IMG/VR virus record: IMGVR_UViG_3300037847_000211
Span: 1,330-30,422 of that record
From: a virus
Direction: 5' to 3' (one strand)
Length of the DNA: 29,093 nucleotides
Part shown: positions 1-29,093 of the stretch, in pieces
Layout: every line of letters starts with the position of its first letter
Numbering within the stretch: the stretch's first letter is position 1
Made by a program: the position numbers and the translations under genes
Notes under the pieces: model-generated
What the model was told of the DNA's origin: nothing
The model's input: only the letters and a program-made list of their open reading frames with translations
The model's database searches: none

Positions 1-222
1 AATGAAGCAGGTGAAGTACAAGGTAAGATCAAGAAGATGTTGCGTGATGGTACGTTCAACAAGGATGCTATAGCTGCAGAGATTGGTGATGTGTTGTGGT
101 ATATTGCTGCGCTGTGTCGTGACTTAGAGATAGATATGGCAGAGGTAGCGTTGAAGAACTTGTCTAAGCTGAAGAGCAGACAGGAGAGAGGAACTATACA
201 AGGAAGTGGGGATAACAGATGA
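1..222 (+). CDS. MazG-like nucleotide pyrophosphohydrolase, C-terminal part
   Basis: The reading frame is open from base 1, so the gene starts outside the window and only 73 codons are visible. The visible part carries the metal-binding pattern of all-alpha NTP pyrophosphatases of the MazG family: a helix with NEAGE near the window edge, then EIGDVLWY about 20 residues later, and the typical ending NLSKLKSRQERGTIQGSGD. Family members hydrolyse (d)NTPs to monophosphates; phage versions are proposed to cleanse nucleotide pools or lower (p)ppGpp in the host. It lies just upstream of a ribonucleotide reductase, which fits a nucleotide-metabolism cluster. Its TGA overlaps the ATG of the next small gene (ATGA), suggesting translational coupling. 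The family call is firm; the exact substrate is unknown. Confidence 0.85.
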   Translation, partial: NEAGEVQGKIKKMLRDGTFNKDAIAAEIGDVLWYIAALCRDLEIDMAEVALKNLSKLKSRQERGTIQGSGDNR

Positions 223-314
223 CAGACATATACATGGCTATGATTATACTGTTCCTTGTAATAGCAGGAGCAGTGTGGGTATTTACTAGGGATTATGGAG
301 GAAAAGATGAGTAA
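219..314 (+). CDS. 31-residue single-span membrane peptide
   Basis: A short frame starts at the ATG that overlaps the mazG stop (ATGA) and ends with TAA inside the beginning of the reductase gene. The peptide begins MTDIYMAMIILFLVIAGAVW and ends with a charged tail (TRDYGGKDE). Residues about 6-22 form one hydrophobic helix, so it is probably an inner-membrane peptide. Overlaps at both ends make it look like a real link in the operon rather than a chance frame. I do not recognise a family. Small membrane peptides of this kind are common in phage early regions, where some act on host physiology; no function can be given here. Confidence 0.55.
   Translation: MTDIYMAMIILFLVIAGAVWVFTRDYGGKDE
297..301 (+). 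promoter_or_regulatory. Ribosome binding site that decides the reductase start
   Basis: GGAGG lies 5 bases before the ATG at 307. The ATG at 295 overlaps this site and has no good Shine-Dalgarno of its own, so the reductase most likely starts at 307. Confidence 0.7.
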
Positions 315-2205
315 CTTATTACCAACAGATTATCAGAGTTTTATACACCAGTCACGGTACGCAAAGTACATTGATGGTAGAGGCCGTGAGTCATGGGCTG
401 AGACAGTAGGACGCTACGTTGATAACGTGGTACGTCCAGTGCTAGGCAATGATTCGTATGTCAATCAGATAGAGCAGTCTATACTTGCACTAGAAGTAAT
501 GCCAAGCATGAGAGCCATGATGACTGCAGGTGCTGCGTTGGAAAGAGATAACACAGCAGGATATAACTGTAGCTATCTACCAGTGGATGACCCTAAGTCA
601 TTCGATGAAGCTATGTTTATCTTGTTGTGTGGTACAGGCGTAGGCTTTTCAGTAGAGCGTCAGTTCATACAGAAACTACCTGAAGTACCTGAGTTGTATG
701 AGAGCGAGACTATGATTGTTGTAAGAGACAGCAAGGAAGGTTGGGCTAAAGCATACAGACAACTACTAGCATTACTGTGGGCAGGTGAGATACCGAAGTG
801 GGATGTGTCACGTGTACGTCCTGCAGGTGCTAGACTAAAAACTTTTGGGGGTAGAGCTAGTGGTCCTGCACCTCTTGTTGAGTTGTTTAACTTTACAGTT
901 ACGACATTCAAGTTGGCGCAAGGGCGTAAGCTATCTTCTATGGAATGCCACGACTTAATGTGTTTCATAGGTCAGATAGTTGTAGTAGGTGGTGTCAGAC
1001 GTAGTGCTATGATCTCTCTGTCTAACCTTAGTGATGACCGTATGCGTCATGCTAAGTCAGGGCAGTGGTGGGAAACAGCACCGCATAGAGCATTAGCAAA
1101 CAACAGTGTATCCTATTCGGAGAAGCCTGACATCGAAACATTCATGCGAGAATGGACTGCTCTTGTCGAGAGTAAGTCTGGTGAAAGAGGGATATTTAAT
1201 CGTGAAGCATCTAAGAAACAAGCTGAGAAGTATGGCAGACGAGATCCGAACTATGAGTTTGGAACTAATCCTTGCAGCGAGATCATACTTAGACCGTATC
1301 AGTTCTGCAATCTTACAGAGGTTGTCGTTAGGGAAACGGATACGTATGAAGACCTTAAACGGAAAGTCAAAGTGGCAACGATTCTTGGCACTATTCAATC
1401 CTCCTACACCAGATTTCCATACCTACGTAAAGTCTGGCAAAGAAACACAGAAGAAGAAAGACTCTTAGGTGTATCACTAACAGGTATCATGGACAACCCA
1501 TTGATGACTTCAGTTAACTCTAACTTGGAGAAGACACTTGATAACTTACGAAATGTCGCAGTGGCTACTAATCACGAATATGCTGACCTGCTTGGTATAC
1601 CTCAGTCTGCTGCTATTACCTGCGTCAAACCTTCGGGTACTGTCTCGCAGTTGGTGGACAGTGCCAGTGGTATACATGCTCGTCACTCTCCATATTACAT
1701 CCGTACTGTACGAGGTGATAATAAAGATCCCCTCACACAGTTTATGATTGATCAGAAGGTTCCTAATGAACCAGAGATAAACAAACCAGACACAACAACT
1801 GTGTTCAGCTTTCCTTTCAAATCGCCAGAGAATGCTGTGACACGTAACGACATGACTGCTATTGAGCAGCTAGAGACATGGCTTACATACCAACGCCATT
1901 GGTGTGAACATAAACCTAGTGTAACAATATCAGTGCGTGATGACGAGTGGCTAGAGGTGGGGGCATTCGTTTACAAACACTTTGATGAAATGTCAGGTGT
2001 GTCATTTTTACCACACTCAGATCATACCTATCAGCAAGCACCATACCAAGACTGTGGTAAGCATGACTATGAATACCTACTGTCGTGTATGCCAGAGAAG
2101 ATTGACTGGAACAAGCTGTCAGAGTATGAGAAAGAAGATAACACTAAATCCAGTCAAACATTTGCTTGTACTGGTGACGTGTGTGAAGTTGTCGATATAA
2201 CATAG
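307..2205 (+). CDS. nrdJ: Class II (adenosylcobalamin-dependent) ribonucleoside-triphosphate reductase
   Basis: The enzyme reduces ribonucleotides to deoxyribonucleotides, using coenzyme B12 to make a thiyl radical, and supplies dNTPs for phage DNA synthesis. Counting from the start at 307 (632 residues), it shows the cysteines of monomeric class II RTPR: C88 in YNCSYLP (equivalent to C119 of the Lactobacillus leichmannii enzyme), NPCSE with radical C323 and E325 (C408/E410), C334 in FCNL (C419), and the C-terminal re-reduction pair C621/C626 in CTGDVC (C731/C736). The 11-residue spacing between C323 and C334 and the CX4C tail match that enzyme. The protein is about 100 residues shorter than the 739-residue bacterial enzyme, with about 54 missing between the first redox cysteine and the radical cysteine. 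No intein or intron is seen. It follows mazG and the small membrane peptide in one operon. Family call very secure. Confidence 0.95.
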   Translation: MSNLLPTDYQSFIHQSRYAKYIDGRGRESWAETVGRYVDNVVRPVLGNDSYVNQIEQSILALEVMPSMRAMMTAGAALERDNTAGYNCSYLPVDDPKSFDEAMFILLCGTGVGFSVERQFIQKLPEVPELYESETMIVVRDSKEGWAKAYRQLLALLWAGEIPKWDVSRVRPAGARLKTFGGRASGPAPLVELFNFTVTTFKLAQGRKLSSMECHDLMCFIGQIVVVGGVRRSAMISLSNLSDDRMRHAKSGQWWETAPHRALANNSVSYSEKPDIETFMREWTALVESKSGERGIFNREASKKQAEKYGRRDPNYEFGTNPCSEIILRPYQFCNLTEVVVRETDTYEDLKRKVKVATILGTIQSSYTRFPYLRKVWQRNTEEERLLGVSLTGIMDNPLMTSVNSNLEKTLDNLRNVAVATNHEYADLLGIPQSAAITCVKPSGTVSQLVDSASGIHARHSPYYIRTVRGDNKDPLTQFMIDQKVPNEPEINKPDTTTVFSFPFKSPENAVTRNDMTAIEQLETWLTYQRHWCEHKPSVTISVRDDEWLEVGAFVYKHFDEMSGVSFLPHSDHTYQQAPYQDCGKHDYEYLLSCMPEKIDWNKLSEYEKEDNTKSSQTFACTGDVCEVVDIT

Positions 2206-2214
2206 GAGTTAAGT

Positions 2215-2331
2215 ATGGCAGAAATTATGGCAGCGCTAATCGCTTTTATAGTAGTAGGTGATCTAGCAAATAAATACGTTGAGCCTTGGGTCAGCGATAA
2301 AGTAGAATCTTTTTACGAAGAAAAGGAATAG
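2215..2331 (+). CDS. Small hypothetical protein, 38 residues
   Basis: A 38-codon frame starts at ATG 2215, with AGGAG at 2204-2208 six bases upstream. It starts 9 bases after the reductase stop and ends 3 bases before the next gene. The N-terminal half (MAEIMAALIAFIVVGDLA) is hydrophobic and may be a membrane or signal-like helix. The C-terminal half is acidic and ends in FYEEKE. I recognise no family. The good ribosome site and its fit in an otherwise gapless operon are the arguments that it is a real gene. Confidence 0.6.
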   Translation: MAEIMAALIAFIVVGDLANKYVEPWVSDKVESFYEEKE

Positions 2332-2334
2332 ACT

Positions 2335-2532
2335 ATGATGTGGGTCTTAGTAGCAGCTTTTATTTTTAACGGACAACCTTCAGTGTTAAGTGATCAAAAG
2401 ATTTACTTTGAACTAGATAAGTGTCAGGATGCGGTAGTAAAACGTAGACAAATATTGGAGGCTACTAGACCCGACTATATGAAAGATGCTATATACTGGG
2501 TATGGTGTACACAGATACCACAGGAGGTGTGA
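2335..2532 (+). CDS. Small hypothetical protein with possible export signal, 65 residues
   Basis: The frame starts at tandem ATG codons (2335 and 2338) behind AGGA at 2323-2326. It begins with a short hydrophobic stretch (MMWVLVAAFIF), and the body contains two cysteines, C30 and C58, which could form a disulphide if the protein is exported. The tail YWVWCTQIP is aromatic. It resembles short cysteine-pair proteins often seen in phage early regions, but I cannot name a family. Its TGA overlaps the ATG of the endonuclease gene (TGATG), so the two are probably translationally coupled. Confidence 0.6.
   Translation: MMWVLVAAFIFNGQPSVLSDQKIYFELDKCQDAVVKRRQILEATRPDYMKDAIYWVWCTQIPQEV
2522..2527 (+). 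promoter_or_regulatory. Strong ribosome binding site for the endonuclease gene
   Basis: AGGAGG ends 4 bases before the ATG at 2532. It supports 2532 as the start rather than the in-frame ATG at 2502, which would add ten residues read from inside the upstream gene. Confidence 0.7.
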
Positions 2533-2969
2533 TGCAACTAGACTTGTTTGTTCTTGAGGAACAGTATAATATACTCGAAGGGGATGAGTTACAAACATGC
2601 AAGGTCTGTCAAAAAGAAAAACCCCTACACCTATTTCCAAAAACCATAACTAATAAGTCAGGTTATGACACTAGGTGTAAGGGCTGTATAAGAAAACAAA
2701 GTAAGTTAAGAGATGAACTAAGAAAAGTTCACGGACATAAGAAGACAGACTTCTGTGATTGCTGTGGTCAACGCTCACACAAAAGCCTAGTCATAGATCA
2801 TTGCCATGAAACACTAAAGTTCAGAGGTTGGTTATGCGAACAGTGTAATCACGGTATCGGTAAGCTTGGTGATAACTTAGAGGGTGTAAAGAAAGCAGTA
2901 GAGTATCTAGAGAAGTCTAATTATATTCGACCTACTGCATCCTCTGCTTCTTTGATGAACTCTGCGTAG
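2532..2969 (+). CDS. Recombination endonuclease VII-like (T4 gp49 family) junction resolvase
   Basis: The 145-residue protein matches the endonuclease VII fold. C75-x2-C78 and C102-x2-C105 form the structural zinc site (C23/C26/C58/C61 in T4). DHCH at 89-92 and N106 directly after the last cysteine correspond to the T4 catalytic D40, H41, H43 and N62. The enzyme cleaves branched DNA such as Holliday junctions, which in T4 is needed before packaging. The N-terminal 55 residues add a second cysteine set (C23xxC26 and C49xxC52) in front of the catalytic part, probably another zinc knuckle. The last 49 bases run into the end of the opposite-strand late block, so its C-terminal residues (about PTASSASLMNSA) overlap another gene in antisense. 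Family call firm; role in this phage inferred. Confidence 0.88.
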   Translation: MQLDLFVLEEQYNILEGDELQTCKVCQKEKPLHLFPKTITNKSGYDTRCKGCIRKQSKLRDELRKVHGHKKTDFCDCCGQRSHKSLVIDHCHETLKFRGWLCEQCNHGIGKLGDNLEGVKKAVEYLEKSNYIRPTASSASLMNSA

Positions 2970-5900
2970 CGCATAAATAATTCTAGTTCTCTGAAGTTAA
3001 GATCTTCTAGCTGTCCAGTGATGCCATAGTCACGCTTCAACATCTTCAAAGCTTCTCTTCTAGTTTCTTTGTTAAACTTTCGAGTGGCTTTTACTGCGTT
3101 GTTTAATACACGTGCGTCATATCCAGCGTAACCTCCCTCCATACTCTCTCGTACTCTGGCCTTAACGTCAGACATTCTTTTCTTTAGCATACCTCGTTTC
3201 TGCTTTATGCTTGCTTCTTTAAATCTAGGATTATCTAGTAGTTCTTGTGTGTAAGTCTCAAGCATAGGAGCTAACATACCATTAAAGATCTTGTCATAGG
3301 CAGGTATGTTTGTTCTCTCACTAGCTTTCCAGTCAGCCATGTCAGCCATAGAATATACTTTTTCTGTAGCTGTTCTACCCGGTTTTATTGTTAAGCCAAA
3401 CATACGTGCAAAAGGATTGGGATCGTATATCTCTCCCTCTCTGGTGGCTACTTCTAATTCTTCACCTGTTATACTATCTATCTTACCAAACAATGCTTCT
3501 ATTATGTTGTCAACATATTTGGTAGCAGTTTGTGAGAATGCATTGATACCTTCTGCTTGACGCACATCTTTAGCTGTGTCATTGCCCAGCGCCATACCGA
3601 CAGCTTTGTTAACTACATCTACTGGTCTAGTAAAACCTGCAGCAAAGTTACCAGTTACTTTATACAAACCATCTATAGCTGCTGCTCTCTTGTCTATGTC
3701 TACGTTAGTCAACACATCTAGTATATTATTTATGTCGTTGGCAAACTGTGCATCACGTGCAAGCTGACCGACAGCTAACTGTGTGCCTATCTCTCTTTGT
3801 AAGTCTGCTGATACTTGCTCACCATTTCTCATGGTGTTCAGCACTCTACCTCCAGCAAGCCATAGAGAGAATGGGTATGTGTTCTTGGCATCTACAATAG
3901 TACCACCGCCTACGTCTACTTCATATACACCTAGACCTTGCTCTCTTCTTTCGTTGTCATACTGCATAGACATCATCAATGCTGTGTTGCCTACAAGATA
4001 ACGAGCAAAGGCATCCATCTCTGTTGCTTCAGGGTTTTGCTTGAACATGGTTCTACCAAACCTAAAGAACTGTTCTGGTGTAGACAGGAATGACCACTGA
4101 TAAGCTGTAGCTACAACGTTGTTGAAGAACCTACCGAATGGTAGAAGTGTACCAAAACCTGGAGTGTTGGAAAAAGTTTCAGCCATCTTAGCAGCAGTCC
4201 TTAATAGTTCTGGTTGCTCTGTAGTTGTGTAGTCCTTCGAAAATACAGACTTTAGTGTACCATCCAGCGCACCTTGGATAACCTCTAGTTCAGGTTCATC
4301 CCCTGCTATCATAGCTTCCTTCAAACTTTTACCTTTGTTTATACGCATGTACTTATCCATCTCAGTCATAAACATCTGAGACTTAGTAAAGCTATCTTGT
4401 ATACGTACACCAGATATGTTAGCTGCTGCGTTAGCACCAGCCTCTATGTTTCTATACAGCTTGTTGTTAGGATCAATACCAAATCTTTCTGCGTTAACTT
4501 CTACACCACCTGACATAGTTTCAAATAACTTCTTACGTACCTGCTCATTGTTAGCATCATTTAAGAAACGCATGTACGCATCGTGTGTAGTGTAGGGGTC
4601 TAACAAGTTCCTGAACTTCTGTGCCTGTACTTGTGTGTAAGCACGTGCCTGTCGCATTGTAGTTCGAGCAGCATTCGTATCATAAGTTGATTGAGCTAGT
4701 GCTTTAAAACTTAGCAGACCAAAGTTAAACAAGTCAGCCATAGTCTGACCTACGTAGTACTGAGCAAAGCCAGCAACGTTGATCATGGTAGTGGCAGGAG
4801 ATGAAACAAGTAAACGTTTCCATACAGACTGTCCGTACTTGAGAGGCTGTGACTTATTCATCTTGTCTACTTCTTCAGTAGCCTCTGCTATATCATCCTC
4901 TAAAGTTTTCTTGGCCTTATCTCCAGCAGCTACGATGCCTGAGTTAACAATGTTCTTTGTCTGTGACAATACATTAAGTATTTTACCTGCTTCACTAGAA
5001 TCTTTTGACAGTAGATTTGTTAAGTCAATACCCTTAGTATCTCCTATCTCACCTAGTGTCAGATTTGTGTACTTACCCATAGCCTTGTTGATCTGTATCA
5101 AGTCTTCTTCAGGTAGGAATCTAACTACATTAGTTACTACATCTGCTGTTAATTTTTTAGAGTGTATCTTCATACCTCTATCATGCATCAGCCTTGCTAG
5201 TCCACCCTTACCGTCTGTTCCTAGCATTATAGTAGAGAACAAATCAGATGGCATGACAGCAGCTTCTAGTTTTAATCCCTTGTCTACCTTTTCATTCCAT
5301 GCTTCGATGTCTGCTAACATTTGTTTAGTAACTTTTTTACCATCTTTCCTAGATAGTATGGCTGAGTTATTTTCTATTACAGTCTTAGCAATATCTCCTA
5401 ATGTAGATTCAGGCTCTTGAAGTTCTGATACTCCACGAAACTTACCAAAGCCTAGCTGTGCTGCACCTGCTACACCACCTAACAAGGAAGAGAAAGCTGT
5501 TTGTGTTTTACTGTACTGCTCCTGTGCGCCAGCTTCCATCAAAGTGTTCTGTGCTAGAGAGTCCTGTAGCATAGCAAATCCTGCATCACCTACTAGTGTT
5601 GCCTTTAACGCTGTGCCACTTGCTTTATCAAACAACTCAGCTTGCTTTCTTTGCATAGCATTTTGTATTACGTTTCTGCGTCCTTCTTTGGTAACCTCTT
5701 GAGTAACCTTTTCTGCTGCTTTCTTTGACTGGTTCTTAGACAGTCCAGATCTTGCTGCTTTTCTAGCGGCTTGCATTGCAGCTTTCTCTGCTGCCTTTCT
5801 AATTTGTGACGCACTCTTACCATCTCTTGCAGCTTGCAGTCCTGCTCTCTTCACTGCGTCTTGTATAACTTTCTTACCTGCCAGTGAGTAACCACCTGCA

Positions 5901-6379
5901 AGAAACCTACCAAGACCACCAGTAACTAAACCTAAATAGTTTGTTGGGTCTTTAGCTGCAGCAAAGATGTAATCTTTTACACCATCAACAGCACCCATAG
6001 CTCCATCATTCTGAAACACATTACCTAGCTGTTCATATATCTGATAAGCTTTACCAGCCGTGTCTTTTGTTCTTTGGCTTGCTTTGTTTATAAATCTAAG
6101 CTCACCTGTGGTGCTTACAGAATTAGCATTGAAGTATCTCATGTGTTGTACAAAGTCATCAACAACTTCTTCAGCACTTTTATCTTGGTAATCTACACCC
6201 TTACGTTCTATCATGTAAGAACGAATAGGAGTTAAATACTCATACTTTAAAAGATCATCTTTCTTCAACGTAGCATTCTTATCTATGTAGAAGTCTTCTT
6301 CTCTTTCAGGTAAAGTAGAAGTAGAAGAACCCTTATAGAGTTCTTGCATTCTTCTTTTAGCTTCTAGGTAGTTTGCCAT
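2921..6379 (-). CDS. Large internal virion (ejection) protein, 1152 residues
   Basis: This is the last and largest gene of the late block. It starts 1 base after the stop of the previous gene. The protein has no recognisable lysozyme or protease motif. It is mostly helical, with a strongly basic Lys/Ala/Arg-rich part at residues 168-245 that contains an imperfect duplication (SxSQIRKAAEKA versus SKNQSKKAAEKV). Hydrophobic stretches lie near residues 148-168, and the middle has features seen in large podovirus internal proteins (FTKSQMFMTEMDKYMR, LPFGRFFNNVV). Size, position after adaptor and nozzle genes, and composition fit the gp16-like internal core protein ejected into the host with the DNA. 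That role is inferred from context. The gene ends inside the coding region of the convergent endonuclease. Confidence 0.7.
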   Translation of the reverse strand: MANYLEAKRRMQELYKGSSTSTLPEREEDFYIDKNATLKKDDLLKYEYLTPIRSYMIERKGVDYQDKSAEEVVDDFVQHMRYFNANSVSTTGELRFINKASQRTKDTAGKAYQIYEQLGNVFQNDGAMGAVDGVKDYIFAAAKDPTNYLGLVTGGLGRFLAGGYSLAGKKVIQDAVKRAGLQAARDGKSASQIRKAAEKAAMQAARKAARSGLSKNQSKKAAEKVTQEVTKEGRRNVIQNAMQRKQAELFDKASGTALKATLVGDAGFAMLQDSLAQNTLMEAGAQEQYSKTQTAFSSLLGGVAGAAQLGFGKFRGVSELQEPESTLGDIAKTVIENNSAILSRKDGKKVTKQMLADIEAWNEKVDKGLKLEAAVMPSDLFSTIMLGTDGKGGLARLMHDRGMKIHSKKLTADVVTNVVRFLPEEDLIQINKAMGKYTNLTLGEIGDTKGIDLTNLLSKDSSEAGKILNVLSQTKNIVNSGIVAAGDKAKKTLEDDIAEATEEVDKMNKSQPLKYGQSVWKRLLVSSPATTMINVAGFAQYYVGQTMADLFNFGLLSFKALAQSTYDTNAARTTMRQARAYTQVQAQKFRNLLDPYTTHDAYMRFLNDANNEQVRKKLFETMSGGVEVNAERFGIDPNNKLYRNIEAGANAAANISGVRIQDSFTKSQMFMTEMDKYMRINKGKSLKEAMIAGDEPELEVIQGALDGTLKSVFSKDYTTTEQPELLRTAAKMAETFSNTPGFGTLLPFGRFFNNVVATAYQWSFLSTPEQFFRFGRTMFKQNPEATEMDAFARYLVGNTALMMSMQYDNERREQGLGVYEVDVGGGTIVDAKNTYPFSLWLAGGRVLNTMRNGEQVSADLQREIGTQLAVGQLARDAQFANDINNILDVLTNVDIDKRAAAIDGLYKVTGNFAAGFTRPVDVVNKAVGMALGNDTAKDVRQAEGINAFSQTATKYVDNIIEALFGKIDSITGEELEVATREGEIYDPNPFARMFGLTIKPGRTATEKVYSMADMADWKASERTNIPAYDKIFNGMLAPMLETYTQELLDNPRFKEASIKQKRGMLKKRMSDVKARVRESMEGGYAGYDARVLNNAVKATRKFNKETRREALKMLKRDYGITGQLEDLNFRELELFMRYAEFIKEAEDAVGRI

Positions 6380-6380
6380 A

Positions 6381-7889
6381 CTAGTCCTCTAATCCAAGCA
6401 TTATTTCGTATAAGCCTATAGGAAGTCCTGTCATAGTATCGTGGGTTCCTCCATACGTAGCATCCCAGTACTCAGCTTCAGTAACCTTTCTAAATTTTCC
6501 AACGTTACGAACACCAAACTGATTGTAAGAGGGTAACTCTTTAGTTTTTTCTCCACCTTCAGGAGGTCTTGGTGGAGCCATAATAACTTTACCACTTTCA
6601 GGATCTACCTTACCTTCATAATCTCTATCCCAGCCTACTCTCTTAGCATTAAACCTACTTGGTCTTGTTGGAAAAGTCTTATTCAGTAACGCTTCTTTCT
6701 TTTCTTCTACGCTTACTTCTACTTCTTCGACTCTTTCTTCTGGAGGTAACGCCGTTTCTTGATTAGTTGTATCGGACGTTTCCGTTTCGGTAGTTTCTTG
6801 GGTTTGTTCTTCTTGATTTTGTTCTGTGTTGGGAGGTTGTTCGCTAGACGGTTCAGGTTGTGACTCCTCTGGTTGTTCTTGTTGGTTAAAGTTTTTGATT
6901 AATTCTATCTCTCCGTTTACCCAATCTTCTCCCATAATTCTCTTCATTATATTTACGGAAGGTTCGTGATCAAACAAGCCAGTCTCTCCATACGTACCAA
7001 TAGCACCTTCTATAACTGACATAGCCGTTTCTACAATTATTAACTCTCTTTGGTCTGCTTCAGCGTCACGGAATGTTCTGTTTAGTCTTTTCTGTTCTTC
7101 TATCCACTCCTGATCTTCAGGTTTTTCTGATCTCATTTTTTCTGCAAATGCCTCACCTGCTGCTTGAATCCTAGCTTTAGCCGCTGGGGTATTTGCTGCT
7201 TCCGTTTCTATTTCAACTAAATCTTTTAGAAACTTACTGGCTGATTCTGGTCCATAAAATTCTTTATCAAAGAAGTTAACACCCAAGTTAGGAAACAATG
7301 AATTGTATTCTGATTGTGCAGCAAGTTCGTTGATATCAGCTATAGACATACCACCCACAGCCTTTGTGTCCTGTAACTTTTGCTTTGCTTGATCCATAGC
7401 ATTTACACCAAACAGAGTGGCAAGTACACTATCACTTGTTTGTACATCTGCTGGTCTAGTTCCGGGTTTTGTCTTAGCACCATACTGTATCTGAGCAAGT
7501 TCATTAAGGTTCATGTCTATATAATCAGGATTAACCTCAAACACTTCAGGCATATCTATGATAGCTTCTACATCTGATGGACCTAGTGTGCTTATACCTT
7601 TTTGATTAGCAGCAGCTAGAAGTTTATCATAGAAAGTTTTTATGCCCAGCGCACCAGAACCCATAGCAGCCATGACTTGCTCTTTAGTAGCACCTAGCTC
7701 CATAGCTTTTTTACCTAGCTGACCATACTCACTTGCTAGTAAAGTTCTATCAGCTATGATTTTTCTGTTAGCCTTTGCAAGTTCTTCCTGCTCGTCTTCG
7801 TACTCTTTGGCTTCTTCTTTTCTTTCTCTGATGCCCTCTGTTTGTTTATCCAAGAAGGCTGCAGCAAATGCTTTCCAATCAAATCCCAT
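6381..7889 (-). CDS. Putative internal virion protein with acidic low-complexity segment, 502 residues
   Basis: The N-terminus (MGFDWKAFAAAFLDKQTEGI) is followed by a highly charged helix at residues 18-50, likely a coiled coil. Residues about 336-398 are a low-complexity Glu/Gln/Thr/Ser segment, probably disordered. The C-terminal 100 residues (from about 405) look folded and contain THDTMTGLPIGLYEI. No enzymatic motif is seen. It sits between two other members of the internal-protein group with gaps of 1 and 4 bases, so it probably acts with them in the head or in the DNA-ejection channel. I recall similar N-termini in other marine phages but cannot give a family name. Confidence 0.6.
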   Translation of the reverse strand: MGFDWKAFAAAFLDKQTEGIRERKEEAKEYEDEQEELAKANRKIIADRTLLASEYGQLGKKAMELGATKEQVMAAMGSGALGIKTFYDKLLAAANQKGISTLGPSDVEAIIDMPEVFEVNPDYIDMNLNELAQIQYGAKTKPGTRPADVQTSDSVLATLFGVNAMDQAKQKLQDTKAVGGMSIADINELAAQSEYNSLFPNLGVNFFDKEFYGPESASKFLKDLVEIETEAANTPAAKARIQAAGEAFAEKMRSEKPEDQEWIEEQKRLNRTFRDAEADQRELIIVETAMSVIEGAIGTYGETGLFDHEPSVNIMKRIMGEDWVNGEIELIKNFNQQEQPEESQPEPSSEQPPNTEQNQEEQTQETTETETSDTTNQETALPPEERVEEVEVSVEEKKEALLNKTFPTRPSRFNAKRVGWDRDYEGKVDPESGKVIMAPPRPPEGGEKTKELPSYNQFGVRNVGKFRKVTEAEYWDATYGGTHDTMTGLPIGLYEIMLGLED

Positions 7890-7893
7890 ATTA

Positions 7894-8424
7894 CTAACCT
7901 TTCGCCATCAAGCCTTTGGGCTTCTCTTCTTCTGGTGTGTCTTCTTCCTCTGGCTGTTGTTCAACCAACTCACTTAACATTCTCTTTCCGGGATCTGTGC
8001 CATCGTCAGGATTATCTTTTAGATATGCACCCACTAAAACTTGGAAACGTTGTAGCTCTTTAGCCTCTGCTTCCTTCTGATAATCTCTACCATCATCTGA
8101 AACCTCAACGCCTACGCTTTTGATAGCTTGCTTCAAGAACGTGTGGATAATAGGTTTGACTAGCATACCTACATCTACAGAGTGTAGACCATTCATGTTA
8201 CCTGCGCTTACTATGGTATCTACTATGGGCTTGAGAGATAAGCCTGTCTGACATACAGCAGCAAGATCATCTATTACATCTTGGTTAGCCATGTTGCCTA
8301 TGTAGAACATGGTAACTTCTTCTACGTCTGACATCTGCGCTGGCTGTTCCCAAGGATTATTCTTAGGTTCACCTGTCAAAGACTGACCCGGAATTGGTTG
8401 ATCAAATATAGCTATTGTTGTCAT
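7894..8424 (-). CDS. Conserved phage protein of unknown function, 176 residues
   Basis: The protein starts MTTIAIFDQPIPGQSLTGEP and continues NNPWEQP, a Pro-rich leader that I remember from marine phage genomes as a conserved hypothetical. The middle (residues about 35-110) is helical, and the C-terminus is a Glu/Pro-rich charged tail (EEEDTPEEEKPKG), probably disordered. It is embedded among internal virion proteins, so a virion or assembly role is likely but not shown. No catalytic motif or membrane span is seen. Confidence 0.6.
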   Translation of the reverse strand: MTTIAIFDQPIPGQSLTGEPKNNPWEQPAQMSDVEEVTMFYIGNMANQDVIDDLAAVCQTGLSLKPIVDTIVSAGNMNGLHSVDVGMLVKPIIHTFLKQAIKSVGVEVSDDGRDYQKEAEAKELQRFQVLVGAYLKDNPDDGTDPGKRMLSELVEQQPEEEDTPEEEKPKGLMAKG

Positions 8425-8433
8425 TTTGTTTTC

Positions 8434-8880
8434 CTACTTAGTAAATCCTGCACCAAAGTATAAGCCTACGATAGCTGATACTATGTGTGTATCTAGTGGT
8501 GTTATTACAAATCCTTGTGCGTACTGCCACTTAACTACCTCTTCACCTGCTCCAAAGATAAAGTCGAGGAAGCCTACCTGTATCTCAGTGTAGCCTACAT
8601 ATACGCCTACTTCTGGATAGAATACAGCAACCAACTTTGGCAACACTATTATAGCAAAGACTGCAGATAATGCAATAAGTCTTCTTGTCCATGCGAAATG
8701 TTTATCTGTCTTTCCAGCGTTACGTGCGTCAGCTACAAAGCTTGCGTTAGCATTGGCACGTTCCAAGAGCATCTTGTTCTGCTCCTGTTTCATCTTCATG
8801 CTCTGCCCCCATATGGACATCACTCCACCTAGTACGGTAGAGCCAAGCATTGTTATTAGTTCTAGTGGTAATCCAAACAT
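8434..8880 (-). CDS. Membrane protein, holin-like candidate, 148 residues
   Basis: Three hydrophobic segments are visible, at about residues 5-24, 67-87 and 131-146. Between the first two is a charged helix (KMKQEQNKMLLERANANAS), and WTRRL comes just before the second. It starts with a 1-base overlap (TAATG) with the LysM protein gene. Three spans and the position directly after a putative cell-wall hydrolase suggest a holin, which would open the inner membrane at lysis. It could equally be a membrane protein used in DNA entry, because its other neighbours are ejection proteins. I recall similar proteins in marine phages without assigned function. Confidence 0.55.
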   Translation of the reverse strand: MFGLPLELITMLGSTVLGGVMSIWGQSMKMKQEQNKMLLERANANASFVADARNAGKTDKHFAWTRRLIALSAVFAIIVLPKLVAVFYPEVGVYVGYTEIQVGFLDFIFGAGEEVVKWQYAQGFVITPLDTHIVSAIVGLYFGAGFTK

Positions 8881-10751
8881 TATTTGTTTCCATATTTATT
8901 TGTTAGGTATTCCGCAGCCTCTCTACCAAACGAAAGTTCTGATCCAAGTGTATCGTTAGGTGCGCCGGGATCAACAACACCTTCCGAAGTAGTTCCATGA
9001 GGGGGTATTATAGTTGTAGGCAAATCTTTAAAAGCATTATAATATAAGTCAAAAAATTCTTCTTTATGCTTGTTAACTATGTCTACCATTTTTTTATCTT
9101 CATGAAAGAAAGGTTCAATGTGTATTACATTTGGGTGTCCTCTTTTATTCATGGTTTTTGATTTTATACCCTTATCATTATAACTATACTTTCTAGGTTT
9201 ATAGCCTCCATACCCTTTGTCATTTGCAAATTTTATTACAGAGTCAATATATTTTTGTGCAGCATCAAAGTAAATATTTCCTGGACCTGCTTCATAAACC
9301 CAGTCAGGAACAATAACTTCTACACCCCTGCCTCCACCACCATTGTAATCCATAGATAATAAAGGAGTTGATCCATATACTAATTGGTTTGGATAATCAT
9401 TTCTGTTGCCTGTTCCTATATTTAACTTACCCTCTTTTACTGGTGTAATTGTATTAGTTACAACTTCTGACACAACTGTTTCTGTAGCTGCTCCAGCTTG
9501 AGGCAATTTTATTGTGTCTCCTATTTTTAAATTGTCGTGATCTATATTAGGATTGGCTTCCTTCATTTGAGATAAAGTAAAGCCTTTTTCACGTGCTATC
9601 TTAGATAAGGTATCACCTTTCTTTATCTTGTATTGTTTTGATCCTAAACCAACTGCAGATTGTATTTTTTCTTCGTCTGTCTCAACACCAATGCCAACTG
9701 CTGCAGCAGCCTCGTTAAACTTTCCTTCTCTCATAAGCTTAAAAGCTTTAACAAAGTCCATAGTGGAAGCATCTGCACTAGCTGGCTGTGCTTGTTCATA
9801 CAACCTGTACCTATCTCTTATCTTTTCTTTTTCAGCTTCAGGTAATCTTTCAAATTCAATACGTGCTTTTTCTATGCTTCTTTCTGCTTCTATTTTATCT
9901 CTAAGATCTCCCACTGCAGTTTGTTTTTTCACAGGTACTTTTATTACTTGACCTTTTTCTATTTTACCAAACGGATCAGCGACTGCATCAGGTATATTAT
10001 TTAACTCTCCTAGTTCTTCAAGAGTAACCTTCTGACTATTAGGTTTACCTGCATTTAAAGTATCTAATACAGTGAGTAAAGATTCACCTTCGCTAACAGT
10101 ATACTCTGCAGTTGTAAGAAAATCAGAAGGAGGAATCATTGCCTCAGAGAATATCCTAGTCATAGGGTCCATGTTAGCTGGTGACTCTGGTAGAACAGGG
10201 GGTATAAGTTCCTTAGTAGGATTACGGAAAGAGTTACGTAATACACCAAACATATTTAGGCTAGGGTTGTCTGTGTTTACACCAAACATATTCATAGTAC
10301 TATCAGGCATAACAGCACGTCTATCCCTATTAGGGTTGTTATCTACAAAAAGGTTAGATGTGTCAGGAGTGTAGCCTCTAAATAGTGGTCCTTGATACAC
10401 TCTTTGCCCATCTACTATTACATCCTCTGGTTCATCAGCACCAAAGTTACGCAATGTAGTAACAGCCCTGTCGTACAACTTAGCTACAATACCTTTGCTT
10501 TCATACTCATCTCTGTTGGGATTGTTATCTGCCCCACTGTCATCTGTACCAAAGTTAAAAGTAGGTTTAGAGCCTAGACCTCTTGAACTACGTTGTGCAG
10601 GATCTGGTTCGAACCCACCAAGAGAAACAGATTTAGATGGCTTAGACGTATTCTTTTTAGTAAAGCCTTTTGGACCTGCAGTTTTGGTAGTATTACGAGA
10701 GCTACCGTACTGGTCATACATTTGTTTTACAGAGAACTTTGGATCGTACAT
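8880..10751 (-). CDS. LysM-domain protein with C-terminal amidase-like domain
   Basis: I place the start at ATG 10751, one base after the upstream stop (TAATATG), behind a GGGA-type ribosome site. This gives 623 residues. Residues 1-210 are Asn/Pro-rich and contain repeated short motifs (NMFGV twice, DNNPNRD twice). Two LysM peptidoglycan-binding domains follow, at about 217-273 (YTVSEGESLLTV...GQVIKVP) and 373-417 (YKIKKGDTLSKIA...IGDTIKLP), with a charged helix between them. The C-terminal part, about 471-620, has HIEPFF (H544, E546) and PPHG (H585) in a context like phage N-acetylmuramoyl-L-alanine amidases. It probably degrades peptidoglycan, either in the virion during entry or as endolysin at the end. 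LysM assignment is firm; the enzyme class is tentative. Confidence 0.72.
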   Translation of the reverse strand: MYDPKFSVKQMYDQYGSSRNTTKTAGPKGFTKKNTSKPSKSVSLGGFEPDPAQRSSRGLGSKPTFNFGTDDSGADNNPNRDEYESKGIVAKLYDRAVTTLRNFGADEPEDVIVDGQRVYQGPLFRGYTPDTSNLFVDNNPNRDRRAVMPDSTMNMFGVNTDNPSLNMFGVLRNSFRNPTKELIPPVLPESPANMDPMTRIFSEAMIPPSDFLTTAEYTVSEGESLLTVLDTLNAGKPNSQKVTLEELGELNNIPDAVADPFGKIEKGQVIKVPVKKQTAVGDLRDKIEAERSIEKARIEFERLPEAEKEKIRDRYRLYEQAQPASADASTMDFVKAFKLMREGKFNEAAAAVGIGVETDEEKIQSAVGLGSKQYKIKKGDTLSKIAREKGFTLSQMKEANPNIDHDNLKIGDTIKLPQAGAATETVVSEVVTNTITPVKEGKLNIGTGNRNDYPNQLVYGSTPLLSMDYNGGGGRGVEVIVPDWVYEAGPGNIYFDAAQKYIDSVIKFANDKGYGGYKPRKYSYNDKGIKSKTMNKRGHPNVIHIEPFFHEDKKMVDIVNKHKEEFFDLYYNAFKDLPTTIIPPHGTTSEGVVDPGAPNDTLGSELSFGREAAEYLTNKYGNK

Positions 10752-10752
10752 A

Positions 10753-12954
10753 TTATTTTCCCAAACCTTTAAATGGGTTAAAGCTAGTGATGTTTCCGAG
10801 GATAATACTTGTTGCGCCTTTAACAAGCTCACCAACAAAATTACCAGCAGCGTTTTCAAGTAATGTTTGTGACTCACCATTAGCTTCTATCTGTGCTTCC
10901 AGTATCTTTGTTGTTCTATCTGCTGCACTCTCACCAGACTGCCACGCCCATGCTAACAGATCTCGCTCTCTTTGTATAGCATTATTATACATTGTTGATG
11001 TGAGATTGTTTGCGGCTAGTGCTGCATCTCTATTAGCTTGGTTGGCTGCTGCGTTGGCTGCTGTAGTAATAGCTTGCGCCCATGCAGCGTTGGCCTGTGC
11101 AACTACAAGGTGGTTCTGTGCGTTGAACTGATCACGTGCATTAGTCTGTGCTGTGTTAAACTGTGCCAGCGCATTTGTTTCACCTGCATTGAAACGGTTG
11201 ATAGCGTTGATCTGCTCTGCGTTAAATCTCTGTACCTGTGAACCAAGGGATCTGAAGAACTGTTCTGTTTGGTTTTGTGATGTAGCGTTAAACTGTCTTG
11301 CAGCATTCTCTGCAGCACCGTCACTAAGTATTGCTTGAGCAGTTTCTTGCGCTCTAATAACTTGCATCTGCTGCTGATTACTTAGATTAGCCATGTCCAT
11401 AGCAAGGAAAGACTGAGCATTCTGTACGTTAGCAGCTTGTCTATTGTTTAGGTTAGTTAAGTCTATCTGTGATAGTGTAGCTGCATCAGCTAGAACTTTA
11501 GCTTGTCTAGCATCTAGGTTAGCTAGGTCTACAGTCTGTGCCATCTTAGCATTCTCTAATGCTATCTGCTGTGCTGCTGTAAAGTTTATGTTAGCTATCT
11601 CTGATATACGTGCTGCATTCTTTACCTTGGCTTGGAACTCTTGGTCAAACTCCATACCCAAAAAGCTGGCACGTTGTTCAGCATTAAGCATAGCTACCTG
11701 CTGTTTGTTTCCTGCATCTATCTGTGCGATAGGTAGTGCTGATTCCATAGCAGCTTGTACAATAGCCATACCTGCCATACTAGAAGCTGACAACCCACGT
11801 GCAGCCATTGCAGAAGCAGCGTTTCTCATAGCACCTGCAGCCCATGATGGTGGATTACCACCTTGGAAGTCTTGCATCAAAGTATCTAACTCAGTCTTTA
11901 CAGATGCTGCTTGGTTCTTTGCTATAGTAGCATCTACCTTTGTCTGATCTACAGTAGTACCATCAACAAGTTGATCTGGTGTTGAGGCTAGTGCATTAGG
12001 AGCAGTTACTGTTTGTGGCGCTCCTAACTGTGCAGCCTGTAAAGATAATGCTGCTGCTGTGAAAGGATTCATTTGTGCAGGATCAACAAGAGAATTAGGA
12101 TCAACACTTCCTTGTGCAGCTAAATAATTATTTAAAGCTGTCTGTAGTGCCATCTGTGATTTATATGCTTCATACTGCGCTGGTGTCATAGCAGCAATTT
12201 CTTCTGCTGTCGCAGCCTGTGGTGCTGTTGTAACTCCTGCCTGTGCTGCTGCTCCTGCCTGACCTGTACCTTGTGGTATCAGTGTTGCAGGGCCACCGTC
12301 TTTTGCTACAACACCTGCTCTAGTTACCATCATGTTTGGATCAGCACCTATCTGTTGTGATAGTAGTGAACCACTTGGCATCATGTTGGCAGGGTTTGCT
12401 GTACCACCTGTACCTCCACCTGTGCTGCCCGGCGTAACTGAACCATCAGGATTTATAATAGTAGTTCCAGCAACAGGTATGTTTCCAGCCCCTCCACCAA
12501 CAGGTATTGTTGAGCTACCTCCAATGCTAGGAAGATTAATTCGTGTACCACCGCCGCCACCGCTACTACTGCCACCGCTGGCATCTCTACCAAATATGTC
12601 TTTACCCATACTATTGTGACTAGCTAAGATTGCATTATGCCTAGCTATTCCTGGATGTACTTTTGGTGCAGAAGGTTTTGTTCCTATTCCCATGTCTGCT
12701 CTTGAAGTACCTCCATCAAACCCTGTGCGTGATTTACCTTTATTCGTGTATCCACCGGGAGCCATGTTTACAGGCTTGCCCTCAACCATCTGTCTAGCTG
12801 TCATAGTGTACTTACCCATCTTGGCTGCTGCTGCAGGACTAGCTGCTAAGAAAGCATTGATAGACTTCTGATCCATTGCTCCATTATACCCTAGTGCTGG
12901 GAGTATTTTGTTTTGCATTGTTTCAGGTTTGAACCCTAGAAATTTCTTAGCCAT
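10753..12954 (-). CDS. Putative ejection protein with hendecad repeats, 733 residues
   Basis: Residues 1-120 are basic and possibly DNA- or partner-binding. Residues 125-190 are a Gly/Ser-rich linker. The rest is Ala/Gln/Asn-rich and helical. From about 453 to 535 the sequence repeats every 22 residues (D-L/M-x-N-L at 476, 498 and 520). From 550 to 621 it repeats every 11 residues, with Phe at 555, 566, 577, 588, 599 and 610, mostly as QFNA or RFNA. Eleven-residue periodicity is typical of right-handed coiled coils and of amphipathic membrane-binding helices. The C-terminus ends in GNITSFNPFKGLGK after a hydrophobic stretch. With its position among internal virion proteins, this suggests a structural protein of the core or ejection channel, comparable in role to T7 gp14/gp15 or P22 ejection proteins. 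I see no homology to those. Confidence 0.65.
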   Translation of the reverse strand: MAKKFLGFKPETMQNKILPALGYNGAMDQKSINAFLAASPAAAAKMGKYTMTARQMVEGKPVNMAPGGYTNKGKSRTGFDGGTSRADMGIGTKPSAPKVHPGIARHNAILASHNSMGKDIFGRDASGGSSSGGGGGTRINLPSIGGSSTIPVGGGAGNIPVAGTTIINPDGSVTPGSTGGGTGGTANPANMMPSGSLLSQQIGADPNMMVTRAGVVAKDGGPATLIPQGTGQAGAAAQAGVTTAPQAATAEEIAAMTPAQYEAYKSQMALQTALNNYLAAQGSVDPNSLVDPAQMNPFTAAALSLQAAQLGAPQTVTAPNALASTPDQLVDGTTVDQTKVDATIAKNQAASVKTELDTLMQDFQGGNPPSWAAGAMRNAASAMAARGLSASSMAGMAIVQAAMESALPIAQIDAGNKQQVAMLNAEQRASFLGMEFDQEFQAKVKNAARISEIANINFTAAQQIALENAKMAQTVDLANLDARQAKVLADAATLSQIDLTNLNNRQAANVQNAQSFLAMDMANLSNQQQMQVIRAQETAQAILSDGAAENAARQFNATSQNQTEQFFRSLGSQVQRFNAEQINAINRFNAGETNALAQFNTAQTNARDQFNAQNHLVVAQANAAWAQAITTAANAAANQANRDAALAANNLTSTMYNNAIQRERDLLAWAWQSGESAADRTTKILEAQIEANGESQTLLENAAGNFVGELVKGATSIILGNITSFNPFKGLGK
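11092..11598 (-). repeat. 22- and 11-residue coding repeats in the ejection protein
   Basis: This stretch encodes residues 453-621 of the 733-residue protein. Three 22-residue units share D-L/M-x-N-L at 476, 498 and 520, with a weaker fourth ahead of them. Six 11-residue units follow with Phe at exact 11-residue steps from 555 to 610. The protein pattern is clear; I did not test how far the DNA itself is repeated. Confidence 0.75.
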
Positions 12955-12958
12955 ATTA

Positions 12959-13207
12959 TTATTTCCCTATTTGCATCCACAGTGATGCTGCAATGAATGT
13001 TATTACTGCTACGGTTGACATCTTTACAATAGTAGACCACACACCTCTGCGTGTATCACGCCACGTTTCCAGTAAGTTACGCATCTCAATTATATCTTTA
13101 CGAGCATCATCATCGTGTAGTCCTACTTCACGTAATGCTGCTGTAGCACCACGCTTGGCTGCACGGTCTAGCATATCTTCTAGTTCTTCTGGTGTGATGC
13201 TAGACAT
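12959..13207 (-). CDS. DUF6127-like small membrane protein, probable holin
   Basis: The 82-residue protein has a charged N-terminal helix with GLHDDDARKDI and LLETWRDTRR, followed by one membrane span at about residues 59-79. This layout and wording match, from memory, the DUF6127 family found in phages and prophages of Alphaproteobacteria. A single span after a charged cytoplasmic helix fits a small holin or pinholin, but holin activity is an inference from size, topology and the nearby LysM protein. It overlaps the previous gene by 8 bases. The alternative holin candidate in this window is the three-span protein at 8434-8880. Confidence 0.6.
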   Translation of the reverse strand: MSSITPEELEDMLDRAAKRGATAALREVGLHDDDARKDIIEMRNLLETWRDTRRGVWSTIVKMSTVAVITFIAASLWMQIGK

Positions 13208-13628
13208 AGCCAGACATATCCTCGTTTGTTACGTTGTGTTCTATAAAAGGCTCACCCTCTGCTACTTGAGAGTCGTAGTATTTAGAAACATCTTTCCATC
13301 TTGCGTAAGATTGTCTCATTTGTGTTACTTTTGTAACTGTGTTAGACTCTGATACTTCTGTGTAATTGTATCCATCATTAACTGAATATACATTATATAC
13401 AGTATCAGAATTACTTAAAGCTTTTATCTGCGTGTCGTTTAAAGGATCTCCAGAATCCCAGCCAACAACATTCCCAGTAGATAACGGAATAATCTTAGGG
13501 TTTATCATAGATTTTACAACACACCAAGTTGTTGGCTTATTATCTAAAACATCTTTCATATTTCTAACTGCATTCTCAACATCAGAAACAGTTTCGTATC
13601 TATTATCTGCGTAAATATATCTACTCAT
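13200..13628 (-). CDS. Hypothetical protein downstream of the glycine-rich adhesin, 142 residues
   Basis: The protein begins MSRYIYADNRYETVSDVENA and is rich in Tyr, Asn, Asp and Thr. No signal peptide, membrane span or known motif is visible. Its start overlaps the stop of the polyglycine adhesin gene by 1 base (TAATG) and its end overlaps the holin candidate. Tight coupling to an adhesin gene suggests a folding chaperone or a minor tail protein acting with it. That is only a positional inference. Confidence 0.5.
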   Translation of the reverse strand: MSRYIYADNRYETVSDVENAVRNMKDVLDNKPTTWCVVKSMINPKIIPLSTGNVVGWDSGDPLNDTQIKALSNSDTVYNVYSVNDGYNYTEVSESNTVTKVTQMRQSYARWKDVSKYYDSQVAEGEPFIEHNVTNEDMSGYV

Positions 13629-14602
13629 TATGTGCTTCCATAAATTGTACCGCTGTTAGACAAAGTGCGACTTGTTCCTGATATAGCTGCGCCACCAGAC
13701 CCACCAGCATCTCCTCTGTTTCCACTGCCTCCCGAAGCACCCCAGCCGCCGCCTCCACCGCCGCCTTCGTGAACACCAGAGTTAGTTCCAGCATTTCCAC
13801 CAGAACCACCTTGTAATCTACTGTCATTACCGCCATTATGTAGACCGCCAACGCCGGGTAAAATACGGCCACCACCACCGCCACCAACGTTACTTCCTTT
13901 AAAGCCGCCGCCACCACCAGCACCACCTCCGTAAGCACCTGTTTGTGATGAATTGTATTTGTTGTAGCCTCTTCCACCAGTACCATTTAATACGCCACCA
14001 GTACCACCGTTAGCATAACCGTTACCGCCAAGTCCTCCAGCACCGCCGCCAGCACCGCCGCCACCGCCAGAGTTGTAATCACCGGGGTCAGAGTGGTCAC
14101 GTCCATGTGCGCCTCCACCACCACCACCTGCAATATACGCCCCAGAGCTATTTGTAATAGTAACACCACTTGCTGTTACATTTATAGCAGGACCACCACT
14201 AGCAGCAGCTTGATAATACCTTCCTCCGACAGCACCACAGCCAATTATTTTTCCATCATTTATAACAGTGCATGATATATCTATAGTTAATGCAGCATGT
14301 GATGTACTATCAGACCAAACCCACATGTTTGAAGGTACACGTAAAGTACCACCAGATGAAATATAGTCTGATGCTGTGATACGTTTTAGTTGAACTTGTC
14401 CGTTAATTTGACTACCACCAGTGGGTAGTGATGTTTCAGCAGACTGACCATAATATTGTTGTATACTTTGACCTGCTCCATCTCCTACATCTATCAACGC
14501 ACGAATGTCAGGGTCATTCAAAGAACAGGTAGTACCACTAGTACCACCTACCTCTACGTGTAAATCATCTAAACTTATAGCGCCGCTACTTTGTAGGCCC
14601 AT
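13628..14602 (-). CDS. Polyglycine-rich tail adhesin with virion-anchor N-terminus
   Basis: The 324-residue protein has three parts. Residues 1-53 (SSGAISLDDLHVEVGG ... SIQQYYGQS) match the short repeat-type module that I know from the N-termini of phage tail and baseplate proteins. Residues 60-155 are beta-rich. Residues 159-304 are dominated by glycine runs (up to GGGGGGG) alternating with short variable loops, followed by a short closing strand. Glycine-rich motifs separated by variable loops are the design of the T-even/S16 gp38 adhesin, where polyglycine II helices pack in a sandwich and the loops bind the receptor. A receptor-binding role is therefore likely. It overlaps the S74 fibre gene by 17 bases and may sit at the tip of that fibre. 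The strong Gly bias also opens shadow frames on the same strand that are not genes. Confidence 0.72.
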   Translation of the reverse strand: MGLQSSGAISLDDLHVEVGGTSGTTCSLNDPDIRALIDVGDGAGQSIQQYYGQSAETSLPTGGSQINGQVQLKRITASDYISSGGTLRVPSNMWVWSDSTSHAALTIDISCTVINDGKIIGCGAVGGRYYQAAASGGPAINVTASGVTITNSSGAYIAGGGGGGAHGRDHSDPGDYNSGGGGGAGGGAGGLGGNGYANGGTGGVLNGTGGRGYNKYNSSQTGAYGGGAGGGGGFKGSNVGGGGGGRILPGVGGLHNGGNDSRLQGGSGGNAGTNSGVHEGGGGGGGWGASGGSGNRGDAGGSGGAAISGTSRTLSNSGTIYGST

Positions 14603-15404
14603 TCTTTAGTTCCTTAATTTCTGCTTGTAATTCTTTTACAGCTTCTATTAGTACACCTACTAGGTTACCATATGCTACAGATAGGTACTGACCTTCTTCT
14701 ACAACCTCTGGCATAACTTGTTGCATCTCTTGAGCTATGACACCTGTGCCACGTTGCCCATCATTAAGTTCACTCTTGTAGTTATAAGTTACACCACGCA
14801 TTTGTGATACTTTGTCAAGCGCACCTTCTATTGTTTGTACGTTTTCTTTTAGTCTTTCATCTGAGAAAGCTGTAACGTTTCCTGTTGCGGTAAAGTTACC
14901 AGATAAGTTGTTACCATTGTTTGATAGATTACCCAGTCCTACTTCTGCAGGTGTATCAACAGTACAAGTAATAACACCACTGCTACTATTATAAGATATA
15001 CCTGTACCTGCAGACAATGCTCCTCTTGCACCAGCGTTAACACCAGCCCCTGTTAAGTTTCCAGCTACACTTAGGTTACCTGTTATTGTAGCATTTTCAT
15101 CTACAGTTAGTGTATCTGTTTTTACTGTACCATCAAAGAAAGCATCTTTGTATTGTAGTGCTGATGTACCTAAGTCTAATGTGTTAGTAGTTTTAGGTCT
15201 TACCTGAGATGCTGTTACAACTAAGTCCTGCGATGGTCCTACCTTTTCAATAGGTGCGCCCTCTGCTGCAGTACCATCGTGGGTGTGACCAGTACTAGCA
15301 TTGAATGCTGACTGTATCTGATTGTACTCATCATTGAAATCATCAGCGTCAATAACACTACCTGTAGCGATGTTAGCTGCTGCTTGTCTTGTATAACCTG
15401 CCAT
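14586..15404 (-). CDS. Tail fibre with C-terminal S74 intramolecular chaperone domain
   Basis: The 272-residue protein starts with a fibre-type N-terminus containing GHTHDGT (residues 39-45), a His motif frequent in trimeric phage fibres. A beta-rich repeat stem follows (LDLGTSALQYKDAFFDG; ATITGNLSVAGNLTGA). From residue 181 it carries a peptidase S74 chaperone: SDERLKENV with S181 and K186, the Ser/Lys pair of the self-cleaving endosialidase-type domain, then GVIAQEMQQVMPEVV and a coiled-coil end (LIEAVKELQAEIKEL). S74 domains help three fibre chains fold and then usually cleave themselves off just before the Ser. The mature fibre would be about 180 residues. It lies 2 bases after the nozzle gene, consistent with attachment to the tail. 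Confidence 0.85.
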   Translation of the reverse strand: MAGYTRQAAANIATGSVIDADDFNDEYNQIQSAFNASTGHTHDGTAAEGAPIEKVGPSQDLVVTASQVRPKTTNTLDLGTSALQYKDAFFDGTVKTDTLTVDENATITGNLSVAGNLTGAGVNAGARGALSAGTGISYNSSSGVITCTVDTPAEVGLGNLSNNGNNLSGNFTATGNVTAFSDERLKENVQTIEGALDKVSQMRGVTYNYKSELNDGQRGTGVIAQEMQQVMPEVVEEGQYLSVAYGNLVGVLIEAVKELQAEIKELKNGPTK

Positions 15405-15406
15405 TG

Positions 15407-17932
15407 TTACTGCCTATCATGTTGTCTGTACTCAAGAACGGCTGTGTCAAGAGTAAAGGTTGGATTTGTTGAGTTGTCTGTAATACGCATTGCTACCGTT
15501 TTAAATGAACCTACTAAGTTTTGTTTATATATTTTATCTAACACACCACCATAGGTAACACCTGAACCACCATACACAGAAGTAGATGCACCGAATAAAC
15601 TAATACCACCACCTGCTGCTGCTGAAGAAACTGTTATAGCTGGAGGTTGTATAACACTTGGATCATTACCTGCATCAAAGTCTATCTTAAAGTTTACGTC
15701 TACATTCATAGTTCCCGTAGGATTTGCATACAGGGTTAGCTTGTACATAGTCTTACGTATCTGAGGATCTGTAATAGGCATAAATGGTGATTCATATATT
15801 GACTCTATTGCACTACCATCAAAAGAGTTACCTGAGTCCATTCTATAACAGAAGCCATCATCATTACCAAACATAATAGTCTCTGTTGCACCTGAGTACG
15901 TACTGTCTGCTACGTTTACCTTTAGTCCTTTAGTAGTAGACCAAGCTATACCGCTACCACCTTGAGCAATAAACTTAGTTGCTATCAATCCTGATGCACT
16001 AGCTGTTTGTACACTAGGTATATATGCAAACAACCTATACTGAGATTTGCCTCTAACTAGCACAGAACAAAACACATCTGTCTGTGATATAAACTCGTTT
16101 GCATCTTTATAGATAGGATCAGAAGCAATATCAAGAGCTAAGTCACCAATACGATCAGTAGCACTTAATAAACGTATACCATCAGGAGATAGGTATGCTA
16201 CGTCACCACCAAATTCCTGTATGCTGTCTGGGTTAATACAGCCTATTCTATCTGTTATAGGTTCTAGTTTAAAGTCAGATGAAGTACTACCTACAAGTTT
16301 TTTTATTGTGTCTGTAGTAAATATGATAAGTTGTTCACGAAAGCCTATCATACCTGTGACATCATGTCCAACGTTTATTGTACCAGCGCCATTACTTGTA
16401 GCAAAATCATCTACTGTGTTAGGTGCTGTAAAGAATATCTTACTACCTTTAGAGTAGAAAGCGTGGTTCTTAAATACTACAACATTCTCTGCACCTTGTA
16501 CATCTGAACTATTAGAAGAGGATAAAGATACTACAGTATTACCACTAGCATTATATATGATAGGATAGCTTTTACTATCTACAAATATTGTTTTATCTTC
16601 TTGTGTAAAATTAAAAGATGCAAACCTGCATTTTAATGTATTAGTAGAAGAGCTTGTACCTATGTGTGACCAAGTGGTTCCTGTACCATGAAAGTATAAT
16701 GTTTTATTTAATTGTGTAGAATGAAACGTACCAAATGTAAGAACAGTATTATCGGATATAGACTGGGCTGAGTCAAGTACAATACTATTTTGATTAGTTA
16801 GTGATGCTACTTTAACAGTACCAGATATGCCTGTGCCTGTAACAAACATACCAGCTTTTATATTAGTAACAAAACTAAGTACGGCATCATCTGCTAAAGA
16901 TACTGCTGTGTCTAGTATAATACTAGTTTGACTTGTTACAGTTTTTACTGTTACATCACCAGTTATACCAGTACCAGTTACAAGCATACCTTTGGTAATA
17001 GTTCCAAATGCTGCACCAGTACCAGCAACGCTAACACCTGTAACTGGACCTTCTGCTAAACCTGTACCTGCTATGGTGGCTCCTGTTATACCACCTGATC
17101 CATCTACTGTAGTTATTGTTATGGTTGCATCGTTAGCTGTAGTAGCCCCATTTAACTGTGTACCAACTACTTTAATTGTTTCACTAGCTGAATAACCTGA
17201 ACCTGCTGCAGTAATCGCTACAGTGTATGTAGTTCCTGTTTTAGTAATATTAAATGTAGCACTGCTACCAGAACCACCATAGCCAGACTGCGTTGGGTTT
17301 GTATATGTGACTGCACTAGAACCAACAGAAGTAACTGTGATAGTTGCGTTGTTTGCTGCTGTAGCACCACCTAAGTTTGCACCAAGTACTGTTACTGTTT
17401 CGTTAACCTTGAAGCCTGTACCTGCTGCATTTATTGCTGCTGTGTATGTACCATTTGTATTTGTTACATTAAAGGTAGCACTTGCACCAGCTAAAGAAGT
17501 AGCACCTGTTACTCCTGTAAAAGTTCTTACCCTATCCACAGCTACTGTGGTGTTATTATTAACAGCACTATTTACTATGGCAGTGGCAGTGTTGTTATCT
17601 AGTGATACTGCTGTAGAATTAGAAACTGCTCCGTTGACTGTAGATGTAGCTGTTTGATATTCTGTTATAGTAGCATTGTCCATCTTTCTAGCTGTGACAA
17701 CTCTACCAGAAGATACAACCTTCATAGCAAGAACTTCACCACCGCCGGGAACTTTTGTATTACTGAACTTGCTATAACCTTTTAACTTACTGTAACCACC
17801 TTCTCTATCAGACTCAAAGTTCTGTAAGATAGTAGCTGAACCTACAGCGTTAATACCCTGTTGTAGTGGAGTAAGGTTGGAGATCAACCCACCTTTGAAC
17901 TCCATAGGGAATGTAGTCCATTGTGTTGGCAT
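15407..17932 (-). CDS. Tail nozzle (tail tubular B / gp12-like) with repeat insertion, 841 residues
   Basis: Residues 1-97 (FKGGLISNLTPLQQG ... ATILQNFESDREGGYSKLKGY) and 403-841 look like the beta-propeller tail nozzle of podoviruses (T7 gp12, P22 gp10 class). Signs are the N-terminal NFESDREGGYSKLKGYS, the alternating strands around LSPDGIRLLSATDRIG, and DNGDDGFCYRMDSG-like blade endings (here FGNDDGFCYRMDSG). The gene directly follows the adaptor gene with a 1-base overlap, the same order as T7 genes 11 and 12. Residues about 98-402 are an extra Thr/Gly/Val-rich segment made of two duplicated beta units that do not look like the core. They probably form decoration domains on the outside of the tail. 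Nozzle identity is by pattern and context; fold prediction would settle it. Confidence 0.75.
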   Translation of the reverse strand: MPTQWTTFPMEFKGGLISNLTPLQQGINAVGSATILQNFESDREGGYSKLKGYSKFSNTKVPGGGEVLAMKVVSSGRVVTARKMDNATITEYQTATSTVNGAVSNSTAVSLDNNTATAIVNSAVNNNTTVAVDRVRTFTGVTGATSLAGASATFNVTNTNGTYTAAINAAGTGFKVNETVTVLGANLGGATAANNATITVTSVGSSAVTYTNPTQSGYGGSGSSATFNITKTGTTYTVAITAAGSGYSASETIKVVGTQLNGATTANDATITITTVDGSGGITGATIAGTGLAEGPVTGVSVAGTGAAFGTITKGMLVTGTGITGDVTVKTVTSQTSIILDTAVSLADDAVLSFVTNIKAGMFVTGTGISGTVKVASLTNQNSIVLDSAQSISDNTVLTFGTFHSTQLNKTLYFHGTGTTWSHIGTSSSTNTLKCRFASFNFTQEDKTIFVDSKSYPIIYNASGNTVVSLSSSNSSDVQGAENVVVFKNHAFYSKGSKIFFTAPNTVDDFATSNGAGTINVGHDVTGMIGFREQLIIFTTDTIKKLVGSTSSDFKLEPITDRIGCINPDSIQEFGGDVAYLSPDGIRLLSATDRIGDLALDIASDPIYKDANEFISQTDVFCSVLVRGKSQYRLFAYIPSVQTASASGLIATKFIAQGGSGIAWSTTKGLKVNVADSTYSGATETIMFGNDDGFCYRMDSGNSFDGSAIESIYESPFMPITDPQIRKTMYKLTLYANPTGTMNVDVNFKIDFDAGNDPSVIQPPAITVSSAAAGGGISLFGASTSVYGGSGVTYGGVLDKIYKQNLVGSFKTVAMRITDNSTNPTFTLDTAVLEYRQHDRQ
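16727..16852 (-). repeat. Repeat B, copy 2, in tail nozzle gene
   Basis: Encodes residues 361-402, beginning GMFVTGTGISGTVKV and ending DNTVLTFGT. The core nozzle sequence resumes directly after it. Confidence 0.75.
16862..16990 (-). repeat. Repeat B, copy 1, in tail nozzle gene
   Basis: Encodes residues 315-357, beginning GMLVTGTGITGDVTV and ending DDAVLSF plus a short tail. It pairs with copy 2 at a period of 46 residues. A weaker related stretch (TAVSLDNNTATAIV) lies near residues 107-120. Confidence 0.75.
17105..17266 (-). repeat. Repeat A, copy 2, in tail nozzle gene
   Basis: Encodes residues 223-276, beginning SSATFNITKTGTTYTVAI and containing VGTQLNGATTANDATITI. It is clearly homologous to copy 1 at protein level but diverged at DNA level. 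Confidence 0.75.
17324..17485 (-). repeat. Repeat A, copy 1, in tail nozzle gene
   Basis: Encodes residues 150-203, beginning ASATFNVTNTNGTYTAAI and containing LGANLGGATAANNATITV. It pairs with copy 2 at a period of 73 residues. Confidence 0.75.
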
Positions 17933-18621
17933 TAGAAACTAACTCTTCTGTCTCTTATATATGGTGTTCTATTTATATTTATTACACGTAAGTCTTTTAT
18001 TTGTTTTTCAAACTTTTCTAAAGCTACACTTGCAGCTTGTGAGTCACCTCTAAACTGATAGGCATAATACATAGCACCATCTACTATAGCAAACCTATAC
18101 TGCTGTGGTAGCGATGGCACATCTAAAGGGTTCTCTAAATCGTAACCCATTGAGTAATATTCATATACTATTGTGTAAGCCTTGTCAGGCACAGGGTGAC
18201 ATATTAGCTCCCTACTAGGTGTACGTACAATAAATTCAGGCACACCACGTATATCTGCACTTGTATTAAACTCATCATCTGCGTACTTCTCCAACCATTC
18301 CTCATATACCATTGACTTTAGTTTTACTGTTCCTGTACCAAGGCTGTCATCTCGCTTTATTCTAAACGAGTTCATGTTGATTGTCTTAGCATCTGTAGGA
18401 TAATAATACTTCATAGACCCTGCAGCTAGTACAAGATCAGACTGTACATGGTTCCAAGGCCACTCAAATTCTTCTTGTTGAATATGTCTTATTGCAGAGT
18501 TAACAGCATCTTTAGCTATACTATAGTAACCAGTAGCTGCTGCAAAGTTTGTAGAAGTTAATGCTACTTCATTTAACCTGTGGTTTATGTCGTTAACTAA
18601 GCCAAGAAAATCATATGCCAT
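17932..18621 (-). CDS. Head-tail adaptor (tail tubular A / gp11-like), 229 residues
   Basis: The protein starts MAYDFLGLVNDINHRLNEV and continues with a helical N-terminal part, AVNSAIRHIQQEEFEWPWN, then PSRELICHPVPDKAYTIVYEYY and a C-terminal helix rich in Lys and Glu. This plan, helix bundle plus beta insert with the WPWN and PVPD landmarks, is what I know from podovirus adaptor proteins that ring the portal and receive the nozzle (T7 gp11, P22 gp4 class). Length fits (T7 gp11 is 196 residues). It is followed, with a 1-base overlap, by the nozzle gene, in the T7 order. Start at ATG 18621 directly abuts the stop of the upstream gene. Confidence 0.78.
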   Translation of the reverse strand: MAYDFLGLVNDINHRLNEVALTSTNFAAATGYYSIAKDAVNSAIRHIQQEEFEWPWNHVQSDLVLAAGSMKYYYPTDAKTINMNSFRIKRDDSLGTGTVKLKSMVYEEWLEKYADDEFNTSADIRGVPEFIVRTPSRELICHPVPDKAYTIVYEYYSMGYDLENPLDVPSLPQQYRFAIVDGAMYYAYQFRGDSQAASVALEKFEKQIKDLRVININRTPYIRDRRVSF

Positions 18622-18939
18622 TTATCTATTCCTAATCGGTAATGTTACAGAACGTTCATACGTTAATCCCTGAGTCGTATTGATACGGCATGTAATATTA
18701 TACCTTACATTATCTGTGCCACCGCCAAAACGTGCAGTAGCTACGTTACCAGAAACAGTACCTGCTATAAACTGTAAGTTATTTACAATTTGTGCAGTTG
18801 ATACTTGTGTCTTTGTTCCATCTGCAGCATCAATAAAAAATGTAGCCGATGCTATAGAGTCAGATCCTAGAAACCTAGACCAGTCAATACTAAAGTCTGC
18901 TGTTTCGTCTGGATCTTTTTCAGGCCATTTGTAAGACAT
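18622..18939 (-). CDS. Small conserved phage neck/tail-type protein (KDPDE..DWS type), 105 residues
   Basis: The protein begins MSYKWPEKDPDETADFSIDWSRFLG and continues as an all-beta domain with a final segment TLPIRNR. I recognise a widespread phage family of about 100-110 residues with KDPDE and DW near the N-terminus and an Ig-like remainder ending in basic residues, usually located among head-tail joining genes. Exact role is not established to my knowledge. Its position one gene before the adaptor fits a neck or decoration function. Confidence 0.65.
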   Translation of the reverse strand: MSYKWPEKDPDETADFSIDWSRFLGSDSIASATFFIDAADGTKTQVSTAQIVNNLQFIAGTVSGNVATARFGGGTDNVRYNITCRINTTQGLTYERSVTLPIRNR

Positions 18940-18948
18940 GTGTTATCC

Positions 18949-20310
18949 TTAGTTTAATATGTATACTACGTTATCTGTTCTAACTGGGCGAATAACTACG
19001 GTTCTGTTTTCAGCAGGTATGATAACTGTTCTATTACCTATAGTAGGTGCAATTATTGTTACTGTTCTATATCTACTGTAGTTAGCTGCAAAGTCATCAA
19101 ACGGAAAGAGTACACCAATAGGGTCATCTAGGTTTTGAGCAAATGTAGCATTTATATCAGGTAACGTAAAGTTAGCTATGCCTGTTATACTAGGTACTAC
19201 TTTGTCTATTACAGCAGCTACAGAAGTAGGTGTATGTGTAGCTTGTCCTTGTGCTGTTAGTCCTATAGGTACACCACTAGTAGTAACAGTATTACCCATA
19301 GCGTTTCCATGTACAGTACAATAGTATCTTAGTCCTATTGCTGGTGCAGATAAAGGTACTGTAAATGTTACGCTTGCACCAGCCTGACCAGGTGTTCCTG
19401 TACTTGTCACACCAGTTGTGTAACTATTATTACCACTCTTAAATGCTAGTGGATGTCCAGCTACAGATGAATCACTAAGATCAAATGTATATGTTGTTCC
19501 TCTTACAAGTTGTATCGTTGGCGCAACGTTACCGTTCAGAACAAACTTGTTACCTCCAGCGTCTGCAACAAGTACAGTAAAAGTAGTGGTGCTGTCTACT
19601 GTAGTGATGGTATTGCCCATACCATTACCATGTGCAGTACAATAGTATCTAACTGGTAGTGTACCTGAACTAGCAAGCACTAACGTTACTGTAGCCCCTG
19701 ATGATCCTGCTGTTCCTGAAGTGGTAACTCCTGTAGTGTAAGCATTACCAGATGCATCTTTAAATCTAAATGGGTGTCCACTGTTAGTAGCATCACTTAC
19801 ATCAAAGACGTATGTTAATCCTTTTGTTAGTGTTAACTGAGCAGCTTCTACACCATCTATGTAAAACTTGTTACCGCTTCCACTATTAGCTACAGTTACT
19901 GTGTAGTTGTTTCCTGTAGGCTGAACGTTATCACCGTAGACTGCACTAGAAATAGCAGTTTGTGATGGTAGGTTTGTATTGGCTATACCCTCTATACTTG
20001 GTACGTTAGCTGTGAATGCTGCAGTGTTTGCAGGGAGCGTAAAGTTTGCCTTACCTGATAGTGTCAGTGCAGCTATGCTTGTGGTGCTTGATACGTTAGC
20101 AGTAGTTATATTTGCTTTTCCGTCAATGTCAAGCGTAGCGTTGGTTAGTGTAGCAGAAACTCCTGTTAATGCTGGAAGATTTACACCTCCTGAAAACTGA
20201 GGAGAGTTTAGCGCAGAAGCTGCAGATACATTAGCAAGATCAACACCTATGGTGTACTTGGTAAGTTCTGCTGAGAACGGTGTCTCTGCTACTGCTGCAA
20301 AGCCAAACAT
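18949..20310 (-). CDS. Virion protein with two tandem cupredoxin-like domains, 453 residues
   Basis: Residues 1-125 contain loosely repeated beta segments (GKANFTLPANTAAFT and GIANTNLPSQTA, echoed by GIANFTLPDINATFA at 379-391). Residues about 134-238 and 243-345 are two homologous domains, each with the landmarks of a cupredoxin: GHPFRF or GHPLAF on one strand and YYCTxHGNxMG near the end. The putative copper ligands are H179, C224, H227, M231 and H286, C331, H334, M338. The H-to-C distance is 45 in both, and C-x2-H-x3-M resembles plastocyanin-type C-x2-H-x4-M loops. The C-terminus is a beta repeat (RTVTIIAP ... NRTVIIPAENRTVVIRP). Similar GHPF ... YYCxxH domains occur, as I recall, in cyanophage structural proteins. 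It lies among neck and fibre genes, so a virion location is likely; actual copper binding is untested. Confidence 0.7.
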   Translation of the reverse strand: MFGFAAVAETPFSAELTKYTIGVDLANVSAASALNSPQFSGGVNLPALTGVSATLTNATLDIDGKANITTANVSSTTSIAALTLSGKANFTLPANTAAFTANVPSIEGIANTNLPSQTAISSAVYGDNVQPTGNNYTVTVANSGSGNKFYIDGVEAAQLTLTKGLTYVFDVSDATNSGHPFRFKDASGNAYTTGVTTSGTAGSSGATVTLVLASSGTLPVRYYCTAHGNGMGNTITTVDSTTTFTVLVADAGGNKFVLNGNVAPTIQLVRGTTYTFDLSDSSVAGHPLAFKSGNNSYTTGVTSTGTPGQAGASVTFTVPLSAPAIGLRYYCTVHGNAMGNTVTTSGVPIGLTAQGQATHTPTSVAAVIDKVVPSITGIANFTLPDINATFAQNLDDPIGVLFPFDDFAANYSRYRTVTIIAPTIGNRTVIIPAENRTVVIRPVRTDNVVYILN

Positions 20311-20483
20311 TAGTCAGCCTCTGCTATGGTGTTACCCTCTGCCACCCATGCTTGTATGGCTTTGTAATCGGCATTGCTTGGGTTTATTGGAACACACATG
20401 GTAATACCATCTGAAACTATTTCTATACCCTGATTACCTTCTACGCTTGGATGAGTGTAGTATTTTGCTGATTTAATATTCAT
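20310..20483 (-). CDS. Short XkdW-like tail-associated protein, 57 residues
   Basis: A 57-codon frame runs from ATG 20483 to TAA at 20310-20312 and fills the gap between the lectin-like fibre gene and the cupredoxin-like gene. Its stop overlaps the next ATG by 1 base (TAATG), and its start lies 2 bases after the upstream stop. The protein begins MNIKSAKYYTHPSVEGNQGI and ends ADYKAIQAWVAEGNTIAEAD. That ending is like the C-terminus of small XkdW-type phage tail proteins (YxAIxxWVAEGNTIxEAD), usually found beside tail fibre genes and possibly acting in fibre assembly. Family link is from memory; coding status is well supported. Confidence 0.72.
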   Translation of the reverse strand: MNIKSAKYYTHPSVEGNQGIEIVSDGITMCVPINPSNADYKAIQAWVAEGNTIAEAD

Positions 20484-20485
20484 AC

Positions 20486-21568
20486 TTATAACTCCGCTGA
20501 TGCTTCGGCTTGCGCCCTAAGAAAAACATTTGCGGCAGTACCCGAACTGTCATTAGCTCTATAAAAAAAGCAGCGCTCGTTTGTAATAAAAGTAGCATTT
20601 CCATTGCCATCAGTACCGTCTGCTGCAAGTTTACCTGACGTGTTAGCATTAGTTGTACTATAAACTGTAATAGTAGGAGCGGTTCTCATTATAGTTGGAA
20701 AATCCCAAGAACCTGCACCTGCATAAGCATGTCCTGCACTTAGAGAAGTAGCTACACAACCAGATGAAGTTGCTGTTCCTGTGCCTGTTCCATACTGATA
20801 AGTTCGGCAAAAGTACCTTTGGCAAGCCTTAAATTCTTGAGCAAATGTTTTATGCTCGAACGGAGTACTTTGCGGCCCAACTTCCAACTGACAGCCAGTG
20901 ATCTGCCATGTTGCTCCATTAGTTGCTACAACATTAGTAGCACCTGTTGGCCCACGTTTAAAAGTTGTACCCCAACTACCTGCTGTACCTTGTTGACTAC
21001 TACCAGCACCTAAAGTCCAGTAGACCCATAAACCAGCCCCATTGGTTCTCTCCCATGATCCATCTGTTACTCCGTCAACAGTTATTGTTTTATGCTCCCA
21101 AGTATTTGCTGACGAAATTGTGTAAGTCCAAGCGTAAAATCTATTCCCAGCGTTATTAGAGTAAGCTCCTCCAAATGTACCAGTTAAAGAACTTTTTACC
21201 CAAAAAGAAAGTGTAAATTTTTTTGCAGTAGATAATCCTAAGTCAAATGTAGTTACACTGTAACCTTCTAGTGGAGTATTTATCTGATAATAATCATTAG
21301 CGCCAACAGTTGTGGCGGCGGCTGAAGTTACCTTTAAAGATTTATAATATCCAGAAGGAGCGTCTGTTACTTGTTGAACAGAGTACTTACTTCCAGAACT
21401 CATCCTAGCCAACCATCTATCAAGGGTGTAAGTTCGATCAGCCGATGGTGTAGTAGCAGAACCGAGATTTCTTTGGTCTATAAACATAGAACCATTAGTT
21501 ATGGCATTGCGTCCAGATAGCTGTCCTACGCTAGGAAGATTGTCTGCAAGTTTACGTGCGTTGCTCAT
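20486..21568 (-). CDS. Lectin-like tail fibre / receptor-binding protein, 360 residues
   Basis: The N-terminus MSNARKLADNLPSVGQLSGR leads into NAITNGSMFIDQRN and YTLDRW, a signature of phage fibre proteins with a carbohydrate-binding jelly-roll domain. Later landmarks are FTLSFWVKSSLTGTF, QITGCQLEVGPQSTPFEHK and EFKACQRYF, where the EVG..ATPFE-type motif marks the end of this domain. The last 100 residues (from about 260) form a separate beta-rich tip. It probably binds surface polysaccharide. It is one of several fibre genes in a row, separated from the previous one by 9 bases. Confidence 0.78.
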   Translation of the reverse strand: MSNARKLADNLPSVGQLSGRNAITNGSMFIDQRNLGSATTPSADRTYTLDRWLARMSSGSKYSVQQVTDAPSGYYKSLKVTSAAATTVGANDYYQINTPLEGYSVTTFDLGLSTAKKFTLSFWVKSSLTGTFGGAYSNNAGNRFYAWTYTISSANTWEHKTITVDGVTDGSWERTNGAGLWVYWTLGAGSSQQGTAGSWGTTFKRGPTGATNVVATNGATWQITGCQLEVGPQSTPFEHKTFAQEFKACQRYFCRTYQYGTGTGTATSSGCVATSLSAGHAYAGAGSWDFPTIMRTAPTITVYSTTNANTSGKLAADGTDGNGNATFITNERCFFYRANDSSGTAANVFLRAQAEASAEL

Positions 21569-21577
21569 ATGTTCCTC

Positions 21578-22534
21578 CTACGCTACCAAAAAGCCTTGAA
21601 AAAAACTCCAATGCTGCCAAGTATATACACCACTATCGCCATAGTTTTTATGTAGCTCCACATAATCATTTGCTGATAAGTAGTGCATCACCTCTATATG
21701 AAAGCTTTCGTGGTTACTACTGCTATGTTTATAAAACCGTTGCTCTTTAATAATTGTACTACCATTTACTTTAAATTGTAAATCGAGCCTAGTGCCAACA
21801 GAGTGAGTTAAACCTTGGCAAAAAAACAAATACCAACCGTTGACAGGACAAGTAAAACGTGAGTTTGCTGTTGAGTAATGTGAACCATTTTGTGAAGCAG
21901 AACCAAAAGTAACTTTACCATTAGATGTATTGCTACTATCTTGACCCCAAGCTTTAAAGGCTGGCTGTAGAGGCATTGTCACATTGCCTGATGCGTCTAT
22001 CTTTATCCTAGTTGTGCCGTTTGATAAGGCGTGGTTTGTACCACTGTGTATATTAACTGTATCTGCACCACCTATGTACATAGACTCAGAACCAGATCCA
22101 TCACTATAAGAAGTAATGTAGCCTGTGTTTGTACCACCAGCTTTAAGTTGTATACCACCGTAATTAGCACTGTTAACGGCTATTGTTTCTGCAGTAGACG
22201 TATTAATAGCTAATCCACCTGTCATAGTATCACCAGTGGTGTTGACATATCTCGTATCTGCTGCTGCTTGGTTGAGTGCATCACCAACGCTAAACGTATT
22301 GTATGCAACAACTTCTATCTCATCACCTGCTGCTGCACCTGATGTAAGTGTTACTGCTGATCCGTTGCTTGTGTAGTCTACTGTTTCATCTAAAAGCAAG
22401 CCATTCATAAACACCTGTATAAATCCCTGAGTGTGGGATATAGTAAAGGCTGTCTGTCCAGCAGTAGCTGTAAACGTAGTACTGCTGTAATTGCCAGAAC
22501 CTATGAGGTTAGCTACATCTCTTGCTCTTGTCAT
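21578..22534 (-). CDS. Tail fibre with anchor module and C1q-like head, 318 residues
   Basis: Residues about 19-82 are a repeated anchor module (FTATAGQTAFTIS ... VFMNGLLLDETVDYT ... GDEIEVVAYNTFSV). DTRYVNTTGDTMTGGL (93-108) follows, then a stem ending TRIKIDASGNVTMP. Residues about 190-318 resemble a C1q/TNF-like trimeric head (FTCPVNGWYLFFCQG ... NDYVELHK ... FFQGFLVA). It probably forms a trimeric receptor-binding fibre. The same anchor module occurs in the proteins at 22547-23674 and 25976-26443, and the stem plus head is similar to the protein at 26448-27212. Confidence 0.75.
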   Translation of the reverse strand: MTRARDVANLIGSGNYSSTTFTATAGQTAFTISHTQGFIQVFMNGLLLDETVDYTSNGSAVTLTSGAAAGDEIEVVAYNTFSVGDALNQAAADTRYVNTTGDTMTGGLAINTSTAETIAVNSANYGGIQLKAGGTNTGYITSYSDGSGSESMYIGGADTVNIHSGTNHALSNGTTRIKIDASGNVTMPLQPAFKAWGQDSSNTSNGKVTFGSASQNGSHYSTANSRFTCPVNGWYLFFCQGLTHSVGTRLDLQFKVNGSTIIKEQRFYKHSSSNHESFHIEVMHYLSANDYVELHKNYGDSGVYTWQHWSFFQGFLVA

Positions 22535-22546
22535 GTTTGTGTCCTA

Positions 22547-23674
22547 TTATGCAATTAAAGTCGTAATGTTTAACATACCTTCAAAATTACCCGATATCTG
22601 AGACTGATCTATAACACTATAGCCGAATGCCGAATTGTTTTCTCTTACGGTAAAGTAGCCATAGTTACCACCTTGTACAGGTACAAAAAAGTAAGTCATA
22701 TAGTTGGAGGATGGATTGTTTCCTCTTAAAACAACTGCTTGATCTTGGGCAACAGCACCATTTGTAATATTTGCTTTAAAAGTAAAAGGAAAGTTTCCAA
22801 GTTGTATTCTTCCTTGAGGGCTACTTTTGCTAATACTTTCAAACCTAACACTATAATGAACAATATTACCTATTCTAGTATAATGTCCTAACGTGTATCC
22901 AGACCTAGGAGTAAAAGAACCACTTGTTCCACAATTCATATTATAAGTAAAAGTACCCTCTTGGTAAAAATCCAACTTATTAGCCGCATTCGTACCTCCA
23001 AGGTAAACACCGCCACCAAGGTAGGCGTCTTTGAAGCGTCCGTTTGTACGTCCTAAATCAACAGCGTTATCTTTGGAAAGCCAAGGACCAAAATGACGAG
23101 TTCCTACGTTACTGTATTGTAGGCCGTCTCCCTCGCTGTTTACTTTTAATGACGCATAGCCAGTAGTTGTATTAAAGGCTAATTCCGAAGCAGTTGAAAT
23201 ACTACCAACAGATGATCCATCTTTTTGGAAATCAACAAGAGTTCCATTACTTGTTGCACGATCTACAGTTAAAGGTGTGGCTCCATCATCATCAACAGTC
23301 AAACCATTAGAAGCAGTAACAGCACCAGTGACGCCTAACGTGCCAGACATAGAAACATTACCACTAAACGTACCACCTGAAGCAGGTACATAGTCACTGT
23401 CAGGTATATTAGTCTCAAACGATACAATGTTAATAACATCATTTAAGTTAGCTGCAGATGCTAGTGTGACTGTACCGGTGCCAGTTGTAGTGAAGTCACT
23501 ATCATCCATGAGGATACCGTTGACGTATACCTCTATCTGTCCAACAGTAAATGCTAATACTTTACCGTCATCATCAGCACCAGTGAACGCTGTCTGACCC
23601 TGCGTAGCAGTGTAGTCAAACTTAGTTCTGCCAAATGATCTTATGTCTTTAGGTTCAGTGCCGATGTATGACAT
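22547..23674 (-). CDS. Tail fibre / receptor-binding protein with anchor module, 375 residues
   Basis: The N-terminus MSYIGTEPKDIRSFGRTKFD is followed at residues 19-87 by the same anchor module as its neighbours (YTATQGQTAFTG ... EVYVNGILMDDSDFT ... NDVINIVSFETNI). A fibre stem of short beta repeats follows, with AVDLGRTNGRFKDAYLGGGVYLGG, a motif frequent in fibres just before the head. The C-terminal 140 residues (from about 235) are a distinct beta-rich head of a kind I know from marine fibre proteins (GTFTYNMNC, GHYTRIGNIVHYSVRF, IQLGNFPF). A receptor-binding role is likely. Confidence 0.75.
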   Translation of the reverse strand: MSYIGTEPKDIRSFGRTKFDYTATQGQTAFTGADDDGKVLAFTVGQIEVYVNGILMDDSDFTTTGTGTVTLASAANLNDVINIVSFETNIPDSDYVPASGGTFSGNVSMSGTLGVTGAVTASNGLTVDDDGATPLTVDRATSNGTLVDFQKDGSSVGSISTASELAFNTTTGYASLKVNSEGDGLQYSNVGTRHFGPWLSKDNAVDLGRTNGRFKDAYLGGGVYLGGTNAANKLDFYQEGTFTYNMNCGTSGSFTPRSGYTLGHYTRIGNIVHYSVRFESISKSSPQGRIQLGNFPFTFKANITNGAVAQDQAVVLRGNNPSSNYMTYFFVPVQGGNYGYFTVRENNSAFGYSVIDQSQISGNFEGMLNITTLIA

Positions 23675-23683
23675 TGATATTCC

Positions 23684-23947
23684 TTACTTAGATTCAACTT
23701 CCTTTGCAACTTCTGCTGCTGTTTTTACAACCTTTAGGTCAAACGCTTGTGCTACCTGCTTGTCTTCACCAACAGCTAGTGCTACTGAGTTAGCATTGCA
23801 GTGTGCTACAAGAGCAGCAATGATCTCGTCCTTGGCTATTCTAGCTCTGTTAGTCAAAGCATTGTCAGCCCAGTCCTGTGGTGAGGCTGCTGCATATTCA
23901 AGACACTTCAGTTCTGTGTCGGTTACTGTTACTTTAATCTCTGGCAT
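23684..23947 (-). CDS. Conserved small phage protein near tail-fibre genes, 87 residues
   Basis: The protein begins MPEIKVTVTDTELKCLEYAA and is followed by a mostly helical Ala-rich body ending VAKEVESK. I recall similar proteins next to fibre genes in marine phages, with no assigned function. Its place between a tail-assembly chaperone and a fibre gene suggests an accessory or chaperone role. No catalytic motif is seen. Confidence 0.55.
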   Translation of the reverse strand: MPEIKVTVTDTELKCLEYAAASPQDWADNALTNRARIAKDEIIAALVAHCNANSVALAVGEDKQVAQAFDLKVVKTAAEVAKEVESK

Positions 23948-23956
23948 ATTATACTC

Positions 23957-24340
23957 CTATGGTTTTGTAGGCCATTTTACATCATCTAAACTTTTTGCGG
24001 TCTTTGTTATATCACGCAAGTCAGTTCTATACTTTTTCTGTGCATCCGTCATGGTTAGGTCACTTGATGCCCACCAGTCTACTTCTGCTAATCTTCTATT
24101 ACGCTCTTCACGTAGTAATCTCATGGGTTCTGCTGCTACAAGGGCATCCTTCTTAGCTTTGACTTTATCCCATGTTGTACCGAAGTGCGCTGGGTCTGAG
24201 CTTTCTATGGCAGAGCCATTAGAGTCTGCGCCCATGACCTTGCGAAACATAGTCTCGAACTCAACTTGATTAGTTGGCTCACCTCGTAACACCCATTCGG
24301 TTACGCCTAGTTCTGTTAATGCTGTTGCTATATCTGTCAT
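23957..24340 (-). CDS. Tail assembly chaperone-like protein, 127 residues
   Basis: Residues about 71-127 (MRLLREERNRRLAEVDWWAS ... DAQKKYRTDLRDITK ... VKWPTKP) match the phage tail assembly chaperone family that has the pattern RxxRLxExDWW, followed by YRxxLRDI and a terminal WPxxP. Such proteins often lie beside fibre genes and are thought to help fibre or tail assembly. The N-terminal 70 residues are less typical (ELGVTEWVLRGEP). It is separated from its neighbours by 9 bases on each side. Confidence 0.7.
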   Translation of the reverse strand: MTDIATALTELGVTEWVLRGEPTNQVEFETMFRKVMGADSNGSAIESSDPAHFGTTWDKVKAKKDALVAAEPMRLLREERNRRLAEVDWWASSDLTMTDAQKKYRTDLRDITKTAKSLDDVKWPTKP

Positions 24341-24349
24341 TTGTTTATC

Positions 24350-24880
24350 CTAAGTTGATACGAAATGTGCTGTCATTTGTGTCCTTTTATTACCACCAAA
24401 AAACCTTTCATTACCATTAGTGTCATAGACATAACCATACATTTGTATGTAATCTGTTGAACCATTTAGATATACGAGTGTGGTAAATGAAACAGCTATA
24501 TCATCACCATAGCTTTCATCTTGAAACCAAAAGAGATGATTTTTATAAAGCGAACCATTTTTATATAAACTTGGCCCCAATGACCTAACAGTTCCATCTC
24601 CACCATTTAAAGTACAACTTACACTGTAATACCCTGCTGTTTGTGGTGTCCACTTTTCGTTGGCACTATCCCATGCGTTTGTATTGTCAAAATCTACTGT
24701 GCCATAAGTAGAGAAATCTACTAAATGATACTGATTACTTGCTAAGTTTACTGCTGTATTAGACGTTAATGACACACTTAAAACAGGAACCTTTGGAGCT
24801 ACAAAACCACTGCTATCTATAGTTAACCCAGTAGTACCGCCACTATTCTGTATCGTATCAACTTTAAGAATAGAACTCAT
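24350..24880 (-). CDS. C1q-like short tail fibre protein, 176 residues
   Basis: The N-terminus MSSILKVDTIQNSGGTTGLT is a short attachment motif shared with the next gene upstream (MSILKVDTIN). Residues about 35-176 form a beta-rich C1q/TNF-like domain (WTPQTAGYYSVSCTLNGG ... LYKNGSLYKN ... TTLVYLNGSTDYIQMYGYV). It probably trimerises and binds a receptor. Its ATG overlaps the TGA of the upstream gene (ATGA), so the pair is translationally coupled. Confidence 0.7.
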   Translation of the reverse strand: MSSILKVDTIQNSGGTTGLTIDSSGFVAPKVPVLSVSLTSNTAVNLASNQYHLVDFSTYGTVDFDNTNAWDSANEKWTPQTAGYYSVSCTLNGGDGTVRSLGPSLYKNGSLYKNHLFWFQDESYGDDIAVSFTTLVYLNGSTDYIQMYGYVYDTNGNERFFGGNKRTQMTAHFVST

Positions 24881-25422
24881 TGGGCTATCTCCTGAAGAAC
24901 TATTCTGGATGAAGCTCTTATATCATAGGCGGAACTATCTTGATCACGACCACTACGGTTTATATAAATAGTACCACTGCCACCAGAATTACCAATTTGA
25001 ACTTTATAAATTACTGCACTTGTTGTAGCAGGGCTGTCTAAATGAATGAAATCTTGCATAGTAATCATTCCCTCATTGTCTGCATCATAAACAGAAGCAT
25101 GAGCAGCAGTTCTATTACTAGCACTATTTGCTACTGAAATCATAGAAAATGCACCCCCAGCAACATTACGAACAACTCTCATCTGATTGAAAACACTGGT
25201 ATCAACTCCCAAAGCAACATTTACATGAACTAAAATTTTTGAGTTACTAAATTTTGGCGTAATTGTACAAGACAAACCAGTATCAGTAAAAGTTGGAACT
25301 GTACTAGAAGAAGAACCCGTATCTGTTTTTTCAGAAGCTACAACCTGAATAACGTGACCTGGAATAGCTACCCCATTGCCAGAAGTCTTTTCGTTTATGG
25401 TGTCTACCTTCAGAATGCTCAT
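24877..25422 (-). CDS. Short tail fibre-type protein, paralogue set, 181 residues
   Basis: The protein starts MSILKVDTINEKTSGNGVAI and continues HVIQVV, then a single beta-rich domain (CTITPKFSNSKILVHVNVAL ... SPATTSAVIYKVQIGN) and ends ASSRIVLQEIAQ. It is a clear paralogue of the gene at 25419-25979: SxxxITPKxSNSxIxV, TSAVxYKxQ and the (L/M)EI ending occur in the same order in both. I know this domain from marine phage fibre cassettes. It overlaps both neighbours by 4 bases (ATGA). Confidence 0.68.
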   Translation of the reverse strand: MSILKVDTINEKTSGNGVAIPGHVIQVVASEKTDTGSSSSTVPTFTDTGLSCTITPKFSNSKILVHVNVALGVDTSVFNQMRVVRNVAGGAFSMISVANSASNRTAAHASVYDADNEGMITMQDFIHLDSPATTSAVIYKVQIGNSGGSGTIYINRSGRDQDSSAYDIRASSRIVLQEIAQ

Positions 25423-25979
25423 TGTTTAATCTCCAAGATTTCCATATATGAATATGCACCTCCTGAAGTAGTCAGTTCATTGAAACCTACGCCAGTATTA
25501 TTATTCGCTCGATATGGCGCTGCTTGCCACTTATAAGTAACGGCACTTGTACTAGATGGAGTATCAACAAAAGACATATATTGTATTCTTCTATGAGAGT
25601 TATTATTCCATGCTTGTTGGTTTGTGTATTCATAACCATCGTATATCATATATGTATTTGTTGGTTGGAACACTACAGTACTATCTCTATAAAGCCTAAG
25701 AGCATGACCACCTCCAGCCATATAGTGAAACATTACTTTTATAAGCGAATTACTATACTTTGGTGTGATAGCCAGTGAAGTTAAGTCAACGTAAGAGGTA
25801 GTATTGTTTACAGTTTGGGTAGTCCATTTGCTACCTACCACATTCTGAACTATTTGCCCTGCACTTGGCACAAGCGTTCCAGCACTAGCGTCTATAGTCT
25901 GACCAGACGGTACAATAATCTTGTTGGCATTACCGCCAGAGCTAAGACCTTTTAGATTTTCTACATGTAACGTACTCAT
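25419..25979 (-). CDS. Short tail fibre-type protein, paralogue set, 186 residues
   Basis: The N-terminus MSTLHVENLKGLSSGGNANK leads into VPSGQTIDASAGTLVPSAGQ and IVQNVV. The domain that follows contains LAITPKYSNSLIKVMFHYM, TSAVTYKWQA and the ending YSYMEILEIKQ. It is paralogous to the protein at 24877-25422. This type is common in cyanophage and other marine phage fibre regions from memory. It is probably a receptor-binding or tail-surface protein. ATGA overlaps join it to both neighbours. Confidence 0.7.
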   Translation of the reverse strand: MSTLHVENLKGLSSGGNANKIIVPSGQTIDASAGTLVPSAGQIVQNVVGSKWTTQTVNNTTSYVDLTSLAITPKYSNSLIKVMFHYMAGGGHALRLYRDSTVVFQPTNTYMIYDGYEYTNQQAWNNNSHRRIQYMSFVDTPSSTSAVTYKWQAAPYRANNNTGVGFNELTTSGGAYSYMEILEIKQ

Positions 25980-26443
25980 ATAATTACCAAGTTTCCATTT
26001 ACTGTAAGCGTAATATTAGACGCTATGGTTAGAGGCCCATTACAACTAGCATTCTGTGAGCTAGGTATTGTTGTGTCTGTACCCATGCTTTGCTCATTAG
26101 TTTGAAACAAAGCAGTCTTCATAGTATTCTGTGTTGTATCATATATAGGCGCTCTGATACTAGCTGCAAATGTGCCACCACCTGAAAGTGTAGGTGCATC
26201 TGCTACGCTGAATATGTTGTGGCATATAATAGTTATCTCATCATCTAGTGCAGCAGCAGAGCCTAACACAACTGTAGTTCCTGTAGTGGCTGTGTAGTCA
26301 GCAGGTTGTAACAGTATTCCGTTTTGATATACGTCTACGTTTCCAAGAGAGTATACAGCATTAAATGTGGTTTGTCCAGCAGTAGCTGTATATGTATGCG
26401 CCCTTCTTGTGCCTTCGGTTAGTGTCTGTCCTATATATGCCAT
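25976..26443 (-). CDS. Fibre anchor-module protein without a large head, 155 residues
   Basis: Residues 17-80 are the anchor module (YTATAGQTTFNAV ... VDVYQNGILLQPADYT ... DDEITIICHNIFSV), followed by a short beta segment ending SNITLTVNGNLVII. The C-terminal head domain present in the paralogues at 21578 and 22547 is missing, so this may be an attachment base that recruits another chain. It begins 4 bases after the gene at 26448-27212, which has the stem and head but no anchor. Confidence 0.68.
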   Translation of the reverse strand: MAYIGQTLTEGTRRAHTYTATAGQTTFNAVYSLGNVDVYQNGILLQPADYTATTGTTVVLGSAAALDDEITIICHNIFSVADAPTLSGGGTFAASIRAPIYDTTQNTMKTALFQTNEQSMGTDTTIPSSQNASCNGPLTIASNITLTVNGNLVII

Positions 26444-26447
26444 ACGT

Positions 26448-27212
26448 TTATCCTAGTAATGTAGCAAAAAATTGAAGCTCAGTATTAGATTTTATTTTTA
26501 AAGTCCCTCCAGCGCCATTAGCACTAAAAACAAAATAATCGTTTGCTGCTAGGTTTAATAACCATGTTTGAGAATGTTGATAATAAGTTGCTACAGGTGT
26601 CGTAAAATCTGCAAAATAATTACCTTTAGAATTAAGATTTGCAGTATTGCTTCCGTTAATTCTTGGACACAAATATGTCCAAACTGTAGCAGAGGTACAT
26701 TGGAACTCGCCACTAAATCCTACTAGGTAAACTCCTGCAACTGGCGCAGTAAATCTGTAGTTGCTGGTGTTGTAATTATTACCTCTATCATAATTTTCAA
26801 CATTTAATTGCACATCTTGCCAAGATGAGTTTTGAGGTAGTGTTCTATCGGTAGAGGTTCCCCAAGAAGCGGCTGGCTGATTAGGCTTTGTCACACGACC
26901 TGATGCATCTATTCTCATACGCTCACTTGATCCAGTAGCAAAACGTATATCTTCTGCTCTAAAACCCATTGGCTTTAACGCACTACCAGCCGTATTCTGT
27001 GCTTGAAAAGCTAGGTTTCCATCACCTACTTCACCTATTTGATCATTAACTGAAAGTTTAGCATTAGTTGCTGTTGAAACACTTAAATCACCAGTAATAT
27101 TTAACGTACCAGTCATTGTATCACCAGCAGTGTTTACATACCTTGTATCACTTGTAGTTTGTGTTTGATACAGAGTAGAAGAGCCAGTTGCTAAATCTTT
27201 AGACTTACCCAT
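26448..27212 (-). CDS. Fibre stem and C1q-like head protein without anchor module, 254 residues
   Basis: The protein begins MGKSKDLATGSSTLYQTQTT, then DTRYVNTAGDTMTGTLNITG, the stem linker also found in the 318-residue fibre. MRIDASGRVTKPNQPA precedes a C1q-like head (YRFTAPVAGVYLVGFSGEFQ ... LLNLAANDYFVFSANG ... LQFFATLLG). The N-terminal anchor module of its paralogues is absent. It overlaps the upstream gene by 1 base (TAATG). A trimeric receptor-binding head is the likely product. Confidence 0.72.
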   Translation of the reverse strand: MGKSKDLATGSSTLYQTQTTSDTRYVNTAGDTMTGTLNITGDLSVSTATNAKLSVNDQIGEVGDGNLAFQAQNTAGSALKPMGFRAEDIRFATGSSERMRIDASGRVTKPNQPAASWGTSTDRTLPQNSSWQDVQLNVENYDRGNNYNTSNYRFTAPVAGVYLVGFSGEFQCTSATVWTYLCPRINGSNTANLNSKGNYFADFTTPVATYYQHSQTWLLNLAANDYFVFSANGAGGTLKIKSNTELQFFATLLG

Positions 27213-27544
27213 TAGGTAATCTCCAATATACTCATCATTACATCACAAGAGGAGGCTGCACTCGATGTCACTTTAATGCTATCGCCTGTTTGTAAAACGA
27301 CCTTTTGATCACCTCCAACGACAACAAGTGAGCCTCCACTAGGTACGGTAGCTTGTTTAACCAAGAATGTATCGTTAGACCCATCGTTGTGTGTTACGTC
27401 AACTGTGATAGCTGCAGTGGTTCTGTTAGCACAAGACAAACCAATAACGGTTGTAGCTGTGCTGCCACCCACTGTGTAGCTTCCCACCGTAACTGCTGAT
27501 GTGCCTATGCTACGTGAAGTCTTTCTAAGAAATGTATTTGCCAT
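27212..27544 (-). CDS. Conserved small beta-rich virion protein, 110 residues
   Basis: The protein starts MANTFLRKTSRSIGTSAVTV and has an all-beta pattern with VDVTHNDGSNDTFLVKQATV and a final ILEIT. I recall close relatives in many marine phage genomes beside capsid or neck genes, without a proven role. It lies three genes after the capsid gene, so a decoration, neck or tail-surface role is plausible. Two or three cysteines occur but form no obvious metal site. Confidence 0.62.
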   Translation of the reverse strand: MANTFLRKTSRSIGTSAVTVGSYTVGGSTATTVIGLSCANRTTAAITVDVTHNDGSNDTFLVKQATVPSGGSLVVVGGDQKVVLQTGDSIKVTSSAASSCDVMMSILEIT

Positions 27545-27548
27545 AATG

Positions 27549-28052
27549 TTATCCCAAAGCTATCGCTAGTGCAACAGCAGAACCTGCTGGGTCAAAGGCT
27601 GTGGATGCAGCGACACGTGCATCTGCTCTAGCGTTGGTGAAGTATAAGTTGGAAGATCCTTCTGATATATCATCTGTGTCGTGATTACCAAAGGAGATGA
27701 CTGATGCTAAGTCGTGATCGTTAGATGCTGGGTCAAGGTGAGCAGCAGCACCAGCAGGTAAAGTTATGAATACAAATTTAGTACCTGCTGAAAAGTTTGT
27801 TGCTGATCCACCGTTTGAGCTAGATAGTACTGTAGTTCTTGTAAGAGTATTAGTACCACTGTATGTACCTAGTCCAACTTCCCATTCATCTGTGCCATTA
27901 GCTGTATGCACAATGGCGTAGTAAGTCGTGTCATTCGTAGACATGACTGATGCGAATGTATCAAAGGTTGCACTTGCGCCACCAAGAGTTAAATTACCTG
28001 TTCCTGTAGTTGTAGTCGTTTCACGTACACGATCTCTTAGTATCAGTGCCAT
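27549..28052 (-). CDS. Conserved phage structural protein (tail/fibre-type), 167 residues
   Basis: The protein begins MALILRDRVRETTTTTGTGN, followed by LGGASATFDTF, EWEVGLGTYSGTNTLTRTTV and GTKFVFITLPAG. This order (DRVxETTTTTGTG, then TYYAI, WEVGxGTY, RTTVLSSSN) marks a common phage module that occurs alone or as the N-terminus of fibre proteins. The last 50 residues (FGNHDTDDISEGSSNLYFTN) add a short fibre-like segment ending in ARADARVAA. Location on tail or neck is inferred. Confidence 0.65.
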   Translation of the reverse strand: MALILRDRVRETTTTTGTGNLTLGGASATFDTFASVMSTNDTTYYAIVHTANGTDEWEVGLGTYSGTNTLTRTTVLSSSNGGSATNFSAGTKFVFITLPAGAAAHLDPASNDHDLASVISFGNHDTDDISEGSSNLYFTNARADARVAASTAFDPAGSAVALAIALG

Positions 28053-28062
28053 TAGTTTACCT

Positions 28063-28509
28063 TTACGTTATTCGTATAACTGCGTTGGATGCATCTGCTG
28101 TAGGAAAGATAACTGTAAAGTCACCTGCTGTCGATGCTACGTTTGAGCCAAACGAGAACACAGCTATAGCCTTGTTACTTGCCGAACTGTTGTAGAGCAA
28201 AGCCCCAGCAGCAGAGATAGTCAGGTTGGAAAAGACTTCATCTGCAAAGTCAACAATAGCCGTATCCGTACCTGAAGGTATAGATATGACAGGCGAATCC
28301 AATGCTTGTCCTCCTGCAGTATAGTTTGTACCAGTAGCTTCATCTGAGTTAGCTGTAAGGTCAGAGTAGTTAGTAGTAGCTTTGTTGAAGTTACTTGTAG
28401 GAGAAGGTTTGATTAGAGCTATCTTCAATGTGTGTGTGTCTAAGTCGTGAACACCCCCAAGTAGCTCTTGCTTGAAGCTGTTGCACATTGCTGTAGTAAT
28501 AGTACCCAT
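28063..28509 (-). CDS. Conserved phage virion protein following the capsid gene, 148 residues
   Basis: The protein starts MGTITTAMCNSFKQELLGGV, then HDLDTHTLKIALIKP, NYSDL, YTAGGQALDSPV and GALLYNSSASNKAIAVFSFG. I know this pattern (CNSFKxELLxGxHDF ... LKxALIK ... TAGGQxL ... GALxYN) from many phages, where it follows the major capsid protein; its function is not established to my knowledge. An AAGGA ribosome site lies 7 bases before the ATG, downstream of the hairpin after the capsid gene. Confidence 0.68.
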   Translation of the reverse strand: MGTITTAMCNSFKQELLGGVHDLDTHTLKIALIKPSPTSNFNKATTNYSDLTANSDEATGTNYTAGGQALDSPVISIPSGTDTAIVDFADEVFSNLTISAAGALLYNSSASNKAIAVFSFGSNVASTAGDFTVIFPTADASNAVIRIT

Positions 28510-28536
28510 GAGAATGTCCTTATGTTAAATGCACGA

Positions 28537-28558
28537 AGAGGCCACCGAAGCAGCCTCT
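28537..28558 (-). terminator. RNA hairpin with UUCG loop after the capsid gene (partial terminator or processing site)
   Basis: In the late-strand RNA this reads AGAGGCUGC-UUCG-GUGGCCUCU: a 9-bp stem closed by a C(UUCG)G tetraloop. Seven pairs are Watson-Crick and two are U-G/G-U wobbles. On the opposite strand the wobbles become C-A mismatches, so full pairing exists only in late-strand RNA. No U-run follows, so simple intrinsic termination is unlikely to be complete. Its place, 15 bases after the capsid stop, matches T7, where terminator Tphi follows gene 10. It may raise capsid mRNA stability or reduce read-through. Confidence 0.55.
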
Positions 28559-28573
28559 AAGTTTATCTTATGA

Positions 28574-29093
28574 TTAAGCAGCGTTGTATCGTGCTGTGAC
28601 CAATGCTTGTGGGCGTAAGATTTTACGTCCGTATAGGTGCATACCACGTACGATGTCTGCAAATGAATCTGGATCTCTGTAGTTTTCTACTTTGTTGATC
28701 TGTTCTGCAGTTGCAACCGCTTCTTCCTGACCTGCTAGGATGATACCGAAGTTGTCATCTTGTGCAGTTGTGCCAGAAGTTCCTGGTCCTGTACCGTCTG
28801 TTGGTAGGTTGTTTGAAACGTGTACACGGAAGCCGTGGATGTTTCCTGCAACCAAGCCATTTTGTAGACCTGATCCACCGAAGTCTGAATTTAGAAGACG
28901 TGAGTCCTCGTCCTTCAACATTTCCATGAAGATTGGGTCAACAACCAAGTAACGTCCACGTGAATCAACAGTTTGCGTATCTAATTGACGTGCCATACGT
29001 GCAATAAGTTGCAATGGTGATGCAGTTGTAGTTCCTCTTGATTGTGCGCCCGGCATTCTAGGTGCTAGAGGAATAGAGTCACCAGTTGTAGAT
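28574..29093 (-). CDS. Major capsid protein, C-terminal part
   Basis: The frame stays open to the right edge of the window: residues STTGDSIPLAPR precede the first visible Met at 29056, so that Met is internal and the true start lies outside. The visible 172 residues or so include GRYLVVDPIFMEMLKDEDSR, GNIHGFRVHVSNNLP and the end YRDPDSFADIVRGMHLYGRK followed by ILRPQALVTARYNAA. Such endings (GRKxLRPxALVxARYN) and the GFxVxxSNNLP element are typical of HK97-fold phage major capsid proteins. It would form the icosahedral shell. The conserved small protein downstream and the intervening hairpin fit a capsid gene. Family assignment is by pattern and context. Confidence 0.72.
   Translation of the reverse strand, partial: STTGDSIPLAPRMPGAQSRGTTTASPLQLIARMARQLDTQTVDSRGRYLVVDPIFMEMLKDEDSRLLNSDFGGSGLQNGLVAGNIHGFRVHVSNNLPTDGTGPGTSGTTAQDDNFGIILAGQEEAVATAEQINKVENYRDPDSFADIVRGMHLYGRKILRPQALVTARYNAA

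Follow-up and report, generated by a model that had tools for sequence, protein, structure and literature searches.

A 733-residue protein (here called the rod protein) encoded in the window, a 29,093-nucleotide stretch of a 30,422-bp IMG/VR record, was found to carry a domain which lengthens or shortens among its relatives in units of 11 residues. The C-terminal half of the protein is nearly certainly a long alpha-helical rod composed of such units, each of three turns. Its role was assessed from periodicity, comparison of homologues, structure prediction and gene neighbourhood, and the protein is tentatively regarded as a virion-carried, ejected part of a conduit which takes the DNA across the cell envelope, with a probability of about 45%.

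Genome neighbourhood and anatomy of the rod protein

Based on gene content and order, the window matches the HMO-2011-type podophages. The genes for RNR and endonuclease VII point in one direction, while those for tail-tubular A/B-like proteins, tail fibres, the rod protein, a LysM protein and proteins of 148, 176, 502 and 1152 residues point in the opposite one (Table 1). The tail-tubular B-like and A-like genes, which lie upstream of the rod gene, mark a podovirus tail module. The fibre gene bearing S74 is followed by a gene for a protein of 324 residues, the second half of which is very rich in Gly (13628-14602), and just upstream of the rod gene lies that for an 82-residue DUF6127 (PF19622) protein (12959-13207), a possible holin or anchor whose hydrophobic segment is C-terminal. 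Downstream, the LysM gene probably starts at 10751 and specifies about 623 residues, the listed start at 10880 overlapping the rod gene; the apparent N-terminal signal peptide of the longer reading frame is therefore probably an artefact. The 148-residue product is another possible holin, to judge from its hydrophobic segment. The 176/502/1152-type cassette is conserved. Its first member, which begins PIPGQSLTxEPKNxPWExP and ends EKPxGLMAKG, has almost the same distribution among phages as the rod protein and is a candidate partner for it. In CRP-603 the slot held by the LysM protein in the window is occupied by a Hydrolase_2 protein, and in the pelagiphages HTVC103P and HTVC115P (L162:2966-4213 and L087:10938-12188) by a gene whose product starts Lys/Ile/Gly-rich, cationic and amphipathic and has a weak lag-11 signal (z of about 4.5). 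Comparison of the neighbours of the rod protein with PDB profiles returned chance-level matches only.

Table 1. Features of the rod protein and of the neighbouring genes in the window
Feature	Position	Strand	Basis or remark
Rod protein, 733 aa (HMO-2011 gp25 / phage1322_25 family)	10753..12954	minus	similarity and gene neighbourhood
N-terminal helical domain, residues 1-60	12775..12954	minus	conserved FxGFKPE...GKY...QMVEG; AlphaFold2, alignments
Linker, residues 61-340, Gly/Pro/Ala/Thr-rich, mostly disordered	11935..12774	minus	pLDDT mostly 32-60
Most conserved motif, residues 369-410, PxWAxGA...ARGLxxSSxAG...ESALPIAQ	11725..11850	minus	alignments
22-residue (2 x 11) repeat block, residues 411-543, D[LM]xNLxNxQQ + xVxNAQxFLxM	11326..11724	minus	
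Second hendecad block, residues 545-672	10939..11322	minus	hydrophobic face ~150 degrees off first block
Phe stripe, residues 551-616, six (Q/R)F(N)(A) hendecads	11107..11304	minus	
Short C-terminal tail, residues 693-733	10756..10878	minus	
841-aa and 229-aa tail proteins (tail-tubular B-like and A-like)	15407..18621	minus	phrog_5107, phrog_511, phrog_10775, phrog_399
272-aa tail-fibre-like protein, S74-type chaperone domain at end	14586..15404	minus	
LysM protein, directly downstream of rod gene	8880..10751	minus	PF01476, E=1.4e-15
148-aa protein, hydrophobic segment	8434..8880	minus	KD19 2.59; phrog_38283 (function unknown)
176-aa protein, co-conserved with rod protein	7894..8424	minus	
502-aa cassette protein, candidate virion or ejection protein	6381..7889	minus	
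1152-aa cassette protein, candidate large ejection protein	2921..6379	minus	

The rod protein was determined to be the orthologue of HMO-2011 phage1322_25 (43% identity in the alignment), with the significant full-length similarity and the shared neighbourhood that define the HMO-2011 gp25 family. Homologues were found in roseophages, pelagiphages, Rhizobium and Sinorhizobium phages, Vibrio phage CHOED, Aeromonas phage MQM1 and Pseudoalteromonas phage Slicky01, and in every isolate found the product is annotated as "hypothetical" or similar. A homologue in the metagenomic record MW202701 (L160:399-2990) is labelled "huntingtin", evidently a low-complexity mis-annotation. The protein of the window matched no PHROG or Pfam family, and a search of its profile against PDB chains gave no match. 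No account of the protein was found in the mostly open-access literature on HMO-2011-type phages, and the literature searched held no virion proteomics for the family.

Gene order and an orthologous rod protein are common to the window and the HMO-2011-type phages (Puniceispirillum phage HMO-2011, RCA roseophages, pelagiphages, phiM6, CHOED and MQM1), which differ in the length of the homologue and in its N- and C-terminal domains. The N-terminal domain is missing or changed in distant homologues, and the HMO-2011-type N-terminus was matched by four isolate records only. The linker varies freely in length, with 105 distinct lengths covering all residues modulo 11. The most conserved motif directly precedes the rod and includes the invariant or nearly invariant columns P369, W371, A372, R386, G387, S392, P408 and A410. 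The 22-residue block differs in copy number among homologues, and the C-terminal tail is swapped for, or extended by, an S74 or a C[WF]VAREVYG domain in other phages. The latter (C[WF]VAREVYG...W...AP.W), which is not in Pfam, takes the place of the usual tail in HMO-2011 (L081:19266-21383) and in a second locus (L078:2991-5594).

The 11-residue period and the whole-unit length rule

The initial annotation had described an 11-residue period between positions 11092 and 11598, corresponding to residues 453-621. The placement of Phe at residues 555, 566, 577, 588, 599 and 610 and of D[LM]xNL at 476, 498 and 520 proved exact. The context given for the Phe residues, mostly (Q/R)FNA, was correct for (Q/R)F in all six cases, for FN in five and for the complete FNA in four (QFNA, QFFR, RFNA, RFNA, QFNT and QFNA, in order). 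The autocorrelation that it had proposed was run on residue identities from 431 to 690, and only multiples of 11 stood out against shuffled sequences, with z values of 5.6 and 6.4 at lags 11 and 22 and of 3.7 and 6.0 at lags 33 and 44; none of the remaining lags from 2 to 43 exceeded a z of 1.5. There was no heptad signal in the rod. Such dominance of an 11-residue period across several units is that of a hendecad (11/3) repeat, and the periodic stretch, at approximately residues 411-672 or about 24 units, is longer than had been stated. A lag-11 z of at least 6 was seen in none of 763 control ORFs (unrelated, at least 200 residues, from the fetched phage loci), the median of the rod family being 5.3. 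TRF revealed no 11-codon (33-bp) tandem repeat in the DNA of the rod gene, its single array being of 23 bp with a period of 12. The period of the protein is thus not the result of recent duplication, and the pattern is old and has been maintained by selection on the protein.

The spacing is kept in approximately 190 homologues from HMO-2011-type podophages; its loss from homologues had been named as grounds for abandoning the proposal. Among the first 80 loci, the FN pairs are spaced by 22, 11, 11 and 11 residues in most and by some other multiple of 11 in nearly all the rest, and the exact spacing persists down to about 40% identity despite widely differing total lengths. When the homologues were written in rows of 11 starting at LPIA, a single register ran throughout the domain.

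The length of the rod was measured from LPIA (residue 407) to W625 and expressed as the difference from the protein of the window. The first 140 homologues fell into eight classes only (-66, -55, -44, -33, -11, 0, +11 and +99). Loci from genome contigs, which were fetched afterwards and not used in framing the rule, and six of which were inspected by eye in rows of 11, gave classes of -99, -55, 0, +11, +22, +33, +99, +209 and +319. Taken together, all 12 distinct non-zero differences are exact multiples of 11, for which the probability by chance is (1/11)^12, about 3e-13, if the classes were independent; since they share descent, this figure is indicative only. The regions before and after the rod in the 140 homologues have lengths spread over all residues modulo 11 and follow no rule, and 11 residues is therefore the unit of growth and shrinkage of the rod domain, whose insertions and deletions stay in hendecad register. 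The shortest stretch has 119 residues (about 11 units) and the longest 537 (about 49 units), and most of the change lies in how many 22-residue-type units precede the Phe block. The choice of anchor affected a few values. phiM6 and RHph give -66 when anchored on the Trp itself, and one locus (L044) gives 367 from a second Trp match and 11 from the other. With P.WA as the anchor, four homologues give -56, -57 or -67 because the segment before LPIA, which lies outside the repeat, has 36-37 residues in place of 38.

The biased composition of this Ala/Asn/Gln-rich protein and its long low-complexity linker are such as might produce a periodicity by accident. The shuffles, the 763 control ORFs, the exact spacing retained by homologues of as little as about 40% identity and the modulo-11 rule, which held on the later-fetched loci, together exclude a chance or compositional origin, the probability of which is negligible.

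Predicted structure and helix faces

AlphaFold2 was applied to a single chain with an alignment of 44 sequences, and at low confidence (mean pLDDT 53.7) it predicted a helix over residues 526-692, with pLDDT of 70-85 over 570-660, together with shorter helices across 393-522. The N-terminal residues 11-60 had a pLDDT of approximately 67-81. No globular fold, which the initial annotation had taken as an outcome that would count against it, was predicted for the region at this low confidence. Its hendecad reading accordingly gains support from the long helices as well as from the spacing kept in homologues.

For the Phe stretch the hydrophobic moment is significant and has its peak at 99.3 degrees, or 3.63 residues per turn, a height reached by 3 of 500 shuffles. 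For residues 545-672 the peak was at 96.9 degrees (1 of 500); in the 22-residue block a simple hydrophobic moment was not significant. Between residues 526 and 560, where a conserved LSDxAAxNA segment lies, the moment changes direction by approximately 150 degrees, and a kink or turn between the blocks is therefore likely there. There are thus two amphipathic blocks, the L/V stripe of the first (the 22-residue block) lying on a different face of the helix from the Phe stripe. On the pattern of residues, the core would have Phe at an h-like position, Ala, Ile, Val or Leu at an e-like one, with d and a taken by small or polar residues.

Right-handed hendecad coiled coils such as tetrabrachion have 11 residues over three turns and hydrophobic positions of the a/d/e/h type. 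The rod shares this repeat and these types of position with hendecad coiled coils in general; it differs from them in its polar a positions, its Phe at one core position, its two blocks with different faces and its strongly variable number of units.

The initial annotation had offered, as a second option, a long amphipathic helix lying on or inserting in a membrane during entry, comparable to the 11-mers of apolipoproteins or synucleins. The 11-residue period, the continuous Phe stripe and its significant moment are in keeping with such a helix. However, the moment of residues 553-616 is only 0.25 and their mean hydrophobicity 0.15, Lys and Arg are few, the two blocks have opposite faces, and no segment of the protein of the window has a KD19 above 1.3; a membrane helix is accordingly held to be quite improbable. 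With its low charge, its modest moment and its N/Q content (34% in the Phe block), the rod looks, by analogy, more like the tube of phiX174 H than like a helix of the membrane surface.

Possible role in DNA entry

In the proposed conduit, several copies of the rod would pack laterally through their hydrophobic hendecad positions and form a bundle or barrel, straight or with a gentle right-handed twist, in which the faces rich in Asn, Gln and Arg are not taken up by packing. The protein would be carried in the virion, leave it with the DNA and join the conduit which takes the DNA through the envelope (compare the decameric H of phiX174), while the neighbouring LysM or hydrolase products would deal with the peptidoglycan. 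A change by whole units would keep all subunit interfaces in register, and the length could thus be tuned by the number of units without redesign.

The published phiX174 H-tube is a decamer 170 Å long, with hendecads followed by heptads and a lumen lined by Asn, Gln and Arg (PMC7354561). H (PDB 4JPP) resembles the rod in its long helix of consecutive 11-residue repeats, its fixed Gln and its N/Q/R-rich composition, and the transition or kink between its repeat blocks (PMC7354561) recalls that proposed here. In the same periodicity test it gave a lag-11 z of 5.3. The likeness is one of period and composition; no sequence homology between H and the rod protein was found (hhalign probability 0.5%). 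The published coiled coil of H has 121 residues, three hendecads and then heptads, whereas the rod has 11-49 units, and H belongs to an icosahedral ssDNA microvirus, unlike the dsDNA podovirus with its separate cassette. That dsDNA podophages have convergently evolved a length-tunable helical barrel of hendecads, of 11 to about 49 units, as a counterpart of the H-tube is judged rather unlikely.

The initial annotation had also called the protein an ejection-type protein of a podovirus, which its position and anatomy make plausible. The gene lies after the tail genes and beside those for other large candidate virion proteins, as in T7 and P22, whose ejection proteins are likewise podoviral, encoded in a cassette after the tail genes, largely alpha-helical and accompanied by adjacent or included peptidoglycan-active domains. 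Homology to them was not detected. Comparison of T7 gp14, gp15 and gp16 and P22 gp7, gp20 and gp16 with the rod protein and its 176-, 502- and 1152-residue neighbours gave an hhalign probability of at most 0.6% in all pairs, and these known proteins have no 11-residue signal of note (lag-11 z of 3.0 or less).

Evidence for a conduit comes from the length rule, the long helices, the H-like period and the N/Q-rich, low-charge Phe block. The tail module upstream and the cassette downstream also favour it, as do the LysM neighbour, the Hydrolase_2 protein of CRP-603 and a LysM domain inside the homologue of CRP-235, and no C-terminal receptor-binding domain was recognised. MQM1, a podophage with a tail of 9.2 nm by electron microscopy (PMC10410586), has a rod of 185 residues, about 28 nm if continuous. 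The rod therefore cannot simply be the visible tail, and with a tail so short MQM1 needs some route across the envelope. Against a conduit stand the lack of homology to any known ejection protein, the 22-residue block with no significant simple moment, and the longest rod (537 residues, about 80 nm as one straight helix), which exceeds any periplasm unless folded back. The neighbouring genes for LysM and hydrolase proteins may serve lysis, which would likewise count against it.

The S74 (chaperone of endosialidase) domain is normally found on trimeric fibres and spikes. It was identified at the C-terminus of four homologues (CRP-3, CRP-212, CRP-235 and CRP-738), that of CRP-235 (L168:441-2972) also having LysM near its N-terminus; it is absent from the rod protein of the window and from nearly all other homologues. 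A match of the CRP-3 homologue to phrog_6121 was set aside as reflecting at least partly its S74 domain, because the sole match to this family in the record of the window is the S74 region of the 272-residue fibre. The S74 ends suggest trimers and, if a trimer were kept, there would be too few helices for a barrel as wide as DNA. The main rival to a conduit, a serious one which the initial annotation had not considered, is thus a trimeric coiled-coil fibre, whisker or needle outside the virion, of which the rod would be the hendecad shaft, some members trimerising through the C-terminal S74 chaperone and the changes in length being ordinary fibre-length variation. In agreement with a fibre, the rod gene follows the tail-fibre block and the gene of the S74-bearing 272-residue protein, and the shaft differs in length by up to 4.5-fold in quantised steps. 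On the other hand, most homologues have no recognised receptor-binding or beta-structured tip (in the window the protein has neither S74 nor a beta-helix or spike domain), the N-terminal half is long and disordered, the shaft is N/Q-rich and weakly amphipathic, and the published account of MQM1 speaks only of a short tail (PMC10410586). A fibre is therefore considered somewhat unlikely.

The position of the gene in the virion module, and cassette proteins which are alpha-helical or unknown, would also suit an internal capsid core or DNA-organising protein, such as a component of a portal crown or core stack, that forms no conduit; core stacks exist in T7 before ejection (PMC8954989). Since the rod has no charge pattern for DNA binding, and precise quantisation of length between 119 and 537 residues is unexpected in a core of fixed size, this role is improbable.

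A trans-envelope conduit would bear on the passage of HMO-2011-type phages through the host envelope. These phages are characterised in the literature as dominant and widespread in the ocean (PMC9038755). Their tails are very short, and the rod protein is one of their conserved hypothetical proteins. The whole-unit rule is a testable structural statement, namely that the rod consists of straight three-turn helical units in a fixed register, and the rod lengths provide a natural series which can be correlated with the dimensions of host envelope, fibre or channel.

Follow-up and report, generated by a model that had tools for sequence, protein, structure and literature searches.

Predicted cupredoxin-like domains with a type-1 copper ligand set in tail-region proteins of marine phages

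We found that a tail-region gene of an ocean phage encodes two tandem domains with a predicted cupredoxin fold, each carrying the His, Cys, His and Met residues that hold type-1 copper. Related domains with the same residues occur in tail proteins of many marine phages. Most likely this is a metal-binding, probably copper-binding, tail domain, as judged from sequence and predicted fold rather than from a metal measurement, so that some virus particles may carry copper.

The gene and its two predicted domains

The window analysed was a stretch of 29,093 nucleotides, positions 1,330 to 30,422 of the 30,422-base IMG/VR virus record IMGVR_UViG_3300037847_000211. The minus-strand ORF 18949..20310 (-) started with ATG and encoded 453 aa. 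The initial annotation had described it as a phage virion protein with two tandem domains carrying a type-1 copper-like site; the repeat and the positions of the residues were confirmed. In domain 1 (residues 135-240, 19591..19908 (-)) the putative metal ligands were His179 (19774..19776 (-)), Cys224 (19639..19641 (-)) and His227 (19630..19632 (-)), with Met231 (19618..19620 (-)) as putative axial ligand. In domain 2 (residues 241-348, 19267..19590 (-)) they were His286 (19453..19455 (-)), Cys331 (19318..19320 (-)) and His334 (19309..19311 (-)), with Met338 (19297..19299 (-)) as putative axial ligand. The distance from the first His to the Cys was 45 residues in both copies, and the loop was C-x2-H-x3-M in both. 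These were the only two Cys of the protein. A fifth His, at 359, and the start Met lay outside the domains. The two domains shared 54 identical residues in 103 aligned columns (score 271, against a maximum of 62 in 500 shuffles). Relatives covering all or nearly all of the protein were found in many IMG/VR contigs, at 49-92% identity, and 32 were aligned.

The remainder of the protein was modelled with low confidence. The N-terminal repetitive region (residues 1-134, 19909..20310 (-)) had a pLDDT below 50, a best Pfam match at E 0.086 and no PHROG match at E 1. The C-terminal part (residues 349-453, 18952..19266 (-)) ended in RTV/NRTV repeats.

The assignment to the virion, and specifically to the tail, was inferred from gene position and from the annotation of relatives, and a literature search for virion proteomics of HMO-2011-type phages gave nothing usable. 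Downstream in the reading direction there were a Gp77-type fiber-tail adaptor (18622..18939 (-), PF23148, 70.5 bits, cut-off 27) and an SU10-type adaptor protein (17932..18621 (-), PF24175, 66 bits, cut-off 27), followed by a tail protein and a Peptidase_S74 protein. Upstream were a 57-aa ORF (20310..20483 (-)), whose stop overlaps the start codon of the cupredoxin gene by one base, which would allow coupled translation, and a tail fibre-like protein (20486..21568 (-), phrog_4492, E 8e-55). A match to a major head protein was found at 28574-29056. The best isolate match of the downstream tail protein was Roseobacter phage CRP-207 (58.8% identity over 63% of the query). CRP-603, CRP-345, HTVC033P and HMO-2011 were also among the listed matches, and as these phages probably form one type, we consider the phage to be of the HMO-2011 type.

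In CRP-207 the same place, before gp49 (318 bases, as in window 18622-18939) and gp48 (690 bases, as in 17932-18621), was occupied by gp50, of 287 aa. Its C-terminal part resembled that of the window protein (local alignment score 90, against a maximum of 60 in 500 shuffles). The N-terminal similarity was within shuffles (83 against 84), although both proteins begin with MFGF and carry A-x-TP. Gp50 had no Cys, no cupredoxin domain and no Pfam match to a copper family. Among the window-type relatives, five loci (L041, L043, L049, L056 and L057) had one domain instead of two; L043 was not in the alignment, but its match has the length and ends of L041. The domains are thus an optional module.

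The full-length AlphaFold2 model was confident only in the two domains. Domain 2, modelled alone (as residues 240-349) with 36 aligned copies, reached a pLDDT of 95.5 and a pTM of 0.87. VIA-align against the best 1000 PDB chains from Foldseek listed 50 rows, all of them cupredoxin-fold copper enzymes (Z 8.9-10.5 over 98-103 residues). Three were entries of the Hyphomicrobium three-domain nitrite reductase and 47 were two-domain laccases (Z 8.9-9.6). The laccase rows matched the first domain of those enzymes (residues about 44-185), while their type-1 copper lies in the second (axial Met298 in the row titles), so they support the fold and not the site. For the full-length model the best row was the same nitrite reductase (Z 9.8), with Z 8.0 for domain 1 (residues 133-240, against the N-terminal domain of the enzyme). 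In both models, His286 lay just before strand 288-292 (strand 4), Cys331 was the last residue of strand 327-331 (strand 7), His334 came just before strand 335-345 and Met338 near its start. This strand order is that of plastocyanin and puts the four residues where type-1 copper ligands sit, although distances between them were not measured.

A metal-free Ig-like spacer, in which the conserved residues serve the fold, appears unlikely and is the least favored of the alternatives. The raw Foldseek list of the full-length model did contain titin-like Ig tandems, as may be expected for two consecutive beta-sandwiches, and some family members lack the residues (see below). However, each domain has one Cys and hence no intradomain Ig disulfide, none of the 50 rows listed for the single domain is an Ig domain (families not listed there are not excluded), and residues needed for the fold would not be lost together as a set.

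Conservation of the putative site and distribution of the family

In 99 distinct copies from 81 related loci and the window, the first His was kept in 99 of 99, and Cys, second His and Met in 98 of 98, one copy being cut by a contig end. Some search seeds contained the ligands, which favors this result, and many other columns were equally strict. When copies were picked by other landmarks (Y-x-F-D/N-x-S and the G..G..GA signature) within the same 81 loci, all 96 nucleotide-distinct copies kept the set, while the codons changed synonymously (first His CAC 58, CAT 38; Cys TGT 76, TGC 20; second His CAT 50, CAC 46). In a deliberately diverse set of 36 copies (33-87% identity to domain 2), the eight invariant columns were Y, F, G, G and the four ligands. 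The ligands do not vary freely, which supports the initial annotation.

The domain belongs to an unannotated family in marine phages, and similar domains do occur in cyanophage structural proteins, as the initial annotation stated. A tblastn search with one domain (slightly mistyped at its start) found 244 of 50,697 phage records at the permissive limit of E 1, with names beginning with Synechococcus, Cyanophage, Prochlorococcus, Pelagibacter, Methylophilales, Marine, phage, Phage or uncultured. The version in the gp9 “baseplate wedge tail fiber connector” was found in 335 of 50,697 records at E 0.01 (Synechococcus, Cyanophage, Prochlorococcus, Marine and one Actinomycetia record). Other copies were in proteins annotated as tail fibre, gp7 baseplate wedge initiator, virion structural protein or hypothetical protein. 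PHROGs files the relatives as tail fibre, baseplate wedge, virion structural or unknown, without naming the domain. BFVD predicted structures gave the same picture, and added weaker matches in Marseillevirus LCMAC201 and Pithovirus LCPAC304. None of 72,556 plasmid records matched domain 2 at E 0.01. A search of GTDB genomes with a cyanophage gp9 domain gave two loci, one in an ORF that by eye is a desaturase (L171, taken as false) and one in a phage-like contig filed under Rhodopirellula (L170).

To assess how the site varies, we searched 27 phage records (8 and 19), chosen from these hits, with a 36-row profile. All 8 and all 19 matched, as they were chosen for it, with 25 places at E 0.1 and 63 at E 0.01. 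We read 86 stretches, from which 83 copies remained. Matches starting after model position 35 or over E 0.02 and repeats of the same copy were left out before the count, one row (L185) was dropped as not homologous, and one (L266, second row) as part of a copy already counted. Of the 83 copies, 46 had the first His and Cys-x2-His, 31 had neither, 6 had a His near position 1 only, and none had Cys-x2-His alone. A script had given 46/8/0/29; on reading, two of the eight (L194 second copy and L275) had a His outside the ligand position, giving 46/6/0/31 in an analysis that adds the two window copies. One of the six (L253) keeps a Cys without the second His. The 37 copies that the script called site-less or partial were read again in longer stretches (111-230 residues), and none showed Cys-x2-His except two (L258 and L194), where it belongs to the next copy. 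Met was present in 44 of the 46 site-bearing copies (43 by script, L266 by reading; L243 and L248 lack it). The spacing from His to Met was x2 in 39, x3 in 3 and x4 in 1 of the 46 by script.

The Fisher test for this pattern (p 4e-17) ignores kinship. On a tree built without the ligand columns, the site changed state at least 8 times on the best tree, but only 2 changes were forced by well-supported branches, and 3 independent pairs were too few for a test. The fold thus survives without the site, and the ligands come and go together, as parts of one metal site would, the number of independent events being uncertain.

By sequence, the link to known cupredoxins was visible only in the wider family. 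The window protein matched no Pfam or NCBIfam model at E 0.1, including PF00127 (Copper-bind) and PF25489. Sequence-only searches of the PDB with the window protein, or with two profiles (A2 and the window-type A3), gave no believable relative: the best was an artificial SUMO entry, and antibody variable domains (YYC..H) stood beside plastocyanins. A2 left out two deviating copies found by then, the PSS2 copy L086 (no first His, Cys or second His) and the second L088 copy, and A3 left out all copies of L081-L089, those under 98 residues and near-duplicates. Of 16 family members, one matched Copper-bind (E 0.03), one Cupredoxin_1 (E 0.034), and three PF25489 at E 1 or better (best 6.4e-4). Of eight cyanophage-type copies, four matched Copper-bind at E 0.5 or better, the best at E 4.3e-4 and 21.1 bits, against a cut-off of 21.2. 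The same copy matched Cupredoxin_1 at E 2.7e-4 (21.3 bits, cut-off 27). Two of the eight matched PF25489 at E 0.5 or better (best 4.7e-4), and two matched nothing.

A profile of 79 copies, all of them site-bearing, aligned with 13 cyanophage plastocyanins, found by Copper-bind in the same phages, with all four ligands in register (HHalign score 30.4, 64% probability, one-template E 6.5e-5). A 21-copy cyanophage-type subset scored 38.7. In 60 trials, column-shuffled plastocyanin alignments reached at most 19.5 and 20.7, respectively, and reversed ones 15.3 and 10.8. A3 alone scored 19.0 (3.2% probability), which is no signal, being about what the wider profiles reach against shuffled columns (A3 itself was not run against shuffles).

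Possible metal binding and role in the tail

We consider it more likely than not that the protein is an accessory tail (fibre-side) protein of an HMO-2011-type marine podovirus, into whose repetitive scaffold two cupredoxin-fold domains have been built. In this reading each domain binds one copper ion, the metal locks the loops at one end of the sandwich, and the locked, exposed end serves the tail as a rigid contact surface, structural and adhesive rather than catalytic. Metal binding is likely, and copper rather than another metal is probable, both being inferences only. The structural or adhesive role is tentative. Cytoplasmic copper is generally scarce where virions assemble, so the metal would be taken up after lysis or in sea water rather than in the reducing cytoplasm. 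Because 31 of 83 cyanophage-type copies lack the site, the fold does not need metal. Phages of hosts as different as cyanobacteria, Pelagibacter and Methylophilales share the domain, which speaks for a role in the particle itself, such as loop rigidity, stability or general adhesion, rather than for one receptor. The roles proposed in the initial annotation (adsorption, redox sensing, particle stability) likewise remain hypotheses.

Alternatively, the site could bind another metal, most likely zinc, picked up in the cytoplasm during assembly purely as a structural staple. Zinc is more available there than copper, and the conservation of the residues points to metal-type ligands, not to which metal. 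We regard this as unlikely, since the His2-Cys-Met set in this fold is the type-1 copper set and a zinc staple would not need the Met kept in 44 of 46 site-bearing copies.

A redox function, by electron transfer or by a Cu(I)/Cu(II) switch that senses the host surface or triggers ejection, is doubtful. It would fit the best fold match, a domain of a redox enzyme, and the complete set with Met, which tunes potential in cupredoxins. However, no other copper-type domain was found in the record, other kinds of redox partner not having been searched for: Copper-bind had no match at E 1, and with the family profile the only other window frame under E 0.01 was a 52-codon stretch at 2157-2312 (-), with 14 bits and without the ligands. 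In addition, 31 of 83 related copies lack the site.

A copper “Trojan horse”, in which bound metal is offered to host copper- or metal-uptake receptors, would parallel a proposal for iron in HxH tail fibres of marine phages (PMC11705849). It appears equally doubtful, as the range of hosts argues against one receptor and nothing found here links the domain to uptake. More speculatively, many abundant marine phages could carry type-1 copper centres on their tails as a working part of infection, with redox state or metal load gating adsorption or ejection, making virus particles a class of extracellular cuproproteins and a copper ligand in the ocean. The evidence does not exclude this, but we consider it improbable.

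Comparison with known systems

Metal sites described in phage tail fibres are iron sites of the HxH type (PMC11705849). We found no paper describing a cupredoxin-type site in phage tail proteins, in a literature search judged from titles and the starts of abstracts that missed most subscription journals and all preprints. The one hit combining cyanophages and cupredoxins concerns Borgs (PMC9605863), and a lead connecting Knickkopf and plastocyanin gave no paper with both words. A complete type-1 copper ligand set, kept in tail proteins of phages of some of the ocean's commonest bacteria, would add copper to the virion, raise the question of when a particle assembled in a reducing cytoplasm gets loaded, and give a handle on cyanophage tail domains (gp9 connector, baseplate proteins) that carry no domain name in the annotations we saw.

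The closest structural match was the N-terminal cupredoxin domain of the Hyphomicrobium denitrificans copper nitrite reductase (PDB 2dv6, 6tfo, 6tfd), which probably holds a type-1 copper. The domain 2 model (1..110) matched chain residues 25..135 with Z 10.5 and an rmsd of 2.2 A over 99 residues, at 20% identity, but in an enzyme and not in a virion. The C-terminal domain of the Cu-nitrite reductase 9cck has a C-x2-H-x2-M loop, as in cyanophage gp9 and in 39 of the 46 site-bearing copies, while the window copies have x3; the phmmer match (E 0.63) is no evidence of homology by itself.

Plastocyanin (PF00127) has His, Cys, His and Met in the same order and register, and the same C-x2-H spacing. 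It differs in its C-x2-H-x4-M loop and in having, in the cyanophage plastocyanins, Asn instead of Pro after the first His, and it is a small carrier and not a domain of a tail protein. As the window protein had no match and the best of the cyanophage-type copies scanned stayed below the Pfam cut-off, we consider the domains cupredoxin-like and not members of this family. Cyanophages also carry separate genes matching Copper-bind over the cut-off, in 13 of 21 records searched. The matches to the PF25489 At5g54830-like domain were likewise below the cut-off (best 20.6 against 27 bits), and its protein context is different (a plant protein, by its name).

The HxH iron-binding tail fibres, of the T4 gp37 type and in alterophage R22Y (PMC11705849), also have metal-binding residues in a phage tail and pose the same ecological question, but the window protein has no HxH among its five His (179, 227, 286, 334 and 359). 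CRP-207 gp50 shares with the window protein its gene position, the start of the protein and a related C-terminal end, and differs in having no Cys and no cupredoxin domain.

Cupredoxin-like copies in cyanophage proteins

In Cyanophage S-RIM4, the 1380-aa protein encoded after gp9 (locus L298, 1261-5400, + strand) had a YHYH domain (PF14240, 65.6 bits), near one site-bearing and one site-less cupredoxin-like copy. By visual inspection, the same pairing appeared in loci L244 and L250. A sub-group of cyanophage copies (loci L193, L238, L251, L253, L266 and L262) seemed to have a long insert between the His1 region and the Cys region. Most of these lacked Cys-x2-His, while L266 kept it.

Other genes in the window

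A phage ribonucleotide reductase (phrog_367, E 2e-180) was encoded at 295-2205 (+), on the strand opposite to the structural block. Next to the reductase gene, a 52-codon open stretch at 2157-2312 (-) weakly matched the N-terminal strands of the family profile (14 bits, E 2.5e-4 among window frames). It had none of the ligands, and represents either a chance match or a remnant. The 155-aa ORF at 2502-2969 (+) carried CxxC pairs and, by visual inspection only, looked like an HNH-type endonuclease.

In the tail region, the protein encoded at 13628-14602 (-) had a very glycine-rich C-terminal half, with GGGGG runs. A C1q domain was found in a tail fibre-like protein at 21578-22534 (-) (PF00386, 32.3 bits). 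The shorter ORFs at 24350-24880 (weakly) and 26448-27212 matched the same PHROG 15750.

Matches in other phage, bacterial and viral records

The gp50 protein of phage CRP-207 gave a sub-threshold match to ChuX_HutX (22.7 bits, cut-off 25), probably due to chance in a repetitive sequence. A cyanophage-like gp9 with the cupredoxin-like domain, 74% identical to the Syn33 copy, was found in a contig of a planctomycete MAG filed under Rhodopirellula (NZVD01000020.1, locus L170), which is probably a mis-binned phage contig. Among the BFVD predicted structures, proteins of Marseillevirus LCMAC201 and Pithovirus LCPAC304 (A0A481YXP1, A0A481YVH3 and A0A481Z7Q7) resembled the domain in predicted structure, with a TM of about 0.72-0.75 and 18-24% identity.
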